A stretch of DNA of 64,000 nucleotides from Halobacteriales archaeon YIM A00010. Lineage in GTDB: Archaea > Halobacteriota > Halobacteria > Halobacteriales > Haloarculaceae. Below the pieces are notes generated by a model. It ran no database searches. It worked only from the letters and a program-made list of their open reading frames with translations, and was not told the DNA's origin. Numbering within the stretch: the stretch's first letter is position 1; each line of letters begins with the position of its first letter. Where the stretch lies: NCBI GenBank assembly GCA_025041175.1, contig JAKCFJ010000001.1, positions 1,736,001-1,800,000 of the forward strand. Direction: 5' to 3'. Of this stretch, positions 1 through 64,000 are shown one piece after another. The position numbers and the translations under genes were made by a program.

Positions 1-690
1 GGTCCAGATTTTTTGCGTGAGGGTGAGCTCCGCTCACCCGAGCGGAAAAAAGGTGGGCCAGTACCGACAGCGTGGCGATCTCGCTGGGCTACGGGAGCGC
101 CACCCCGAACTAGCAGGCGTCGTCGGTGCGGCCGCCGCTGCACACACCACCGACGACTGACGAGAAACCACACCGAGCGGAGCGGTCGCGGTACCGTGAG
201 TACGCTCACCGCGAGCAGTGTTCCCGCGATCGGCTGCGTTTAATCGCTAGATAGCGTCGGATTGAGCGTCAGAATGATGGTATTGAAACGGGAGAGTGGT
301 AGCTGTGCAAACAACTATATCCCGCTTCACCGAACGAGCTGTCTGGATTGATAAAAGATTGCCGACATAAGAGGCATCTCACAAAACTAGATCTCTGCTA
401 CCCACCTGTATCCATATACTATCGAACGTACGGTATGACAGTCCCGTCAGCGTGCACTCGACAGGGATGGATCGGATCCTACGCGTCCACGAGTGCTCTC
501 TTTCAACAGCTACGTTCGACACTATAGGATGTTAACCAGAAACTCCACGACTAAAGCTGGAGGAATGGAGATGCGGTGTCAACCATCAAACGTCATACAG
601 GCGAGTCATAGGTACTGCTCAACAATACTCAATTGTAGATAGTACCGACAGAAAACTAATATGATTGGGCAAGGTGAGTAAGGATAAATA
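1..690. other. Structured AT-rich spacer, no supported gene
   Basis: No convincing coding sequence is visible; the one open frame over the first 240 bases is rich in Arg and Thr, which is typical of a non-coding frame in GC-rich DNA. The first 160 bases hold three successive inverted repeats. The first is an 8-bp perfect stem GGGTGAGC (21-28) with GCTCACCC (32-39) around a TCC loop. The second is GTGGCG (72-77) with CGCCAC (98-103). The third is a 10-bp stem GTCGTCGGTG (119-128) with CACCGACGAC (148-157). From about 240 on the DNA is AT-richer and featureless. It could be the 3' end of a structured RNA or of a gene lying outside the window. Confidence 0.4.
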
Positions 691-924
691 ATGGTTGAGC
701 TAATTGATTGGTCAAAAGAGATCATAATATGTGCGGCAGTCGGAACAGCGGGGAGTCTGTTTATCAGCTACGGCCTCCGAGAATTTCTCCGAGCTACTGG
801 TGGGAGCTACTACTGTTGCTCCCATTTTGTGTATCAGAGCCAGGGAATTATATTCTCATTTGTCGGTTGGTTGATGATCTTTGTCGCAATAGTCTCTCTA
901 TACCACAGTCTGACCGGCCAGTGA
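691..924 (+). CDS. Small two-helix membrane protein, unknown function
   Basis: I do not recognise this 77-residue protein. It has two hydrophobic stretches (about residues 9-31 and 52-74) separated by a short loop with paired cysteines (YYCCSH), so a small integral membrane protein is likely. The ATG follows an A/G-rich stretch (AAGGATAAATA) that could act as a weak ribosome-binding site. An overlapping frame at 708-980 lacks membrane character and looks like a shadow. The gene stands alone between two AT-rich spacers and its base composition is lower in GC than the core genes downstream, so recent acquisition or spurious prediction are both possible. Confidence 0.4.
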   Translation: MVELIDWSKEIIICAAVGTAGSLFISYGLREFLRATGGSYYCCSHFVYQSQGIIFSFVGWLMIFVAIVSLYHSLTGQ

Positions 925-1127
925 GCAGATCCACGTACCAGTCAGCTTCCCCCGAAATTCAGTATGAGCCGGTTTATTGACGCTTGACGTTGTCGAATCA
1001 CTGTACACCAAAGAATATTTTTCTAATAATTATTTAATGTACATGCCATCTTAATTGACTGTTATAAAATAGGAAATAGATGTATGTATCCTAAAGATTG
1101 TTTTTAGAGGTCCCGTCGTACCTATCG

Positions 1128-2579
1128 ATGTCATTCGTCGGAGAGAGTGAGCGAAATAATACGGAGGATGAACAATTGGGCCGACGCGGGTATATGAAGC
1201 TCACTAGCGCCGTCGTCGGTTCTCCGGTGAGTGCGCCACAGATCGGGCGTATACTTGGGACGACCCACTACGGGATCCAGTTCGGGCGTGTCGTCGACGC
1301 GGTCACAGATCTCGGGTGTGACCCGAACGGCAACCAGGACGTGAGCAGCAAGGTCGGGTCGGCACTCGATGGGAACACGCTCATCGAATTCCCCGCCGGG
1401 ACGTATCACTGGGAGAGCTCTGTCTCGCTGAGCACCGATCGCATCGGCATCCGGGGGAAAGATGAGGATGTGTTGTTCACATTCCCGGCGGGGTACAACG
1501 AGTTTTTCATCGACAGCACGTGCGATCGGGCGCTGTACGAGAACTTCGACGTCGATATTCGGCCGACCAACACCGCGACGGGCATCCGGGTCGCCTCCGA
1601 GCGCGGCTTCCACATCGAGAACATCAAGCACATCGGGCGCGGGACCGCCGTTTCGAGCGACGTCACCCGGTGTTGGCAGCTCCGGGTGAACGATTCGAAT
1701 TCAACGGGCGTCGTCAAGAACTTCGTCGCCAAGAAAGGCTCGGCGTGGGCGCACTACAAGGGCGGTAACGGCCGCGTCGGCATCTCCGTGTATGGCGGCA
1801 AAGGCACGGTCAAGATCATCGACTGCCACCTCGAAGAGTTCGGCAACAACGGCATTTACGCGAGCCGCTCGCTCAGCTCGGTCCAAGTTGAAGGTGGCGT
1901 CTACCGGAACAACAATGTCGCGGGCATTCGCTTTTCTGGTAAGGGCAGCTACGTCGACGGTGCAGTCATCGAGGTCGATCCAAAGAAATACTCCGGCCCA
2001 CGCACCATGGAACATATCGATTTCAAAATGGCCGGGATCGTCGTCGAGCAAAAGAAGGCCGATATCGGGGAGGTCGATGCGGCCGGGGCGAAGATCTGTA
2101 ACACCGACATCATCATCCGCGACAATCCTACCCCGGGGTCGGCTATCTCCGTCTGGACCGGCGGCCGAACCCTCGACGTGTTGAACACGCGGATTGTCTC
2201 CGACAACGACGGCGCGTCCGCGGTCTACCGCGAGGGTAAACCCTCCCAAGGTAGCCACAGCGCGAGTTCGGGCGCGCGCTGGCTCCGCATGGAACGGGTT
2301 CAGATCACCGGCACCGCCGCCAAGGGCCCGACCGTGCTCGCTGAAGCGGCCGACGCCTCCCGGATCAAGAACTGCTACATCAAACAAATCGGCGACGGCC
2401 GGCAGGGCGTCGCATTCTCGGACTCTCAAAACACCTTCGTCGGGAACTGCGTCATCGACGTGGACGCGAAGGCCCTCTCCCTCACGTCGCCGGGGCAGTC
2501 GAAGAATATCAGACACTCAGGTGCTCCGCTGATGAAGTGTGTCGGTGGGCCGTCCCCATCCCTTAAAGACCTCTACTAG
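1128..2579 (+). CDS. Right-handed parallel beta-helix protein, probably surface/exported
   Basis: The 483-residue product has the short Asn/Gly/Val-rich repeats of pectate-lyase-like right-handed beta-helix proteins (for example the NNGIYA, NNVAGIRF and NGRVGISVYGG stretches). The entry segment has the pattern of these folds, with an expected FPAGTYHW cap near residue 90. The ATG at 1128 is preferred over a TTG 30 bases upstream. Shortly after it comes LGRRGYMKLTSAVVG, which resembles the twin-Arg RRxYxKL pattern of haloarchaeal Tat substrates, but the hydrophobic core that should follow is weak, so export is uncertain. No carbohydrate-active residues can be assigned. Such proteins often bind or cleave polysaccharide, but no sugar-metabolism genes are adjacent. 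Confidence 0.7.
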   Translation: MSFVGESERNNTEDEQLGRRGYMKLTSAVVGSPVSAPQIGRILGTTHYGIQFGRVVDAVTDLGCDPNGNQDVSSKVGSALDGNTLIEFPAGTYHWESSVSLSTDRIGIRGKDEDVLFTFPAGYNEFFIDSTCDRALYENFDVDIRPTNTATGIRVASERGFHIENIKHIGRGTAVSSDVTRCWQLRVNDSNSTGVVKNFVAKKGSAWAHYKGGNGRVGISVYGGKGTVKIIDCHLEEFGNNGIYASRSLSSVQVEGGVYRNNNVAGIRFSGKGSYVDGAVIEVDPKKYSGPRTMEHIDFKMAGIVVEQKKADIGEVDAAGAKICNTDIIIRDNPTPGSAISVWTGGRTLDVLNTRIVSDNDGASAVYREGKPSQGSHSASSGARWLRMERVQITGTAAKGPTVLAEAADASRIKNCYIKQIGDGRQGVAFSDSQNTFVGNCVIDVDAKALSLTSPGQSKNIRHSGAPLMKCVGGPSPSLKDLY

Positions 2580-2724
2580 GCGGGATTGTTCGATACGGCT
2601 CAGTTGAATTCGGAGACAGCGTAGTGATAGGTCGTTAGAATGACGGAGATGAAGCGGGAGTGTGGTGTTCTGATGGTGCAGTGGGAGGTGCAGTGTTAAG
2701 TCATCGGCGGTCGGAGTGTGTTGT

Positions 2725-3549
2725 ATGGCGACAATCGACGTTCAAAACGAAATTGATCTCGACGAACCGACGTGCATCGAGGGGCTTCCGGGCGTTGGAC
2801 TCGTGGGAAAGATCGCCGCGGACCACATCGTCGACACGTTCGACATGACGTACTACGCCGCCATTCGGTGTTCGGGACTCCCACCGGTAGCGATCTACCA
2901 CAACGAGGAGTCAGAACTCAAACCGCCTGTCAGGCTGTACGCCGACGCCGAGCGCGACCTGCTGGTGTTACACAGCGACATCCCGATCGCCGCAGAAAGC
3001 CGGGAGGCGTTCGCGGAGTGCGTCATCGAGTGGGGCGCGTCGAACGACGTGACGCCGGTGTTTCTCAGCGGGCTTCCCCAGGAACAAGGCCAAGAGCAGG
3101 CTACCGACGCAAGCGAGTCCGGCCTCGGGCTCGGTGGAGGTGGAGATGGAGGTGGAAGTGGGGGCGGAGGTGGAGAACGCAGTCCGGAGCTGTTCGGTGT
3201 CGCGACGGGAGACGGCAACGCCCACCTCGATCGGGCTGGGATCGTTCCGCCCAAACAGAGCGGTGCCATGAGCGGTCCCACGGGGGCGCTACTCCACGAA
3301 GCGCTCGACCGGGATTTGACGAGCGTCGGACTCGTGGTCGAGGCACATCCGCAGTTTCCCGATCCCGAAGCCTCGAAAGTGCTGCTCGATCACGGAATCT
3401 CGCCCATCACGGAAATCGACATCGACACCGCCGCACTCGTCGATCAGGCCGAGGAGATCCAAATGGCGCGCCAGCGGCTGGCAAAGCAGATGCAGCAGGC
3501 CAAAACCGAGGAGAGTTCACAAGCCACACCGCTGCGAGGATTCCAGTAA
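2725..3549 (+). CDS. PAC2 family protein (proteasome assembly chaperone-like)
   Basis: A 274-residue member of the PAC2 family, archaeal relatives of the eukaryotic proteasome assembly chaperone PAC2; the archaeal role is not established. The N-terminus carries the family signature LPGVGLVGKIAADHI, followed by the conserved SGLPP segment and the C-terminal sequence beginning SGPTGALL. In the middle (about residues 135-155) there is a glycine-rich low-complexity insert encoded by a GGTGGA-type microsatellite (about 3136-3176). The C-terminus is an amphipathic, Gln/Lys-rich helix. The ATG at 2725 is preferred over the in-frame GTG at 2716, because residues from MATIDV onward match the family start. 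It converges with aroD with only 3 bases between the stop codons. Confidence 0.85.
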   Translation: MATIDVQNEIDLDEPTCIEGLPGVGLVGKIAADHIVDTFDMTYYAAIRCSGLPPVAIYHNEESELKPPVRLYADAERDLLVLHSDIPIAAESREAFAECVIEWGASNDVTPVFLSGLPQEQGQEQATDASESGLGLGGGGDGGGSGGGGGERSPELFGVATGDGNAHLDRAGIVPPKQSGAMSGPTGALLHEALDRDLTSVGLVVEAHPQFPDPEASKVLLDHGISPITEIDIDTAALVDQAEEIQMARQRLAKQMQQAKTEESSQATPLRGFQ

Positions 3550-3552
3550 TCC

Positions 3553-4230
3553 TTAGGATTCATCCCCGAGCTGGTCGATCACGCGCCGAAGCGTCACGAG
3601 ATCGTACTGGCCAGGGGCAGTGGCGTAGTCGGGATCGACCGGTGCGTAGCCGATCCGCGAGCCGTACAGTGGTGCCACAGCCCGGGAGTGGCGACCCACG
3701 GCCCCCATCGCCATCGTCGCCACCCGTTGGCCCGCCTGCGTGCGCGCCCGTGTGACCGCGAGCAACTGGAGTACGTCGTCGAGCGTCGCGGCTGTCACTG
3801 CCAGCTTTCCCACGTCGCCGTACTCCCCGGTTCGCGAGAGTAGGCGCTGCATCTCCGGCCCACTGGGTGTCTCTTCGAAATCGTGGGTCGAAACGATCAC
3901 CGACACGTTACGGTCACGAGCGTCGTCGATCAATCCCAGACCATCGCCCGCCACGACGGTCGAAAGTTCCACGTCGATCGCCTCGACCAGTGGGTGCGCT
4001 ATGGCTTTCCGGAGGGCTTCGAGCCGTTCGGGCGTGTCGGCTGCATCCCCACCCTCCCACTCGACGCGGTTGGTCGCAATGATCGGAAGCTCCCCGTCGT
4101 ATTCGGAAAGCTGTTCGAGTGGCTCGTCAGCGAGATCGAGGCGAAACTCCACTGCATCCGCATACTCGGTGGGGACCGCCTGGGAGAGATCGTCTGTAGC
4201 AGCCGCAAGCACGAACGAATCGAATTCCAT
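3553..4230 (-). CDS. aroD: 3-dehydroquinate dehydratase, type I
   Basis: Type I (Schiff-base) 3-dehydroquinate dehydratase, converting 3-dehydroquinate to 3-dehydroshikimate in the shikimate pathway in the cytosol. The 225-residue length is normal for the family. The catalytic His lies in STHDFEETP (about H116) and the Schiff-base Lys in GKLAV (about K142); the substrate-phosphate region GRHSR and the C-terminal GYAPVDPDYATAPGQ are also present. ATG 4230 is chosen because the family N-terminus begins at MEFDSF and an AGGGGAT stretch sits just upstream. A longer GTG start at 4314 would overlap the ilvA stop and adds an unconserved Arg-rich leader. It lies 80 bases downstream of ilvA on the same strand, so co-transcription is likely. 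Confidence 0.95.
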   Translation of the reverse strand: MEFDSFVLAAATDDLSQAVPTEYADAVEFRLDLADEPLEQLSEYDGELPIIATNRVEWEGGDAADTPERLEALRKAIAHPLVEAIDVELSTVVAGDGLGLIDDARDRNVSVIVSTHDFEETPSGPEMQRLLSRTGEYGDVGKLAVTAATLDDVLQLLAVTRARTQAGQRVATMAMGAVGRHSRAVAPLYGSRIGYAPVDPDYATAPGQYDLVTLRRVIDQLGDES

Positions 4231-4310
4231 ATCCCCTTCTCGGAGACAGCGACCAAAACGTTCCACGATGAGCGGCCGTTCGACAACGGGACGCCCATCC
4301 CGACCGGTCC

Positions 4311-5522
4311 TCACACGAGGGTCTCGACGGGATAGCCGTTGTTTTCGAGCGAATCGACGAGCTGATCCACGTGGTCGGGACCGCGCGTTTCGAGATCGAG
4401 CACGACCTCAGCCGATCCCATTCCGATGTCCCGCGCGGTCCGGTCGTGCTGAATGCCGTACACGTTCGCGCGGTTGTCGGCGATGATCCGTGTAAGTTCC
4501 ATGAGCGCGCCCGGGCGGTCTTTCAATACGGTTTTGAGCTTGACGTACCGCCCGCTCTGAACCAGCCCCCGCATGAGCACGGTCGTGAGCACGTTGGGAT
4601 CGATGTTGCCACCGCTCAGTAGCGACACGATCGTCTCACCGGATTCGTACTCGAAGGCATCGGCAAGCACGGCTGCCAGCGCGGTCGCCCCGGCCCCCTC
4701 GACGACGACTTTCGATCGCTCGACCAACAGCGAGATCGCCATGGCGATCTCGGGATCGGAAACGGTGACGACCGAATCGACCCGTTCTCGAATGATCTCG
4801 AAGGGCTGTGTCCCGATCCGGCGGGTTGCGATGCCGTCAGCGATCGTATCGACGGTGTCTAACTCGACGATCTCGTCGGCCTCGAACGATTCCACGGCGC
4901 TTGCGGCCCCCGACGCTTGCACCCCCACGACGCGGACCTCGGGATCGATCCCCTTCACGGCGGTCGCCACGCCGGCGATAAGCCCGCCGCCGCCGATCGG
5001 CACGACCACCGTGTCCACCTCCGGACAGTCGTCCACGATCTCCAGCCCCACCGTTCCTTGCCCGGCCATCACGGCCGGATCGTCGAACGCGTGGAGGTAG
5101 GTGCGTCCCTCCTCGCGCTCGATCTCGTGGGCGTGGGATTGGGCCTCGTTGTAGTCGCTCCCGTGGAGGACGACCGTCCCACCGTACCCCTCGGTCGCGT
5201 TGACCTTCGAGATCGGCGCGTGTTCCGGCATGACGATCGTCGAATCTACGCCCGCCCTGCTCGCAGCCAACGCGACCCCTTGGGCGTGATTCCCTGCGCT
5301 CGCCGTGACGACGCCGGCCTCGCGCTCCGATTCGCTCAACATCCCAATGCGATTTGTCGCTCCCCGGAGCTTGAATGCTCCCGTGCGCTGGAAGAGTTCG
5401 AGCTTCAGGTGGATGTCCGCCCCCGTGCGCTGGGAAAACGTGTTCGACCGCTCGAGCGGCGTGTGACGGATCGACTCCTCGATCCGGTCACGAGCGACAA
5501 AAACGTCGTCGAACGAAAGCAT
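4311..5522 (-). CDS. ilvA: Threonine ammonia-lyase with ACT domain
   Basis: PLP-dependent threonine dehydratase (403 residues) that deaminates threonine to 2-oxobutanoate for isoleucine synthesis, or for catabolism. The PLP lysine is in GAFKLRGA (K51), the phosphate-binding glycine loop is GGGGLIAG, and the N-terminal HTPLERS segment is typical. A single ACT regulatory domain occupies the last 75 or so residues (RYVKLKTVLKDRPGAL onward). That layout resembles the shorter biosynthetic or catabolic archaeal form rather than the two-ACT enterobacterial enzyme. Whether isoleucine or another ligand binds cannot be read from the sequence. aroD follows on the same strand. Confidence 0.95.
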   Translation of the reverse strand: MLSFDDVFVARDRIEESIRHTPLERSNTFSQRTGADIHLKLELFQRTGAFKLRGATNRIGMLSESEREAGVVTASAGNHAQGVALAASRAGVDSTIVMPEHAPISKVNATEGYGGTVVLHGSDYNEAQSHAHEIEREEGRTYLHAFDDPAVMAGQGTVGLEIVDDCPEVDTVVVPIGGGGLIAGVATAVKGIDPEVRVVGVQASGAASAVESFEADEIVELDTVDTIADGIATRRIGTQPFEIIRERVDSVVTVSDPEIAMAISLLVERSKVVVEGAGATALAAVLADAFEYESGETIVSLLSGGNIDPNVLTTVLMRGLVQSGRYVKLKTVLKDRPGALMELTRIIADNRANVYGIQHDRTARDIGMGSAEVVLDLETRGPDHVDQLVDSLENNGYPVETLV

Positions 5523-5672
5523 ACGAGCTATTCCGCCGGCTCAGGGTTACGTCTAACGCTCCAACTGGGGAATTCCGGAACGCATAACGGTTATACACCC
5601 CATATTGGTAAAACATCTATTAAAAACCACACAAGCAGATAATTTTCAACGACTTCAGTTGTATGATGAAAA

Positions 5673-6172
5673 TTAGAATATTGAGAGAATAGCTCCGACA
5701 GCACCAACGACGGCGAGCAACCGGAACACCGTGCCAAGAAAGACGGCGAAACCGAATTTGGGCGTGTTCGTTCGGATCACGCTGAACCCGTAGACGTCGG
5801 CGGTGGCAGGAACGAACGGGATTGCGAGCACGACGACCAACCCGACGCAACCGTATCGACGGACGTGATCGACGAGGCGTCCGTTGGGATCGATGATCGA
5901 CGGAGCAGGTGGGAGGCGTTCTGCGAGCGCATCGATCGGTCCGAACCGTAGGCATCCCACGCCGATTCGGAGCGCCACGACGCTTCCGATGGCCTTACCG
6001 AGGCTGCTACACCCGATCACGAGCGCTACAGTGACAGGGGTGAAAGCCCCAGATCGATCGGAACGGCGAGAACGAGTTCCCCCGGTGTTGGAAGAACCAC
6101 GGCCACGAGAACCGAGTAACCGAACACAGCCAGCCGATAAACCCGATCGAGTCGATCACTCTACACGATCAT
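5673..6172 (-). pseudogene. Broken VTT/DedA-type membrane protein gene
   Basis: Read on the minus strand, the DNA encodes a VTT-domain (SNARE-associated/DedA-like) membrane protein in two frames. The 5' part gives RLAVFGYSVLVAVVLPTPGE followed by LVLAVPIDLGLSP. The frame then closes at a TAG, and the protein resumes one base out of register as VALVIGCSSLGKAIGSVVAL and continues to a normal C-terminus ending at 5673. The shift is near 6033-6040, consistent with loss of one base. In addition, the only upstream ATG in the first frame (6172-6170) is followed after two codons by an in-frame TAG. Two independent lesions argue for a real pseudogene rather than one sequencing error. It lies downstream of citrate synthase on the same strand. 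Confidence 0.8.
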
Positions 6173-6278
6173 CCAATCAGGTCGATAGTAACACTGCGTA
6201 TCGTTTCGTCCGGTGGGAGAGATCGCCAGCCATCGATCCGATGGAACCCCTATGAACGCGAACGGAGCGAGAACGCCG

Positions 6279-7415
6279 TTATCGATCTTCGATCGATGGG
6301 AACTCCCGCTCTTCTTCTCCGACGTAGCGGGCACGCGGTCGGATGAGCCGGTTGTCATCGTACTGTTCGAGGACGTGAGCGATCCAGCCGCCCACGCGCG
6401 ACAGCGCGAAGATGGGGGTGTAGGTGTCGACCGGGATGCCCATCTGGTAGTAGGTGGACGCCGAGTAGAAGTCGACGTTCGGTGCCAACCCCTTTTCGTC
6501 CTGGACGTACTCCTCGACAGCCACGCTGTACTCGTACCACTTCGTGTCGCCTGCGGCTTGGCCAAGCTCCTCGGATTTCTCGCTCAAAATGCGTGCGCGG
6601 GGGTCTTTGACCTCGTACACTCGGTGGCCGAAACCGGGGATGCGACGACCGTTGTCGAGTGCGTCTTCCACCCACGTGGTCGGCTCCTTGGGACTGTCGT
6701 CGACCTCCTTCAACATCGCCATCACGTCCTGGTTTGCGCCGCCGTGAAGCGATCCGCTGAGCGTTCCGATGGCGCTGGTGACGGCGCTGTGGAGATCCGC
6801 GAGCGTCGACGCCGTGACCGTCGCGGCGAACGTCGAGGCGTTCAGTCCGTGGTCGGCGTGCAACACGAGCGCCATGTCGAACGTTTCGGCGAGAACATCG
6901 TCCGGCTCCTCGTCGTTGAGCATGTAGAGGAAGTTCGCGGCGTGAGAGAGATCCTCCCGGGGCGCAACCGGATCGTTCCCATCACGCAGGCGAACGAACG
7001 CGGCGAGCGCGGTCGGAATCCTGGCGGTGATGCGCCGGCCCTTCCTGAGATTGACCTCGCGCTCGGTCGGATTGGCGTCGCGGTCGGCGTCTGACGCCGA
7101 CAGAGAGGAAACGATCGTTCGAAGCGCGGCCATCGGCTCCTCCTCGGCGTCAGCGAGCGCTTCGATGGTGTCGAGAACGTCCCCGTCGATGGCCCGTTCG
7201 GCGGCCATCGCCTCGCTAAACGATTCGAGTTCGTCGCGGTTGGGCAACTGCCCGTGCCAGAGAAGATACAACACCTCTTCGTAGCTGGCCTCGCGAGCTA
7301 GATCATCGATCGAATAGCCACGGTATATGAGCTTCCCGGCCTCCCCGTCGATGTAACTCAACTCGGACTCGGCGACGAGCACACCCTCTAGCCCCTTTTT
7401 CAGTTCCTCGGGCAT
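6279..7415 (-). CDS. gltA: Citrate synthase
   Basis: Citrate synthase (378 residues, the short archaeal/Gram-positive type), condensing acetyl-CoA and oxaloacetate at entry to the TCA cycle. The catalytic residues are visible: His in GSLHGGANQ (about H224), His in GFGHRVY (about H264) and Asp in VDFYSAS (about D315). A further family block is LHADHGLNAS. The ATG at 7415 is chosen because homologous sequence starts at MPEELKKGLEGV; the longer frame to 7493 adds an unrelated leader. An in-frame alternative annotation as 2-methylcitrate synthase cannot be excluded by sequence alone, but no methylcitrate-pathway genes are nearby, and mdh is encoded elsewhere in the window. Confidence 0.95.
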   Translation of the reverse strand: MPEELKKGLEGVLVAESELSYIDGEAGKLIYRGYSIDDLAREASYEEVLYLLWHGQLPNRDELESFSEAMAAERAIDGDVLDTIEALADAEEEPMAALRTIVSSLSASDADRDANPTEREVNLRKGRRITARIPTALAAFVRLRDGNDPVAPREDLSHAANFLYMLNDEEPDDVLAETFDMALVLHADHGLNASTFAATVTASTLADLHSAVTSAIGTLSGSLHGGANQDVMAMLKEVDDSPKEPTTWVEDALDNGRRIPGFGHRVYEVKDPRARILSEKSEELGQAAGDTKWYEYSVAVEEYVQDEKGLAPNVDFYSASTYYQMGIPVDTYTPIFALSRVGGWIAHVLEQYDDNRLIRPRARYVGEEEREFPSIEDR

Positions 7416-7675
7416 ACTCTTCGATTCCAGAGCTATGCTCAAAAGGATTATCTTTCGTGCAGGACCCTTGAACCACGATCGAAAACTACCCATTCGCCAG
7501 ATTTATCGGTCTGCTGCTCCGCACACGACAGATTCGATCGGTTCCTGATTGTGGGAATCGTCGCGTCTCACCCCGTTGCTGGCCCGCCGATCCGACTTAC
7601 ATATAAACACACACCAACACATGAATGAACATACTTACATACGTGCACACACAGCTTGGTTTCGTCTCACACAGC

Positions 7676-8356
7676 TCACGAGCGCTCGGGATTTCCACTC
7701 GCGAGACCGACGAACCCCAGCCCGAACGTTTCGAATCGGTAGTTGGCGGTGTGTTCGACGAGCGCGTTCCGTGAGGCACGGACGGCCCCATCCAGTTGTC
7801 GTCGGGCATCGGAGTGAGCGGCGAGCCGGCGAAGCGTTTCCCGGGGAGAGTCAGTCGGTGTACCGGCAGCGACGCACGCGCCGAACAGGGGGTTACAGAG
7901 CCGTCCGACCGGGTGGGAACTCGACCCGCCGTTCAGTAGCACGACGCGATCGGTGGCGAGCGCACACCACGTTTCGACGGCTCCGGCTGGATCGGGGAGC
8001 AGCCCGACCACGAACGTTCCCAGCACCGCGTTCGCCTCAGTAACCGGCGGCCGGCTCGCGTCGCCTCGAAGGAGCGTGACGTTGTCCCAGCCGGCGCGCT
8101 CGACCCGCTGTCGTGCCTGTTCCACCATTGACGGCGTCAGATCCACGCCCACGACGCGGCCGCTCGGTCCCACCCGCTCGCGGAGCAGCGGGAGGTTCGA
8201 GCCCGTTCCACAGCCCAACTCCACGACCGTGTCGCCCGGCGAGAGCCGGCACGCGTCGACCGCTCGGTCCCGCCACGCGGTGGGAACGAGGGTCGTTGCC
8301 ACGATGTCGTACACGCCCGCCCAGCGCCCGTAGAACGCTTCGATCCGAGTGCTCAT
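7676..8356 (-). CDS. Class I SAM-dependent methyltransferase
   Basis: A 226-residue Rossmann-fold methyltransferase. Motif I is VVELGCGTGSNLPLL (about residues 44-58), followed by VVGVDLTPSMVEQAR (the acidic residue binding the SAM ribose) and the motif II/III region around LLRGDASRPP. The N-terminal YGRWAGVYD block is shared with UbiE/COQ5-like and phosphatidylethanolamine-type methyltransferases in haloarchaea. The substrate cannot be deduced. The final 50 residues are predicted helical with no membrane segment. It lies 12 bases from thiR on the same strand, so it probably shares the dcd-thiR transcript, without a clear functional link. Confidence 0.85.
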   Translation of the reverse strand: MSTRIEAFYGRWAGVYDIVATTLVPTAWRDRAVDACRLSPGDTVVELGCGTGSNLPLLRERVGPSGRVVGVDLTPSMVEQARQRVERAGWDNVTLLRGDASRPPVTEANAVLGTFVVGLLPDPAGAVETWCALATDRVVLLNGGSSSHPVGRLCNPLFGACVAAGTPTDSPRETLRRLAAHSDARRQLDGAVRASRNALVEHTANYRFETFGLGFVGLASGNPERS

Positions 8357-8367
8357 TGTGTCACGGT

Positions 8368-9270
8368 TCAGTCGTCGACGTCGGTGAGATCCCGAGCGAT
8401 CGTTGCGATTGTGGGTGCGTCCGGTCCAAGGAGGTAGACAGCGGGTTCGATCCCCATCCCGCCGGTCTGGTAGAGGACATCGACCCGATCGTCCACGGTC
8501 TCGGTGAGATCACCGGGCAGCTCGGTTTCGGGATCGAAGGAGGCTGTCGCGTAGCCCGCTGCTTCGAGCCGTTCGACGATCTCCGCGGCGTAGGCGATGT
8601 TCAACGCGGCGCGGGCGTCGACACCGCCAGCGCGGGCCGCAAGGAGGACGGTTGCGACGTGACCGCTCGCGCCGAACTCCGGTTCCGTGGGCACGGTCGC
8701 CCGTCCCTTCACGTCGAGAATGCGCCCCGGAACGGCCGCAACCTCGTCGATCCCGGTTGCCTCGGGGAGACACTCCACGAGGTTCGAGCCGACCGCTGGA
8801 ATGAGCGTTGCGAACCCGCTGGCGTGTTCGAGGACGCGCAACCCCCGGCGGACCGACGAGAGCGTCCGTTCGGTGGCCCGGAGCGTGCTGTCAGCGTCGT
8901 GAACGTCGAAATCGCCGTCGTAGGCCGACAGCTCCGGCATCGACGCCTCGTGCATGGTGGCGAGCAGGTCGCCGCGTTCGAGCTGGCGGATGAGCACCTC
9001 CGTCTCCACGAGCGCCTGGACGCGGCTCATTTCCCCCTCGGAAAGCCCCTCACCGAGGCGGGAAACGAGATCGAGCACCCGCTTGTCGGTCAGCACCGCG
9101 TCGTGGCGCTCGATCTCGCCGTGAGCGTATTTCGAAACCGCAGACTGGCTGATGCCCAACAGCCCAGCCACCTCGTTCTGGGTGAGCCCCCGATCCCGTA
9201 GCTCTTCAGCGAGCATCGACCGGAACGTGGGTAAGAATTCGTCGACGACGACCTCCTCGATGAAGCGCAT
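8368..9270 (-). CDS. thiR: HTH-ThiN regulator of thiamine genes (ThiR-type)
   Basis: A two-domain protein of 300 residues. An N-terminal HTH of XRE type (LTQNEVAGLLGISQSAVSKY, about residues 23-42) is joined to a C-terminal ThiN-like thiamine-phosphate synthase domain (from about residue 130, including the GRATVPTEPEFGASGHVA region). This is the architecture described for archaeal ThiR, which senses thiamine phosphates through the ThiN domain and represses thiamine biosynthesis and uptake genes. An active ThiN enzyme is usually fused to ThiD, so regulation is the better reading. ATG 9270 directly follows the dcd stop (one base between); the longer start inside dcd is rejected. thiL is encoded 27 kb away in this window. 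Confidence 0.85.
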   Translation of the reverse strand: MRFIEEVVVDEFLPTFRSMLAEELRDRGLTQNEVAGLLGISQSAVSKYAHGEIERHDAVLTDKRVLDLVSRLGEGLSEGEMSRVQALVETEVLIRQLERGDLLATMHEASMPELSAYDGDFDVHDADSTLRATERTLSSVRRGLRVLEHASGFATLIPAVGSNLVECLPEATGIDEVAAVPGRILDVKGRATVPTEPEFGASGHVATVLLAARAGGVDARAALNIAYAAEIVERLEAAGYATASFDPETELPGDLTETVDDRVDVLYQTGGMGIEPAVYLLGPDAPTIATIARDLTDVDD

Positions 9271-9271
9271 C

Positions 9272-9856
9272 TTATTGGTCACCCCCGAACTCACGGTCGC
9301 CCTGGATGCGGGAGGCTTGCGGTCCCCCCTGATCCTGGTATTTCGACCCGCGATCGGTGCCGTAGGGACGCTTTGCACGGGTCGTCAGCTCGGTGAACGT
9401 CAGCTGGGAGATCCGCATCCCGGGCGTGAGCGCGACCGGGGCCGTTCCGAGATTAGACAGTTCGAGCGTGATTTTCCCACGGAACCCCGGATCACAGAGA
9501 CCGGCAGTAGCATGGACTACGACCGCAAGCCGTCCGAGCGAGGACCGGCCTTCGACGTGCGCGATGAGATCCGGCGGGATTTCGACCCGCTCGCGCGTCG
9601 TTCCGAGCACGAAATCGCCCGGATGAAGGATGAACTCGCCGTCCTCGACGGTCGTCTCCTCGACGTACTCCTCGACCTCCCGCTCGCTGTTGGGGTGGAT
9701 ACACGGGATATTGGTCCGTTGGAACTCCAGAAACTCCCGCCCGAGCCGGAGGTCGACGCTGGCCGGCTGGATCTGCAGATCCACGTCCTCGAGCGGCTCG
9801 ACGACGAGGTCCCCCGATTCGAGCCGGTCGAGGATGTCCACATCGGAGAGTATCAT
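9272..9856 (-). CDS. dcd: dCTP deaminase
   Basis: dCTP deaminase (194 residues), converting dCTP to dUTP for thymidylate synthesis; some archaeal members also hydrolyse dUTP to dUMP. The diagnostic block [19 protein letters not shown] (about residues 110-128) contains the substrate-binding Ser/Arg residues and the residues around the catalytic glutamate region ([11 protein letters not shown]). The C-terminus [20 protein letters not shown] is the flexible lid seen in the family. Which activity dominates (deaminase only or bifunctional) cannot be told reliably by eye. It is the first gene of a tight cluster dcd-thiR-methyltransferase. Confidence 0.95.
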
Positions 9857-9995
9857 ACCTCTACAGCGGTCCCCGCGGGGTAAAAGCGAACGGACTCGAA
9901 TTCGGTTTTGTGTCGCGTGTACCGACGGTTGTGCCGGGATCGACTGCCCGTCCCCAGGTCGGTACTGCTTTCAGCCCACCGATCCAGCACGAGAT

Positions 9996-10334
9996 ATGAA
10001 ACAAGCCATCGTTGCCCGGACGGATCTCGGGATGGGCCGGGGGAAGCTGGCCGCACAGGTCGCCCACGCGTCGCTGTCGGCCTACGAGGAAACGCCAGAG
10101 AAAGACCGGACCGCGTGGAAAGGCGGCGGCCAGAAGAAGGTCGTTCTGAAGGCCGACGGCGAACAGGCGCTGTTCGACCTCGCGGACGACGCCCGGCGCA
10201 ACGGGCTTCCTCACGCCGTCGTTCGGGACGCGGGCCACACGCAGCTCGATCCCAACACGGTCACCACGCTCGGCGTCGGTCCCGCCTCCGAGGCGGCCGT
10301 CGACGCGGTGACCGGTGATCTTTCTCTGTACTGA
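9996..10334 (+). CDS. pth2: Peptidyl-tRNA hydrolase, archaeal Pth2 type
   Basis: Pth2 releases peptidyl-tRNA that drops off ribosomes. The 112-residue protein shows the family pattern: [20 protein letters not shown] with the essential Lys in [11 protein letters not shown] (about K17), GGQKKVVLK in the central strand, and the invariant [19 protein letters not shown] block. The length matches other archaeal Pth2 proteins. The ATG at 9996 is the obvious start; the open frame continues upstream only through sequence antisense to dcd. dcd is divergent, 139 bases away. Confidence 0.96.
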
Positions 10335-10387
10335 ACAATCGGGTTCAGCGGGACGAAACGTCTCGAACGAAGAGCCGGCGTGACGGG

Positions 10388-11461
10388 TTACGGGGACCGA
10401 ACCAGACCGAACAGTCCACCATCGTCGGCTCCGTCACCGCCATCGTTTCCGTCGTTACCGTTGCCGTCACCGTTACCATTGCCGTTCTGGGTTTTCACGG
10501 TGGCCGTATCTGAGACGGGGGTTCCTTGCTCGGTGTAGGCCGTGTCGCTTTCGTCGAACTGTCCGTTCCCGTTGGTGTCGTTGTAGATCGTGGCCGTGTA
10601 CGTCTGCTCACCGTCGATGTTCGGGGGCTGGTCGATTATAACGTCACTTTTGGTTCCCGAATCGACGTACTCGGAGGTCCAAACCTGAGAGCTGTCCTCG
10701 GGAGAGAGGGCGATGAAGCCGCCGTTCGGCAGCGACACCCGTTCGATGGTGATTGTCTGTCTATCCGAGGCTGTCTGGTCCGAGAAGGTGATGGTCGGGG
10801 GCGGAGTGGTGCCATCGTCAGTACCGTCGTCGGTGCCGTTGTCGCCCCCATCGTCGGTGCCGTTGTCGTTCCCGTCGTCGGTCCCGCCGTCGGTTCCACC
10901 GTTACACGCGTTCGACGCCGGTGGGTAGCGAACGCCCTCGTGTGTGCCACCGTCGATGCCTGGGAATTCGACCACGAGCCCGGCGTTGTCACCGGACGCC
11001 GGAATGGAGATCTCGGCCGAGCCGCCACCGCCCTGAACGGCCACCGAATCACTGTCCCCGCCGGCGGCCGACCTGAACGAGATGGTCGCCGTTTTTGCGT
11101 TCTCGTTGGTGAGTTCGTACCAGGCTTCCCCGCTGTCGGCGTTGGTACATTTCGGTGTGACCGAGATCTTACTCGGGTCGATCCCTTGGTTGTCCTCCGG
11201 CGGTGGCTCCGTCGACGGTGGTTCGGGCGTCGGTGTCGTCGTTTGCTCCGGTGTTGACGTTGGTGCTGGCGTGAATCCGGGGGCGTGCGTCTCGGGAGTC
11301 GGCGACTCCGTCAGGTCCCCGACCGTCGGCGAAAGCGTATCATTACCCCCCTCTGGCGGCTGAGCGACGTTCATGAGGACGACGGCGGCCACGATGATGA
11401 CGATTGCGAGCACGGCAGCCGCGATACCTGCGATGTGGGTTTCGGTTAGATTGTATCTCAT
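10388..11461 (-). CDS. Membrane-anchored secreted protein with DUF7282-like domain and Gly/Thr/Asp linkers
   Basis: A 357-residue exported protein. Residues about 9-31 form one hydrophobic helix (IAGIAAAVLAIVIIVAAVVLM) that should act as signal-anchor. A Pro/Thr/Ser-rich stalk follows (about 40-95), then a small domain with a CTNADSGEAWYELTN segment, then a low-complexity stretch built of GTDDG/DNG units (about 190-225). After that comes a domain beginning ITFSDQTASDRQTITIERV, which resembles the haloarchaeal DUF7282 surface domain, and an Asn/Gly/Asp tail. ATG 11461 is chosen because it puts the hydrophobic segment near the N-terminus. No enzymatic motif is seen; a cell-surface role is inferred from architecture only. 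Confidence 0.75.
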   Translation of the reverse strand: MRYNLTETHIAGIAAAVLAIVIIVAAVVLMNVAQPPEGGNDTLSPTVGDLTESPTPETHAPGFTPAPTSTPEQTTTPTPEPPSTEPPPEDNQGIDPSKISVTPKCTNADSGEAWYELTNENAKTATISFRSAAGGDSDSVAVQGGGGSAEISIPASGDNAGLVVEFPGIDGGTHEGVRYPPASNACNGGTDGGTDDGNDNGTDDGGDNGTDDGTDDGTTPPPTITFSDQTASDRQTITIERVSLPNGGFIALSPEDSSQVWTSEYVDSGTKSDVIIDQPPNIDGEQTYTATIYNDTNGNGQFDESDTAYTEQGTPVSDTATVKTQNGNGNGDGNGNDGNDGGDGADDGGLFGLVRSP

Positions 11462-11763
11462 TTCCAGGTAGTCTAAAGGATGTCCCGGAAGGATGCGGCG
11501 ATCGGTCGTCACCAGCCTCGGGATTTGGTTCGTGTTTATCCTGAAGCGTTATTATTCACCCGATAGCTGTTTTCTACGCGTTCAGCCACGGAACCAACCA
11601 CGGTCATCTACCGGAACGGCCATTACTGCGATAAATGGGCGGCCACGGTAAAAAAATCCAGCTACAACCAGTACTGTTATGTGTCTGATCGTCGGGCGTC
11701 TCGAGTAGAACCACTGATGGTGGTGGTGTCTCTGGGTACGAACATGAACAGTGGGGATCCGTG

Positions 11764-13119
11764 ATGCGCCGGTCACAGCCGGTGGAACGATCGATCGGGA
11801 TCGAGACGTACGTGAGCGATGGGGATGGGATCGGGGGACGTCTCCGGGACCGGGTGTCGGATTTCCGGGTCCGTGAGCGGGAGGCGATCGATCCCGAGCC
11901 GGTGGACGCCGACACCGGTGCGTACCCCGTGCTCGTCTTCCGTGCGACACTCACGAATCGGGACACGAACGGGTTCGTGGACGAACTCGCCGGTCGGCTG
12001 GGCATCAGCCGCGAGCGGATCACGTGGGCCGGAACGAAAGACAAGCGCGCGATCACCACACAGCTGTTTTCGATCCGGGGCTTCGAGGAGAACACCGTTC
12101 CGTCGGTTTCCGGCGCGGAGATCGAGGTCGTCGGACGGGCAGGCCGGCCGGTGCTGTTTGGCGACCACCTCGGCAACGAGTTCGAGATCGTCGTCCGGGA
12201 CGTGGGACCCGACACCACCCAGGCCACGGCGATCACGGCGGACCTCCGACAGTTCGGGGGGAAACCAGGGGCGTGTGAGGGGGATGAGACGACCGTAGGG
12301 GTTCCGAACTTTTTCGGGCCACAGCGGTTTGGAACGATACGACCGGTCACCCACGAGGTCGGGCTTGCCATCGTTCGGGGCAACTGGGAACAGGCGGTGC
12401 TGACGTATCTGGGCAACCCCTCCGAGGACGAGCCAGCCCAGACGCAAGCGGCGCGCGAGTACGTCGATCGGACACACGACTGGCAGGAGGCGATCGAGCG
12501 GTTTCCGACCCACCTCCGCTACGAGCGGGCAATCGCCCACCGGCTCACCGAAACCGACGCGACGGGGTCGGATCAGTTTCGGGAGGCGCTGACGGCGGTC
12601 CCGACGAACCTACAGTCGCTGTTCGTCCACGCAGCCCAGTCGTATCTGTTCAACCGGATGCTCTCGAAGCGCTTGGAACGCGGACTGGCGTTCGAGCGGC
12701 CGGTCGCGGGGGACGTGGTCTGTTTCCTCGACGATCAGGGCCGCCCCGATCCCGACCAGTACCAACGGGTGACCGAATCCCGCGTCGAGACGATCGCCCG
12801 ACACTGTGACCGTGGACGGGCGTTCGTCACCGCGCCGCTGGTCGGCTCCGACACGGAGCTGGGCGACGGCGAGCAGGGTGCGATCGAGCGCGAGGTGCTC
12901 GATGCGGTCGATCTCACCCCCGATGCCTTCGAGCTGCCCGGAGCGTTCGATTCTACCGGAACACGACGGCCGATCCTCGTCCGAACCGATCTCTCAATAG
13001 CGGACGTGACGGAGTCCGACTCGGAGGCGCTCAGGTTTTCGTTTGCCCTTCCGAACGGCGCGTACGCCACGGTGCTCATGCGCGAATACATGAAAGTGTC
13101 GCCGACCGCGATGGGGTGA
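11764..13119 (+). CDS. truD: tRNA pseudouridine synthase D
   Basis: TruD-family pseudouridine synthase (451 residues), modifying U13 in tRNA in bacteria; in archaea the family (Pus7/TruD) modifies tRNA positions including 13. The catalytic Asp is in [13 protein letters not shown] (about D93), preceded by FRVRERE; the [12 protein letters not shown] block and the TruD-specific insertion domain (about residues 190-380) follow. The C-terminal [14 protein letters not shown] is a family hallmark. An in-frame GTG lies directly before the ATG; ATG 11764 is preferred. A 61-codon membrane protein gene follows after 7 bases, suggesting co-transcription. Confidence 0.95.
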
Positions 13120-13126
13120 GCGACGC

Positions 13127-13312
13127 GTGAGAACCCGACGCAGCATCCTCTGGGGACTCGTCGCCGCGTTCGCCTTTCTCGTTCTCGCACAGGGCTACAA
13201 CCTGTTCGCCACTGAGCGGATCACCCCGCTCGTGATGTTCGGCGTCGCTGTCGTCGTCGGCTGCGTGGCGACCGCCCTCACTCACGCCACAGCGCGTTCG
13301 TTGGAATCGTGA
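13127..13312 (+). CDS. Small two-helix membrane protein downstream of truD
   Basis: A 61-residue protein starting with GTG, 7 bases after the truD stop. It has two hydrophobic helices (about residues 8-25 and 34-52) with a short polar loop and a basic N-terminus (MRTRRS), so it is likely an integral membrane protein with both ends inside. I do not assign a function. Tight spacing and same orientation suggest translational coupling with truD. Confidence rests on codon use, the membrane pattern and context rather than a recognised family. Confidence 0.65.
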   Translation: MRTRRSILWGLVAAFAFLVLAQGYNLFATERITPLVMFGVAVVVGCVATALTHATARSLES

Positions 13313-13320
13313 GCGTTCGA

Positions 13321-14076
13321 TCACACCGTTTCGATCGGCGTTCCGGAGCGAATGACGAACGTTCCCTTGCCGTACCACCGAACGAGCGCCCGCGTTCCCA
13401 GCGACAGCTCACGGAGCACGTCCGCCCTGGGGTGGGTTCCGAGTGTGTAGGAGAGCCGCGTGCTGAACGGCCACGCACCGATCGTCCCTTCGAACGACAG
13501 CGGCTCTGTGAGCACGGTCCCGTCGTGGCTGGTGTAGCTCTCGGCCCGGACCGACGTCTCGATCGGCAGCGTCGGAGGTCGTTCGATCTCGACCGTGATG
13601 AGGTGATCCCCATCGATACTCACGGCGGTGTTGCGGCGCGAACCGGTGTCCGTAATCTCGATCTCCCCACACACCTTCGGGTAGCTCCAGATCTCCACAC
13701 CGAGCGCGCGCGCTGGTTCGGTCGTGACCGGCAGATACCAGACGTATCCACCCACACCACCGGGGAGCCACCCCATAAGGTCCGTTCTCGAGGACCCACG
13801 TAGCGCCGGAACGAGCACTCCGAACTCGTTGTACGGTTCGATCGTTCCGCCGTCGACGCTGTGGTACTCGACCGAGAGAAACGCCACAGCCGCCGTCCGT
13901 GGACCGATACGAACCGGTGAGAGGGTCGCCGGCAACAGCTCCCGTACCGGTTCGAGCGCGGCCGGAACCACAGCTCCCATCATCGTTGCCGTGGTGGACA
14001 ACGGGAGCGAGACAGTCTGTCCCGTCGAGAGCGTCGCCTGCTCGCTGTCCGCTCCGTTCGTGTCCGGTGTTTCCAT
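13321..14076 (-). CDS. Acetoacetate decarboxylase-like protein
   Basis: A 251-residue member of the acetoacetate decarboxylase (ADC) superfamily. The Schiff-base lysine equivalent is in EIWSYPKVCGEIEI (about K134), preceded by the GGVGGYVWYLPVTTEPARALG region that forms the barrel core. Haloarchaeal homologues are mostly uncharacterised and may act on other oxo-acids, or be hydrolase/aldolase-like as seen for several ADC-family members. It has no adjoining pathway genes: it converges on the truD operon with 8 bases between stop codons and faces the broken ABC transporter upstream. Confidence 0.8.
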   Translation of the reverse strand: METPDTNGADSEQATLSTGQTVSLPLSTTATMMGAVVPAALEPVRELLPATLSPVRIGPRTAAVAFLSVEYHSVDGGTIEPYNEFGVLVPALRGSSRTDLMGWLPGGVGGYVWYLPVTTEPARALGVEIWSYPKVCGEIEITDTGSRRNTAVSIDGDHLITVEIERPPTLPIETSVRAESYTSHDGTVLTEPLSFEGTIGAWPFSTRLSYTLGTHPRADVLRELSLGTRALVRWYGKGTFVIRSGTPIETV

Positions 14077-14266
14077 ACGACATTGCTCGGATCACAGTCA
14101 GATAGCTGTGGCGCTCGTAGCGGTGATGGAGACGCGGATCGTTCGGGTCAGGATTATATTTTATTGACTTGTTATCTATCGTTTGGATCGAACATCAAAC
14201 GATAGAGGAGGATTGAAATTCACCACCTATTTCACCCGTTAGGTCAAACTAGAACAATGATCGACA

Positions 14267-14720
14267 GTGACCGCGATCGATACCCCTGATCTAACCAAAC
14301 GCTACGGTGAGACAATCGCCGTTGACGCTCTCGATCTCTCCATCCCGGCGGGCGACGTGTATGGATTCCTCGGTCCGAATGGCGCGGAAGACGACGACCA
14401 TGCGGCTGCTCACGGGGCTTGCCCGTTCCACACGAGGGACGCGTCGCGGGTGCGCCAATCACGGACCGGGACGCCCTCCGCGCCCACATCGGCTACCTCC
14501 CCGAGGAACCGCCGTTGTACGAGGAGCCGACGGCCACAGAACAGCTCGAGTACATCGCCGGGTTGCGCGATCTGCCGGAGCAACACGCACGAGAGCGGAT
14601 CCACGCGCTGCCCGCACGATACGGAAGACGATCCGCGGGCTTGCCGAGACGGGAACGACCGTTTTCCTCGAACTGACCGAAACCGATCCCGTCGAGGAAC
14701 CGGTGACAGCCGATGGCTGA
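14267..14720 (+). pseudogene. ABC exporter ATP-binding subunit, frameshifted and internally deleted
   Basis: Fragments of an ABC ATPase appear in three frames. The GTG start gives TDLTKRYGE-like sequence and [10 protein letters not shown]; then two bases are missing inside Walker A (at about 14388), and the next frame reads [15 protein letters not shown] second shift near 14425 leads to [20 protein letters not shown] and [20 protein letters not shown] (Q-loop region). After [13 protein letters not shown] the signature motif and Walker B are absent, and sequence resumes as [20 protein letters not shown] to a stop at 14720. At least two frameshifts and a deletion of roughly 70-100 codons make this non-functional. 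The permease gene starts inside its last codons (ATGGCTGA overlap), showing a former operon. Confidence 0.92.
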
Positions 14721-16476
14721 GCCGGGGTGGGCGCGCCACGCCCTCGGAATCGGCGTCTTCGAGTTCCGCCGGTCCGTTCGTGCGATGTGGCGGGAGAAAA
14801 TACGGCTCGCGCCGCTAGTGTTCGGGGAATTGATGCTGACACTCCCCTGTGTCTTGTTCCTCGTCGTGTTTGCCGATGCGATCCGTGGCGTCGAGGCGCT
14901 CCCAGTGGCCGATTCGTTGCGGGGAATGATCGCTCTCTTCTGGCTGTTTGTGGTGTTTGTGATCGGACAGCGCACTGTGTCGGCTCGACCACGCATCGAG
15001 TCCGAACCGCTGATGCTGACGACCGTGTCGGCCCGAACGGTCGCAGGAGGACTCCTCGTTTCGGAGACGCTGCGAATTCTTGCCTATCTCCTCGTTCCGC
15101 TCCTCGTGTTGATCAGCGCTAGCGTCTTCCTGCTCGGATCAGTTGCGAGCCTCATCGTCGCGCCAACGGTCGCCGTTCTGTTCACCGCAACGGCGGTCGT
15201 CACCGGATCGGTCTGTGGCTACGCGGTCGCGTGGCTCGTTGCGACCTCGCGGTTCGTCGCCCGTCACAAAACCGTGCTCGGAACAGTCGTCGTACTGATC
15301 GGAATGGGCGGCTACTCCGTTTTCACCGTTGCTGCCCCATTCGGCGCGATCAATCAGGCGGTGTTCGCGTGGCTCCCGGTCGGCTGGCTCATCGATCTCG
15401 CGGTGGTTGGAACGCCGTTCGTCGGGTCGTCGCTTCACGCGGTCGGCGGGACCCTCAGCTGCGTGGCGATCGTCGCCGTCGGCGGGGCCATCATCGAACG
15501 CGAGACGGCCGCGCTGTGGTTCACGGAGCCTGTGAGCGTCGATCCAGAGGATGCAGCCGATGCGTCCGGTGAGGCGAGCAGTCCAACTACTCGGCGTGAC
15601 GCGCTCGCAGCCGCCGTGTCGCCGCTCGTGGTTCCTCGCGTGCTCGGGCAGCCGACCCGCCGCGTCGCGGAGTGGGTACTCCTGCGGACCCGGCGCGATC
15701 CGAACCGGCTGACGTTCCTTTTGATCCCCCTGATTACTATCGTCGGTCCGCTGGTCGGTCCGGGCGCGCAGCTCGGCTCGATGTCGGCTCTCGTCCCGCT
15801 CTGTGCCGTGGGACTCCCGTGGCTCGCCGGCGCGCTGTTCGCAATGAACCCGCTCGGAGACGAGGGGTCGGTGCTTCCGGTGGCGCTCACGGCCGTTTCT
15901 GGCACCCAGTACGTTCGTGGGCTGCTGGCTCCGGGACTGCTCCTCGGTCTTCCGATCGGCGTCGTCGTGACGGCAGTACTGGGAGTCATCTCCCCGTACA
16001 CGCCCACCGAGCAGGTCGGTCTCGTCGTTCTGTGTGCCTATCTGACGTGTGTTTCGGTCACGGTCACGCCGGCAATCGGGATGGCCCTGCCACGTTTCAG
16101 CGCCATCAGCGTCGGCCAGAGCCAGGACGTGCTCCCGCCACGGATGAGCGCCGTCGCCGTCCACGCGGCGCTGACCGTCCTTCCCGGCGGGCTGTTGGCG
16201 GCGCTCGTCGTCGCTCCGTCCATCGCTCGAACCGGTGTTTCCGGTCTCGTGGGCTTCGTTCCGGCGTTCCTGCTCGGGCTTCTCTCCGGCTCGGACGGTG
16301 GAATCCTTGCCACGGCCGCCGGTTGGTTCACCCACGTTGGGAACGAACTCCAGGCAGCCGATCTGGGACTGGTCCGGGTTGGTACAGGCGGACTACTGCT
16401 GATCGGTGGGATCGTCGTCGCAATCCTGCTGTACCGGAACGCAGTTCACCGGTTCCAGCGATACAGTCCCCAATAA
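14713..16476 (+). CDS. Multi-spanning ABC-type permease (ATPase partner broken)
   Basis: A 587-residue membrane protein with about 12 hydrophobic segments in two halves, separated by a hydrophilic region around residues 275-330 ([20 protein letters not shown]). The N-terminal [19 protein letters not shown] resembles the haloarchaeal ABC-2-like exporter permeases that travel with a single ATPase. Its start overlaps the ATPase pseudogene by 8 bases. The frame is intact from ATG to stop, so either it was disabled only recently through loss of its ATPase, or it borrows an ATPase from another system. The substrate is unknown. Confidence 0.8.
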
Positions 16477-16686
16477 GTTGAGCTGCGAACGCCGGCGAAA
16501 ACGTTCACGGAATTCGCCAGCCTCCGTCCTTCTACCGTTACGCTACCCTCGATCTACAGAGATCCAAGGCGAGTGCTCGGGGGGCGTTCGAGAGAGCGGA
16601 GCACTCCCGTGTCGCGCGACCACTACCGTTCACAGCCACTCTCATGGGAGTTCTATCGCTGGCATCCGCTTGGCCGTTTTCCTCGG

Positions 16687-17427
16687 CTACCACTCCATTC
16701 CCCCGTTGACGCCGAGGATCTGGCCGGTCATGTATCTGGATTCGGGGCTTGCGAGAAACCGAACGATGCCAGTGATGTCCTCGACCTCCGCGAAGCGATC
16801 CAGTGGGATCCGGTCCTGGAGGTGTTCTTTGACGTGACCGGGAACCGTCTCGAGCATATCGGTTTTGACGAACCCCGGCGCGACGCAGTTGGCCGTCGAA
16901 CCCGAGTCAGCCATCTCGAGGGCGAGCGTCCGGGTGAACCCGAACAGGCCGCTTTTGGTCGTCGCGTAGTTGGCCTGGCCGTAGTTACCCTGCTGACCGA
17001 CTACCGACGAGATGTTGATCAATCGACCGTTGTCGGCGCGACGGAGATCCTCGAACAGACAGTGTGTGCAGTTGAACACGCCGGTGAGGTTCACCGCTAC
17101 CACCGACTTCCACTCCGCTGGCGTCATGTTCTCGAACGTCCTGTCGATTGTGATCCCGGCGTTGTTCACCAACACATCGACCTGCCCGAAAGCATCGTGT
17201 ATCCGATCAGACATCCCAGCCACCGCATCATACTTACTGACGTTCGCCCGACACGCGATGGCGCGCCCACCCGCGTCCTCGATCGCATCGACGACCTCGT
17301 GAGCCGGTCCTTCCGACGAACGGTAGTTCACGACCACGTTCGCACCGCTGTGTCCCAACTCCACGGCGATCCCACGACCGATCCCTCTCGATGCACCAGT
17401 AACGACACAGGTCCGTCCCGTAGGCAT
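16687..17427 (-). CDS. phaB: Acetoacetyl-CoA reductase (PHA pathway)
   Basis: NADPH-type short-chain dehydrogenase of 246 residues, reducing 3-ketoacyl-CoA to (R)-3-hydroxyacyl-CoA for PHA synthesis. The nucleotide loop is TGASRGIGRGI (about residues 10-20), NNAG is at 88-91, and the catalytic Ser-Tyr-Lys are in NISSVVGQ (S140/141), NYATTKSG (Y154, K158). The C-terminal GQILGVNGGMEW is typical. ATG 17427 has a GGAG at a good distance; a GTG 9 bases upstream is the alternative. Similarity alone would also allow FabG, but position directly after phaC decides for PHA metabolism. It is separated from phaC by 71 bases, so it may also have its own transcript. Confidence 0.93.
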   Translation of the reverse strand: MPTGRTCVVTGASRGIGRGIAVELGHSGANVVVNYRSSEGPAHEVVDAIEDAGGRAIACRANVSKYDAVAGMSDRIHDAFGQVDVLVNNAGITIDRTFENMTPAEWKSVVAVNLTGVFNCTHCLFEDLRRADNGRLINISSVVGQQGNYGQANYATTKSGLFGFTRTLALEMADSGSTANCVAPGFVKTDMLETVPGHVKEHLQDRIPLDRFAEVEDITGIVRFLASPESRYMTGQILGVNGGMEW

Positions 17428-17498
17428 ATTCTCCACTCCTAACCGAGAAATATAAAGAATAGTCTACCAATTCTATATACGAGACAATAGCGGGAGTG

Positions 17499-18923
17499 TT
17501 ATTCGACGGCATCGAGCCAGCGTTCGACGCGGGTGGTGCTGACCTGTGCAGCCTCAGCGACGGTTTCTCTGTCGGTGGCTTCGAGATCAGCGACGGTTTC
17601 GATCCCGGCTTCCTGCAGTCGTGACGCGTAGGTCAGCCCGATCCCATCGACCGACTGGATGTCGTCGGCTCCCACGTCCTCCCCACCGCGATCATCCGCC
17701 GCTTCGACGTCGATCGATATGGCGGCGTCGTCACGGTCCGGCGTACCGGTCGCTGCCTCCGGGTCGCCCGACTCGACCGTGGTCTCTTCGGGTTCGGATT
17801 CAGCCTCGGATTTGTCGTGGAACCACTGGGACACCTCGGGCCAGACGGTCTCGTGAGCGCTGCCGGAGACGGACATCCCGATGTGACCGGTTGGCGATTC
17901 GATCACGGAGACGTCCTCGCTGGCGATCACGTCGTTGAACGGTGTCGACGCCGCCGCGGGCATGAGATGGTCGTACTCTCCGATGATCTGGAGCACCGGC
18001 ATGTCGATCTCCGTCACGTCGACCTCCTTGTCCCCGATGACCAGCTCGTTTTCGTACAGCTTGTTGCCCTGGTAGACGTCCTCCAGAAACTGGACGTACG
18101 TCTCGCCAGCGACATCGATCCCCTCGGAGAGCCAGCGCTCCATCCGGGCGAAGTTCTCCACGAAGTCCTCGTTTTCGAGATTGTCGTACAGCTGGAGGTA
18201 CTTACTGATGAAGTTCGAGACGGGATCCATCAGCGCGAATCCGACGTCGAGCATCTCCGCGGGCACGTTCCCGTACACGTCGGTCACGTCGCTGGGATCG
18301 TAGTACTCTTCGTCGCCCCACTGTTCGAGCATGCCACCGGTGTCCTCGAAGTAGAGTCCGGCCGCCATCAGCCCGAGCGCGTTGACCGAATCGGGATCGA
18401 GCGCGGCGTACATCGCGGCCATCGTTCCACCCATGCAGTATCCGAGAACGTTGATCGACTCTCGCCCGGAGCGTTCACACACCTCATCGACGCAGTTTGC
18501 GATGTATCGATTGACGTAATCGTCGAGCGTGAGCACCGAATCCAATCTGGACGGCTCGTTCCAGTCGATGAGATACACGTCGTGTCCGGCTTCCAACAGG
18601 CGTCTGACAACACTTCGATCGGGCTGCAGATCGAGAATGAACGGCTTGTTGATGAGCGCGTAGATGATGAGGATCGGGGTGTCGTTTTGCTCTTCGGTCA
18701 GCGGTTCGTAATGGAGCAGTTCGAGCTTGTTTTCCGTGTACACCACCTCGCTCGGCGTCTGTCCCACGTCGACGGACGCGATCTGGTCGGCGCGCTCTTG
18801 GGCGACCGACAGCTTCGAGAGCGACTCCGTCGTCGCGGTGAGCAGCTCGCGTTGTGCGCTGAGCGCGAGCGTGAACGGGTCCATCGGCGAGGGGCTGCTG
18901 TCTGCGTGCGTATTCGGTGCCAT
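17499..18923 (-). CDS. phaC: Class III PHA synthase catalytic subunit PhaC with C-terminal HhH domain
   Basis: PHA synthase subunit (474 residues) that polymerises (R)-3-hydroxyacyl-CoA at the granule surface together with PhaE. The lipase-like box is GYCMGG with nucleophile C163; the catalytic Asp is in GEYDHLMP (D318) and the His in SPTGHIGMS (H347). After an acidic linker (about residues 373-420) the protein ends in a helix-hairpin-helix-like module ([20 protein letters not shown] and on to residue 474). Bacterial PhaC lacks this module; haloarchaeal PhaC proteins are known to have C-terminal extensions. Four bases separate it from phaE, so the two subunits should be made together. Confidence 0.96.
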
Positions 18924-18927
18924 CGGT

Positions 18928-19479
18928 TTATTCGAGCTGTTCTATGATCCGGTCAAGCTTTTTCTCGACACTGTGTTGACGTCGTTCGAGTTCGACCAGC
19001 CGCGTAGCCACTTCGTCGATCTCGTCCTGGGTTGCAAGACCGAGCTGTGTCAGGGTGTCCTGGCTGATTTCCTCGGTCTGCTGTTGGAGTTCCATCATCG
19101 CTTCGACCACGTTCCCCGTTCCGGCCGCGAACGCGGAAGTGCCCATCACCTCCTTGAACGCCTCGTTCGCGGTCCGTAGCCAGATGTCTCGGAATTCGGT
19201 GGACGGTACCGCCTCACCGTCGGCGGCGTCGGCGGTTCGATCGAACATCTCGTCGGCGGCGTCCATCCACGCCTCGTACGCGCGGCCGTACGCCTCGAAC
19301 CCCTCCGACAGCATCTCCTCCTCGGGCATCGACTGCTCCATCGCGTCAGCCCACGATTCGACGAACTTCGTCTGTGCCTCTATGTTCTGTTCTACGGATC
19401 CGGCCATCGTATCGTTCAGCCGTTCGATCAACTGATTCCAGTGCTCCAGTGCGTCGTCACCTGCATCGCTCGTGGCCAT
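18928..19479 (-). CDS. phaE: PHA synthase subunit PhaE
   Basis: Second subunit of the class III PHA synthase (183 residues), needed for activity and stability of PhaC. It is helical and acidic. Aromatic clusters near the N-terminus ([27 protein letters not shown]) and the central block [18 protein letters not shown] are characteristic of haloarchaeal PhaE, which is much shorter than bacterial PhaE. The C-terminus (about residues 150-183) is a predicted coiled coil. It lies 10 bases after phaP and 4 bases before phaC, within the phaR-P-E-C unit. Confidence 0.93.
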
Positions 19480-19489
19480 TGCTATTCAA

Positions 19490-20104
19490 CTACGCTGCCC
19501 CGGTCTCGTTCGATCCCTGTAGCGTTTCGATCTGTTCTGCTTGCTCCTCGAAGCGCTGTTGGAACTGTTCTGCTTGCTCCTCGAAGCGTTGTTGGAACTG
19601 CTCGGCCTGGGCGTCCATCTCCGACTGCAGCTCCTCCATCTGCCCGCCGAGCTGATCGAACACGTCGGCCGTCTGGGATTCCACGTCCTCGTGGGCGGCG
19701 AGCAGGATTTCGGTTTGGGAGGCGAGCATCTCGAGATACTCCTCGATCACCTCGTCGTAGGTCTCCGCGCCGTTTTCCATCTCCTCTTCTGCGGTTTCGA
19801 ACGATTCTGCGTGGATTTCGAGCAGCGCGTCGTACTGTTCGTCTACGGTCGTGCGGATTTCATCAACCGAATCAGCGAGACCGGGAACAGTCGACTCCAC
19901 CGTATCGAGATACGTGTCGAGCGCCGTGCGCGACAGCTCCACGCTTTGACGCTGGGTGTCTTCCCGGCTGTCCATGCTCTCGATGAACGCCCTGTTCATG
20001 TTCCGTTGCAGTTCGATCGATCGTTCGAACATCTGCTTGCCCTGCTCGAACGTGGTGCGCTGCAGCTCGAACGCCGTCGTTATCGGGGTTGTGTACTCAC
20101 TCAT
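19490..20104 (-). CDS. phaP: Phasin PhaP (PHA granule structural protein)
   Basis: A 204-residue, entirely helical, acidic protein matching haloarchaeal PhaP, the major protein coating PHA granules. Its start overlaps the phaR stop by 8 bases, as expected for a phaRP operon. The C-terminal third is a coiled coil with a perfect 11-residue tandem repeat (AEQFQQRFEEQ twice, then a partial third copy AEQ), encoded by a 33-base direct repeat at about 19532-19600. Copy number of this unit could vary by slippage. ATG 20104 is chosen because the longer frame only reads antisense to nothing conserved and into phaR. Confidence 0.93.
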   Translation of the reverse strand: MSEYTTPITTAFELQRTTFEQGKQMFERSIELQRNMNRAFIESMDSREDTQRQSVELSRTALDTYLDTVESTVPGLADSVDEIRTTVDEQYDALLEIHAESFETAEEEMENGAETYDEVIEEYLEMLASQTEILLAAHEDVESQTADVFDQLGGQMEELQSEMDAQAEQFQQRFEEQAEQFQQRFEEQAEQIETLQGSNETGAA

Positions 20105-20420
20105 TGTTTTCACCTGTGGCTCGATTTCGCTTGACTGGGACGACGATCGTCTGAACGATGTCCCCCTCCTCGATGTCGAGCGCCTCGCGCTCGGCATCCG
20201 GAATACTGAGTCGACCGCCGCTTTGCACCCGCGTTTTGAACGTCGCCGTCTGGCTCAGCGCGCCCAGCTGGGAGCCGAAATTAACCCCCGAAGGGTCCGT
20301 CAGCTCGAACAGCTGTCCGAGCAACTTCTGCTGGTTGTTCATCGCCTGCTCGCTGGCCTGCTGCATTCCTCGGGTGAACAACGCTGGCGGCCACATGGGT
20401 CCATCGGTCTCGTCTGTCAT
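20097..20420 (-). CDS. phaR: PHA granule-associated AbrB-type repressor PhaR
   Basis: A 107-residue protein. Its C-terminal half (FKTRVQSGGRLSIPDAEREA and the following DIEEGDIVQTIVVPVKR) is a swapped-hairpin AbrB-like DNA-binding domain. The N-terminal MWPPALFTRGMQQASEQAMN helix probably contacts granule or phasin. In Haloferax mediterranei the orthologue represses its own phaRP operon and is titrated by PHA granules; the same wiring is inferred here. It heads the phaR-phaP-phaE-phaC-phaB series and is divergent from phaJ. Three CAATACCAT repeats lie in the shared 149-base promoter region. Confidence 0.9.
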   Translation of the reverse strand: MTDETDGPMWPPALFTRGMQQASEQAMNNQQKLLGQLFELTDPSGVNFGSQLGALSQTATFKTRVQSGGRLSIPDAEREALDIEEGDIVQTIVVPVKRNRATGENNE

Positions 20421-20443
20421 CGCCTGGTACCGTCAAACACCGC

Positions 20444-20503
20444 CAATACCATAAAAACTTCGTTGAAAACCATTTGCCACCATCCAATACCATTCAATAC
20501 CAT
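20444..20503. promoter_or_regulatory. Three phased CAATACCAT repeats, candidate PhaR operator
   Basis: The nonamer CAATACCAT occurs at 20444-20452, 20485-20493 and 20495-20503, all in the same orientation. Copies two and three are 10 bases apart and copy one is 41 bases from copy two, so all three face the same side of the helix. The first copy touches the downstream edge of the phaR TATA element; the other two lie upstream of it, between the phaR and phaJ promoters. Binding by PhaR is inferred from position and spacing; no protein has been shown to bind this sequence here. Confidence 0.5.
20449..20462 (-). promoter_or_regulatory. phaR promoter (BRE/TATA)
   Basis: On the minus strand a BRE-like CGAAG is followed directly by TTTTTATGG, centred about 34 bases before the phaR ATG. 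This predicts a transcript with a leader of only a few bases, common in haloarchaea. Confidence 0.5.
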
Positions 20504-20534
20504 AACATATGTCAATATTGCGCGAGGATCCGAT

Positions 20535-20544
20535 GGTTTTTAAC
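20535..20544 (+). promoter_or_regulatory. phaJ promoter (TATA)
   Basis: GGTTTTTAAC is centred 30 bases upstream of the phaJ ATG, the spacing expected for a nearly leaderless transcript. Confidence 0.45.
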
Positions 20545-20569
20545 CCCCGACCGACAAGTACCAGCGTTC

Positions 20570-21166
20570 ATGAGTTCCGGGTCATCCTCGTCCATGTTCC
20601 GTGCGTGGACGCGGTCGTCTTCTCTGCTGTTCAACAGTTTGATCGAGGCGAACCGGGCCGCTGTCGCTACGTTCGGTGTTTCTACCACTCGAGAGACAAC
20701 CGACGAGGAGATCGCACCCGACAGCGTTCTGGAGGAGTGGGAGATCGAGCGATCACTACAACGGGATGGGCATCTCTCGGTCGGGGACTCCATCCGGTTT
20801 TCGAAGCCGCTTTCGGCGGCGGACGTCGATGGTTTTGCGGCTGCTAGTGGCGACACCAATCCGATCCATCTCGATGCACAGCAAGCCGAGCAGACGCGGT
20901 TCGACGGACGCATCGTTCACGGCGCGCTGCTTTCGGGGCTGATCAGCGCCGCCCTCGCTCGGCTTCCAGGGGACGTCATTTATCTGTCACAGGAGACGGA
21001 GTTCCTTCGGCCCGTGTCCGTGGGCGAGCGCGCCACTGCCTCCGTCGAGATCGTCGAAGCGCTCGATGAGGATCGATACCGGCTTCGGACCCAACTGCTC
21101 GATGCGGCCGGCGAGACCGCCATCGACGGCGAGGCAACGGTGTTGATCGACGATCCGACCGACTGA
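20570..21166 (+). CDS. phaJ: MaoC-type (R)-specific enoyl-CoA hydratase PhaJ
   Basis: A 198-residue MaoC/hot-dog protein. The N-terminal 65 residues are a helical extension (FRAWTRSSSLLFNSLIEANR), followed by the hydratase-2 motif: the Asp/His pair in AAASGDTNPIHLD and the GRIVHGALLSGLISAAL helix. (R)-enoyl-CoA hydratases divert beta-oxidation intermediates to PHA monomers. The helical extension resembles haloarchaeal PhaJ proteins that associate with PHA loci and could help docking on granules. Divergent orientation from phaR and sharing of the regulatory region support the assignment. A MITE-like element begins at the very next base after its stop codon. Confidence 0.9.
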   Translation: MSSGSSSSMFRAWTRSSSLLFNSLIEANRAAVATFGVSTTRETTDEEIAPDSVLEEWEIERSLQRDGHLSVGDSIRFSKPLSAADVDGFAAASGDTNPIHLDAQQAEQTRFDGRIVHGALLSGLISAALARLPGDVIYLSQETEFLRPVSVGERATASVEIVEALDEDRYRLRTQLLDAAGETAIDGEATVLIDDPTD

Positions 21167-21261
21167 TACTGTCGAACAGAGCGACGGGCGGAGTGAGACG
21201 GAATAGCCATCTACTGTCTTGCGGTTCACCAGCAGCCGAAACGCGATCACCGCCGACAGTA
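21167..21261. mobile_element. MITE-like element, family 2, copy E
   Basis: A 95-bp element with inverted termini TACTGTCGAACAGAG (left) and CCGACAGTA (right). Its reverse complement matches copy D at 40061-40159 through most of its length: both share a GCTGGT-AACCGC core, an AGATGG-TATTC block and a CTCTGT-CGACAGTA end. It fills the gap between the phaJ stop codon, which it abuts exactly, and the cgi121 3' end. It contains no plausible gene. Confidence 0.75.
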
Positions 21262-21274
21262 TGAGTTCGTTGCG

Positions 21275-21763
21275 CTACTTTTCGACGGTGAGCAGCGCCA
21301 CACGCTCACGGACGAGTTCGGGGATCCCCACGTCGGTCGCAGCCAGTTCCCGTTTGGTGATGTCGAAGTACGACCGGACGCGGTCTTCGTCGTAGGTTCC
21401 GAGCGTCTGCTGGGGTTCGAGCAGCTCGCGGATCGCCGCCGCAGCGGCAGACTCTTCCCCGCCGTCGACCAGCACGACGACCGGTGTTTCCCCCGCATCG
21501 ACACCGAGTTCGAGCGCCCGGTCGATCTGTCGCCGTCCCGCGGCGTACAGCAGCGTCTCGACCGACCGGCGTCGTGCCACGTTCTCCCCGCGCTCGATGG
21601 CTCGATCCGCGAGCGACAGGGCCGTTTGGAGGTGTGCGCGGTCGACCACGTACCGGGCATCGAACGCCTGGACGGTGGTTTCGTGTTCGGTCTCGATCGC
21701 GTTCAGGCGGGCAATGAAGCCGTCCACGTCCTCGGTGTGGGCCACCCCTTCAACCAGCTCCAT
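21275..21763 (-). CDS. cgi121: KEOPS complex subunit Cgi121
   Basis: The 162-residue protein matches Cgi121 (TPRKB homologue), the accessory subunit of the KEOPS/EKC complex that makes the t6A modification on ANN-decoding tRNAs. In archaea Cgi121 binds the tRNA 3' CCA end and helps recruit tRNA to the complex. Typical blocks are VQAFDARYVVDRAHLQTALS near the N-terminus and RRRSVETLLYAAGRRQIDRA in the middle. Its ATG overlaps the hel308 stop (ATGA), so the two are translationally coupled, an arrangement common in haloarchaea. Confidence 0.92.
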   Translation of the reverse strand: MELVEGVAHTEDVDGFIARLNAIETEHETTVQAFDARYVVDRAHLQTALSLADRAIERGENVARRRSVETLLYAAGRRQIDRALELGVDAGETPVVVLVDGGEESAAAAAIRELLEPQQTLGTYDEDRVRSYFDITKRELAATDVGIPELVRERVALLTVEK

Positions 21764-24015
21764 CAGAAATCACCGAGCTGGGATTGGTCGTCGTTCGTGG
21801 CTTGGGCGTTCGTGCCCGTGTCGGGGCGTGTGCGCTCGCTGGCGGTCACGTTCGCCATGGATGGATCGGTGTGGCCGGCCTGTTCGAGGATTCGTTCTGC
21901 GGTCTTCGTGCGGCCACGGAGCGCGCCGAGCACTGCGCTCTTGTCGGCCTCTCGGAGGTCGGTCCGCGTTTCGATGTCCGCGTCGTACAGCCGCCGGGCG
22001 CGCTTTCGTCCGACGTGGCGCACGTTCGTGAGATCGATGAGATCCTCGCCCACGCCGTGTTCGACGCGCTTTCTGGCGGTGTGGATCGCCGGCGCGATCT
22101 CCAGATCTAGTTCACCGGCGAGTCGTTCCGTCGCGCCGAGTAGCCACTCCGCAGTGTCGACTTTTCCCCGGATGTCGCCGGGACCCACGCCGTACCGGTC
22201 GGTGATCCGGTCTTCGTCCGCTTCCTCGGCCCAGTCTTCGAGCAGTCGGGCCGTTTTCAGCGCCGACAGCCACTCCTCGAAGCGGGCTTCCTCGAACTCG
22301 CTGGGCATCGCGCCCAAAAACTCCGTCTCGCGCTCGTAGGCCACCATCGTGTACTCCTCCTCGTCGCCCGACCGGAGGTACAGCTCGTACATGTCCGGCG
22401 TTCGGCAGACGAGCTGATACAAGCCAAGCGGGGTCGGATCACTCGCGCCGCGCAGCCCGTCGACGATCTCGGCCGCGCTCATCGGATCGAGATACAGCCG
22501 CGAGACCGTGTGACCGAGGCTCGTCGCTTCGAGCGTCCGGGTTTCACGCCCGCGTTCGGATTCGAGGAAGTCGTTCGCGACGAGATAGTCGATGCAGTCG
22601 TCGGTCACCCCTTCTAACTGGTCGCTATCGCTCGTTTGGGTGGCGTACAGCGTTTGGTCGAGAAAGGCGAGCAGCCCCTCTCGGGAGCGTGCAACGCCCG
22701 AGGCGACGGTTGCGAGGACGTGCGTTCGCAGTGCGGGTTCGGCGGCGAGCTTCGAGCGGACCGGCTCCGGGTCGGCCCACACGTATTTCTCGAACAGTTC
22801 GTCCAGCTCGTCGTGGCTGTTGGCCAACAGCAGCGCTTCGCCGTAGGGATCGCGTCCGGGGCGACCCGCCCGTCCGAACATCTGGTGGATTTCGAGCACC
22901 GACAACGGGGCCATTCCTCCGATGGAGCCGTCGTACCGCCGCCAGTCACGGACGACGACGCGCCGCGATGGGGTGTTGACGCCGGCCGCGAGCGTCGGCG
23001 TTGCCGCCACCACCTTGATGGACCGGTCGCGGAACGCGTCCTCGACGAGCGTCCGGCCTTCTCTGGAGAGCCCGGCGTGGTGAAACGCCGCCCCGCGCTC
23101 GACAGCGCGGGCAAGCTCCGCGTTCGTCTCCGTGTCGCTCGTCTCTCGGATCTCCGAAGCGACGGTCGCAAGCCGGTCGCGTTCGTCCTCGGTGAGCTGC
23201 TCGTCGGTGACGCTCGCAAGGCGTTTTGCGGCCCCTTCGGCGTTCCGGCGGGAGTTGACGAACACGAGCGTCGAGCCGCCCTCCGCGAGCGTGTCCCGCA
23301 CGATGGCTGCCGTGGGTTTCTCCCCCGAATCGACCGGCAGCTCCGAGCGTGAACCGTCGTCGAAATGCAGCGCCTGCCCGTAGTGGACGCCGGTCCGAAG
23401 GTCGATCGGCCGCCACTGTGAATCGACGAGCGCCGCATCGAGCCACTCGGCCACCTCCTCGGCGTTGCCGACGGTCGCAGAGAGCGCCACCGTCTGGACG
23501 TTCGGATTGTGCCGTCTGAGCTTCGCCAGCGTCACTTCGAGCGTCGGTCCCCGGTTCGAGTCGTCGACGAGATGCACCTCGTCGGCGACGACACACGACA
23601 GCTCGGAGATCCACGGCGCGTCGTTGCGAACGAGCGAATCGACCTTCTCGCTCGTGGCGACGACGATGTCAGAGGACGCCAGCCACTCGCCGCTGGACTC
23701 ATAGTTGCCGGTCGAAACGCCCACCGAAACGCCGTACTCCTCGTACTGCTCGAACTCGCGGTGTTTCTCGCTGGCGAGCGCGCGCAGCGGAACGATGTAC
23801 AGCGCTTTTCCGCCCTGCTCGACGCTCGAAAGCATCGCTAGCTCCGAGATGAGCGTCTTCCCGCTCGCGGTCGGCACGCTCGCAACCACGCTCTCGCCCT
23901 CCGTCACGCCCGCCTCGACGGCTTCGGCCTGGGGCGGATACAGCTCCTCGATACCACCATCACGGAGATGCCCGGGCAGCCACGACGGCACCCCCGGCAC
24001 CGATTCGACATCCAT
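21763..24015 (-). CDS. hel308: ATP-dependent DNA helicase Hel308
   Basis: A superfamily 2 Ski2-like 3'-5' DNA helicase (750 residues) acting at stalled forks and recombination intermediates. The Q-motif YPPQAEAV, Walker A PTASGKT (about residues 48-54), DEVH box [17 protein letters not shown] (motif III) and the motif VI region [10 protein letters not shown] are all present. The C-terminal third holds the winged-helix, ratchet and a helix-hairpin-helix-like domain ([20 protein letters not shown]), matching the known Hel308 domain order. Length is normal. cgi121 follows with an overlapping start. Confidence 0.96.
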
Positions 24016-24111
24016 TACCCGCTGCTAGCTCGGTTTCCGGTTTAACCTTATTGTAGCGCTCGGTTCGAGCGCAACGACACTCCTTTGCCCGCAGTTCTCC
24101 TACCGTGACAC

Positions 24112-24357
24112 ATGAAGATCGAATACGATCGGGACACCTGCATCGGGATGTTTCAGTGTGTCGCGGAGTGGGAGGGGTTCGAGAAGGACGAAACGGCGGG
24201 CAAGGCCGTCCTCGTGGAGGGCGAAGAAGAACAGCCGGACACGTTCATCCGGGAGGTGCCCGAAGACGCCGAGCTCGACGCGAAGTTCGCCGCCCGCGTC
24301 TGTCCCGTCGACGCCATCACCGTGTACGACGACGACGGCGAACAGCTCGTTCCGTGA
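24112..24357 (+). CDS. Small ferredoxin with three cluster cysteines
   Basis: An 81-residue acidic ferredoxin. The first cysteine pair sits in DTCIGMFQC and the third in VCPVDAI; the usual middle cysteine of CxxCxxC is Met here (CIGMFQC). With only three ligands in the pattern Cx5C...CP a [3Fe-4S] cluster is expected, as in many P450-type and haloarchaeal single-cluster ferredoxins. An insert of about 40 acidic residues separates the two halves. The redox partner is unknown; neighbours (hel308 divergent, a Nudix hydrolase downstream) do not suggest one. Confidence 0.85.
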   Translation: MKIEYDRDTCIGMFQCVAEWEGFEKDETAGKAVLVEGEEEQPDTFIREVPEDAELDAKFAARVCPVDAITVYDDDGEQLVP

Positions 24358-24393
24358 CAGAATGTTTTTGGAATAGAGGTATGGAATGACCAC

Positions 24394-24894
24394 ATGAAAG
24401 CGGCGACACTTTGTCATCCCATTGTCGACGGTGAGTTGCTCTTGATTCGAAAACAACGAGGTATCGGTGCTGGAAAGCTCGTCGGACCGGGCGGAAAGAT
24501 CGAACCGGGAGAAATACCCCGAGAAGCCGCGTGTCGAGAGCTTCGTGAAGAGCTTCACGTGTCCCCGATCGGTATGAAGCAGTGTGGTGAGTTCGCGTTT
24601 CATCTCCGCGACGACCGTCCGAACGACGATTCGATGGTCGTCTCCGTGTTCGTAGCGAACGGGATCGACGGCGAACCGGTTGCGACCGAAGAGGCTGTTC
24701 CCGTGTGGCACTCCGCGACGGAGCTACCGTACGATGAGATGTGGCCGGACGACCGCATCTGGATTCCCCACATGCTCGATGGCGACTCCTTCAGGGGAAC
24801 GTTCGTTCTGAGCGCCGATGGAGGGTCGTTGCTCCACTATGAGATGGAACTGGATGTTGATCTGGGTGCCCAAGAGCAACTTCCAGACGGGTAA
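24394..24894 (+). CDS. Nudix hydrolase, MutT/MTH1-like
   Basis: A 166-residue Nudix protein probably cleansing oxidised nucleotides. The Nudix box reads GGKIEPGEIPREAACRELRE then ELHV (residues about 33-56): the catalytic REXXEE glutamates are complete, while the last Gly of the consensus is His. The strand after the box (GEFAFHLRD) and the C-terminal EMWPDDRIWIPHML resemble the 8-oxo-dGTP/2-OH-dATP hydrolase MTH1 group. It converges on the rhodopsin gene with 6 bases between stop codons. The substrate is inferred from family only. Confidence 0.88.
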   Translation: MKAATLCHPIVDGELLLIRKQRGIGAGKLVGPGGKIEPGEIPREAACRELREELHVSPIGMKQCGEFAFHLRDDRPNDDSMVVSVFVANGIDGEPVATEEAVPVWHSATELPYDEMWPDDRIWIPHMLDGDSFRGTFVLSADGGSLLHYEMELDVDLGAQEQLPDG

Positions 24895-24900
24895 ATCGAT

Positions 24901-25662
24901 TCACCCACCGAGCGTGCGGGGTTTCGTGTTGGTGGGTTCGTCGACTGGCGTGTCGGCCCGGAGCAGGAGGGTCCCGAACCCGACTTTCACGAGGAGATCG
25001 ACGAGGAGATACGCGAGCAACAGCCCGGTCGTCGGGAGAACGTTCAGGACGTGGCCGAGCAGCCACACGACGGGATACAGTCCCAAGAGAACGATAACGA
25101 CGTTCCGGAGCATGCTGAACAGCATTGCTACTTCGGTCGACCGTTCGGCTGCGGCTCGTGAGAGCGGGCGGATCAACAGCCCCAGCACGCCGAGATACGC
25201 GAGGACACTCGCCCCGAACAGCGCGATCCGGAGCGTGTCGGGATCCAGTCCCGCCATCCCTCGGTCGGTGAGCACCGTTGCGAGACCGAGCACCACCATC
25301 GACGCGGCGAACCCGACGAGCGCGGCGGCCGTGCGGCGCGTTCCGGCCGCAAGCACCGCGAGCGCGAGCAGTATCAACGGGAGGGTGAGCAGCCAATCCA
25401 CGAAATGCAGCCAGTACACCGTGTGTGTTTCACCACCGTACCGTACTGTCATCGCGCCGTAGCCGAGCGCTAGCAGCAGGTACGCGAGGCCTCCGATAGC
25501 GGCAACCGCAACGGTGACCGCCGAGAGCTTCCGCTTGGTCGCCTCCGTCTCTCCCCAGCCGGCCCTGACGAAATACCCGGTCCCGAGCACCAGCCCGATC
25601 GTCCCAAGCAGTAACCAGATCCGACCGCTGTCGATGGCCTCAGCCTGTAGCAACACTGCCAT
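24901..25662 (-). CDS. Microbial (type 1) rhodopsin with unusual helix-C residues
   Basis: A seven-helix retinal protein of 253 residues. The Schiff-base lysine is K226 in VDLLVKVGFG, with D222 equal to bacteriorhodopsin (BR) D212. Helix C reads TVYWLHFVDWLLTLPLILLA: D89, W90, T93 and P95 correspond to BR D85, W86, T89, P91. BR R82 is His (H86) and the proton donor D96 is Ala (A100). In helix F, BR W182 is Leu (L193), while Y185 and W189 are kept (Y196, W200). BR E204 is Leu and D115 is Ala. Loss of donor and release groups argues against an efficient proton pump. A sensory or unknown photochemical role is inferred, but no transducer (htr) gene is adjacent. It lies between mdh and a Nudix gene. 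Confidence 0.93.
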   Translation of the reverse strand: MAVLLQAEAIDSGRIWLLLGTIGLVLGTGYFVRAGWGETEATKRKLSAVTVAVAAIGGLAYLLLALGYGAMTVRYGGETHTVYWLHFVDWLLTLPLILLALAVLAAGTRRTAAALVGFAASMVVLGLATVLTDRGMAGLDPDTLRIALFGASVLAYLGVLGLLIRPLSRAAAERSTEVAMLFSMLRNVVIVLLGLYPVVWLLGHVLNVLPTTGLLLAYLLVDLLVKVGFGTLLLRADTPVDEPTNTKPRTLGG

Positions 25663-25687
25663 CGAACTGGTTATCGAGAGTGTCTGA

Positions 25688-25705
25688 CTTATATTTGACT
25701 TTTCG
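25688..25705 (-). promoter_or_regulatory. Rhodopsin gene promoter (BRE + TATA)
   Basis: On the minus strand CGAAAAGTC (BRE-like) precedes AAATATAAG, centred 30 bases before the start codon; a nearly leaderless transcript is expected. The rhodopsin therefore has its own promoter in the gap after mdh. Confidence 0.6.
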
Positions 25706-25729
25706 AGGCGGCCGTCCGCGCGCTCGGAT

Positions 25730-26644
25730 TCAAGCGATCGTCTCGTACTGCTCGGCTAGCTTCTCGGCCGCCTCGCCCAGCTGGTCTCGTTCCCCGTCGG
25801 ACAGCTCCCACTCCACGATCTCCTCGACGCCGTCCCGTCCGAGCTTGACGGGCACGCCGAGTCCGACGCCGCTGTGACCGAACTCGCCGTCGAGAACGAT
25901 CGAACCGGGGAGCACCGCGCCGGTGTCTCGCAGCACGGCCTCCACCATGTGGCCGACGCCGGTGGCTGGTCCCCACTCGGTCGCCCCTTTGCGCTCGATG
26001 ACGTTCATCGCGCTCTCCTGGAGATCCCCGAGAATGCGCTCTTTTTCCTCGTCCGTGAACGACGGGTCCCGGCCGTTCACCCGCACCTTCGAGAACGCCG
26101 GGACCTGTGCATCGCCGTGCTCACCGAGGATCGTCGCCTCGACGTTTCTCACGGGCACGTCGAACTCCTGGGAGAGCACGTACCGGAACCGCGCGCTGTC
26201 GAGCCGGCCACCGAACCCGATCACTTTCTCACGGGCACGATCGCCCGACTCGTACAGGTGGCGGTTCAGCAGATCGACCGGGTTCGACGTGGTGATCGTC
26301 ACGAAATCGTCGTTGTGCTCTGCGAGCGACGACCTGATGTCCTCCATGATCGGCGCGTTGTCTTCCGCCAGATCGAGCCGGGTCTGGCCGGGCTTGCGGG
26401 GAATGCCCGCCGTGATGACGACGACATCGGAGCCGGCGGTCGCCTCGTAGCTCCCCTGTCGAACGTCCGTGTTCGCGTCGTAGGCGACGCCGTGGTTCAC
26501 GTCGGCCGCCTGCCCGATCGTGGTGTCCTCCTGGTCAGGGATGTCCACGAACACTACCTCATCAGCGATGTCACGGAGTGCGATGTTGTATCCGGCTGCT
26601 GCACCAACCGTCCCAGCCGCGCCCACTACGCTTACTTTTACCAT
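25730..26644 (-). CDS. mdh: Malate dehydrogenase (LDH-like archaeal type)
   Basis: NAD(P)-dependent malate dehydrogenase (304 residues) of the lactate-dehydrogenase-like group known from haloarchaea. The nucleotide loop is [19 protein letters not shown] (about residues 6-24), and FVDI marks the cofactor-selecting acidic residue. Substrate arginines are in [12 protein letters not shown] and in the [10 protein letters not shown] helix; the catalytic His is in GEHGDAQVP. The TCA-cycle role fits the citrate synthase encoded at 6.3-7.4 kb. It has its own promoter with BRE CGAAG and GTTTAAC at 26668-26680. Confidence 0.96.
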
Positions 26645-26667
26645 ACCCCAAATCGTCGTACGGACCG

Positions 26668-26680
26668 GTTAAACGCTTCG
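26668..26680 (-). promoter_or_regulatory. mdh promoter (BRE/TATA)
   Basis: Minus-strand CGAAG-CG-TTTAAC, with the TATA-like core centred 27 bases before the mdh ATG, consistent with a leaderless transcript. Confidence 0.5.
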
Positions 26681-26870
26681 AAAACCACCATTTCGACGGT
26701 GGTAACACACGGCTAAAACATCGCTTACACAGTTCCACATAAACATTCAAATTGCTACCAATACATCTGGATAGAAGTGGTATGCGATACGACGTTTCGT
26801 TCGTGGGGCTTCTGATCCCGGCCTCCTCTCCGTCGGAGACCTTTTTGAGATCGGCCACTTCGTCTCGTGT

Positions 26871-27446
26871 ATGAGTGAGTTCGATAAGGAAGCCGAGCGT
26901 GAGAAGCTGCGGAAGCAGTTCGAACAGGACGAGCGAAAACGCGAAAGCACACAACGGATGAGCGAACTGCTCCTCCAGGGCGCGACGATGACCGACACCC
27001 ATTGTGACACCTGCGGCGATCCCCTGTTCCGGCACGAGGGCCAGGAGTTCTGTCCGAGCTGTCAGTCCCGAGCCGGCGACCAACAGCCGACGGCGGACGC
27101 CGAGCAAGCACCCACAGTCGACGCCGAGCAAGCGCCAGAAACGACGGAAACGGCGGAATCAGCCGAGGCGACGCGCATCGAGGTCGGGGATGGAACGACC
27201 TCTCCTGCCGAATCCACAGAATCAACCCCCACAACTCCCTCCTCCGATGCCCCCGAATCGCCACCCACGCCCGACACCCGTTCCGATTCCGACCTCTCGG
27301 CGGCCCGCCAGTCGCTCGTCGCCACCATCACGCGCTTTGCGAAACACGCCGAAGCCACGGAGGATCCCGACCGAGCCCGGGCGTTCCTCGCGGCCACGGA
27401 GGACGCAGCCACAGCGCTCGACGCAGTCGACCAAGCAACCCGGTGA
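26871..27446 (+). CDS. Zinc-ribbon protein of the Sjogren/scleroderma autoantigen 1 (p27) family
   Basis: A 191-residue protein. The N-terminal helix-rich part (REKLRKQFEQDERKRESTQR) is followed by MSELLLQGATMTDTHCDTC, then a zinc ribbon with CDTCGDPLF and FCPSC (about residues 45-65), the pattern of the archaeal autoantigen p27 family. A long Glu/Thr/Ser/Pro-rich disordered linker (about 70-145) and a C-terminal helical hairpin follow. Function is not established; the zinc ribbon suggests nucleic-acid or protein binding. It stands alone, 113 bases before a response-regulator gene. Confidence 0.85.
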   Translation: MSEFDKEAEREKLRKQFEQDERKRESTQRMSELLLQGATMTDTHCDTCGDPLFRHEGQEFCPSCQSRAGDQQPTADAEQAPTVDAEQAPETTETAESAEATRIEVGDGTTSPAESTESTPTTPSSDAPESPPTPDTRSDSDLSAARQSLVATITRFAKHAEATEDPDRARAFLAATEDAATALDAVDQATR

Positions 27447-27559
27447 CGAAAATCGTTCTCAACGAGCCATAATCATCCATTTGATATAGAACAATACAAT
27501 TGACCCAATATATTTGGATAATCGGAATCTTAATCAATTTGGCGTGTGATCGGGGCGCA

Positions 27560-28111
27560 ATGAGCGATACGGAGCCCGTGGTGTTGATCGTCGAGGACGA
27601 ATCCTCGTTGGTGGACATCTACTCCCACTGGCTGTCGGATGGATACGAGATACGGGCGGCAGAAAGCGGGGAGAAGGCCTTAGAGCTGATCGACGAGGAG
27701 GTCAACATCGTGGTGTTGGATCGGCTGATGCCTGCCATGACCGGGCGGGAGGTGATCGATATCGTGCGCGATCAGGGGTTGGAGTGTAAGATCGTGATGG
27801 CGACCGCTGTGGAGTCCAATTTCGATCTCATCGAGGCGGGGGCCGATGCAGCGATCACGAAACCCATCACGAAAGACGAGCTGCTGTCGGTCGTCTCACA
27901 GATGCTCGATCACGACGACTACCGTGGTCTCGAAGCGCGGTATTTCGATCTGCTCGCCGAGCGCGCCGAACTCCTCACGAACGCCGATTCGGTGGAAGCC
28001 AGCGACGAGCTGGCGGCGCTCGAATCACAGATCGAGGAACTCGCCGAACGGCTCGAGGACAGAACCGACGAGATGGACGACAACGCGTTCATCAGCCTGA
28101 TGCGGGGCTGA
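27560..28111 (+). CDS. HalX-type response regulator
   Basis: A 183-residue response regulator. The receiver domain has the acidic pair VEDESS (about D13), phospho-acceptor D54 in VVLDRLMPAMTG, Thr in MATAVES and Lys in ITKPITK. The C-terminal 60 residues (YRGLEARYFDLLAERAELLT to ISLMRG) match the helical HalX domain found only in haloarchaeal regulators. There is no DNA-binding domain, so output is probably protein-protein. No histidine kinase is adjacent. ATG 27560 is chosen because conserved sequence starts at MSDTEPVVLIVEDE. Confidence 0.9.
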   Translation: MSDTEPVVLIVEDESSLVDIYSHWLSDGYEIRAAESGEKALELIDEEVNIVVLDRLMPAMTGREVIDIVRDQGLECKIVMATAVESNFDLIEAGADAAITKPITKDELLSVVSQMLDHDDYRGLEARYFDLLAERAELLTNADSVEASDELAALESQIEELAERLEDRTDEMDDNAFISLMRG

Positions 28112-28122
28112 CACAGCGCCGC

Positions 28123-28641
28123 TCACTCCGGCTCGTGCCACGCTTCTCGGAACAGACCGTACTGAACCATGTCCCGGTGTTTCCCGTCGACGAACATGAA
28201 CTTGCGGCGCCGCCCCTCCTCGGTGAATCCGAGCGACTCCAGTAGCCCACGGGAAGCGTCGTTGAAATCGAACGCTTTTGCGCCGACTGCGGGGGAGTTG
28301 TACGCTCTGAAAGCGTAATCGATGAGGAGTGAGACGGCTTCGGTGCCATACCCCTCGCCGTGTACTGCCGGGATGAGCCAATAACCGAGTTCGGGGCGTT
28401 TGTAGGCGGCGTCCATCACACCCACTTGGCCGATTGGTTTCTCACGTTCTTCCAGACAGACGAGAAACAGGTCGTTGCCTCGCTCATCAGAGAGTTCGAT
28501 CTGGGCTTGGTTTCTGACCGGATTTCCCATCGGATATCTGAGTTCGGGGTTGGCCAGTCCGCGCTGGAGAAACGGAATGTCTTCTTCCTCGATCGTCCGG
28601 AGCGTGACCCGCTCACCGCTCGTAACCCGTGCACCTGGCAT
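28123..28641 (-). CDS. GNAT N-acetyltransferase, RimJ/RimL-like
   Basis: A 172-residue acetyltransferase of the GNAT superfamily. It has the N-terminal ERVTLRTIEEEDIPFLQR strand-helix, the strand PIGQVGVMD, the ELGYWLIPAVHGEGYGTEA segment (acetyl-CoA pyrophosphate loop HGEGYGTEA) and the C-terminal SRGLLESLGFTEEGRRR block typical of RimJ/RimL-type enzymes. The substrate may be a protein N-terminus or a small amine; the sequence does not decide. It converges with the response regulator (11 bases between stop codons). Confidence 0.88.
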   Translation of the reverse strand: MPGARVTSGERVTLRTIEEEDIPFLQRGLANPELRYPMGNPVRNQAQIELSDERGNDLFLVCLEEREKPIGQVGVMDAAYKRPELGYWLIPAVHGEGYGTEAVSLLIDYAFRAYNSPAVGAKAFDFNDASRGLLESLGFTEEGRRRKFMFVDGKHRDMVQYGLFREAWHEPE

Positions 28642-28717
28642 GGGAACACCGAGGATGGGATCGCCAATACCGCTTCCCCTACGCGTAGCGTGTGCCAGTG
28701 CGGCCGGGCTGTGGGAA

Positions 28718-30511
28718 TCAGCTCAGGCGTTCGAACGCGTCGAGATACTCCTCGTACGTCGAGAACGCGACCTCGATGGGTTCCGGGCGTCGCATATCCA
28801 CGCCGGCGTTCTGAAGGAGTTCGAGCGGATACTCACTCGAACCGGAGCGGAGGAACTGGCGGTACTGTTTGGCGGCGTCGGGATCGTCCTCATCGAGGAT
28901 CCGGTCCACGATCGCAACGGCCGCGCTGATCCCCGTCGAATACTGGTAGACGTAGAACGCGTTGTAGAAATGCGGGATGCGCATCCATTCTTTGGCGATG
29001 CGGTCGTCGACGGCCGCCGGTTCGAGATACGTGCGTTTCAGCCCGCCGTACAGCTCATCGAGGCGGTCGGGAGTGAGCGCGCCGCCGTCTTCGACGATCT
29101 CGTGGGTTTTCTGTTCGAACTCCGCGAACATGGTTTGTCGCAGCAGCGTCGACCGGAATCGTTCGAGATACTCGTCGAGGACGTGCCGCCGGAGCTGTTC
29201 GTCCTCGACCGTTTCGAGGAGGTGGTGGGTGAGCAGCGTTTCGTTGACGGTGCTTGCGACCTCCGCAACGAAGATCTCGTAATCGCCGTACACGTACGGT
29301 TGGGCTTCTTTCGTCAGCTGGCTGTGCATCGAATGGCCGAGCTCGTGGGCCAGCGTGAACAGCGAGGAAACGTCGTCCTGGTAGTTCATCAGGATGTACG
29401 GCTGGGTGTCGTACGTCCCGCTGCTGTAGGCCCCCGAGCGCTTGCCCGCGTTCTCGTACACGTCCACCCACCGGTCGTCGAGTCCGGCCGCCAGCCGGGA
29501 CTGGTACTCCTCACCGAGCGGTGCGACCGCCTCCGTCACGTGGGTCGTTGCCTCCTCGTAGGACACGGTCGGGCTTTCATTCCCAGTGAGCGACATATAC
29601 ACATCCCACATCCCGAGTTCGTCGAGATCGAGCACGTCTCGTTTCAGTTCGAGGTGGTCGTGGAGGACACCGAGGTTGTCGTTGACCGTCTCGACGAGAG
29701 TGTCGTAGACGGTGGTGGGGACGTTGGTGCCGTCGAGCGCGGCTTCGCGGGCGGTCTCGTAGTCGTGTGCCCGCGCCTGCTTCACGTCTGCAGTCACGCT
29801 TTTTTTGTGTGCCGCTCCGATTGCGTTCCGGACCGACGCCCACTCGTCGTAAAACGCTTCGTACACCTCCTTGCGGAACGCTCGATCCGGGGTTTTCTGG
29901 AGGGTAGTGAAGTTCGAGAGCGTGATCCGAACCGCGTTGCCGTCGGGCTCCTCGACGGCCGGAAACTCCATGTCGGCGTTGGTCAGCATGCTGTAGATCT
30001 CGCTCGGCGCGTTGGTCACCTCGCTGAAATCGGCCAGCAACCGCTCGATCGTCGTCGACCGGGTGTGGGGTTTCATCCGGAGGACGTCGTCGAAATACTG
30101 CTCGTACTGTTCGAGCTGTGGCTCTGCTTCGATCAGTTCCTCGATCTCTTCCGGAGTGAGCGTCTGGAGCTCCGGCTCGATAAACCCCGCTGTGCTGCTG
30201 GCGTCGGCAGCCAGCGACTGTGTCCGTGCTGACAGGGCTTGATACTGCTGATTGCGGGTGTCCTCGTCGCTTTTCATCCGAGCGTACGCGGCGACGTTCG
30301 AAACGGCGCGCATCATCCGTTCGGCGTGGTGTAACGCCGACAACAGCGTTTCAGCGTCCTCCGTTACCCGTCCCTCGTATTCGTCGAGTTCCTCGATGAG
30401 CGATTCGGCCGTTTCGTAGCTCTCTTCCCACTCCGAGTCATCCACGAACAGGTCGTCCGTATCCCATTTGTACCGCTCGTCGATCTCCCCACGCTCGGGA
30501 ACTGAACTCAT
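28718..30511 (-). CDS. pepF: Oligoendopeptidase F (M3B metallopeptidase)
   Basis: A 597-residue zinc metallopeptidase degrading short peptides in the cytosol. The HExxH motif is HELGHSMH (H389, E390, H393), with the third ligand Glu expected in the following EIFVAEVASTVNE segment. Length and the C-terminal FYVYQYSTGISAAVA block match the PepF/M3B family. The start MSSVPERGEIDERYKWDTDD is conserved in style. The gene is monocistronic. A 585-codon open frame on the opposite strand is only its shadow. Confidence 0.96.
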   Translation of the reverse strand: MSSVPERGEIDERYKWDTDDLFVDDSEWEESYETAESLIEELDEYEGRVTEDAETLLSALHHAERMMRAVSNVAAYARMKSDEDTRNQQYQALSARTQSLAADASSTAGFIEPELQTLTPEEIEELIEAEPQLEQYEQYFDDVLRMKPHTRSTTIERLLADFSEVTNAPSEIYSMLTNADMEFPAVEEPDGNAVRITLSNFTTLQKTPDRAFRKEVYEAFYDEWASVRNAIGAAHKKSVTADVKQARAHDYETAREAALDGTNVPTTVYDTLVETVNDNLGVLHDHLELKRDVLDLDELGMWDVYMSLTGNESPTVSYEEATTHVTEAVAPLGEEYQSRLAAGLDDRWVDVYENAGKRSGAYSSGTYDTQPYILMNYQDDVSSLFTLAHELGHSMHSQLTKEAQPYVYGDYEIFVAEVASTVNETLLTHHLLETVEDEQLRRHVLDEYLERFRSTLLRQTMFAEFEQKTHEIVEDGGALTPDRLDELYGGLKRTYLEPAAVDDRIAKEWMRIPHFYNAFYVYQYSTGISAAVAIVDRILDEDDPDAAKQYRQFLRSGSSEYPLELLQNAGVDMRRPEPIEVAFSTYEEYLDAFERLS

Positions 30512-30642
30512 GTCCTACGGTTCGTCCCGTCTCTGTTAAACGCATCGTCACCACGCCCGCTCGTCCCGTCTACTCGGGCCGAAAAACAGCGTTCCGACGG
30601 AATGGAAACGATCGGGGAGTCGGTGCCCGATCGTCGGGAGCG

Positions 30643-31617
30643 TTATCGTCGTCTGCGTGCGACGATCGCAACGAGTGCCACGGCCAACGCGAGGATCGTC
30701 AGCATGACCCCGAACCCGGGTCCGGATACGATGGTTCGCAGCCCGCTAGACCCGTCGTTCGATTCCTGTGTGTTCTCACCGATCTGGTTTTGATTTTGGC
30801 TTTGGGTTTGGCCGTTACTCCCCCCTTCACACGTTCCTGGTGAGATTTTGACCTCCTCGTACATGTTGAGAGCGTGGGCGTCTTCATTGCCCGACCGGAC
30901 GATCCAGCGCTCGACCTGATTCATCGTGCCCTCACCCTCCCAGGCCGGATACGGGTAGGATTCTGCCTCCTTGTTGAAACGCGGCTGGATGGTTATCTCA
31001 CCGTCCCAGTCGTCTGGATTGGCTCGGTAGACGCCGCCGTCGCTCCGACCACCGCCCCATCCCCAGGACGCTGACGTCATCGATTTGTTGAATGTGAAGG
31101 AGTCGTTCGCCCCAGCGTACCCGTCGTCTTTGACGGTCCAGCCACCGGTGACCGGCATCCCGCGCATCACTAGCGACACGGCACCGCCGCCCTCGGTTCG
31201 GTTCCCGGTGAATTTATCGTGGAGAAAGACCAGACTCAATCCACCGTTCCCCTCGTAGAAGAAAAACTGGCTCGTATCCTGTAGTTGCAGGTCGGTCGTT
31301 CCCCGAGAGCTGTATCCGTGTCCGTGTGTGCGGTAATCGTAGTACGAAACGACGTTATCTGATCCATTACCGATCGGTGTGATCGTATAACACGTATCGC
31401 CCTGTTTGACAGCGAACTTCTCCGACGCACTGTCGTTGTTGGCGCTGTCAGTCTGGGTACCGTTCTGTGCGTCCGCGATCGGTATCATGCTGATGCTCAT
31501 GGCTCCGACGGTCACCAACACCATCACGACAACCCCGATTTTCGCACCGAGGCGGAGCGTACGCTCGTACACCCCTGTCGATGTTGCGCTGTTTGTATCG
31601 TTGTACGGTCGGTTCAT
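30643..31617 (-). CDS. Secreted surface protein with PGF-CTERM sorting signal
   Basis: A 324-residue exported protein. Residues about 24-48 form a hydrophobic signal segment (IGVVVMVLVTVGAMSISMIP) ending at ADAQNGTQ. The mature part has a conserved GDTCYTITPIGNGS entry and a GTTDLQLQDTSQFFFYEG block. It ends with an Asn/Gln/Ser-rich linker and the tripartite PGF-CTERM tail: PGFG, a hydrophobic helix and RRRR at the very end. Archaeosortase A normally processes such tails and links the protein to lipid. The function of the mature domain is unknown. The hairpin array lies upstream of its 5' end. Confidence 0.85.
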   Translation of the reverse strand: MNRPYNDTNSATSTGVYERTLRLGAKIGVVVMVLVTVGAMSISMIPIADAQNGTQTDSANNDSASEKFAVKQGDTCYTITPIGNGSDNVVSYYDYRTHGHGYSSRGTTDLQLQDTSQFFFYEGNGGLSLVFLHDKFTGNRTEGGGAVSLVMRGMPVTGGWTVKDDGYAGANDSFTFNKSMTSASWGWGGGRSDGGVYRANPDDWDGEITIQPRFNKEAESYPYPAWEGEGTMNQVERWIVRSGNEDAHALNMYEEVKISPGTCEGGSNGQTQSQNQNQIGENTQESNDGSSGLRTIVSGPGFGVMLTILALAVALVAIVARRRR

Positions 31618-31841
31618 TGTTGGCAGTAACTGACCGCACAGCTACCTACGTAAGTATGATCGCGTTTCTCCCGGTAAATGACTGCCTACCCGTTCCATTC
31701 GGTGGATTCGATGATCCGGTTCGGTTTCTCCGTCGCGGGGGGATAGAGGGGATATCCGAAACCACCGGGTCGGCAGATCAATCTCGTTGTGGTGCGGTGT
31801 GAATTTGATTGGTTCAACGAGTACCACAGTCGGGTGACAGA

Positions 31842-32064
31842 GAGGCGCTACGCGCCTCAAGCAGTCGGACTCCGTCCGACGACGGCGAGGAACGAAGTTC
31901 CTCGGGAAACCGGCCGTAGGCCGGTGACATCACCAGACGTCTTTGATGTCTGGTTAGCAGCCAGAAGCCAGAGGCTTCTGGTGACACCCCTCGGGGGCAA
32001 GGGGAATCGAAATTTCCCATATCCAGCAAGTCGTTCGCGATTTTCGCGTCTCCGAGATTCTCGG
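31842..32064. repeat. Array of about ten consecutive non-identical hairpins with 3-nt loops
   Basis: Stem arms and loops, in order: GAGGCGC (31842-31858, loop TAC); GTCGGAC (31864-31880, loop TCC); CGAGGAAC (31886-31904, loop GAA); ACCGGCC (31909-31925, loop GTA); ACCAGACGTC (31932-31954, loop TTT, one G-T pair); CCAGAAGCC (31961-31981, loop AGA); CCCC (31987-31997, loop TCG); GGGAA (32002-32018, 7-nt loop); CGCGA (32036-32048, loop TTT); CCGAG (32052-32064, loop ATT). Each right arm is the reverse complement of its left arm. Spacers between the first seven hairpins are 4-6 bases, giving a pitch of about 22-27. Stem sequences differ, so structure rather than sequence repeats. The array lies between the 3' end of the Asp/Lys/His-repeat gene and the 5' end of the PGF-CTERM gene. 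No transposase is next to it. Confidence 0.85.
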
Positions 32065-32140
32065 TCTGTCCCTTCGATAGATGCACCTATTATTAAATAA
32101 TATATTTATAAATGGATGACAAAGAACGATACGGTCTCTA

Positions 32141-33106
32141 TCAGTCGTCAGGACATTTGTCCTTGTCGTGGTCTTTGTCCTTTCCGTGGTCCTTGTCGCG
32201 GTCTTTGTCTTTCCCGTCCTTGTCGTGGTCTTTGTCCTTTCCGTGGTCCTTGTCGCGGTCTTTGTCTTTCCCGTCCTTGTCGTGGTCTTTGTCCTTTCCG
32301 TGGTCCTTGTCGCGGTCTTTGTCCTTTCCGTGGTCTTTGTCGTGGTCTTTGTCCTTTCCGTGGTCCTTGTCGTGGTCTTTGTCCTTTCCGTGGTCCTTGT
32401 CGTGGTCTTTGTCCTTTCCGTGGTCCTTGTCGTCTTTACCGTCCTTGTCCTCATCGCGATCCATCTTGTTTGGATGGCAGACGCGGAACCAGCAGATTTC
32501 TTTTTTGCTGGGACAGGAGATCGTAGCACAGCACTGCTCGTCGTCCCTTTCAGCGAGAATCGGTTTTTGTTCCGTACAATGGTCGCAGTGGCCGTGCGAC
32601 ATTTCCCCTTTGTGATGGTCGTGATCCGTTCGTTTCTTTTCGTGTTTTCCGTGTTCTTTTTTGCGGGTGGCATACACGACAGCGAACGGGAAGGGGGCAC
32701 AGATCGTCACTTTCTGTTCGTCACCTTCAATCGAGAACACGTCCGGATCGACTTCCTTCCCGATGTCGTCGTACGTGTCGGGCCACCACTTTCCGTACTT
32801 GCGCGTGAACGCGATGTTGAGATCCTTCGGACACTTTCTCCTGTCGTCTTTACCGTCCTTGTCGCCTTTACCGTCTTTGTCCTTCCCGTTCTTCCCGTCT
32901 TTACCGTCCTTATCGCCGTTTCCGTCCTCGTCCTTGCCGTCCTTGTTCTTATCGTCCCTATCGTCGTCAGCACCGCCGCCATCGTTGCTGTCCGATGCAA
33001 CGGTAACGCCGGTTCCTACGGTACCGAGAGTAACCCCAGTTACGCCGAGTATCTTTACCAGATCTCTCCGCCCAATGCTATCGAGCTTCTTTTCGTCTTT
33101 GCTCAT
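32141..33106 (-). CDS. Tat-exported Asp/Lys/His-repeat protein with Cys/His core
   Basis: A 321-residue protein starting at [20 protein letters not shown]; the twin-Arg GRRDLVK plus hydrophobic core ([17 protein letters not shown]) is a Tat signal. An Asp/Lys/Gly-rich linker (about residues 45-90) follows. A globular part (about 90-225) contains many Cys and His: [36 protein letters not shown]. The last 90 residues are nearly pure [10 protein letters not shown]-type repeats. I do not recognise the core. The Cys/His content and the His/Asp-rich tail suggest metal binding, which is inference. ATG 33106 is chosen because the Tat motif then sits about 12 residues in; a longer frame to 33235 adds an unrelated basic leader. 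Confidence 0.75.
32155..32440. repeat. Coding tandem repeat (about 30-bp and 57-bp units)
   Basis: Imperfect tandem repeat inside the 3' end of the Tat-exported protein gene. The basic unit is 30 bases (encoding [10 protein letters not shown] on the minus strand), with a shortened variant that gives a 57-base higher-order period (19 residues). Identity between copies is very high, so copy number is probably unstable. It explains long spurious open frames on the plus strand. Confidence 0.85.
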
Positions 33107-33272
33107 GCTGCAACGTCTTCTGAGTGGCCGTTTCGATTTTGTTATGGAGCTCCTGCGAATCGTTTTTAATCGATAGGTATGTATTACGATCCGGATTACG
33201 ATATTTGGTGGCGATACCCGTACTATCGTTGTCAAATATGATCATTACCACCCAATCCACTACTGAAGTATT

Positions 33273-34094
33273 TTAACAGTATTGGCTGCTTGATTCATCT
33301 ATCGTTCTATAGATCGTTCCGGCAACCAGCGATCGCGTTTCTCGTTCGATCCGCTTGGTCTCGAACAGTTTCAGGGCGCTTGCAGCCGCGGCATCATCGT
33401 ATTCGAACGCCAGGGAGGGGTACTCGACGTGCGTCAACACCAGCGGCTCGGGCGGGGCGGCGCGCACGCCGCGGGGACCAGAAAGCTGCTCCGCCGAGAG
33501 CACACGGTCGATGTCGTCGCGTTCGCCGCATCCCACCGCTGTGAGGAGTCCGACGACGCGCCGGACGAGTTGGCGAGCGAACCCCGGCGATCGGAGCGTG
33601 ACACGAAGATGCGGTCCGTCCGTGTGGAGGTCCGTTTCGAGCGTCCGCCGCGTGCGCTCCGTATCGGGCGTGAGGTTGTGGAGATCGTGCGTTCCCTCGA
33701 GCGCGGCCAGCGTTTCGCGGACGCGATCCGCGTCGACGCTCGGCGCGTGGAGGTGATACGTGTACTCGCGGTGGGTGGCGTCGCGGGTCGCGTGAAAATC
33801 CGGAGACGTCTCGGCGCTGGCCCACGCTCGAACCGAGGCAGGGAGTTCGCTGTTGAGCGCACGCGGCGACAGCCACGCCGGACAGTCCACGGAAACCGTC
33901 TGAGCAACGGCGGACACCCCCGCGTCCGTCCGCCCGGCAGCGGTGTAGCCGTCCGGGCGATGGTCCCCATCGAAGACGCCGAGATCGAAGAGCGCGCCGA
34001 ACAACTCGCCCTCGACGGTCTCCACGTCGGGCTGGCGCTGGAAGCCGTGGTAGTTGCTGCCGTCGTAGGCCAGCCGGAACGCGCGCTTACCCAT
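33273..34094 (-). CDS. truA: tRNA pseudouridine synthase A
   Basis: TruA-family enzyme (273 residues) making pseudouridine in the anticodon arm (positions 38-40 in the family). The catalytic Asp is in TAAGRTDAGVSA (about D57); the N-terminal RLAYDGSNYHGFQRQP and the FHATRDATHREYTYHL block are standard. The C-terminal GFARQLVRRVVGLLTAVG helix is also conserved (usually FLRQMVR). Its start overlaps the hisS 3' end by 8 bases, so it is coupled to the upstream S19e-PDCD5-hisS series. Confidence 0.96.
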   Translation of the reverse strand: MGKRAFRLAYDGSNYHGFQRQPDVETVEGELFGALFDLGVFDGDHRPDGYTAAGRTDAGVSAVAQTVSVDCPAWLSPRALNSELPASVRAWASAETSPDFHATRDATHREYTYHLHAPSVDADRVRETLAALEGTHDLHNLTPDTERTRRTLETDLHTDGPHLRVTLRSPGFARQLVRRVVGLLTAVGCGERDDIDRVLSAEQLSGPRGVRAAPPEPLVLTHVEYPSLAFEYDDAAAASALKLFETKRIERETRSLVAGTIYRTIDESSSQYC

Positions 34095-35391
34095 CGGCGT
34101 AGTCGTCGTAGGTCGGTCGCCCCTGCTTCGGTGGGAACGAATCGAGCGGTGCCGTCGTCTGCTCGCCGCTCTGCATGTCCTTGATCGTCACCTGCTCGGA
34201 TTCGAGATCCTGCTCGCCAACGATGATCACTGTTTGGGCGTTGATGCTGTCGGCGTACCCCATCTGCGCCCCGAAGCTCCGTCCCGACACGTCGGTTTCG
34301 ACGGTGTGACCGAGCGAACGGAGTTGCTGAACGATTCCTGCCGCCACGCCTCGCGTCTCGCCGACTTGGAGGACGTAGTAGTCGGTCGTGATCGTCTCTT
34401 CGGGCCACACGCCCGCCCGTTCGAGCAGCAACGAGAGCGTCGCGTGTCCCAGAGCAACCCCGACCGCAGGCGTCGGCTGGCCGCCGTACCCCTCGATCAA
34501 CTCGTCGTACCGACCGCCACCGAACACAGACCGGGAGACGTCACCCGTCGAGTCGAAGCACTCGAAGACGGTGCCTGTGTAATAATCCAACCCGCGGGCC
34601 GTGTCCAGAGAGAGCGTGCAGTATTCGCGCGCGCCGAAGTCCTCGGCAGCCGCCAACACGTCCTGGAGATTCGTGACGGCGGCCGTCAGCCGCTCGGTGT
34701 CCGAAAATTCCGTCAGCTCTGAGAGATCGTCGACCGACAGCAGCTCATCGAACGTTTTGGCTTGGGTTTCCGTCAGTCCGCTCTCGACCAACAGATCGTA
34801 GTACGCCGCCTGTTCGATCTTCTCGCACTTGTCGACCGCACGGATTGCCCCAGGAACGTCAACATCGGCGTCGAAGGACTCGAGCAGTCCACTCAGGATA
34901 TCTCGGTGGCTGATGCGGAACTCGAACTCCGAACCCGTGAGTCCGAGTTCGGTGAGTGCATCCGCCGTGAACGCGAGTATTTCGGCGTCTGCCGCCGGAT
35001 CAGACGAGCCGAAGCTGTCGACGTTCGTCTGGTAAAACTCGCGGAAACGACCCTGTTGGGGCTCTTCGTACCGCCAGAACGGGCGCGTGGAGAACCATTT
35101 GATCGGCTTTGGGAGCGCCTGCTGTTTGGCGACCACCATGCGCGCAACGGTCGGCGTCAGCTCCGGAGCGAGCGCGAGCTCCCGGTCCCCCTGGTCGGCG
35201 AACGAATACAGATCTTCGACGATCTCCTCGCCGCTTTTGTCGACGTACAGCTGTGTGCGTTCGAGTGCCGGTGTACCCACCTCTCGAAAGCCATACCGGC
35301 GGGCGACGCGCTCTAACGCGTCGATGACCTGCCGCCGCGCACCCATCTCCTCGGGATAGAAATCGCGGAACCCCTTGATGTGCTCGTACAT
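34087..35391 (-). CDS. hisS: Histidyl-tRNA synthetase
   Basis: Class II HisRS of 434 residues. It starts with MYEHIKGFRDFYPEEM; motif 1 lies in the region GTPALERTQLYVDKSGEEIV, motif 2 is FWRYEEPQQGRFREFYQTNVDSFG, and the histidine-specific GLDYYTGTVFE and VGVALGHATLSLLLE (motif 3 region) are present. The C-terminal anticodon-binding domain begins near YYVLQVGE. ATG 35391 is preferred; a longer frame adds an unconserved leader. It sits 60 bases after the PDCD5 gene and overlaps truA. Confidence 0.96.
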   Translation of the reverse strand: MYEHIKGFRDFYPEEMGARRQVIDALERVARRYGFREVGTPALERTQLYVDKSGEEIVEDLYSFADQGDRELALAPELTPTVARMVVAKQQALPKPIKWFSTRPFWRYEEPQQGRFREFYQTNVDSFGSSDPAADAEILAFTADALTELGLTGSEFEFRISHRDILSGLLESFDADVDVPGAIRAVDKCEKIEQAAYYDLLVESGLTETQAKTFDELLSVDDLSELTEFSDTERLTAAVTNLQDVLAAAEDFGAREYCTLSLDTARGLDYYTGTVFECFDSTGDVSRSVFGGGRYDELIEGYGGQPTPAVGVALGHATLSLLLERAGVWPEETITTDYYVLQVGETRGVAAGIVQQLRSLGHTVETDVSGRSFGAQMGYADSINAQTVIIVGEQDLESEQVTIKDMQSGEQTTAPLDSFPPKQGRPTYDDYADG

Positions 35392-35451
35392 ACGCGACAC
35401 TCTCGGAGAATACACTTCAACTGTGCGGTAGCGCAAGCCCGGCCAGGAGAG

Positions 35452-35796
35452 CTAGCGTCTGCGGATGTCGAAGCTCTGTGAGTCCGGCGTCAGTTCGCTG
35501 AGCAGCTGTTTCATCTGGTCTTCGTCGATCTTGCCCTGAACGCGGCCGCTCTGTGCGAGCGAGAGAATCTGGCGCTCGATCTGATCGCCGTGCTCGGGTT
35601 TGGACATCTTCACCGTGTTGAGACGCTTTCTCGCACCGTCGGTGAGATGCTGTCGGAGCACCGCTTTTTTCTGGGCTTCCGCCTGCTCCTGTTGGGCCTG
35701 GAGCGCATCCTCGTCGACCTCTTGTTGTTGCTGTTGCTCTTTGAGCTGTTCCATCTTCTTCTCTCTGAGTTCCTCGAGCTCGTCCTCACTCGACAT
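35452..35796 (-). CDS. PDCD5-family DNA-binding protein
   Basis: A 114-residue archaeal homologue of human PDCD5 (TFAR19). An acidic N-terminus and a long Gln-rich helix ([20 protein letters not shown]) precede the conserved three-helix core ([20 protein letters not shown]) and the C-terminal [15 protein letters not shown]. The function in archaea is unknown; association with translation genes is conserved, and here it lies directly after rps19e. Two ATGs six bases apart (35802, 35796) are possible; the second is chosen. Confidence 0.93.
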
Positions 35797-35880
35797 GTTC
35801 ATCGATTAGTGAGGGCGACACAAAACCGTGACGGGCCGAACCTATCGGTCCGCCGATCGGAGAACCGACCGTCAGAACGC

Positions 35881-36330
35881 TCACGCGTAGCGTTCTAGCT
35901 CGGGTCGATCGAGATCCTCGAGCACGTCGGATGCGGTCTCATCGAGGAGCGATCGGCCCTCACCGGAGATCCGTCGTCCTTCGCCCTCCGCGATTTCCAC
36001 GAGTCCCTCCGATTCGAGCTGTTGGAGAATGGTACGAATGATGTTACCGCTGGCGTCGGCTTTCATGTCCGGACGGACGCGGTACCGCGTCGATCCCTGT
36101 TTCGATCCGCCGTACTGCGTGCGAAGCCGTTCGATCCCGACCGGACCGTCCATCGCAACCCTCCGGAGCAGACTGGCTCCACGGCGCTGCCAGAAGTCTT
36201 CTGTTTCCGGGGGGAGTTCGCTGGAGACGCCCGATTTCGCGTAGGCTGCCCACTCCGGCGCTTCGATGTCGAGCTTCTCGGCGACCGCCTCGATGAGCGC
36301 GTCCGCAGGCACGTCGTAAAACGTCGTCAT
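35881..36330 (-). CDS. rps19e: 30S ribosomal protein S19e
   Basis: Archaeal/eukaryotic-specific small-subunit protein (149 residues) needed for late 30S/40S maturation. The conserved sequence includes MTTFYDVPADALIEAVAEKL, PEWAAYAKSGVSSELPPETE, DFWQRRGASLLRRVAMDGPVG, the GSKQGSTRYRVRPDMKADAS loop and IIRTILQQLESEGLVE. ATG 36330 starts the conserved region; the frame upstream is antisense to thiL. S19e followed by PDCD5 is an archaeal conserved pair. Confidence 0.96.
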   Translation of the reverse strand: MTTFYDVPADALIEAVAEKLDIEAPEWAAYAKSGVSSELPPETEDFWQRRGASLLRRVAMDGPVGIERLRTQYGGSKQGSTRYRVRPDMKADASGNIIRTILQQLESEGLVEIAEGEGRRISGEGRSLLDETASDVLEDLDRPELERYA

Positions 36331-36427
36331 TACGGGTCTATCCTCTCGCGTGCTGTTTAAGGACATCGATACCGACCCATGTCGGGTGGGCACGCTCAAG
36401 GTGTTGTGCCGTGTAGTGGCAACGACT

Positions 36428-37288
36428 ATGCACGAACGGGCTGCGCTTTCGCTCATCGATTCGTGGCTCCCATCGGCGGGTGACGACGCGGCGGTCGTGG
36501 ACGATCTGGTGCTTTCGACGGACATGCTCCACGAAACGACGGATTTTCCGGCGGGAACCACGCGGTACACGGCGGGGTGGCGTTCGGTCGGGGCGTCGTT
36601 GTCCGACGTCGCTGCCATGGGCGTCGACGCAACCGCCGCGGTCGCGGTGTACGCCGCGCCGTCGTTCGAAACGGAGGAGCTTCGGGATTTCATCGACGGC
36701 GCACGAGCGGTGTGTGAGCTGTGCGGGGCGGCGTACGTCGGCGGAGATCTCGACGGCCACGAGGAGTTCACCGTTGCGACGACCGCCGTCGGCAGCGGTC
36801 ACGCGCCGGTTCCCCGCTCGGGTGCGACGCCGGGCGAAACCCTCTGTGTAACCGGCACTCTCGGGCGGAGCGCCGCCGCGCTCGAACTGTTCGAACGCGA
36901 CCCGGAGCTGGGGAACGATCTCTTTTGCTTCGAACCACGCGTCGACGCCGGGCGGGCGATCGCCCCACACGCGGGCGCGATGATGGATTCCAGCGACGGG
37001 CTTGCGCGGTCGCTCCACCAGCTCGCCGACGCCAGCGGCTGTGGGTTCGACGTGGAGCGCAACGAGCTCCCGATCGACGAGCGCGTTCGGGAGGTTACGA
37101 CCGATCCGACGGACGCGTTCGAGCGCGCCGTTCATTTCGGAGAGGACTTCGAACTCGTGTTCACGACGGACGACGTGGATGCGGTGCAGACGGCCTCGCC
37201 CACACCGGTGACGCCGATCGGAACCGTCTCCGAAAGCGGCGTGACGCTGGACGGCGAACCGCTCGAAAATCGTGGCTACAGTCACTAA
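36428..37288 (+). CDS. thiL: Thiamine-monophosphate kinase
   Basis: ThiL (286 residues) phosphorylates thiamine phosphate to thiamine diphosphate. Motifs: GDDAAVVDDLVLSTDMLHE near the N-terminus, GWRSVGASLSDVAAMG, the metal-binding GGDLDGHEEF and the later MMDSSDGLARSLHQLA. ATG 36428 puts MHERAALSLIDSWLP at the start; a longer frame adds an unconserved leader. It is divergent from rps19e and converges on an S2P protease gene (4 bases between stop codons). Confidence 0.95.
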   Translation: MHERAALSLIDSWLPSAGDDAAVVDDLVLSTDMLHETTDFPAGTTRYTAGWRSVGASLSDVAAMGVDATAAVAVYAAPSFETEELRDFIDGARAVCELCGAAYVGGDLDGHEEFTVATTAVGSGHAPVPRSGATPGETLCVTGTLGRSAAALELFERDPELGNDLFCFEPRVDAGRAIAPHAGAMMDSSDGLARSLHQLADASGCGFDVERNELPIDERVREVTTDPTDAFERAVHFGEDFELVFTTDDVDAVQTASPTPVTPIGTVSESGVTLDGEPLENRGYSH

Positions 37289-37292
37289 GGCA

Positions 37293-38435
37293 TCACACCA
37301 GCTGGAACGGGACCGGCGTGAAACAGAGCAGTCCGAGCACGAACGTGAGCACGCCGACCGCCATTCGTCGCGCATCGAGCGGCTCGTCGTGGATGGGATG
37401 GGCGGGGCCAGCGTACGCGAAGGCGATGGTGATGACGCCCCAGAAGAACCAGAGAAAGACGGATTCGAGCGCGAACTCGCGCACGAACAGCAGATACGAG
37501 CCGAGAACGAACAACGCGGCCGGAACGAGCGCCGCGACGGTCTCCTGTCGTTTGCCGAGCATCGCCCGCATGAGGTGGCCCCCATCGAGTTGGCCGACCG
37601 GAAGGAGATTAAGAAACGTGACGAACATCCCGACCCAGCCGCCGACAACGACGGGATTCACACGCATTCCGCTCTCGGCGAACGACAGCTGTGTGCCGGT
37701 GGCCGCCGCGATGAGCTGGATGATCGGCGGATAGTTCAGGCTCTGAATCTGGTAGATTGGTCCGTCGACGGCGACCGGTTCGAGCTGTAACCCGACGGTC
37801 GTCACGACGACGGCGGCGACCAGTCCCGCGAGTGGCCCGGCGACGCCGATATCGAACAGCGCCTTCCGGTTTGGTATCCGTCCTTTCATCTTTATGACGG
37901 CGCCCATCGTTCCGAAGATAGTCGGAACGGGGATGAAATACGGCAGGCTCGCGTTCACTTGGTGGTACCGGCTCATCACGTAGTGGCCGAGTTCGTGGAT
38001 GCCGAGCACCCCGAGCACGGCGAGTGCAAACGGCCACGTATGGAGGAAGGCGGACGGATCGCTCCCATCGAGTCCGTACCACCGAAGCCCAGCGTACAGC
38101 GTGGTTGCGACCGTGAGCAGCGCGAACAGGAGGTTGTTCCACGGAATCCCGTCGATGCCGATCGATCGTGGTTCGGCGACGAGCGCCCGTCGTTCCGTGC
38201 CGATCTCGACGCCGGTGATGGGATCGGTCTCCTGGTCGGTGACGGTTGCGAGTCGCACCTCGTAGCCGTGCTCCCGAAACAGTGGCCAGACGTGCCGTTC
38301 GAGCACTGGCGGCGACGCGATCGGCTCTCCGAAATACAACAGCCGATCACTCTCCTTGCGGATTTCGGTAACATCGAAAACCGACGAGAACGCTTCGACT
38401 GGGGGTCCACCAACCGGTTCGTCGGTGTCGGCCAT
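37293..38435 (-). CDS. Site-2 protease-type membrane metalloprotease (M50)
   Basis: A 380-residue intramembrane zinc protease. A soluble N-terminal domain (residues about 1-98) precedes six or so membrane helices. The metal site is IHELGHYVMSRY (H147, E148, H151), the second motif is NLLPVGQLDGGHLMRAM. The MKGRIPNRKALFDIGVAGPLAG segment is typical of the plant EGY/S2P-like group that also occurs in archaea. The substrate is unknown. ATG 38435 (MADTDEP) is chosen over an ATG 12 bases upstream. Confidence 0.92.
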   Translation of the reverse strand: MADTDEPVGGPPVEAFSSVFDVTEIRKESDRLLYFGEPIASPPVLERHVWPLFREHGYEVRLATVTDQETDPITGVEIGTERRALVAEPRSIGIDGIPWNNLLFALLTVATTLYAGLRWYGLDGSDPSAFLHTWPFALAVLGVLGIHELGHYVMSRYHQVNASLPYFIPVPTIFGTMGAVIKMKGRIPNRKALFDIGVAGPLAGLVAAVVVTTVGLQLEPVAVDGPIYQIQSLNYPPIIQLIAAATGTQLSFAESGMRVNPVVVGGWVGMFVTFLNLLPVGQLDGGHLMRAMLGKRQETVAALVPAALFVLGSYLLFVREFALESVFLWFFWGVITIAFAYAGPAHPIHDEPLDARRMAVGVLTFVLGLLCFTPVPFQLV

Positions 38436-38563
38436 TACCGACACCATGGCCTCAGCGAAAATAAACCCCGGGAGTGCCGCCGAATACGAAACGCAGGGCT
38501 CACAGCGATCGATGCCAGAGAGGAGGGCAGTGGACTACCCAAAGAGAGGGGGACCCAGTGGGC

Positions 38564-38827
38564 TTAGCTGTCTGCGGTGACCCGCCACGTCGTTGCGCTC
38601 GTGTACGACCACTTCTCGATCGAAAGCTCCGTGGCCGAATCACACAATTTGCACATCAGTGCGCCGATTTCCTTGGGAGAGAGACCAACGTCGTCAGCGA
38701 TGAACTTGCTTTTGAAATACACCTCGCCGTTCCCCTCCGCTGTCTGTCGGCGGAGATACGCGCGAAGACGCTCTTCTTTGTTTGCCGGGAGAGATTCGGT
38801 GTTGCGTTGAGAGGAGATTGCGCTCAT
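38564..38827 (-). CDS. Small winged-helix-like protein, DUF7123 family
   Basis: An 87-residue haloarchaeal protein. The central part (ERLRAYLRRQTAEGNGEVYF, then KSKFIADDVGLSPKEIGALM) looks like a winged-helix fold recognising DNA, and CKLCDS carries two cysteines. The C-terminus SIEKWSYTSATTWRVT is conserved in this family, often called DUF7123. The function is unknown; a regulatory role is inferred from the fold. A TATA-like GCTTATATGC lies at 38862-38871 on the minus strand, 39 bases upstream of the ATG. Confidence 0.8.
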   Translation of the reverse strand: MSAISSQRNTESLPANKEERLRAYLRRQTAEGNGEVYFKSKFIADDVGLSPKEIGALMCKLCDSATELSIEKWSYTSATTWRVTADS

Positions 38828-38861
38828 TCTTTCATCACGTCTTTCCCAACACCGGACATCA

Positions 38862-38871
38862 GCATATAAGC
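38862..38871 (-). promoter_or_regulatory. Promoter TATA element of the DUF7123 gene
   Basis: Minus-strand GCTTATATGC, centred about 39 bases before the start codon at 38827; a leader of roughly a dozen bases is predicted. Confidence 0.45.
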
Positions 38872-39122
38872 CGAGGAATGCTAGGCTTAATTCACGCTGG
38901 GCCCGCGCAAATCCGGGTAAATGCCCGTAAAACGTACTCTTCACAACTGTCTCAGATGCCGTTAGACGTTTTAAAACCCGAGCTGCAGCCGTCGTTTCGG
39001 ATTAGGGTATCGATCGTGGTTTTCGGATTGCCTTTCGAGTTTTCCGCCTCTCGTTGTTCCGGAAGGGGCAAATATATCCTGTATTCCGGTAGGGAATCGA
39101 CCGATCAGTACGCTCGCGCGGC

Positions 39123-39947
39123 TCACTGGGCGTGTGAACGCTCGTGGACCCAGAACTCCTCATCGGTCGTGACCTCCTTTTTGAACAGCGGCACCTCGTC
39201 CTTGAGCCGGTTGATACCGTCTTCGACGGTGCGAAACGCCTCCTCGCGGTGTCCAGCGAGCACGACCACGAAGACGATGTCCTCCCCGCGCTCGATGACG
39301 CCGGTTCGGTGGTGGAGACACACCGCATGGACGCCGTCGCGGTCTTCGAGTTCGGCGCTGATGGTTCGCATGCGATCGGCCGCAACGTCCTCGTAGGCCT
39401 CGAACTCCAGCCGTTCGGTGGGTGAATCGTCGGAGTCGTCTTTCGCGCGCACGCGACCAGTGAACGTGGCGATAGCACCCGCCCGGTCAGCGCGCGGCGA
39501 GCGTTTCACGCGCTCGACGAGCGATTCGAGTGTTTCGTGGGGTTCGGTCGCGTGGATGGCGTCGATGAGGGGGGCGAGCGAACAGTCGTTCGGATCCTCG
39601 ACCGACGCGATCGGCTCACCGGCGTGCTCAGCGTCGACAACGATGGTGGGAAGCGATTCCTCCGAAACGCCCGCAAGGAGGCAGTAGTCGTAGTCGGGAG
39701 CGAGTTCATCGAGCGTTTCGGACACCGATCGGTCGTCTCCGTCGTTGTGGGCGGTCCAGCCGTCGGGGCTGATCCCGACAGAGACACCGGCTCCCGTGGC
39801 GGTGTAGCCGATCGCGTCCTCGAACCCCGGCGCAGGGGCGACCGGGAGCGAGGAGACCGTTGCGACCGATCCGCCGGTCGAGAGCTCGCTGACCAGCCGT
39901 TCGACCAGGGTCGACGCGTCGGAGCCGACGACGGTGACAGTGTGCAT
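39123..39947 (-). CDS. moaE: MobB-like/MoaE fusion, molybdopterin synthase large subunit
   Basis: A 274-residue fusion. The C-terminal domain (from about residue 125) is MoaE: AGAIATFTGRVRAKDDSDDS, LEFEAYEDVAADRM, CLHHRTGVIERGED and the active-site lysines in VPLFKKEVTTDEEFW. It transfers sulfur from the small-subunit (SAMP/MoaD) thiocarboxylate to make molybdopterin. The N-terminal about 120 residues resemble MobB, but the P-loop is degenerate: the start reads TVVGSDASTLVERL without the GKTT of a working Walker A, so GTP binding there is doubtful. It lies next to the nested MITE pair and is otherwise isolated. Confidence 0.9.
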   Translation of the reverse strand: MHTVTVVGSDASTLVERLVSELSTGGSVATVSSLPVAPAPGFEDAIGYTATGAGVSVGISPDGWTAHNDGDDRSVSETLDELAPDYDYCLLAGVSEESLPTIVVDAEHAGEPIASVEDPNDCSLAPLIDAIHATEPHETLESLVERVKRSPRADRAGAIATFTGRVRAKDDSDDSPTERLEFEAYEDVAADRMRTISAELEDRDGVHAVCLHHRTGVIERGEDIVFVVVLAGHREEAFRTVEDGINRLKDEVPLFKKEVTTDEEFWVHERSHAQ

Positions 39948-39974
39948 ACCCCACGTAACTATCGCGTCCGTTTA

Positions 39975-40180
39975 TACTGTCGGTCATACGTACGTGACTC
40001 GACAGTACCGTTTTCGGGAGCACGGAGCAGGTGCCTGACTGAAGGCCAGCGAGTGTTCAATACTGTCGGACAGAGGTGATTGAATATCAGATGCTGGTTA
40101 ACCGCCGGACAGCAGATGGATATTCAATCTGAATCCGTCTGTGGCTCTGTCCGACAGTAAACGATCCACGACCGACAGTA
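39975..40180. mobile_element. MITE-like element, family 1, copy C (interrupted)
   Basis: The outer element has termini TACTGTCGGTCAT (39975-39987) and the inverted equivalent CGACCGACAGTA (40169-40180). Without the nested insertion at 40061-40159 it is about 107 bp, the same size as copies A and B. The GCGAGTGTTC motif next to the insertion corresponds to the CCGAGTGTTCC of copy B and to the complement of the same block in copy A. Confidence 0.75.
40061..40159. mobile_element. MITE-like element, family 2, copy D, nested in copy C
   Basis: A 99-bp element with perfect 15-base inverted ends TACTGTCGGACAGAG and CTCTGTCCGACAGTA. An internal inverted pair (ATTGAATATC... with ...GATATTCAAT) suggests it can fold into one long hairpin. 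The dinucleotide AA flanks it on both sides; alternatively TA is part of the duplication. It interrupts the family 1 element C and is homologous to copy E at 21167-21261 in inverted orientation. Confidence 0.8.
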
Positions 40181-40273
40181 TAGAAATTTTGCAGGTGATT
40201 CGTCCCCAGCCACGGTGGGATGGAGAATTCCCCTTGGACAACTTTAAACGGGTAACAGGGTTACGGCGTGACA

Positions 40274-40954
40274 ATGAGAGTAATCGTTTCCGTCGGTGGG
40301 AGCGTTCTCGCGCCGGATCTCGACAGCAAGCGCGTGGAGGCGTACGCCGACTGCGTCGAAACGCTCCGTTCGGCGGGCCACGAGATCGGTCTCGTCGTCG
40401 GCGGGGGCCGGGTTGCCCGCGAGTACATCGAGACGGGTCGTGATCTGGGGGGCAACGAGATGGCGCTCGATCAGCTCGGGATCGGGGTGACGCGGCTCAA
40501 CGCCCGGCTCCTCATCGCAGCGCTCGGGGATGCGGCCGCGCCAACGCCGCCCGAGAGCTACGAGACCGCCGCGGCTGCGCTCCGGCGCACCGAAATCCCG
40601 GTGATGGGCGGGATGGTGCCCGGACAGACCACCGATGCGGTGGGGGCCGCACTCGCGGAAACCGTGGACGCCGAGCTGCTCGTCTACGCCACGAGCGTCT
40701 CGGGGGTGTACAGCGACGACCCCGAGAAGAGCGCCGATGCGACTCGCTACGAGGAGCTTGCGACGACCGACCTCGTCGACATCATCGGGGGGATCGAACT
40801 GAGCGCGGGAAGCAACGCGCCGGTCGATATCCTCGCGGCGAAGATCATTCAGCGTTCTGAGACCCGAACGATCGTGCTGGACGGCACCGATCCCGACGCC
40901 GTCCGACGGGCGATCGACGCCGGTGAGCACGACGGCACGGAGATCGTCCCATGA
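40274..40954 (+). CDS. pyrH: UMP kinase, archaeal PyrH
   Basis: A 226-residue amino-acid-kinase-fold UMP kinase converting UMP to UDP. MRVIVSVGGSVLAPDL at the start (phosphate loop), GLVVGGGRVAREYIE, the PVMGGMVPGQTTDAVGAALA block and SVSGVYSDDPEKSADA near the nucleotide site match archaeal PyrH. ATG 40274 is preferred to the GTG six bases upstream. It overlaps lysS by 4 bases (ATGA), so the pair is translationally coupled. Confidence 0.94.
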   Translation: MRVIVSVGGSVLAPDLDSKRVEAYADCVETLRSAGHEIGLVVGGGRVAREYIETGRDLGGNEMALDQLGIGVTRLNARLLIAALGDAAAPTPPESYETAAAALRRTEIPVMGGMVPGQTTDAVGAALAETVDAELLVYATSVSGVYSDDPEKSADATRYEELATTDLVDIIGGIELSAGSNAPVDILAAKIIQRSETRTIVLDGTDPDAVRRAIDAGEHDGTEIVP

Positions 40955-42606
40955 CCGGCGCGAACGACGACAGTTCGGGCTCGGACGACACAGGTCCACG
41001 GGAGGACCACCAGGCGTTTTGGGCCGACGCGGTCGCCGACGAGATCGAAGCCCGCAATCCCGACGAACCGATCACAATCAAGGGCGGCGTTTCCCCCTCC
41101 GGCGTTCCCCACATCGGTCACCTGAACGAGATCATGCGGGGGTATTTCGTGGCCCAAGCGCTCAGGGATCGGGGGCACGCGGTCGAGCAAGTGTTCACGA
41201 GCGACGACAAGGATCGGCTGCGGAAGATGCCCCGAACGCTCGCCTCCCTCGACTGGGAGATTGTCGGTCTCGACGAGGTAGACGCCGGTGCGCTCGGAGA
41301 GAACCTCGGCAAACCCCTGACCGACGTTCCAGATCCCTTTGGCTGTTGTTCCTCGTTCGGCGCTCACCAGACCGAGCTGTTGCGCAAGAGCGCCGAGGCG
41401 ATGGGCGTGCCGATCGAGATCGTTTCGAACACCCAACTGTACGCCGAGGGCGCGTTCGAGTCCGTCACCCGGACTGTGCTCGAACGACGGGAGCGCGCCC
41501 GCGAGATCCTCGCTGACTACCAAGAGAAGGTCGACGACTCCTACGTTCCGTTTTCTCCCCAGTGTGAAGCGTGTGGTCACCTGACCGAAACCGTGACGGC
41601 GATCGATCTAAATTCCGAGACGGTCGATTACGTCTGTGAATCGGTCGAAGCGGGCAACCGGATCATCGAGGGCTGTGGCCACGAGGGAACGGCGACGCTC
41701 CGGGAGGGAAAGCTTCCCTGGCGATTCGAGTGGCCGGCCCAGTGGCGAGTGCTCGGCGTCGATTTCGAGCCGTTCGGGAAGGACCACGCGGAAGGCTCGT
41801 GGCCCAGCGGCGAGGAGATCTGCCGCGAGCTGCTCGACACCGAGCCACCCGTTCCGATGGTGTACGAGTGGTTCACCTACAACGGGTCGGCGCTGTCTTC
41901 GTCCTCGGGGCACGTCATCACCGTCGACGAGGTGCTCTCGGTGCTCGAACCCGAAGTGTTCCGGTATTTCTTCACGAAGGATCCCGGCCGTGCGCGCGAT
42001 TTCGACGTTCGACAGCTTGACCAACTGGTCGACGAGTTCGATCGGTTCGAGTCGGTCTGCTTCGACCGGGTCGACGCGACCGACCGCGAGCGCGCGGTCG
42101 CCGAGCGGGCGTACCCGATGGTCGTCGATTCGGTACGGGAAGAACGGATCCGTATTCCCTACACGTTCGCTGCCGTGCTCGGAATGACCGACGACGAGGC
42201 GCTTCGGGCGTCGATGGCCCGCCGCAGCGGCCACCTCCCCGACGATGCGCCGGAGTGGGTCGTCGAGGACGCGCTCGCGCGCGTCGAGAACGCCCGCACG
42301 TGGGCGGTGCGAACGGACAACGAGTACAACTACCGGCTCGCCGAATCGCTGCCCGAGATCTCGGTTTCGGCGAGCGAAGCGGCAGCGCTCGATTCGCTCG
42401 CGGATCTCATCGAGCGCGAACACCCCGATGGAGAAACCCTACAACAACAGATCTACGACACCGCCCGCGAGCACGGGATCGAAGTGGGTGACTTTTTCGA
42501 GCTGGGCTATCGACTGTTTCTCGATCAGCCACAGGGTCCCCGGCTCGGCCCGTTTCTCGCAGCAATGGACCGGGCGTTCGTGACCGGGCGCCTCCGCCGG
42601 GAATGA
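40951..42606 (+). CDS. lysS: Lysyl-tRNA synthetase, class I
   Basis: Class I LysRS (551 residues), the form used by most archaea instead of the class II enzyme. The HIGH signature is PHIGHLNE (about residues 53-60), and the KMSKS loop appears as the haloarchaeal variant ALSSSSGHVIT (about residues 313-323). A CxxC-type motif occurs in PQCEACGHL, and the class I-specific SDDKDRLRKMP block follows the HIGH region. It is coupled to pyrH by a 4-base overlap. Confidence 0.95.
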   Translation: MTGANDDSSGSDDTGPREDHQAFWADAVADEIEARNPDEPITIKGGVSPSGVPHIGHLNEIMRGYFVAQALRDRGHAVEQVFTSDDKDRLRKMPRTLASLDWEIVGLDEVDAGALGENLGKPLTDVPDPFGCCSSFGAHQTELLRKSAEAMGVPIEIVSNTQLYAEGAFESVTRTVLERRERAREILADYQEKVDDSYVPFSPQCEACGHLTETVTAIDLNSETVDYVCESVEAGNRIIEGCGHEGTATLREGKLPWRFEWPAQWRVLGVDFEPFGKDHAEGSWPSGEEICRELLDTEPPVPMVYEWFTYNGSALSSSSGHVITVDEVLSVLEPEVFRYFFTKDPGRARDFDVRQLDQLVDEFDRFESVCFDRVDATDRERAVAERAYPMVVDSVREERIRIPYTFAAVLGMTDDEALRASMARRSGHLPDDAPEWVVEDALARVENARTWAVRTDNEYNYRLAESLPEISVSASEAAALDSLADLIEREHPDGETLQQQIYDTAREHGIEVGDFFELGYRLFLDQPQGPRLGPFLAAMDRAFVTGRLRRE

Positions 42607-42719
42607 AACCAACGGGAACGATAGGCGTGATGTATCCGATCGTGAACGGCAACGATACTGAAACATCACGACGTGAAAGAAGATAAGGCTCATACGAGTA
42701 CCACTGTTTGAGACGAACG

Positions 42720-44501
42720 ATGGTTGATACGCTCTGGTTGGCTCTTGGCGGACTGATGTTCTATTGGCTCGTCGTAACAGTCGCCCAACAGCGGGGATGG
42801 CTTCCCGACCAGGTGCGGGCACAAGGTCCGATCACGACGCTTCACACCCAATACGGTAAAGTACTCCTCGATCGGCTGTCCCGCCCAAAACGGTTCTGGC
42901 GGGCGTGGGGGAACTTCGGCGTCGGCATCTCGCTCGTCGTGATGGTTGGCGTGTTCTTGACTATGATTTCCGCGGGGATCCAGGCGGTGGTGTCCCCCCA
43001 ACCCTCGCCTGTCAACGACCCACAGAACGTGTTGGTGATCCCCGGCGTGAACGAGTTCCTCCCCCTGTCCGTTGCGCCGGAAATCATCTTCGGGCTGCTC
43101 GTCGGGCTGGTCGTCCACGAGGGCGGTCACGGCCTGTTCTGTCGAGTCGGTGACATCGACATCGAGTCGATGGGGCTTGCGCTGTTGGCGATCATCCCGA
43201 TGGGTGCGTTCGTGGAGCCAGAGGAGAAAAGCCGGCTCGAAGCCGACCGCGGGACCCAGACGCGGATGTTCGCCGCGGGTGTAACGAACAACTTCGCGCT
43301 CTCGATCCTCGTCTTCGTGTTGCTGTTCGGTCCGGTCGTCGGTTCTATCGCCGTTGCGCCGGGGGTGCCCGTGGGCGACGTCGTCCCCGGTTCCCCGGCC
43401 GCGAGCGCGGACATCGATCGGGGCGACCGCGTCACCGCCGTCAACGGGCAGCCGATCGCCAACGGATCGGATCTCAACCGGACGCTCACCGAGATAGAGG
43501 ATCAACAGGTAACGGTGACTGTCGAGGACGGAGAGGGTGGCGAAGCGACCAAACAAGTCAGCCGCGAGCTGTTTCTGACGCGCACCGTACCGGGGGTCGT
43601 GGACGAGAACACGACCGCGAACGAGAGCGATTCACCGCCCCACATCCGAACGGTCGGCGGTGAGTCGGTTTCGACCCGTGCGGAGTTCTACGGGACGCTC
43701 GAAGCGAACCCAGTGACGACGGTAACGACCGACGACGGGAGCTTCGAGTTGATCGCTGGAGCGTACGTCGCGGAGATAAACAACGACAGTTCGCTTGCGG
43801 GCGACACTCCGGAGGACGCGGAGGTGATCGTGACCGACATCGACGGTGATCGGATCGTGACCGACACCGATCTCAGGCAGAGCCTTTCGAACACGTCGCC
43901 GGGCCAGTCAGTCACGGTGACGGCCTACGTCAACGGCACAGAACGCCAGTACAACACGACGCTCACGGACGGTCCCGATGACCACGGCTACCTCGGGGTG
44001 AACGTCCAGCGCGGGACTGGCGGGATCGTGGTGGACGATTTCGGCGTGTTCGACTACCCCGCACAGCAGTTTCTCACTGTGCTCGGCGGTGACTCTTCGT
44101 TCAGCCTTCAGGGGTTCATCAGTAGATCCCTCAGCGTATTGATCCTCCCGCTGGCGGGCGCCCTCGGTCTGGCTCCGTACAACTTCGCGGGGTTCGTAGC
44201 GCCGTTCACGAACTTCTACACCGTCACCGGCCCGCTCGGCTTCCTCGGCGGCGGGGTGTTCGCGCTGGCCAATCTGCTGTTTTGGACCGGGTGGATCAAC
44301 ATCAACCTCGGATTTTTCAACTGCGTCCCGGCGTACCCGTTGGACGGCGGGCACATCCTCCGGACGAGCACCGAAGCCATCGTCTCCCGGCTCCCCGTCG
44401 AAAACGGCCGGGTGGTAACGCGCACTGTCACCACCTTCATTGGGCTCAGCATGGGCGTCGGATTGGTGTTGATGGTGTTCGGCCCGCGACTGTTCAGCTA
44501 G
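42720..44501 (+). CDS. Site-2 protease (M50) with central PDZ domains
   Basis: A 593-residue membrane protease. The zinc site is VVHEGGHGLFCR (H133, E134, H137) and the second motif is NCVPAYPLDGGHILR near the C-terminus. Between them lie two PDZ-like regions (about residues 215-270, with SPAASADIDRGDRVTAVNGQ, and about 370-440, with DIDGDRIVTDTDLRQSL). About eight membrane helices are apparent. This architecture resembles eukaryotic S2P/RseP-like regulated intramembrane proteolysis; the substrate is unknown. ATG 42720 is chosen over a TTG 12 bases upstream. Confidence 0.92.
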   Translation: MVDTLWLALGGLMFYWLVVTVAQQRGWLPDQVRAQGPITTLHTQYGKVLLDRLSRPKRFWRAWGNFGVGISLVVMVGVFLTMISAGIQAVVSPQPSPVNDPQNVLVIPGVNEFLPLSVAPEIIFGLLVGLVVHEGGHGLFCRVGDIDIESMGLALLAIIPMGAFVEPEEKSRLEADRGTQTRMFAAGVTNNFALSILVFVLLFGPVVGSIAVAPGVPVGDVVPGSPAASADIDRGDRVTAVNGQPIANGSDLNRTLTEIEDQQVTVTVEDGEGGEATKQVSRELFLTRTVPGVVDENTTANESDSPPHIRTVGGESVSTRAEFYGTLEANPVTTVTTDDGSFELIAGAYVAEINNDSSLAGDTPEDAEVIVTDIDGDRIVTDTDLRQSLSNTSPGQSVTVTAYVNGTERQYNTTLTDGPDDHGYLGVNVQRGTGGIVVDDFGVFDYPAQQFLTVLGGDSSFSLQGFISRSLSVLILPLAGALGLAPYNFAGFVAPFTNFYTVTGPLGFLGGGVFALANLLFWTGWININLGFFNCVPAYPLDGGHILRTSTEAIVSRLPVENGRVVTRTVTTFIGLSMGVGLVLMVFGPRLFS

Positions 44502-44687
44502 GGCGGCCACACCGTTCGGGTTCGACCAACTGAATTCGGCCCGTTCGAACCGTAGCCGACGATTCCTGCCATGAGAGATAGCATACAGGGCACTGTGTAG
44601 TTGAGGGAGTTTACGAAGCGAGCAGGTCGTCGGGAGTGGTGTCCATGATACTCGCAGACCTGCTCAGAGAGCTTGGACGTAGATTGT

Positions 44688-45146
44688 TCATCTCTTCTCA
44701 GTTGTAAGGATGAGGAATCCAGCAAGTGTCCCGAGACCAACTGCGCCAAGAAGCGGTCCCAATCGGAGCATGAGCGTAACAAGGGATGGCGTTGGTATGA
44801 CCCATGTGAAATAAATTAAATAATATTGCCCATCTTTCTGAACGTATCTCCCATCCGTCTTCTCCTTCTCCGAGACGAGTGTAGCCCACGACTTGGGAGC
44901 GTCATCCATCGGGACAGAAAGACCATTGTGCCCGTTGGTATTTGCCCTATCGAATAGTTGCTGAGCGGATGTCGAGAGATTCCGATACTCTACTGTTGGG
45001 TTCTCCCCCCTCTCTTTGCCATCCGGTAGATGCTCCACATTTGCCTCCAGATGTGGTCCGTAGTCAGGGACCGGTGAGACGAGTCCGGTCGTAAATAGTG
45101 GTACGGCGATAACCAACGCTAGCATAGCGAGTTGACGACGGTTCAT
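44688..45146 (-). CDS. Membrane protein associated with ABC exporter, unknown family
   Basis: A 152-residue protein with an N-terminal hydrophobic helix (residues 6-24), an extracytoplasmic domain of about 90 residues, and a C-terminal helix (about 118-147, LMLRLGPLLGAVGLGTLAGF). The soluble part includes NPTVEYRNLSTSAQQLFDRA, a pattern also seen in haloarchaeal proteins of unknown function next to ABC permeases. Its start overlaps the permease stop by 4 bases, so it is the third gene of the ATPase-permease operon and probably an accessory component. Confidence 0.75.
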   Translation of the reverse strand: MNRRQLAMLALVIAVPLFTTGLVSPVPDYGPHLEANVEHLPDGKERGENPTVEYRNLSTSAQQLFDRANTNGHNGLSVPMDDAPKSWATLVSEKEKTDGRYVQKDGQYYLIYFTWVIPTPSLVTLMLRLGPLLGAVGLGTLAGFLILTTEKR

Positions 45147-45922
45147 GCCAGATCACTCCGTTCGAACAGCAAATACGCAAGGCCGAGTGGGATAAGTAGC
45201 CACCCAGCCACAATTACACCGCCAAACCATGGCTCCAGATAAAATGGTGCTGAGTTGCCAAGTTCTAGCGTATTTGCATCTATGTAGAAGAACTTCGGGT
45301 TGAGCCGAGTGACGAGGTGGAACCAGTTTGGAATCGCTGCATCGGGGGGGAGCATGAGCGACTCAATCATATTGAGGACCGTATCCCATGCGAATGCAAA
45401 CACGATCGCAAGCACGATCGCACCCCACGTCGCCACCATCGCAGAGCGGTTCGCTGCTGAAAACGCGAGTGCGATCGCGACGAACACCACGCCAGGTACC
45501 AGTAATTTTCCAACGAGGACAGCATACGCCGTCAATGACGGTGAATCAGCCAACACGGCGTAGTGGGCACTCACCACGACGAATCCGACGATCACTGTGA
45601 CGACGACAACAGCTGCTCGTCCGATGAATTTCCCAAGGACCACGTCTCGACGAGTGTGTGGCATCCCAAGCAGGAACTTCAGACTCCCAGATTCGCGCTC
45701 CCCGACGATCGATTTGTAGCCTAATAAGGTTCCAATAACTGCGACGGCGTTGGCCGATGACTGGTACAGGTCAGACGCTGTGGTAGTAGTCATCGGTGTC
45801 ATTGTGAACTCGAAGTAGGTTTTGAAGGCCAGAAACGCTGTGAACGCCCCCACCACAGCGACCAGAGTGAGTGACCGAATCGCATCCTGGAAGTCCTTTT
45901 TTGCGACCAGCAGGATACTCAT
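45143..45922 (-). CDS. ABC-2 type transporter permease
   Basis: A 259-residue permease with six membrane helices. The N-terminus LLVAKKDFQDAIRSLTLVAV and the segment GYKSIVGERESGSLKFLLGM (after helix two) are diagnostic of ABC-2 exporters of the NosY/NatB-like type. Its ATG overlaps the ATPase stop, and the following gene overlaps its stop, giving a tight three-gene operon. The cargo is unknown (possibly a lipid, peptide or copper-related substrate); the neighbours do not tell. Confidence 0.9.
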   Translation of the reverse strand: MSILLVAKKDFQDAIRSLTLVAVVGAFTAFLAFKTYFEFTMTPMTTTTASDLYQSSANAVAVIGTLLGYKSIVGERESGSLKFLLGMPHTRRDVVLGKFIGRAAVVVVTVIVGFVVVSAHYAVLADSPSLTAYAVLVGKLLVPGVVFVAIALAFSAANRSAMVATWGAIVLAIVFAFAWDTVLNMIESLMLPPDAAIPNWFHLVTRLNPKFFYIDANTLELGNSAPFYLEPWFGGVIVAGWLLIPLGLAYLLFERSDLA

Positions 45923-46872
45923 TGGGTAAGCACCTCACTGATCTGATCGTGACCAGATGTAACACCAGTCTCATCGTCCGTGTACGCGAGAAACAGGTCT
46001 TCGAGTGAGGTCTTCGCTAGCTCGAAATCCTCGACTGTCGCACCCGCTGTTTCCAGTTTGCGGAGAACAGTCATTTTCGCATCATCAGCACACTGCACCG
46101 TCACCGTTGTGTCGGTAGCGCTTACCTCAGAGATATCGGCCAGCGCGCGGACAGCTGCGAGCGCTGCGTTTGGTACCCGATCGACCGTAACTGTGAGCGT
46201 CGTTTCAGCCTCAATGGCATTGCGGAGTCCGTCGATGGTGTCCTCGGCGACTAGTGTTCCCGCCTGAAGAATGCCTACCTCGTCACAGACGGCCTCGACC
46301 TGTCCAAGAATGTGACTTGAAAAGAACACCGTCGCGCCGCGATCGGATTCCTCGCGGACGATTTCGCGCATTTCGTGAGCACCCTCTGGATCGAGACCTG
46401 TCGAGGGCTCATCGAGAATCAACAGATCCGGCTGGCCGACGAGTGCGGTGCCCAACATGAGCCGCTGAGTCATTCCCCTCGAATAGTCGCCTGCCCGTCG
46501 GTCGATCGCGTCAGCGATACCAACACGCTCAGCGATCGCCTCAGGATCGTCATCTGCCCCGTTCGAGTCAATGATGAACTTTAAATGTTGGCGACCAGTT
46601 AGCCGATCGTACACGTCAAATCCTTGTGGAAGCACCCCTGTGCGCTTGCGCACCGCGAGTGTCTCCCCCTGTGCATCGTAGCCGAGCACGGAGATCTGCC
46701 CCTCAGTTGGTCGAATATAATCGAGTAAACAATTAATGACGGTCGACTTTCCTGCACCGTTCGGGCCAAGAAAGCCGAATACGGTCCCTTCGTCTACGAC
46801 GAGATCGAGAGCAGCCACAGCGGTCACATCGCCGTACTGCTTCGTCAATCCGCTCGCCTCTATCGCTCCCAT
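45919..46872 (-). CDS. ABC transporter ATP-binding protein
   Basis: A 317-residue ATPase. Walker [20 protein letters not shown]-loop GVLPQGFDVYD, signature YSRGMTQRLMLGTAL (YSRGM in place of LSGGQ, as usual for this exporter group), Walker B LLILDEPSTGLDPEGA and the switch His in FFSSHILGQ are all intact. The C-terminal 80 residues form the regulatory tail common in NatA/DrrA-type subunits. ATG 46872 (MGAIEASGLTKQYG) is preferred to the GTG upstream. The intact motifs contrast with the broken ATPase at 14.3-14.7 kb. Confidence 0.94.
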   Translation of the reverse strand: MGAIEASGLTKQYGDVTAVAALDLVVDEGTVFGFLGPNGAGKSTVINCLLDYIRPTEGQISVLGYDAQGETLAVRKRTGVLPQGFDVYDRLTGRQHLKFIIDSNGADDDPEAIAERVGIADAIDRRAGDYSRGMTQRLMLGTALVGQPDLLILDEPSTGLDPEGAHEMREIVREESDRGATVFFSSHILGQVEAVCDEVGILQAGTLVAEDTIDGLRNAIEAETTLTVTVDRVPNAALAAVRALADISEVSATDTTVTVQCADDAKMTVLRKLETAGATVEDFELAKTSLEDLFLAYTDDETGVTSGHDQISEVLTQ

Positions 46873-47155
46873 TACATTATCCGTCTTCACATCTATATTA
46901 AAAGTGATGGATTAATGCCAGTGTCGCATACAGCCTATAGTAATCTCTACAGATGGTCGAGGCGAGTCCTTGGAATCTCACAAATCGCTCCGCAATTTGC
47001 TGAATCTGGGACATCGAAGAACTCCTGTGACACGCTCCCGAGGGTGACAACGAGGTCCCAGAGAGCGTCCGAAATCTGGAGAAAGCCCTGCACCTTGAGC
47101 GCGGGCGCAGTTCACCAAAAGATAGATGTTATGTTACGAACACCGATCATGTATA
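46873..47155. other. Spacer between divergent genes, no supported gene
   Basis: A 283-base gap between the ABC ATPase and the hypothetical at 47156. It holds a 38-codon frame on the minus strand (47014-46898, starting MSQIQQIAERFVRFQGLAST) that looks protein-like, but it is too short to support and could be a fragment of a decayed gene. Confidence 0.3.
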
Positions 47156-48079
47156 ATGGGAAACGAAATCGTAGATAAGTTACGGCAGCCGGAATACACG
47201 GGTGAAAACCGGTGTCTGCCGTGTACAGTGTTGAACGTCGTGATTGCAGCAGTCGGGAGCCTCGTGGTGGGGCGTAGATCCCGTTCGCGTCTCACCGGCG
47301 GTCTCGTGTTCCTCGGATCGCTCGCGTGCATCTACCTGCGCGGGTATCTCGTCCCGGGAACCCCCACCCTCACCAAGCGGTATCTTCCCGAGGAGGTGTT
47401 GGGCTGGTTCGGCAAGGATCCCGACGACGTTCCCGTCCGGAGCGGATTCGGGGGGATCGACGAACGCGCGGACGACGCCACCGACGCGTCCGCCCCGTCG
47501 GAGGAGCATCCGGAAGCGACGGACGTCGAAACGGAAGGCCACCCAGCCGCGGAGAACGTCGATCCGGACGAGTATTTCCTCGAGACCGGTGTGCTCACGC
47601 CGTGTGAGGACCACGACGACCTCTGTCTGACCGAGGACTTTTCGGCCAGCTGGACCGAGGCGATCGAACGGCTGGAGGGAGAGGACGTGACCGCCGATCG
47701 CGTTGCCACGTCGTTCGGGGTCGACGAGGAGACCGAGGAGTACACCATCGAGTCTCACGACGACGCCCGGATTCTCCGACAGGGCCACCGAATGATCGGA
47801 CAGTGGCCGTCGAACGCCGCGTTGATCGCCGACGTGGGCGCGACGGCAGTGCTAGAGGAGTTCGATCCCCTGTGGGACGATCGCTCTCCAAACCAGAAGG
47901 GCCAACTCCTCAACGGGCTTCGGCTGTTTCTCGAAGACTGTCCCGACGACGGCGGAGCCATCGAGTACAACGAGGAAGTCGTCGAATCGTGCTGTCAATC
48001 ACACAACGTTCTCGCCGTGGTCTGTGGGGACAGCGGGGAGCGCCTCGTCGAGTTTCCCCTGGACGAAATCGAAGCGTAG
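47156..48079 (+). CDS. Haloarchaeal hypothetical protein with membrane anchor
   Basis: A 307-residue protein I do not recognise functionally. The N-terminus has ENRCLPCTVLNVVIAAVGSL followed by a second hydrophobic stretch (LTGGLVFLGSLACIYLRGYL), so two membrane helices or a hairpin (residues about 20-65). Then comes an acidic linker (about 95-135) and a soluble domain with CEDHDDLCLTEDF, GHRMIGQWPSNAALIADVGA and ESCCQSHNVLAVVCGDSGER. The paired cysteines and conserved-looking aspartates suggest a folded domain, not a pure linker. ATG 47156 is preferred. It converges on the HIT-protein gene. Confidence 0.7.
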   Translation: MGNEIVDKLRQPEYTGENRCLPCTVLNVVIAAVGSLVVGRRSRSRLTGGLVFLGSLACIYLRGYLVPGTPTLTKRYLPEEVLGWFGKDPDDVPVRSGFGGIDERADDATDASAPSEEHPEATDVETEGHPAAENVDPDEYFLETGVLTPCEDHDDLCLTEDFSASWTEAIERLEGEDVTADRVATSFGVDEETEEYTIESHDDARILRQGHRMIGQWPSNAALIADVGATAVLEEFDPLWDDRSPNQKGQLLNGLRLFLEDCPDDGGAIEYNEEVVESCCQSHNVLAVVCGDSGERLVEFPLDEIEA

Positions 48080-48106
48080 CGAGAGAATGCAGCGCCTGCG
48101 CACTGC

Positions 48107-48514
48107 TCACAGCCGCTTGCTGATCACAGCGGCGGTGTCCTCTGCGTCGTTCGTTAGTTCCCCTGGAGACCAGCTGACCGTCACCCCATCGTCCTCAAAG
48201 CGGGGGATGACGTGGACGTGTGCGTGGAACACGTCCTGACCGGCGGCCGTCCCGTTTGATTGCACGATCGACGCCCCCTCCGGATCGAGCGCCGATTCGA
48301 CGGCTGCCGTAACGCGCTGGACGGTTTCGAACAGCTCTCCCGCGAGTTCTGCCGGCATCGCCGTCAGTGTTTCGTGGTGGCTGGTCGGCACGACCAACGC
48401 GTGACCGGGCGCAGCGGGCGCTGCGTCGAGGAACGCGAGCGTCTGCTCGGTCCGGTGGACGCGGTGGGCCGGCTCTGTCCCAGCGACGACGCCACAGAAC
48501 ACACAGTCGGACAT
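48107..48514 (-). CDS. HIT family hydrolase (Hint/Fhit-like)
   Basis: A 135-residue histidine-triad protein. The triad HVHVIPR (preceded by QDVFHA) and the N-terminal CVFCGVV zinc-type cysteines are characteristic; the family hydrolyses nucleotide phosphoramidates or dinucleotide polyphosphates. GHALVVPTSHHETL contributes the purine-binding region. ATG 48514 is chosen since homologous sequence begins at MSDCVFCG; the open frame runs far upstream only as an antisense shadow of the pitA-like gene. Confidence 0.92.
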   Translation of the reverse strand: MSDCVFCGVVAGTEPAHRVHRTEQTLAFLDAAPAAPGHALVVPTSHHETLTAMPAELAGELFETVQRVTAAVESALDPEGASIVQSNGTAAGQDVFHAHVHVIPRFEDDGVTVSWSPGELTNDAEDTAAVISKRL

Positions 48515-48598
48515 ACAGAACGCTCCTGTGTCAATACAGTAAACGGTTCGGCTAGAACAACTCCAAAGGCCCTTGTCGGGCGGATACGAACCCTGCGT

Positions 48599-50362
48599 AT
48601 GCCCGAAGCACCACAGACCGACGAGGGGTGGTACGCGCTGCACGACTTTCGCACCGTCGACTGGGACGCGTGGCACGCGGCCCCCGAGCGCGAACGCGAA
48701 CGGGCCGTCGACTCCGGCGTCGAGTATTTGCAGGCTCACGAGTCGCTCACCGACACCGAGGGCGACGACGGCGGCACTGCGGTGTTCACCGTGCTGGGGC
48801 ACAAGGCCGACCTGATGATCCTCCATCTGCGACCCACGACGGCCCAGCTCGACACCGCCGAACGCCGGTTCGAACGGACGCCCTTCGCCCGATTCACCGA
48901 ACAGGTCGAGTCTTACGTTTCGGTGACGGAGGTGTCTGGCTACATGTCCCAGGAGTACTTCGAGGGCGAGACGGTCGAGGACACCGGCACGGCCCGCTAC
49001 ATCCGCTCGCGGATCGAGCCAGAAATCCCCGACGCCGAGCACGTCTGTTTCTACCCGATGGACAAACGCCGGGGGGAACAGGACAACTGGTACGATCTCT
49101 CCTTCGAGGAGCGTGCGGATCTCATGTCGAACCACGGCGAGATCGGGCGGGAGTACGCCGGGAAGGTGACACAGATCATCACCGGCAGCATCGGATTCGA
49201 CGATTACGAGTGGGGTGTGACGTTGTTTGCTGATGATCCGACCGAGATCAAGCGCCTCCTCTACGAGATGCGGTTCGATCCGTCCTCCTCGCGCTACGCG
49301 GAGTTCGGGTCGTTCTACTTCGGACGACGGTTCGACCCCTCCGATCTCGACAGCGTGCTCGCCGGCGAGCCGGTCCCGTCGCGGCCGTCGGCCACGGAGG
49401 AGGGCGACGCCTCCGACGCCGGCGGCGAGCTGTCGGCGGCGCTCGATCGCCTCGGCGTGACGGTCGACGCGCCGGGAGACACCGAGCCACACGCAGTCCT
49501 CGTGCCGTGTGAGATTACAGCCGACGAACTGACCGACGCTGTCGACGGTCTCCGAGGGAACTTCGAACACTACGACAGCCACCTCGAAACGACCGTTCAC
49601 GACGGTGACACCCCCACAGTCGTCAGTTCGTGGACGACCGCCCGCGCGGCCGACACGGCCGAGGGGTTCCTCGAAGAGCTTCCGGGTGCCACCGAGACGA
49701 TCACCGGACCGGTGGATGGGAGTGACGCTAGCGACGGCTCCGCTCCCCCCGATCAGCAGGCGGCGTCCACGTCGGCCGAACTTCGCTCGGAGCTCGCCTC
49801 GCTCGATGTCTACGCGGGCAAACCCCACGGCGAGGACGTTCACGCGATGGTGCTCTACTCGACGGCCCGCACCGAGGAACTCGAGCAGGAAGTCACGGAT
49901 CTCCGGGAAGGGTTCGATCGGTACGACACGCACGTCGAAACGAGCGTCTATCGTGCGCTCGATCACGACCGGTCGGCCGTGGTAAGCCTCTGGGATACCC
50001 AAAGCGCGGCCGAGACCGCGGGCGGTTATCTCGCTGACCTACCTGGGATCGTCCCACAGGCCGGGGATACGGAGGCCGAGGGCTTCGGAACGATGGGGAT
50101 GTTTTACACGGTCAAGCCCGGCTACCGCGATGAGTTCGTCGAAACGTTCGAGGAGGTTGCCGGCGTGCTCGCGGAGATGGAGGGCCACCGCGAGACCGAT
50201 CTCATGGTCAGCGTGGACGACGAAAACGACATGTTCATCGCCAGTCAGTGGCGCTCGAAAGACGATGCGATGGCGTTTTTCCGGTCGGACGCGTTCCGGG
50301 ACACCGTTCAGTGGGGACGGGACGTGCTCACCGACCGGCCACGACACGTCTTTCTGGCGTAG
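48599..50362 (+). CDS. pitA: PitA-like heme protein: chlorite-dismutase fold plus ABM domains
   Basis: A 587-residue protein. Residues 1-250 form a chlorite-dismutase-like domain with the proximal heme ligand region SNHGEIGREYAGKV (H179), the group that includes coproheme decarboxylase (HemQ) and haloarchaeal PitA. Two related modules follow (about 277-365 and 394-485), sharing patterns such as RGNFEHYDSHLETTV versus REGFDRYDTHVETSV and FLEELPG versus YLADLPG. The C-terminal about 95 residues are an antibiotic-biosynthesis-monooxygenase-like domain (GMFYTVKPGYRDEFVETFEE). Known PitA proteins have the Cld and ABM parts; the duplicated middle module makes this one longer. Heme synthesis or oxidative protection is inferred. 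Confidence 0.88.
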   Translation: MPEAPQTDEGWYALHDFRTVDWDAWHAAPERERERAVDSGVEYLQAHESLTDTEGDDGGTAVFTVLGHKADLMILHLRPTTAQLDTAERRFERTPFARFTEQVESYVSVTEVSGYMSQEYFEGETVEDTGTARYIRSRIEPEIPDAEHVCFYPMDKRRGEQDNWYDLSFEERADLMSNHGEIGREYAGKVTQIITGSIGFDDYEWGVTLFADDPTEIKRLLYEMRFDPSSSRYAEFGSFYFGRRFDPSDLDSVLAGEPVPSRPSATEEGDASDAGGELSAALDRLGVTVDAPGDTEPHAVLVPCEITADELTDAVDGLRGNFEHYDSHLETTVHDGDTPTVVSSWTTARAADTAEGFLEELPGATETITGPVDGSDASDGSAPPDQQAASTSAELRSELASLDVYAGKPHGEDVHAMVLYSTARTEELEQEVTDLREGFDRYDTHVETSVYRALDHDRSAVVSLWDTQSAAETAGGYLADLPGIVPQAGDTEAEGFGTMGMFYTVKPGYRDEFVETFEEVAGVLAEMEGHRETDLMVSVDDENDMFIASQWRSKDDAMAFFRSDAFRDTVQWGRDVLTDRPRHVFLA

Positions 50363-50395
50363 GGATGCCTACGAACCGATCGAAAACGCTGTCGG

Positions 50396-51025
50396 TCAGT
50401 CGCTGGCGTGGCGCGGACGGTTGGCCCGCGACGGCGGGGGGTGTGTCGGATCGGTTTCGACGGGCTGTGGCGGGAGCACACAGCGCTCCGGTTCGTGATT
50501 GACGTGGGCGTACTGCTCAGGCGTGTTCGCAAGCGGGTGAGCTGGGTTCTCGCTGCTGTCGATGCGGGCAGCACGAAGCTCCTGAAAGCCCGCGATGCGG
50601 GCGCGGATCCCGCGCCAGTGGTGACGGGACGAACCAGGAACCCGGAACGGGTGGGGTGGACCGATGCTGGGCTGTTTGGCAGCGATCGTCGCCCGGTTCA
50701 CGTTCGCGGCGAGATTGTCGTGGTCGATGAGCACTCCAACCTGTGTGTCCCGGGGCGCTCGGGCGCTGAGGATGTCCAATCCGAGGTGTAACGCGCGGTA
50801 CTCCGCGGTGTTGTTGTCCGGAACGTCGTCGGGGAGCGACCGGCGCACGACGCGCTCGCCGTCGCGGGTTTCGATGATGACACCAAGACCGCCACCGGCG
50901 TCGCTGAACGAACCATCGCTAGCGATGTAAAAATCCCGGTGGTGCGTTCGCGGCGGATGGGCGATGTGGGGCGTCGGCGATTCATCAAACAAATCTCGCA
51001 GGGCCGGCCGGCCGTATGCGGCCAT
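50396..51025 (-). CDS. rnhA: Ribonuclease HI, haloarchaeal type
   Basis: A 209-residue RNase HI that removes RNA from RNA-DNA hybrids. The acidic catalytic residues are in YIASDGSFSDAGGGLGVI (Asp), DNNTAEYRALHLGLD (Glu) and VLIDHDNLAANVN (Asp), with a fourth probably in the C-terminal half. An N-terminal 35-residue leader and a Pro-rich C-terminal tail flank the core. ATG 51025 (MAAYGRPALRDLF) is preferred to the GTG 9 bases upstream. It converges on the pitA-like gene with 33 bases between stops. Confidence 0.88.
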   Translation of the reverse strand: MAAYGRPALRDLFDESPTPHIAHPPRTHHRDFYIASDGSFSDAGGGLGVIIETRDGERVVRRSLPDDVPDNNTAEYRALHLGLDILSARAPRDTQVGVLIDHDNLAANVNRATIAAKQPSIGPPHPFRVPGSSRHHWRGIRARIAGFQELRAARIDSSENPAHPLANTPEQYAHVNHEPERCVLPPQPVETDPTHPPPSRANRPRHASD

Positions 51026-51279
51026 GTCTATCACTACTCCTCGCCCACCTTAAATCTGCTGCCGATTGGCACAATTATTAGTCTCCAGTCCACACCACAA
51101 TTAATGGTATCGTCCGACACACAGTGCGGGTACAGCTCACACGTGGATCGGGGCGTCGCCACCGATCAGGTGATCGATCACACCCACGATGATTGATGTT
51201 CTATGTCCGTTCGATTGACGTTTCATCCTCGTCTAGTTTTCCGATATGTTTACGTTGGGACGGAAGAGTAGAGTACGCC

Positions 51280-53154
51280 ATGACGGAGTATGGCGGCAAA
51301 GGGGGCGACGGAGCCAGCGATCGACCGAAGACGGACGGGAGTGGGACCGAGGGATCGACCACGACGTATCGCCGGACGTTTCTGAAGGGGTCGGCAGCCG
51401 CGATCGGGGCGAGCACGATACCGGTTTCGGCCGTTCGGGCGTCCGAAGCGGAGCAGGAGAACCGAGCCGAGCGCCAGGCTGTCACAGACGCGGGAACGGA
51501 AGGGATGGTTTCCTCTGTCCATCCGCGTGCAACCGAAGCCGGTGCCGACGTGCTCCAGGAGGGCGGCAACGCGATCGACGCCGCGGTTGCCGTGCAGTTC
51601 GCGTTGAACGCCGTCCAACCCCACAGCTCGGGGATTGGTGGTGGGGGCTTCATGCTCGTCTACGTGGCCGAAGAGGACGAACTCTACTCCATCGACAACC
51701 GCGAGCGGGCCCCGCTCGGAGCGACGGCGGACATGTTTCTGAACGACGAGGGCGAACCGATTCCCTTCGAAGAGCGGATCACGCTCGGCGAGGCGGTCGG
51801 CGTCCCCGGCACGCTCAGGGCGTGCGACGTGGCTCTCAAGCGGTTCGGAACGCGGGATCTTTCGGAGCTGATCGCGCCGGGCATCGAACTGGCCAGCGGT
51901 GCCTGCCCGGTCACGGTCGACGAACCGCTCGCCACCGCGATCGCGGAGGAACAGAGGAAGTTCAACGACGCTGCCCAATCCGTGTTCGCACCCGGCGGCG
52001 AGCCGCTCGAAGCGGGCGATGAGCTCGTGCAACCGGCGTTGGCCGACACGTTCCGACAGATCAAGGAGGAGGGAATCGGTCCGTTCTACAAAGGAGACAT
52101 CGCCACGGCGACCGCCGAGGTCGTACAGGAACACGGCGGCAGCATGACCGCCGACGATCTGGCCAGATACAACGTCACCATCGACCACCCGGACGTCGGG
52201 GAGTACGGGGATCTGACCGTCCGGACCCAGTCGCTGCCGAGTTCGGGCGGGCTGACGATCGCACAGATCCTACAGCTGTTGGAGGCGTTCGATCTCGGTC
52301 AGTACGAGCGGCGATCGGCCGAAACGTACCACGCGCTGATCGAGGCATTCCACCTGGCGTACGCGGATCGCGGCGAGTACATGGGCGATAAGGCCCTCGT
52401 GGACGCGCCGTGGCAGGGCCTGTTGGACGAGGAGTACGTCGACCAGCGGCGCAGTCTGATCGGCTTCGAGAGTGCCGGGCTTGCAGGGGTCGAACCGGGC
52501 GATCCGTGGGCGTACCAGCCCGGCGATCCCTACCGGGTTTCGGCCGCGACAGACGACGCGAGCGAGAACGAAACGTCAAAGCGGACCGCCAGTCCGTTCC
52601 GGAGCGATCTCGGCCAGACCACGCATTTCACCACCGCCGACAGCGATGGAAACCTCGTCTCGTGGACGAGCACCATCGAGCAGTTCTTCGGAACGGGAAT
52701 CATGGTGCCCGACCACGGGTTCATGCTGAACAACGAGCTGACGGACTTCGATGCCGAGCCGGGCGGACCGAACGAGGTTGAGCCGACCAAACGGCCCCTC
52801 AGCAGCACCAGCCCGACCATCGTCTTCAAGGAGGGGGAGCCGTTCATGACGGTCGGCTCGCCGGGCGGGAAGACCATTATCACGACGGTTTCACAGATCG
52901 TCCTCAACGTCGCCGAGTTCGGCATGAGCGTTCCGGAGGCCATCGCGGAGCCGCGCATCTACGCCGACGTGGATCCGGCGGTGATGTGGGAAGAGGGCGT
53001 CTCATCCGAAGGACGACAACGGCTCGGCGAGCTGGGACACGAGATAGAGCAAGAGTCGACACCGCTCGGCAACGCACAGGCGATCCTCGTTCGAGACGGC
53101 GAGTATCTCGGTGTGGCTGATGGTCGGCGCGACGGCTCGGTGATCGGACTGTAG
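51280..53154 (+). CDS. ggt: Gamma-glutamyltransferase, Tat-exported
   Basis: A 624-residue Ntn-hydrolase precursor that cleaves gamma-glutamyl bonds. After a 28-residue polar leader comes YRRTFLKGSAAAIGASTIPVS, a clear Tat signal, so it acts outside the cell. The large-subunit core holds NAIDAAVAVQFALNAVQPHS and the SGIGGGGFMLVY loop. The autoprocessing nucleophile is T447 in GQTTHFTTADSDGN, and the glycine loop TVGSPGGKTIITTV binds substrate. The ATG at 51280 puts the twin-Arg motif near residue 31. It may recycle extracellular gamma-glutamyl peptides; haloarchaea that use gamma-glutamylcysteine as a thiol give a plausible substrate. Confidence 0.94.
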   Translation: MTEYGGKGGDGASDRPKTDGSGTEGSTTTYRRTFLKGSAAAIGASTIPVSAVRASEAEQENRAERQAVTDAGTEGMVSSVHPRATEAGADVLQEGGNAIDAAVAVQFALNAVQPHSSGIGGGGFMLVYVAEEDELYSIDNRERAPLGATADMFLNDEGEPIPFEERITLGEAVGVPGTLRACDVALKRFGTRDLSELIAPGIELASGACPVTVDEPLATAIAEEQRKFNDAAQSVFAPGGEPLEAGDELVQPALADTFRQIKEEGIGPFYKGDIATATAEVVQEHGGSMTADDLARYNVTIDHPDVGEYGDLTVRTQSLPSSGGLTIAQILQLLEAFDLGQYERRSAETYHALIEAFHLAYADRGEYMGDKALVDAPWQGLLDEEYVDQRRSLIGFESAGLAGVEPGDPWAYQPGDPYRVSAATDDASENETSKRTASPFRSDLGQTTHFTTADSDGNLVSWTSTIEQFFGTGIMVPDHGFMLNNELTDFDAEPGGPNEVEPTKRPLSSTSPTIVFKEGEPFMTVGSPGGKTIITTVSQIVLNVAEFGMSVPEAIAEPRIYADVDPAVMWEEGVSSEGRQRLGELGHEIEQESTPLGNAQAILVRDGEYLGVADGRRDGSVIGL

Positions 53155-53213
53155 CTGGAGCTGACGTTTGCCGGGATCGGAACGTAGAGTGTCGTCCCGG
53201 GCAGAGCATCCGT

Positions 53214-54149
53214 GTGCGCTATCGGAATCTCCTACTGTTCTTGGTGCTCGCAGTCCTGTGGGGATCGGCGTTCATGGCGATCAAGGCGGGGCTAGCCTAC
53301 TTCCCGCCGGTGTTGTACGCCGCGCTGCGCTACGACATCGCCGGCGTACTGATGCTCGGCTACGCGTGGTACGCGCTCGACGATCCCATCCCTCGCACGC
53401 GGAGTGAATGGCGGCTCGTCGCCATCGGCGCGGTCTTTCTGATCGCGGCCTACCACGCGCTGTTGTTCGTCGGGGAGACCGACCCGGGAGTGACGAGCGC
53501 CACTGCGGCGATCGTCGTTTCGCTCTCGCCCGTGTTGACGACCGCGTTCGCCCGTCTCATGCTGCCCCGCGAGCGCCTCGAACCGCTCGGACTCGTCGGC
53601 TTGCTGCTCGGACTCCTCGGTGTGGTCGTTCTGGCACGACCGGACCCCTCGAACCTGCTCGCCTCGGATATGCTCGCTACCCTCCTGATTTTCGTTGCCG
53701 CCCTCTCGTTTGCCCTGGGCAGCGTACTCACCCGCCGATCGGACGCCACGCTACCCATCGAATCGCTGGAGGCGTGGTCGATGCTCGGCGGTGCCCTGCT
53801 CATGCACGCGACCAGCGTCGTGCTCGGTGAATCGGTTGGTGCGGTCACCATCACGACCGAGGCGATCCTCGCACTTGGCTACCTGTCGGTGTTTGCGAGC
53901 GCGATCGGATTTCTCATCTACTTCGCGCTGCTCGAACGGCTCGGTCCGATCGAGATCAACCTCGTCTCCTATGCCGCCCCGCCCGTCGCCGCTGTCGCCG
54001 GCTTTCTGGTGTTGGGCGAAGGAGTCACCCCCGCGACGATCGCCGGTTTCGGGATCATCATGGTGGGGTTCGTGTTGATCAAACGGAACGCTATCCGGCA
54101 GGAACTTTCCGCGTTCGGAACCGATCACACCGGACCGGCCGACGACTAA
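53214..54149 (+). CDS. EamA-family (DMT) transporter
   Basis: A 311-residue drug/metabolite transporter with ten hydrophobic helices in two EamA repeats. The N-terminal VLAVLWGSAFMAIKAGLAYF is the first-repeat signature, and PPVAAVAGFLVLGEGVTPAT the second. It starts with GTG. The substrate (metabolite or amino-acid export) cannot be told. Its stop codon is immediately followed by the first base of MITE-like copy A. Confidence 0.92.
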   Translation: MRYRNLLLFLVLAVLWGSAFMAIKAGLAYFPPVLYAALRYDIAGVLMLGYAWYALDDPIPRTRSEWRLVAIGAVFLIAAYHALLFVGETDPGVTSATAAIVVSLSPVLTTAFARLMLPRERLEPLGLVGLLLGLLGVVVLARPDPSNLLASDMLATLLIFVAALSFALGSVLTRRSDATLPIESLEAWSMLGGALLMHATSVVLGESVGAVTITTEAILALGYLSVFASAIGFLIYFALLERLGPIEINLVSYAAPPVAAVAGFLVLGEGVTPATIAGFGIIMVGFVLIKRNAIRQELSAFGTDHTGPADD

Positions 54150-54249
54150 TACTGTCGGTCATGGTCCATTGGACACTCGGTTGTCCGTTCACCACGCTCT
54201 CCGCGACACAGACCACCGTCGGCCGCACGTGAATATGACCGACAGTGTA
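54150..54249. mobile_element. MITE-like element, family 1, copy A
   Basis: About 100 bp with termini TACTGTCGGTCAT (54150-54162) and ATGACCGACAGTGTA (54235-54249). Internal sequence (GGTCCATTGGACACTCGGTTG and on to GTTCACC) is the complement of the block GGTGAACAGGCGACCGAGTG in copy B, so the two copies are inverted relative to each other. It sits between the convergent EamA and Usp genes and could also serve as their shared terminator. Confidence 0.78.
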
Positions 54250-54253
54250 ACGC

Positions 54254-54676
54254 TCACGGAACCACTGTCACCGGCACCGACGAGCACCGGACGACCGTCT
54301 CGGCGACACTTCCCAACAGCAACCGGGAGACGCCCCGCCGCCCGTGGCTCCCCATAATGATCCGGTCCACGTCGTGTGAGTGTGCGTGATCGATGATCGT
54401 TCGGGCCGGCCGACCCATTTCGACGACCGTCTCGACCGCCATCCCCCGCTGTTGGGCCGTTTGCTTTGCGTCCGTGAGCCGTGATTCGACCCGGTCCTTC
54501 TCCGATCGGTACCACACCTCCGCAGCACCCGGAGCACCAGCCCCCGCACCGAACCCCGACGACGGATCGATCACCGTCAGAAGCGTCACACGCGCGTCCG
54601 GAGCCACCTCCATGGCGTGGGCGAGCGCACGCTCCGATGGCTCCGATCCATCGTGTGGAACGAGCACATTCCTCAT
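54254..54676 (-). CDS. Universal stress protein (UspA family)
   Basis: A 140-residue UspA-fold protein. The N-terminal strand MRNVLVPHDGSEPSERAL and the ATP-binding motif IIMGSHGRRGVSRLLLGSVAE (G-2x-G-9x-G-S pattern, about residues 107-126) are present, so nucleotide binding is likely. Haloarchaea carry dozens of such genes; the particular role is not assignable. A Gly/Ala-rich insertion (SGFGAGAGAPGAAE) follows strand two. Confidence 0.92.
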   Translation of the reverse strand: MRNVLVPHDGSEPSERALAHAMEVAPDARVTLLTVIDPSSGFGAGAGAPGAAEVWYRSEKDRVESRLTDAKQTAQQRGMAVETVVEMGRPARTIIDHAHSHDVDRIIMGSHGRRGVSRLLLGSVAETVVRCSSVPVTVVP

Positions 54677-54979
54677 TGTTATAATGCATAGTAGTTATAT
54701 ACACAAGAAAGCATCGGTGTGTATCCTGAATGAATTGTTATTTATTCCGTTATTACGGAATAGGATACCACTCCTGTTACATGATTTCTATACAATATAA
54801 AATCGGAGCATCCGGGCCTCAACACGAGCGTATACGCTCTTCCCCGTGACCTGCCCCGGGGACCCACCTGCGTCTCTGTAGAACTCCTCGCTTGAAGGTA
54901 TGATTGTTTAACTGTTGTCAGGGCTGGATTCGTAGTGGGTGACCAGAACGTTTATCCGTTAACTCATGGATCAGTAGTC
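54677..54979. other. AT-rich spacer before the cell-surface polysaccharide locus
   Basis: No gene is supported in these 303 bases. The sequence is markedly AT-richer than the core, holds a TATA-like GTTATATAC (54694-54702) that could belong to the usp gene although it is rather close to its ATG, and a perfect 14-base palindrome GAGCGTATACGCTC near 54828-54841. Confidence 0.4.
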
Positions 54980-56257
54980 ATGGCGTCAGACCGTTACGTC
55001 ACGTGGATGTTTGGTGTTTTACTGTTCTCCTCGGTTCTTTTTTTTGCTAAAGATATTCCTTCCCGGATCGGCCATCACTTAACTCTAATCTCCTATGGTA
55101 TTCTATGTCTTGTGACATTAATCCATAGCGATAATACAACTATTAAGACGCCAAGATACGCAATCATTAGCTTCGCAATAATCTGGGCAGTTTATTTGCT
55201 CCACAGCATTATTGCTCCTTTGAGCGACAGCACAATCGGTGGAACGACGGTGTACATCATCCAAAGCGCGATCTGTGTGTTTTGGTTGCCGCAAACCATC
55301 ACGTGGAATCAGTTTACGAGAGTCGTAAGCCGAATCGCAGCCGCGGTCGTTATCGTTGGACTCCCTGCGGCGATCGTCCCATCGTTCTTTCCACTTCATC
55401 AATACACCCTCGGTCCATTCCTCATAACACACGCATCCGCTCCGCTCAGCACGTTTTCCCTTCCGATCGGTGAGATAACTGTCTATCCGATGCAAAGCTT
55501 CTTATCGAATCAAAATTTCGTAGGAATGTTCGTTTTGATTGGTGCACTCACATCATTGTCGGAAATTCAACGGGGCACACGCCGGGACATCGTCTATTTT
55601 GCTATCTGTGCAGTCGGTGTGTTGCTGGCTCACGCCCGTACCACGATACTCGCACTACTCATCTGTGTCAGCCTCTATGCTGTATTTCGTCTCGGTGGCA
55701 ACACACTGCTCCGTCTCTCAGCTGGTCTCGGAGTCTGTGGCGGTGTTCTTCTTACAGGAATTGTATTCGGCGTCATACCCGGTCCAGACTTTTTGAGACA
55801 TCTCAACCTTTCCGGTCGGCGATCAGTATGGGCAGCGGTAATCAAGGCGTTTAGTCAGCGACCGTTCATCGGATACGGCCGAACAGCCACCCTGGACATT
55901 CTCGAAGAACTCATCGTCGGATATCCACCAAGAGTCACACACAACGCGTATTTCTGGATGTTATTGCAAACTGGCCTCATAGGAGGAATCTCATTTGTTT
56001 ACGTTATTGGGCAAACAATATTACAGACTGCTCGATCACTCTCTGATACTCAATCGGTTGCTGTTTTCATCTTATTAGTTGGTATATCCATAGTAATGTT
56101 GTTTGAAGATTTCGTTTTATTCGGTGTTAAATCGAGCAGCCTATTAGCCGGAATGTCACTCGGCTATGGACTACAGACAGTCGTTGAGAACACGCAACTA
56201 CCGGATCAAACGGCGCACGGACCGCTTCAATCATCTACAGAAGAAATTCCGAGTTGA
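54980..56257 (+). CDS. O-antigen ligase/polymerase-like membrane protein
   Basis: A 425-residue polytopic protein with about 11 hydrophobic helices. The large loop before the last helices contains LNLSGRRSVWAAVIKAFSQR, RPFIGYGR and THNAYFWMLLQTGLIGG, the pattern of the Wzy/WaaL O-antigen ligase family (conserved Arg and His-Asn). Such proteins polymerise or transfer surface polysaccharide. ATG 54980 follows an in-frame leader that is probably untranslated. Base composition is AT-richer than most of the window and codon use less biased, suggesting acquisition. Other polysaccharide genes are not adjacent except the DUF4330 pair downstream. Confidence 0.82.
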   Translation: MASDRYVTWMFGVLLFSSVLFFAKDIPSRIGHHLTLISYGILCLVTLIHSDNTTIKTPRYAIISFAIIWAVYLLHSIIAPLSDSTIGGTTVYIIQSAICVFWLPQTITWNQFTRVVSRIAAAVVIVGLPAAIVPSFFPLHQYTLGPFLITHASAPLSTFSLPIGEITVYPMQSFLSNQNFVGMFVLIGALTSLSEIQRGTRRDIVYFAICAVGVLLAHARTTILALLICVSLYAVFRLGGNTLLRLSAGLGVCGGVLLTGIVFGVIPGPDFLRHLNLSGRRSVWAAVIKAFSQRPFIGYGRTATLDILEELIVGYPPRVTHNAYFWMLLQTGLIGGISFVYVIGQTILQTARSLSDTQSVAVFILLVGISIVMLFEDFVLFGVKSSSLLAGMSLGYGLQTVVENTQLPDQTAHGPLQSSTEEIPS

Positions 56258-56440
56258 TCTACTAGTCGTGAACAACCCGACCGCAAGGGACGGGGTTCTC
56301 GCCCTGTACCGCAGATAGAAGTCATGACCACTAATAGACAATTGTTCTATTATTTATTTTGATATAGATAAATATTGGTATTTATAAGTTATTAAGACAG
56401 GATGATAATCTTTACCAGAATCGAGAGTAAGACCTGTTGT

Positions 56441-57616
56441 ATGAGTCCACCAAAACCGGCCGATAAGCCCGAGAAAAAGGGATCTATGGATCTTATTGAC
56501 GAAGATGGGAAACTTTTCGGTAGGATAAACATTATCGACGCGCTCGTTATCCTTTTTGTGGCTGCCGTGATAGTGACTGGAGCCGCATTCACCGCCACTA
56601 CGATCGGTGCTGATGAATCGTCACCAGAAACGCACGAGACCTTCGCGACGATCGATATCGGTACGCAGCCACTACATCTTGCTAATCAGATTTCGGAGGG
56701 TGACAAAATTGCGAAAAGTGGTGATATCCTTACTATAACGGACGTGTACGTCGGGCCAGCTGGAGGGGACAAGGCTTCCGTCGTTATCAGGGGAGCTACT
56801 GGCTCGAATTCCCAATCCAACGGTTCTTCAATCAAATATTTAAATTACGCTGGAAGCAGCTACAGTCAGGGAGGTGGCATAAGTCTCCGAACGAACGAAT
56901 ATTTCGTCAAGGGCCGCATACTGAGTATCGGCACCGAACAGTCCTCACTCGACACAGAAACGACTCAGGTTCAGTTACAAACCTCGATGAGCGAGGTCGA
57001 AGCGTCGGCGCTCGAACCCGGGGAAACATACGATCTCGGTAGCCGGACAGTGGGGACGATCGAGGAGGTCACCACCGTTCCTAGTCGCACGGATCGTAAC
57101 GTTACATTGGGCGTTTCACTCCAAACCATCAACAAATCCGGTGAGACGTTGTTTGGAAGCTACGACGCGTCAATCGGATCGTCGATTCCGTTCGAACTAT
57201 CTACCACCAATATATCGGCCACGGTCGTTCACCGGGGCGGTCTCGCACCAGGGTCACCGACGAAATCGAATGTAGAAGTCCACGTGAGGAACGTTTCTCC
57301 GGGAGTAGCGAACGCGATCGAGACGGGAACGAGCATCGGCGACGGAGCTAACTCGACAGTGACAGTCCTCGAGAAGCAAGTTACGCCCGCAACGGTTATT
57401 CTGACCAGTGATAGTGGTGACATTCACCGCCAGGATCATCCAGTTAACAAGGACGTGGTTCTTACGCTCGAATTACAGGCCAGACAGACGGAGAGGGGAG
57501 TATGGTTCCGTGGTCAGCCGCTTAAGGTCGGGACGAATCTGAGACTCGATTTCGATACAGTGGCCGTCAACGGATCTGTCGAGAATCTAAATGTGACAGA
57601 TAGCACGGACTCATAA
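56441..57616 (+). CDS. DUF4330 domain protein, membrane-anchored
   Basis: A 391-residue protein. It opens with a charged tail, then MDLIDEDGKLFGRINIIDAL followed by one hydrophobic helix (VILFVAAVIVTGAAFTATTI), which is the exact layout of DUF4330 proteins. The rest (about residues 65-391) is extracytoplasmic and beta-rich with repeated patterns of about 100 residues (ATIDIGTQPLHLANQISEGD, VQLQTSMSEVEASALEPGET, VEVHVRNVSPGVANAIETG), suggesting three related modules. Family members occur near polysaccharide genes, and this one follows the O-antigen-ligase-like gene. Function is unknown. It overlaps the next gene by 1 base. Confidence 0.85.
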   Translation: MSPPKPADKPEKKGSMDLIDEDGKLFGRINIIDALVILFVAAVIVTGAAFTATTIGADESSPETHETFATIDIGTQPLHLANQISEGDKIAKSGDILTITDVYVGPAGGDKASVVIRGATGSNSQSNGSSIKYLNYAGSSYSQGGGISLRTNEYFVKGRILSIGTEQSSLDTETTQVQLQTSMSEVEASALEPGETYDLGSRTVGTIEEVTTVPSRTDRNVTLGVSLQTINKSGETLFGSYDASIGSSIPFELSTTNISATVVHRGGLAPGSPTKSNVEVHVRNVSPGVANAIETGTSIGDGANSTVTVLEKQVTPATVILTSDSGDIHRQDHPVNKDVVLTLELQARQTERGVWFRGQPLKVGTNLRLDFDTVAVNGSVENLNVTDSTDS

Positions 57617-58047
57617 TGGCATACATAGAACCGCTAGAAGCTGCATTCGAAACGTCGACAGTCGTGTCTGTCGTTCGAGAAGCCTGGGAACGAACGGGAT
57701 TGGACGATACGACGAGACGGACGATCGAATCGGCCAGATCGAGACTACTCACAGCGAGACAGAAGATAGACCAGTTCGACAAAACGAATCTGCGAGAATT
57801 GGCCCAGTCGAGTGAAGACGCGTACAACACAGCAAAACGATCGATCAGGATAACATGGGAGTCATCACGCGTTGTGGGTTTTTGCACCACTACTGTACGC
57901 TGGTGGCACGGCTCGCGGCTCCATCACTGGATGGCGAAACCACCGGATCCAGCCACGGTCACCATCGACTTGAAAGACGTAATGATAGTTGGGAGACTTA
58001 TCGCGTATATCGACCACGTCATTGAGAAGATCGTTACTGACAGATAA
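57616..58047 (+). CDS. Small protein coupled to the DUF4330 gene, unknown
   Basis: A 143-residue protein with no family I recognise. The first 85 residues are predicted helical and charged (DTTRRTIESARSRLLTARQK, LRELAQSSEDAYNTAKRSIR), followed by TVRWWHGSRLHHWM and a C-terminal amphipathic stretch (DVMIVGRLIAYIDHVIEKIV). Its ATG shares the last base of the DUF4330 stop (TAATG), so the pair should be translated together, suggesting a complex at the membrane. Confidence 0.7.
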   Translation: MAYIEPLEAAFETSTVVSVVREAWERTGLDDTTRRTIESARSRLLTARQKIDQFDKTNLRELAQSSEDAYNTAKRSIRITWESSRVVGFCTTTVRWWHGSRLHHWMAKPPDPATVTIDLKDVMIVGRLIAYIDHVIEKIVTDR

Positions 58048-58109
58048 AAGTTCCATGGCGCGAATGCCCAAAGCGAAGGCTAGTTATCCGCCGGTAGCGA
58101 GGATTGGAT

Positions 58110-59609
58110 ATGGACGCGGCGCTCGTCGTTCTCGACGGTTGGGGGATCGGATCGGGTGGTCGTGACGCGGTCGCAGCCGCACGGACCCCGGCGTTCGACC
58201 GGCTCCGGTCGGAAAACGAAGGGGAAACGCTCACGACCCACGGTCAATCGGTCGGGCTGCCGTCGGGTCAGATGGGCAACAGCGAGGTCGGTCACCTGAC
58301 CATCGGCGCTGGGCGGGTCGTCCCCCAGAGTTCGACGCGCATCTCCGATGCGATCGCGGACGGCTCGATCGCCGAGAACGAAGCGATCTCCGGCGCGATC
58401 GAGCACGCACGTGCACACGGTGGGCGCGTTCACCTCATGGGATTGGTCAGCGACGGCGGCGTCCACTCCTTGCAGTCGCATCTCCACGCACTCATCGAAC
58501 TGATCGCGGAGCGCGACGTTCCAGCAGTCACCCACGCGTTCACCGACGGACGCGACACCTCACCGACGAGCGGCGTGGGGTATCTCCGCGACCTCGAGGC
58601 GGTGGCAGCGAACGCGGGCACCGGTCGCGTCGCCACCGTGTCCGGGCGCTACTACGCGATGGACCGGGACGAGAACTGGGACCGGACGAAGCGCGCCTAC
58701 GACGCCATCGTCAACCGGAGCGGGGAGTACACCGCAGCCAGCGCCGTCGAAAGCGTCGAGCAGGCCTACGAGCGCGAGGAAACCGACGAGTACATCGTTC
58801 CGACGCTGATCGAGGACGCCCCGGCGCTCGCCGAGGGTGATGCAGTCGTCTTCTGCAATTTCCGGGCGGATCGCGCGCGCCAACTGACCCGGCTGTTGGC
58901 CGGCATCCGCCCGGAGTGGCCGTTCGAGACGAACCCGCCCGAGACGCGTCTCGTGACGATGACGGAGTACGACGCCACCTTCGGCCTCCCGGTCGCGTTT
59001 CCTCCGACGGAACCACACGACACGCTCGGAGAGGTCGTCGCCGAACACGGCCGGACACAGCTCCGGATCGCTGAATCCGAAAAGTACGCACACGTGACGT
59101 ACTTCCTCAACGGCGGCCGGGAGGTGGAGTTCGACGGCGAGCGCAGAACGATCGTCGACAGCCCCGACGTTCCGACGTACGACCACCAGCCCGAAATGAG
59201 CGCGCCCGACGTGACCGACGCCGCGATTGACGCGATCGAACGGGATGATCCGTCCGTTCTCGTGCTCAACTACGCCAATCCCGACATGGTCGGCCACACC
59301 GGCGATTACGAAGCCGCCGTCGCGGCGGTCGAGGCCGTCGACACACAGTTGGGCCGGCTCGTGGAAGCGTGTCGCGAGGCTGGGGCACAGGTGTTCGTCA
59401 CCGCAGACCACGGGAACGCAGACGACATGGGCACCCCAGAGAATCCCCACACCGCACACACCACCAATCCGGTGCCGTTCGTTGCGGTGACGGATGAGGC
59501 CCACGCTGTGCGCGAGGACGGCACACTCACCGACATCGCGCCAACGGTGCTGTCTGCCATGGGGATTGAGGTGCCCGAAGCGATGACCGGCGAGTCGTTG
59601 CTTCGGTGA
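58110..59609 (+). CDS. gpmI: 2,3-bisphosphoglycerate-independent phosphoglycerate mutase
   Basis: iPGM (499 residues), interconverting 3- and 2-phosphoglycerate. The metal-binding Asp is in VLDGWGIG, the phospho-serine is S58 in MGNSEVGHLTIGAGR, VSDGGVHSLQSHL forms part of the substrate lid, and the second metal cluster is NYANPDMVGHTGDYEA plus TADHGNADDM. The order and length match the bacterial-type GpmI, not the shorter archaeal ApgM. ATG 58110 is preferred to a TTG six bases upstream. Confidence 0.96.
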   Translation: MDAALVVLDGWGIGSGGRDAVAAARTPAFDRLRSENEGETLTTHGQSVGLPSGQMGNSEVGHLTIGAGRVVPQSSTRISDAIADGSIAENEAISGAIEHARAHGGRVHLMGLVSDGGVHSLQSHLHALIELIAERDVPAVTHAFTDGRDTSPTSGVGYLRDLEAVAANAGTGRVATVSGRYYAMDRDENWDRTKRAYDAIVNRSGEYTAASAVESVEQAYEREETDEYIVPTLIEDAPALAEGDAVVFCNFRADRARQLTRLLAGIRPEWPFETNPPETRLVTMTEYDATFGLPVAFPPTEPHDTLGEVVAEHGRTQLRIAESEKYAHVTYFLNGGREVEFDGERRTIVDSPDVPTYDHQPEMSAPDVTDAAIDAIERDDPSVLVLNYANPDMVGHTGDYEAAVAAVEAVDTQLGRLVEACREAGAQVFVTADHGNADDMGTPENPHTAHTTNPVPFVAVTDEAHAVREDGTLTDIAPTVLSAMGIEVPEAMTGESLLR

Positions 59610-59642
59610 GTGCAGTAGCGGGAAACGGCCGTGGAACGGTGC

Positions 59643-60551
59643 TTATTCACGGAGCCCGTGCTGGAGATAGTGGAGGGCGCTCTGCCAGGCGTCCGCAGAG
59701 GCGTACGCGTTAACCGCGTTCGTCCCGCCAAACCGGTGCTGGCTGTTGGGCTCATCAGTTTCACCGAACCGATAGGGAACCCGGATCGCGTGACCGGCTT
59801 CGGAGTATGCGAGATGTTCGACCTCCCACGGGTGATCGTGGTCGGCCAGCCGATCACTGGCACGGTTCGCAAGCTCCGTCGAGGGCCACACCTGATCCGA
59901 TCCACCCGACACCAGTAACACCGGTCCCTCGATGTCTTCGACCGCAATCGTCGCCTGGCGTAACTGTTCGTCGGTTGCTTGCTCGATTGCCTTTCGGGAT
60001 GCGTTTGGCGCGTCGGTACCCAGTGCCTCCTCAGCACCGTCGTGCGTCGCTTCGACGTGTTCATCCACCGGGAGATAGGGGATCGAGACCCCGTTCAGCG
60101 TCCACGTGGCACATTCTTCGTCGATTCCGTCCATCCACGTCGGCGCTGGGAAGACGTAGCAACTCGGGACGTACGCCACAACGGCACCGATACACCCGAA
60201 GTGTGATCCCACGAGTAGGGCCGCCTCACCGCCTCGGGAGAACCCGACAACGCCAACGTGCTCACCGGCAACCGTTGGCCGTTCGAGGAGCCACTCACCA
60301 GCGTCTTGGAAATACGAAAGTGGAATCTCAGAGAGTGTATCGGAAACACCGGGCGCGCCAAAGTAGTCGGCACACAGTGTCGTATACCCGTGCTCTGCCA
60401 ACCGTGCAGCGTAGGCGCGCTCGTATCCGCCGGCACCACCGCCTCCGTGGAGTACTATCACTCCGTGATGGGGTTCCGGTCCACAGCCGGGATATAATCG
60501 TCCCGTTAGCTGCTCGGTTCGGATGGCGCGACCGGAGACGAACTCGTCCAT
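59643..60551 (-). CDS. Alpha/beta hydrolase, BAAT/acyl-CoA thioesterase C-terminal type
   Basis: A 302-residue alpha/beta hydrolase. The nucleophile elbow is VVGFSRGGEAALLVG (Ser in GFSRGG), preceded by the oxyanion-hole region VIVLHGGGGAGGYERAYAAR. The acid is in LLVSGGSDQVWPS and the His in AYSEAGHAIRVPY. The GFSRGGE form and the HRFGGTNAVNAYASADAW tail match the bile-acid-CoA:amino acid N-acyltransferase/acyl-CoA thioesterase C-terminal domain family; here the usual N-terminal domain is absent. The substrate is probably an acyl ester or thioester. Confidence 0.85.
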   Translation of the reverse strand: MDEFVSGRAIRTEQLTGRLYPGCGPEPHHGVIVLHGGGGAGGYERAYAARLAEHGYTTLCADYFGAPGVSDTLSEIPLSYFQDAGEWLLERPTVAGEHVGVVGFSRGGEAALLVGSHFGCIGAVVAYVPSCYVFPAPTWMDGIDEECATWTLNGVSIPYLPVDEHVEATHDGAEEALGTDAPNASRKAIEQATDEQLRQATIAVEDIEGPVLLVSGGSDQVWPSTELANRASDRLADHDHPWEVEHLAYSEAGHAIRVPYRFGETDEPNSQHRFGGTNAVNAYASADAWQSALHYLQHGLRE

Positions 60552-60771
60552 ATCTCTCGGTGTCAGGACGAAAGCAATAAACTATCGTTTTGGCTGAGAT
60601 AATCGGCTGTGACCGTCACCAACAGGGCTTCGAGGTGACTGCCTACTGGTTCGAAATATCGCTCACCGTGGACTGACCAGATCGGGGCTTCTGTACTACG
60701 TGTTGATTCACTGCTGTGTGATAGCAGAAACAGCGCTTTCTGGGAGCTAGGTACGCAACTTTCTCGTATTA

Positions 60772-61290
60772 TTATCCTGAATCGACCGCTTCGTAGTGGT
60801 CAATGATCTCTTTCATCCACCACTGGTTGAGACCTTGAGAGGCAATCGTGAACACCACTGTCTGGAGCGGCTTTCGCTTGTAGGCGGCATACAACCCGTA
60901 CAGCATGGCCGGGACGCTCAGCGTGTTCAGGATCTGGGGATAGTCCAGTCCGAGGAGCCGGTTCCCGTCGTCCGTCCAGCGCTGTTCTGCCCGTACCACT
61001 TTGTACATCCAGTCGTCCAATTCCTCTGTGGGTTCGCTGAACAACACCGGGTTGATCGCGATGAACAGGGTGGTGAGACCCAGCAGCCGCCACTTGCGGA
61101 AATAGATTGCCGTGATTATCACCGGCACTGAGAGCAGCCGGCTCCAGCCGCTTTTCGGGTTGGCGTGGCGGTTCCACACGGTCTCAGTGTCCACGAACGT
61201 CGTGAGCTGTCCGGACATGATACGCCCTGGTTCGTCCCTGGTCATCAAAAGCATATGCGCTATGGCACTCTCCAGCGCGATTGAAGACAT
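60772..61290 (-). CDS. DUF6653 family membrane protein
   Basis: A 172-residue protein with the marker sequence VWNRHANPKSGWSRLLSVPV followed by two or three hydrophobic stretches (VIITAIYFRKWRLLGLTTLF, TLSVPAMLYGLYAAYKRK, TVVFTIASQGLNQWWMKEII), the pattern of the DUF6653 family. Function is unknown. Several ATGs are possible: 61290 is the longest, but the family-like region begins nearer the ATG at 61215 (MSGQLTTFVD). It is divergent from the AbiEi-like gene, and the longest start leaves only 44 bases between them. Confidence 0.7.
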   Translation of the reverse strand: MSSIALESAIAHMLLMTRDEPGRIMSGQLTTFVDTETVWNRHANPKSGWSRLLSVPVIITAIYFRKWRLLGLTTLFIAINPVLFSEPTEELDDWMYKVVRAEQRWTDDGNRLLGLDYPQILNTLSVPAMLYGLYAAYKRKPLQTVVFTIASQGLNQWWMKEIIDHYEAVDSG

Positions 61291-61334
61291 GCAGTAACAT
61301 TCTTTACTGTTGCACGAATATATGCATATATAGG

Positions 61335-62006
61335 ATGTTTGAATTGTGTGGCGACAAGGAGCTCAAAACTCTGCTCGCTCTCGATCCAGGGGATTCCATT
61401 GCAGGTGTAGCCCGCAAAATCGATGAAAATCGGGAGACGATCCGCCGGGCAGTCAACGGCTTGGAGACGACAGGGTATCTGGAGTACGATGGGGGATTGT
61501 ACATCGTTGACGACGCGGTTCGGGAGGCTGGTCTCGTCTTCCTCACAGCCGCTAGCACTGTCTCGCCCCCAACGATCTCGGAGGCGTACGTCATTCCGCA
61601 TTTCGCAGGAATGGACTTCGCGTACACCGCTCTTGATGCCGTCTACGTGTGGACGCGAGGCGGCTACCAGGTCGCTCGGACCGAGACAGACTACCCCCTG
61701 TTTATCGCCGTCCGGTCGGAGGATCTCGAAGCGTGGAAGCGTTTTTTCGAGCGGTTCGAGATTCCTACCGCTCGGGATCGCCAGCCAGCTGACGCGATCG
61801 CTGGGTCGCTACAGATCGTTCTCGATCCGCGTGAGCAGATCGACGCGGAGATGGTCGACGGACGCCCCGTCATTTCCTGCTCGGAGACGGTTGCCTTCGC
61901 ACGCGATCACTACGCAACGTTCGAGTCGGCGCTGGAGATGCTCGCCCGGATGTACGATGATGTCGATGCCAAATCGATTTCCCATACAGAACCCGTCACC
62001 ACATGA
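61335..62006 (+). CDS. Winged-helix AbiEi-like antitoxin
   Basis: A 223-residue protein. The N-terminus (residues about 1-60) is a winged helix-turn-helix: LKTLLALDPGDSIAGVARKI, ENRETIRRAVNGLETTGYLE. The rest is a mixed alpha/beta domain of unknown fold. Its stop overlaps the start of a nucleotidyltransferase gene by 4 bases. A DNA-binding protein followed by an AbiEii-type nucleotidyltransferase is the layout of type IV AbiE toxin-antitoxin systems, so it is likely the autoregulating antitoxin. Archaeal versions are little studied; a regulator of a different kind remains possible. ATG 61335 follows AGG at short distance. Confidence 0.7.
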   Translation: MFELCGDKELKTLLALDPGDSIAGVARKIDENRETIRRAVNGLETTGYLEYDGGLYIVDDAVREAGLVFLTAASTVSPPTISEAYVIPHFAGMDFAYTALDAVYVWTRGGYQVARTETDYPLFIAVRSEDLEAWKRFFERFEIPTARDRQPADAIAGSLQIVLDPREQIDAEMVDGRPVISCSETVAFARDHYATFESALEMLARMYDDVDAKSISHTEPVTT

Positions 62007-62698
62007 GCCAGGAAGAACGCAGCGAGACACTTATTCGAGTGCTCGACGATCTGAATCACTCCGATATTGATTTCGTTCTGGTCGGTGGCTATGCTGTCTC
62101 ACAGTTCGAGACTCGTTTCTCGACGGATCTGGACCTCGTTATCGCTCCCGACGACTACGATGAATTGGTGACGTTCTTGCATTCCCAGGAGTTCGAGCGC
62201 GAAACCGAACTCGAAGTACCACCCGACGAAACACGATATAACCGTGAGAACGATGTGTTCACCCGGTCTACGGGGCTAGTTCATCCAGTCGGTGTGGATG
62301 TCTTGGTGAACGGACTCGGCTGTCGCCAGACCGAGGCGGAGTGGTCGTTTGACTACCTTCACGAGCACAGCACCGAGACGACGATCTCCGGTGGTACACA
62401 ATCAACGACCGCTCGGGCCGCCAGCGGCGAAATCCTTGTGGCCGCTAAGCTCCACAGTGCCCGGAAAACCGATTTGGTTGATGTTCTCGCCGCAGTCCCG
62501 AAGATCGATTTCACCGATGTCGAACCACATCTTCATCGGGGTGATGAGGACACCCTCCAAGCGCAACTGCGAGACGCCACTGTATTCATTGAGGATGGCG
62601 GATTAGATCATCGGTTCAAAAGTATGTTCGGTCACTCCTCTGTCTCGACAGATGACGTTGAGTCACTGCTGACGTTTCTCCGTGACCAACAGCAGTGA
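62003..62698 (+). CDS. AbiEii-like nucleotidyltransferase toxin
   Basis: A 231-residue nucleotidyltransferase of the DUF1814/AbiEii group. The catalytic pattern is LVGGYAVSQFETR followed by STDLDLVIAPDDYDEL (GG loop and DxD acidic pair at about residues 28-48). The third acidic residue is probably in VGVDVLVNGLG, and the C-terminal GEILVAAKLHSARKTDLVDV Lys/Asp helix matches AbiEii. In bacteria such toxins transfer nucleotides to tRNA or other targets and abort phage infection. It is coupled to the AbiEi-like gene (ATGA overlap), and cysK converges on it. Confidence 0.8.
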   Translation: MSQEERSETLIRVLDDLNHSDIDFVLVGGYAVSQFETRFSTDLDLVIAPDDYDELVTFLHSQEFERETELEVPPDETRYNRENDVFTRSTGLVHPVGVDVLVNGLGCRQTEAEWSFDYLHEHSTETTISGGTQSTTARAASGEILVAAKLHSARKTDLVDVLAAVPKIDFTDVEPHLHRGDEDTLQAQLRDATVFIEDGGLDHRFKSMFGHSSVSTDDVESLLTFLRDQQQ

Positions 62699-62710
62699 TC
62701 ACCACCTCTC

Positions 62711-63691
62711 CTACCCCTCCCACGTCTCGAACTCCTCGTAGATCCCTTTCGAGAGGTATCGCTCGCTCGAATCGGGAAACACCGTGACTACGGTTGAGTG
62801 TGGCACTGACAGCTGCCCGTCGCTGATTCGCTCTGCGACCCGTTTGGCACCGACGCTGGCCGCGCCCGCGCTCGCCGCGACGAGGTGGCTCTCCTCGCGG
62901 GCGAGTCGTTTCAGTTCCTCCTGGGCCGTCCGGTCGCTCACCTGGAGAATCTCGTCGACCAGCTCCGGTTCGAACAGCTCGTTCGTCGAAGGATCGCTCG
63001 TCCCGATGCCCTCGGTCTTGTACTCCTCGTGGTCGGTCTCCCGGCCGAAAAACCGCGCGTACACCGATCCCTCGGGTTCGACGGCACAGACGTGGGTGTC
63101 CGGATGCTGTTCGCGGGCGTACCGACCGATCCCCATCAGGGTGCCAGCCGTGCCACAGCCGGCGACGACCGCCCCGACACCGTCGTCGAGCGCCTCGTAG
63201 ATCTCCGGTCCCGTCGTCGCGTAGTGGGCTTCGGTGTTCAACGGGTTCGAGAACTGCTGTGGAACCACGCTGTTGTCGATTTCCTCGGCAAGTTCGTGGG
63301 CGCGTTCGATCGCTCCGTCCATCTCCGCTTCGGTGGGCGTGTTCACCACCTCCGCACCGAGCGCGCGCATGAGCTGTTGTTTCTCCTGGCTGAACCGCTC
63401 GGGAACAACGAAGATCGCTTCGATATCCAACTGCTGGGCCGCGATCGCAAAGCCGATTCCCGTGTTCCCTGCCGTCGGCTCGATCACCGTACCGCCGGGA
63501 TCGATGTCGCCCCGTTCGAGCAGCCGCCGGAGCATGTACTCCCCGATCCGGTCTTTCACGCTCGCGCCCGGATTGAACGATTCCAGCTTGGCGTACACGT
63601 CGACATCGTCCGGACCGGCGTGGACGGCGACCAGCGGCGTCTCTCCAACGGTGTCGAGGACCGACGACAGCGGCTCCCGGTGTGTGGTCAT
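62711..63691 (-). CDS. cysK: Cysteine synthase (O-acetylserine sulfhydrylase type)
   Basis: PLP-dependent cysteine synthase of 326 residues. The PLP lysine is K46 in NPGASVKDRIG, the substrate loop TAGNTGIGFAIAAQQ follows, and the phosphate loop is AGCGTAGTLMG. SAGAASVGAKRV provides the pyridine-N contact. Archaeal members may use O-acetylserine, O-phosphoserine or cystathionine-related substrates; the sequence alone does not decide. TATA-like CTTTAATATG at 63718-63727 on the minus strand lies about 31 bases before the ATG. Confidence 0.94.
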   Translation of the reverse strand: MTTHREPLSSVLDTVGETPLVAVHAGPDDVDVYAKLESFNPGASVKDRIGEYMLRRLLERGDIDPGGTVIEPTAGNTGIGFAIAAQQLDIEAIFVVPERFSQEKQQLMRALGAEVVNTPTEAEMDGAIERAHELAEEIDNSVVPQQFSNPLNTEAHYATTGPEIYEALDDGVGAVVAGCGTAGTLMGIGRYAREQHPDTHVCAVEPEGSVYARFFGRETDHEEYKTEGIGTSDPSTNELFEPELVDEILQVSDRTAQEELKRLAREESHLVAASAGAASVGAKRVAERISDGQLSVPHSTVVTVFPDSSERYLSKGIYEEFETWEG

Positions 63692-63717
63692 TTAATGGCA
63701 AATATTGCACGTCCCAT

Positions 63718-63727
63718 CATATTAAAG
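63718..63727 (-). promoter_or_regulatory. cysK promoter (TATA)
   Basis: Minus-strand CTTTAATATG centred about 31 bases upstream of the cysK start, consistent with a short-leader transcript. Confidence 0.5.
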
Positions 63728-63794
63728 CCTCACGGCTCACCACGGCTGCGTCCGTTCATTCTAAGGGCTGTTGCGATCAGTTACCGGTGAGTGA

Positions 63795-63904
63795 CTACCG
63801 TCGGTCATATCCATTGATACGCGACGATCGTTTGTTGGGTGAGTCGCGGTCGATCCCGTGGTGAACAGGCGACCGAGTGTTCCAAGATCCATGACCGACG
63901 GTAG
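63795..63904. mobile_element. MITE-like element, family 1, copy B
   Basis: A 110-bp element with perfect 14-base inverted ends CTACCGTCGGTCAT (63795-63808) and ATGACCGACGGTAG (63891-63904). Its right half (GGTGAACAGGCGACCGAGTG, then TTCCAAGATCC) matches the complement of copy A and the flank of the insertion in copy C. It lies in the 309-base region upstream of cysK, which otherwise holds only the cysK promoter and, after the element, 96 bases without a recognisable feature up to the window end. Confidence 0.78.
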
Positions 63905-64000
63905 ATGAACGATCTCCGTTCAGAGCCATAGAGATCACCGTGATGTGGGGACAGCGAAGAAATTAATCGCGACAACCCTTATTGACCGCGTCGGTGAGCG

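Follow-up and report, generated by a model that had tools for sequence, protein, structure and literature searches.

A histidine-82 opsin clade of Halocatena that lacks the proton-pump relay, in a genome where no known retinal-forming gene was found

Results

The opsin gene and its neighbors

The window analyzed here is a stretch of 64,000 nucleotides from Halobacteriales archaeon YIM A00010 (GenBank assembly GCA_025041175.1, contig JAKCFJ010000001.1, positions 1,736,001 to 1,800,000). An earlier note, made from the sequence alone, had placed a rhodopsin reading frame in it; the frame exists, and its strand, left unstated in the note, is the minus strand. The gene, its neighbors and the codons and promoter block discussed below are listed in order of position; the helicase, presumably of the Hel308 type by its sequence, serves as a syntenic anchor.

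21763..24015, minus strand: helicase gene, presumably Hel308-type
24112..24357, plus strand: ferredoxin gene (fdx), adjoining the opsin in all Halocatena loci compared, with the NUDIX gene intervening in the window
24394..24894, plus strand: NUDIX hydrolase gene, between ferredoxin and opsin
24901..25662, minus strand: opsin gene, 253 aa, H-type Alt-rhodopsin (coding 25662-24904, stop codon 24901-24903)
24985..24987, minus strand: codon for Lys226 (bacteriorhodopsin Lys216, the Schiff-base lysine), kept; invariant in 37 aligned opsins
25084..25086, minus strand: codon for Leu193 (bacteriorhodopsin Trp182); Leu, Phe or Trp among orthologs
25396..25398, minus strand: codon for Asp89 (bacteriorhodopsin Asp85, counterion), kept
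25405..25407, minus strand: codon CAT for His86 (bacteriorhodopsin Arg82); conserved in 6/6 distinct orthologs
25663..25707, minus strand: conserved promoter block TCGAAAAGTCAAATATAAGTCAGACACTCTCGATAACCAGTTCG, with a TATA-like box ~25 nt before the ATG
25730..26644, minus strand: malate dehydrogenase gene (mdh); crtY-brp stand between mdh and opsin in genome G052

The encoded protein matches the Bac_rhodopsin family (PF01036; E 2.4e-40, 138.9 bits against a cut-off of 24.6) and is the sole such match detected in the 5.97-Mb genome. The AF2 model (mean pLDDT 87.9) superposes on bacteriorhodopsin (BR) over ~225 residues at 1.1-1.6 Å rmsd with a Z of about 33, and thus predicts the seven-helix fold of the family; as expected of a type-1 rhodopsin, helix G carries the Schiff-base lysine, K226. 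Residues H86, D89, L193, Y196, W200, D222 and K226 correspond to BR R82, D85, W182, Y185, W189, D212 and K216, and BR numbering is used hereafter. Alignment with the solved BRs yielded the changes R82H, W182L, D96A, D115A, E194V and E204L, with W138 and T90 also altered; the residue list of the earlier note was correct, and E194V is to be added to it. Misplacement of the His and Leu by an indel, which the note had named as a possible error, is ruled out, since helices C and F align to BR without any indel and the superposition of the AF2 model agrees.

Residue pattern across Halocatena and other haloarchaea

We compared seven Halocatena genomes: that of the window (G000), G001, the two H. marina genomes (G002 and G003), G004, G005 and G006. 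All seven carry an ortholog with an open reading frame, making six distinct sequences, five of which share 51-84% identity with the window protein. Position 82 is His in 6/6 distinct orthologs and Arg in 69/69 other alignable Lys-bearing haloarchaeal opsins, which excludes chance and, for the His, rules out the sequencing error against which the note had cautioned. The residue changes in the window opsin are confirmed as real. When 391 genomes of the class were scanned for the pattern W-x-H-[FY]-x-[DE]-W, matches within opsin genes were confined to Halocatena and a single further locus, L060. The latter is a divergent opsin of a Halorubrum-like genome (G429) that sits on a very long branch with an independent His82, carries Glu at 85 and Gly at 89 and 182, and keeps Asp212 and Lys216.

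The opsin tree gathers the Halocatena His82 proteins into a single clade (support 100/99); the deep branch that places this clade among the BR and SR lineages has a support of only 36/94. Of the His/Leu combination that was proposed to define a clade, the His does so and the Leu does not: position 182 is Leu in G000, G001 and G006, Phe in G004 and G005, and Trp in H. marina, the only source of orthologs that retain Trp182 and Trp138. Elsewhere in the protein, position 96 is Ala in all orthologs, E194 is replaced by Val or Gln, and E204 by Leu, Thr or Ala; with D96, E194 and E204 lost in addition to R82 throughout, the proton-pump relay is gone. Tyr57, Asp85, Trp86, Tyr185, Trp189, Asp212 and Lys216 are kept in every ortholog, and the retinal-lining residues W86, T89, G122, S141, Y185 and W189 are invariant. 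The window opsin accordingly has both counterions of a BR-type pump, D85 and D212, with His, Ala, Val and Leu in place of Arg82, D96, E194 and E204, and it keeps Asp where a halorhodopsin has Thr in place of D85.

Locus history

In G052, which belongs to another genus of the same family, the gene order is hel308-fdx-opsin-crtY-brp-mdh and the opsin is canonical. The corresponding slot reads opsin-crtY-mdh in H. marina and opsin-mdh in G000, G001 and G006, with neither crtY nor brp at the locus; in G004 and G005, the fdx-opsin pair lies in different surroundings. From these extant states, the window opsin would trace back to an opsin that formed a cassette with crtY and brp between ferredoxin and mdh. 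Synteny suggests a link between the His82 clade and the G052 opsin, and a tree joining them in one clade was not rejected (p-AU 0.56). Of the loci compared, the window's is the only one in which a NUDIX gene separates ferredoxin from opsin; the gene is probably an insertion and is not thought to be part of the opsin system. The reverse erosion is seen in G055 (L148), where the slot between ferredoxin and mdh holds crtY-brp and no opsin.

H. marina carries a second brp-crtY set elsewhere, beside a BR and an HR. Its His82 opsin has already lost the whole relay and has kept the retinal pocket, an arrangement of extant states from which we infer that relay loss preceded any relaxation of the pocket. 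Because brp is kept in this species alongside His82 and a relay that is entirely gone, His82 is not explained by decay alone, and the idea that it merely accompanies a loss of retinal is rejected.

Chromophore supply

Retinal and carotenoid genes were sought by HMM searches. Brp/Blh (PF15461) was found in 115/142 genomes of the family; within the genus it was found only in H. marina, and not in the other five of seven genomes. Three further family genomes (G045, G062 and G114) also have Lys-bearing opsins with Brp/Blh undetected, so this part of the pattern is not unique to Halocatena. Phytoene synthase (PF00494) was present in 138/142 family genomes and was missed by the searches only in G000, G001, G006 and the 73%-complete G102; G004 and G005, in which the opsin stands alone, keep it. 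An RPE65-type oxygenase (PF03055) was not found in G000, G004 or G005 and is present in G001, G006 and H. marina; in G001 (L080) and G006 it is kept despite no phytoene synthase being found, and it could there cleave scavenged carotenoids. The only lycopene-cyclase-domain protein found in G000 is a half-length one of 120 aa (L143 5523-5882; G000:C1, about 669.5 kb), with similar proteins in G004, G005 and H. marina. As none of the known retinal-forming or C40-carotenoid genes searched for was found in G000, the color-tuning account offered in the earlier note is conditional on a chromophore from elsewhere. Two bacterial cases are described (PMC7734400): Rhodoluna depends on retinal supplied from outside, and Aurantimicrobium produces retinal although it has none of the known genes for this.

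Promoter conservation and selection

Across the six Halocatena orthologs, conservation extends over the 45 bp that precede the ATG, with 8-15 of 15 bases identical per block, and further upstream identity falls to near random except in the close pair G001-G006. This block, which has a single match in the window, bears out the separate promoter that had been proposed, and its TATA-like box would predict a leaderless mRNA start. For YIM 93972, a halorhodopsin has been reported from genome and proteome data (PMC10067837). In G001 a single opsin was detected, the His82 ortholog L010, which is without the halorhodopsin motif; if it is the reported protein, as seems to be the case, the report suggests, without proving, that the His82 opsin is made.

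To gauge constraint on the pocket, 23 retinal-contact positions of BR structures were compared with the remaining positions across opsin pairs. Canonical pairs are 91-100% identical at the contacts versus 48-64% elsewhere, and the step from the G052 opsin to that of H. marina retains a contrast of 83% versus 50% (p 0.0035). Into and among the Brp-less orthologs, contact and other positions were not distinguishable (odds ratio ~1 versus 5-24 for canonical pairs); a pocket evolving at the background rate outside H. marina would be compatible both with retuning and with a loss of retinal. Loss of T90 and D115 coincides exactly with G000, G001 and G006, the genomes in which no phytoene synthase was found, a tie that is suggestive only because these genomes form two lineages on the opsin tree. 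Nine Schiff-base-site positions, chosen from prior knowledge, are all invariant versus 78/214 positions overall (p 8e-5). The NG86 dN/dS of the opsin is 0.13-0.36 versus 0.03-0.14 for mdh, ferredoxin and the helicase, synonymous sites being near saturation for distant pairs; with these ratios far below 1, the opsin is under purifying selection, looser than that on its neighbors.

Discussion

Which activity could such a protein have? Since R82, D96, E194 and E204 are lost together in every ortholog, a pump is unlikely, and the slow or non-pumping photocycle that was raised in the earlier note becomes likely. In the Coccomyxa rhodopsin (CsR), replacement of the R82 equivalent by Gln, not His, gave weak pumping with passive light-gated proton flow, pumping is much impaired by substitutions at R82 in both CsR and BR, and a blue shift of >70 nm is reported for BR with W182F (PMC4657025); a literature search found no paper on W182L. 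By analogy with these R82-substituted pumps, an opsin that binds retinal would most likely show a light-gated leak or a slow photocycle. As for sensing, the note had observed that no transducer gene is adjacent and had proposed a genome search for unlinked htr genes. That search gives a stronger result: no MCP domain (PF00015) was found by HMM in the whole of G000, nor in G004 or G005. YIM A00010 and YIM 93972 form hyphae and spores, and the hyphal relatives have lost the archaellum and are without motility (PMC10067837), which together with the MCP result makes a classical transducer-coupled sensor unlikely and, for G000, rules out a phototaxis receptor. A single MCP occurs in each of G001, G006 and H. 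marina (L075, L076 and L073); its gene is not linked to the opsin, and the protein is predicted to have two membrane helices near its N terminus, with a short loop.

Taken together, the reading toward which we lean, giving it close to an even chance, is that of a former pump that is now a non-pumping H-type Alt-rhodopsin using retinal that is either acquired from the environment or made by an unknown route. The shared promoter block, the low dN/dS and the invariant Schiff-base site argue for continued function, and both retinal sources have bacterial precedents, in Rhodoluna and Aurantimicrobium. A putative protonated Schiff base would still form in the Halocatena opsin with retinal from either source; light would drive a slow, poorly coupled cycle with little or no pumping and possibly a light-gated proton leak; absorption would probably be blue-shifted where W182 is lost; and the cycle would serve neither energy conversion nor phototaxis.

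The main rival to this retinal-using reading, unlikely in our estimation though of real weight, holds that the opsin works free of retinal as has been proposed for opsin-related proteins (ORPs), with Lys216, Asp85 and Asp212 forming a buried salt-bridge network, maybe in a membrane sensor or scaffold. The missing retinal and carotenoid genes of G000, the pocket constraint lost in Brp-less lineages and the persistence of purifying selection and promoter all accord with it, as does the occurrence of ORPs in genomes without crtY and brp, but ORPs have replaced Lys216 (PMC4915679), which is invariant in the Halocatena orthologs, as are the six retinal-lining residues. It is likewise possible, if doubtful, that a Lys-bearing opsin has persisted after its chromophore pathway was lost and now works with another ligand or with none, as a pump-to-ORP intermediate in non-motile, hyphae-forming archaea.

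That the gene is an expressed but functionless remnant, decaying after the loss of its phototrophic cassette, would agree with the absence of crtY and brp from the locus and with the dwindling of BR-invariant residues (of 64, 52 are retained in H. marina, 42 in the window protein and 32 in G001); a dN/dS well below 1, the open frame in 7/7 genomes, the conserved promoter block and a relay loss already complete in H. marina, which keeps brp, render it improbable. We regard as very unlikely an ordinary outward pump that tolerates His82 and is fed outside retinal. D85, D212 and K216 are kept, and some proton pumps lack a release group or use another donor, but here the four relay residues are jointly absent in every ortholog and R82 substitutions are costly to pumping. 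Signaling through an unlinked Htr transducer is scarcely credible: the single two-TM, short-loop MCPs of G001, G006 and H. marina could be cited for it, against which stand the MCP-less genomes and the non-motile hyphal relatives.

The Halocatena loci offer a graded natural series, from opsin-crtY-brp in a related genus, through opsin-crtY with the pocket intact and the relay lost in H. marina, to the opsin alone, the last stage splitting into genomes that keep phytoene synthase (G004 and G005) and those in which it was not found (G000, G001 and G006). This series makes two questions directly testable: the natural role of His82 and the persistence of an opsin without a known retinal route. In a genome where no known retinal-making gene was found, the opsin either borrows retinal or no longer serves as a light pump.

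Among known systems, bacteriorhodopsin, deltarhodopsin and cruxrhodopsin share the fold, 35-40% identity and D85, D212, K216, W86 and W189 with the window opsin, and a canonical opsin fills the same slot in G052; the window opsin differs from them by R82H, D96A, E194V and E204L and by its changes at W182, W138, T90 and D115. Like the G000 opsin, with no Brp/Blh found in its genome and neither crtY nor brp at its locus, the ORPs (Becker et al. 2016, PMC4915679) reside in genomes without crtY and brp, but they are without Lys216, which the Halocatena clade keeps. In G080, G111 and G122, four weak Bac_rhodopsin matches (L105, L106, L116 and L117) have Arg or His in place of the Schiff-base lysine; these are probable ORPs, in hosts without detected Brp/Blh. 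Rhodoluna and Aurantimicrobium (PMC7734400) likewise have a Lys-bearing opsin without a known retinal-forming enzyme, but their rhodopsins do pump, and the bacteria have carotenoid genes, whereas in G000 the relay is lost and no phytoene synthase was found. The published name 'halorhodopsin' for the YIM 93972 opsin (PMC10067837) is probably a misnomer, as judged from L010 of G001, which keeps Asp85, has His82 and is without the halorhodopsin Thr motif; this suggests that it is not a chloride pump. The category to which the window opsin belongs is one already described, a point missed by the earlier note: in Bulzu et al. (2022, PMC9601134), rhodopsins without Arg82 are termed Alt-rhodopsins, those with His82 are the H-type, and three Halobacteriota are counted among Alt-rhodopsins. 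The H-type shares with the Halocatena opsins the same Arg82-to-His change and the DxxxK of helix G; the H-type cluster described there in detail is from giant viruses, whereas the Halocatena opsins form a genus-wide haloarchaeal clade on a BR-type background.

Follow-up and report, generated by a model that had tools for sequence, protein, structure and literature searches.

The window, a stretch of 64,000 nucleotides of haloarchaeal DNA, contains a dense run of short inverted repeats, and the question is what kind of element this run represents and whether it belongs to this locus alone. Two minus-strand open frames, 30643-31617 and 32141-33235, flank this run. Six successive hairpins with stems of 7-10 bp and loops of exactly 3 nt are located within 31842-31981 (31842-31858, 31864-31880, 31886-31904, 31909-31925, 31932-31954, and 31961-31981), and the spacers between them are, in order, 5, 5, 4, 6, and 6 nt long. 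The fifth hairpin includes one G-T pair, and the sixth has a stem of 9 bp, or of 10 bp with one G-T pair. Folding of 31800-32100 is 6.25 s.d. below dinucleotide shuffles, with -5.62 for the opposite strand. In the 64 kb, there are 13 perfect hairpins with a stem of at least 7 bp and a loop of 3 nt, five of them inside the 140-nt array, while shuffles of the whole 64 kb contain 3-10 in total. Coordinates, fold score, and hairpin counts against shuffles therefore bear out the six-hairpin array of the original prediction. That prediction had counted ten hairpins; its first six stand, but hairpins 7-10 are weaker and more imperfect than stated and form a decayed reverse module. The open frame at 32141-33235 (minus strand) encodes a long K-D-K-D-H-G/D repeat run that stems from an 18-bp tandem repeat at about 32156-32430, and it gave no Pfam match; its product is possibly a secreted charged-repeat protein.

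The array is composed of three plus-strand units followed by the decayed module. Unit 1 (31842-31881) consists of an opening hairpin of type A (31842-31858, GAGGCGC-tac-GCGCCTC), the spacer aagca, and a closing hairpin of type B (31864-31880, GTCGGAC-tcc-GTCCGAC). It corresponds to the match G000:C1:1767836-1767884 of our covariance model R1 (69.2 bits), and an identical 39-mer is present in locus L009. Unit 2 (31882-31925), preceded by the spacer gacgg, is built of an opening A hairpin (31886-31904, CGAGGAAC-gaa-GTTCCTCG), the spacer ggaa, and a closing B hairpin (31909-31925, ACCGGCC-gta-GGCCGGT), and is the R1 match G000:C1:1767881-1767929 (59.7 bits). Unit 3 (31926-31986) starts with the spacer gacatc and continues with an opening hairpin of type C (31932-31954, ACCAGACGTC-ttt-GATGTCTGGT), the spacer tagcag, a closing hairpin of type D (31961-31981, CCAGAAGCC-aga-GGCTTCTGG), and tGACA; this C-tagca-D type recurs in L009, L011, L014, L025, and L028. 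The tail (31987-32081, minus strand) is a relative of the module GCAAATCGC..GCGATTTGC-tggatac-GGGAAATC..GATTTCCC. It aligns with this module in reverse with a local alignment score of 53 (shuffled maximum, 25), and hairpins 7-10 are thus explained as its decayed remnants. Intact or near-intact relatives of the tail module are found in L131, L075, and L087. No reason was found to think that the window array itself is translated.

A BLAST search of the source genome (5.97 Mb, seven contigs) with the array identified 67 places on four contigs, and model R1, on which the genome-wide copy counts rest, gave 111 matches at E<=0.1. Reading of 20 and then 51 more loci of this genome provided a common grammar, [H1]-(n)nGCA-[H2]-GAYA, in which a unit is made up of two hairpins: an opening hairpin (H1, 7-10 bp with a 3-nt loop), a spacer ending in GCA, a closing hairpin, and then GACA or GATA. 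Opening hairpins are of type A (GAGGCGC, GAGGAAC, GAGACGC and others) or C (ACCAGANNNC, ACCGAGC), and closing hairpins are of type B (GTCGGAC, ACCGGCC and others) or D (GCCAGAAGCC and others). The stem sequences had been regarded as unrelated, which holds inside the window array but not genome-wide, where each stem falls into a recurrent type. Units are usually 45 bp long and sometimes 51 or 57 bp, all multiples of three; A-B units have 45 bp, and those with 10-bp stems have 51 or 57 bp. Arrays contain one to about five units, and several (L024, L051, L058, and L074) have the order A-A-B-B, which would fit the insertion of one unit into the central spacer of another. Most loops are GNA or TNC with a closing C-G pair. 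This is the sequence of unusually stable DNA mini-hairpins, which are stable in single-stranded form. Closing hairpins in the named loci have GNA loops in 60 cases and TNC loops in 12, and because oriented counts are skewed in this way, frequent loop inversion was rejected as the source of both loop orientations.

Two further observations concern hairpins in the same genome. L048 and L081, on contigs C1 and C2, share a four-hairpin C-D array whose adjoining flanks also match, which suggests a segmental duplication carrying an array. Other families of modules with 3-nt loops and different spacers occur in L011, L014, L017, L075, L080, and L020 (1250-1482), for instance CGAAACGGC-tgatct-CGCAAGAGC-gacctc-GCGGAGG-tcagtga-CGAAAATC and ACGAGACGC-aacgtc-GCCGGAACTC; these lie outside model R1, and the total hairpin load therefore exceeds the present count.

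The element is distributed across one order. Model R1 was positive in 50 of 59 relatives, with up to 52 matches each. In a survey of 295 genomes of the phylum, the 43 positive genomes all belonged to the order of the window, which was represented by about 53 genomes, and the approximately 240 genomes outside this order gave no R1 match. When about 85,000 species genomes were scanned with a pattern, 91 stretches were found; among the 80 matches listed, all were from Halobacteria, including Halorubrum, Halolamina, Halorientalis, Natrinema, Halorussus, Halomicrobium, and Haloferax prahovense. Viral contigs searched with the unit pattern and phage records searched with the array gave no match, a plasmid search gave three short matches, and a tRNA scan found none. 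Because of the recurrence at dozens of loci, many of them within coding sequence, the proposal that the array is a unique non-coding RNA or a feature of the 3' UTR of one gene fails.

Many copies are located in genes. In the source genome, 18 arrays were placed within strong open frames or at their ends. Of these, 14 have sense orientation in the frame GAC|AGC|GAG, three are in sense in another frame (L009, L026, and L068), and one is antisense (L078). Hosts confirmed by Pfam are PEP carboxylase, GH3 beta-glucosidase, an amine/FAD oxidoreductase, a P-type ATPase, PEP synthase, V-ATPase subunit I, acyl-CoA ligase, an MR/MLE enolase, MaoC, and CofC. In named haloarchaea, 40 of 85 matches were intragenic by codon score, and all 40 were in sense and in one shared frame, encoding the peptide DSE[G/A/E]xxxSG[S/N]RTQS[G/D]. 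Their hosts include ValRS, MutS, porphobilinogen deaminase, adenylosuccinate synthetase, a pyridine nucleotide-disulphide oxidoreductase, and beta-CASP, ABC, and aldo-keto reductase proteins. The unit has no stop codons in coding copies and adds about 15 amino acids per unit, and the frames of insert-bearing host genes stay open. Insert length was divisible by three in all 19 intragenic arrays and in 20 of the 24 intergenic ones. Since multiples of three also prevail between genes, the element is frame-compatible in itself, and selection on host genes is not the sole cause. Conserved protein-coding sequence in homologues had been named as the observation that would count against a structural element; this is partly the case, as homologous copies are predicted to be translated in frame within other proteins, but their pairing is kept too.

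In most genes compared, same-genus orthologues lack the insert. The filled and empty orthologues of a MenC-like gene differ by exactly 15 residues, SEEQRSSGNRTQSGD, and an AlphaFold model of the protein, of moderate quality (mean pLDDT 62.8, from an alignment of five sequences), does no more than locate the insert between a strand and a helix. In the beta-glucosidase gene, the empty site has the sequence GGCGACAGTGAGGG or GGAGACAGCGAGGG, and GACAG flanks the array on both sides where the site is filled. At L063, L073, L078, and L088, filled sites carry GATA on their left side and GAT on their right. The repeats at array ends are short and imperfect, and their agreement would fit a short duplication or microhomology. 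MITEs have the terminal inverted repeats of a parental insertion sequence plus a target-site duplication; the arrays end in a short direct repeat of GAC type, and neither shared terminal inverted repeats nor a parental IS was found. The empty sites could in part be losses. At the corresponding site in CofC, the array of G003 has mismatched stems, which indicates that old copies decay.

Covariation across homologues had been named beforehand as support for a structure, and it was found. In 28 units, 99.5% of pair cells were standard, with 74 double changes against two one-sided changes and G-U in 2 of 392 pairs; these units had been selected for pairing, which biases this first count. An unbiased test used 85 matches from other haloarchaea, obtained with a pattern leaving three stem pairs free. 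Watson-Crick pairs filled 249 of 255 cells and G-T one of 255, and all three free pairs matched in 80 of the 85 units, against 28 after shuffling, although shared ancestry persists in the shuffle. Stem covariation is thus almost exclusively from Watson-Crick to Watson-Crick, and the near absence of G-T intermediates leads us to favour a DNA-level or self-templated process over selection on RNA. The repeated property is the fold rather than the sequence, as originally predicted. A beta-CASP gene carries a unit at one and the same site in five species of several genera, where the stems have GTG, GTA, or GGA at the free positions and are each fully paired; one mismatch interrupts the copy L173. 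Of the four fully paired stems with a T in the named set, three belong to this site. By this pattern, inheritance with compensated change in place is favoured over independent insertion, and same-site matches across genera could reflect slow inheritance rather than active movement.

Together with these data, we consider, with a probability of roughly 0.78, that the window array is an intergenic copy, with three two-hairpin units and a decayed fourth module, of a dispersed, non-autonomous haloarchaeal palindromic element. Its units would spread selfishly by being copied into new sites that carry a short GAC or nnCAG match to the element's own spacer, and this match would be duplicated upon insertion. 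Copies would persist by adding a short hydrophilic peptide that leaves the host gene unbroken. The hairpins are probably recognised by the mobilising machinery as single-stranded DNA, and the complementarity of their arms is probably renewed through self-templated (quasi-palindrome) correction, a step suggested by the missing G-T intermediates and the compensated changes at one orthologous site. The stronger claim of a self-correcting mobile palindrome, which is clade-wide, stop-free, independent of HUH transposases, in frame in core genes, and kept in its arms by self-templated replication, is a tentative one that we hold to be rather less probable than its negation.

The closest alternative is that a Y1 (HUH) transposase moves the element in trans and that the element is REP/BIME-like or derived from IS200/IS605; its spacers (on the other strand, TGTC/TGCY tags 5' of each hairpin) would act as the guide tetranucleotide. 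Short hairpins with a constant tag on one side of each, GNA/TNC loops closed by C-G, and four Y1_Tnp genes in the source genome speak for it, but these four genes have no flanking A-B units and the tags differ from the known REP tags GTAG or CGTC. Furthermore, G037, G052, and G056 have no Y1_Tnp gene and yet 36, 38, and 13 array matches, whereas G042 has four Y1_Tnp genes and zero matches. Y1/RAYT transposase was rejected as the mobiliser since it does not co-occur with arrays, and the trans-mobilised reading is unlikely. The suggestion of a decayed TnpB/omega-RNA scaffold found no support: no Rfam match exceeded the gathering score, no tnpA or tnpB adjoins the window array, and the presence of IS200/IS605-type Y1 transposase is unrelated to array copy number. 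Hairpin pairs with other stem types do occur inside or beside transposon genes, namely TCGCAAATC-gga-GATTTGCGA gca GTAAATC-ttc-GATTTAC gaca and AGCGAATC-tac-GATTCGCT gacca TTGGAAATC-ttc-GATTTCCAA, in L131 at about 1801-1873 (an IS200/IS605-type tnpA) and in L130 at about 1060-1093; transposases are therefore themselves hit, and the tnpA frame remains open. A paralogous family of genes of about 207 aa (LYHSIDVGEGLWCRPCQSTGCAHATQIEQILATAGLG...), with about ten copies of roughly 72-85% DNA identity, was also considered (L009 1136-1756, minus strand; L053 775-1398, plus strand; L014, L022, L039, L042, L056, L059, L061, and L071). Each copy is followed by a region rich in hairpins and A/T runs, and positions 1-60 of the window (GGGTGAGC-tcc-GCTCACCC, then gagcggaaaaaagg) are the end of such a region accompanying the paralogue in L056. 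The gene was set aside as a carrier because it has no Pfam or NCBIfam match, is absent from the plasmid collection, and is missing from most arrays. Neither the comparison of Y1 presence with copy number nor this neighbour gene revealed a mobilising gene.

A conserved structured RNA, either an mRNA element or a small RNA with hairpins serving as processing or regulatory sites, would account for the strong predicted folding, the covariation, and the compensated changes at an orthologous site. It is improbable nonetheless, as there are hardly any G-U pairs (2/392 and 1/255), unlike in typical structural RNAs, the contexts are unrelated (intergenic, coding, and both strands), old copies decay, and the Rfam search gave nothing above the gathering score. 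Slightly less probable still is a protein-level repeat, in which selection favours the 15-residue peptide DSExxxxSG[S/N]RTQS[G/D] as a linker and its codons give rise to the palindromes incidentally. One frame common to 40/40 internal matches in named genomes and a peptide recognisable across genes agree with this idea, but DNA-level stem covariation alters the residues (GTG/GTA/GGA gives VRC, VRR, and GRS), many copies lie between genes or use a different frame (L009, L026, and L068), sister orthologues presumably work without the peptide, and the data suggest that perfect hairpins are equally frequent in intergenic and coding copies of the same age. High GC raises the background of short inverted repeats, so that a chance origin in a GC-rich intergenic stretch was considered; it is refuted, with a negligible probability, by hairpin counts far above shuffles, the same grammar at dozens of loci, and covariation across genomes.

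The dispersed palindromic element preferred here is filed as a protein-coding palindromic element that differs from known ones in multi-hairpin grammar, in clade-wide spread, and probably in sequence. The palindromic elements of Rickettsia and Wolbachia are short palindromes of intergenic and coding sequence; in conserved proteins they keep the frame and are tolerated by the host gene, and their mobilising enzyme is likewise not known (PMC2229807, PMC3733652). The haloarchaeal element resembles them as a palindromic repeat dispersed over intergenic and intragenic positions, with in-frame insertions into conserved proteins whose orthologues lack them. However, RPEs have 105-146 bp and one long stem-loop with terminal inverted repeats (PMC2229807), whereas the archaeal unit has two separate 7-10 bp hairpins with 3-nt loops in 45-57 bp, often in tandem; in size and structure it is therefore not an RPE proper. 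The Methanocaldococcus jannaschii elements of Suyama et al. 2005, as cited in PMC2996958 and PMC2229807, are coding-capable palindromic repeats of an archaeon that are fused into protein genes. Methanocaldococcus jannaschii is of a different clade, in another phylum, and the survey of the window's own phylum was positive only in the order of the window.

REP, BIME, and REPIN sequences share short tagged hairpins that are dispersed and clustered. REPs are mainly extragenic, with some inside genes, carry GTAG or CGTC tags, and commonly contain G-T pairs (PMC3733652). The haloarchaeal tags are instead GACA/GATA and nGCA, G-T pairs are nearly absent, and the element is present without any Y1 transposase; since both the tag and the transposase tests failed, it is not a REP. 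PARCEL repeats are also tandem and protein-coding with DNA dyad symmetry, but they have imperfect dyads and form 75-nt units of repeat proteins, and their authors found none in archaea (PMC2996958), while the haloarchaeal 45-nt hydrophilic insert interrupts unrelated enzymes. CRISPR arrays have identical repeats and unique spacers; here the hairpins differ and the spacers are constant. The original view that the array follows no CRISPR, terminator, or known REP pattern and is an undescribed element was upheld, and no haloarchaeal description was found in the open-access literature, most subscription papers being beyond the search.

In the accessible literature, in-frame palindromic inserts are otherwise described from intracellular bacteria and one methanogen. 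An order-wide archaeal family with empty and filled orthologues, a clear grammar, and covarying stems would make intragenic movement and survival testable in genetically tractable haloarchaea. If the self-correcting reading is true, copies would evolve by concerted double substitutions and so give rise to new protein segments. The element accounts for insertions of about 15 residues in many haloarchaeal enzymes and may serve as a system for measuring palindrome self-correction.
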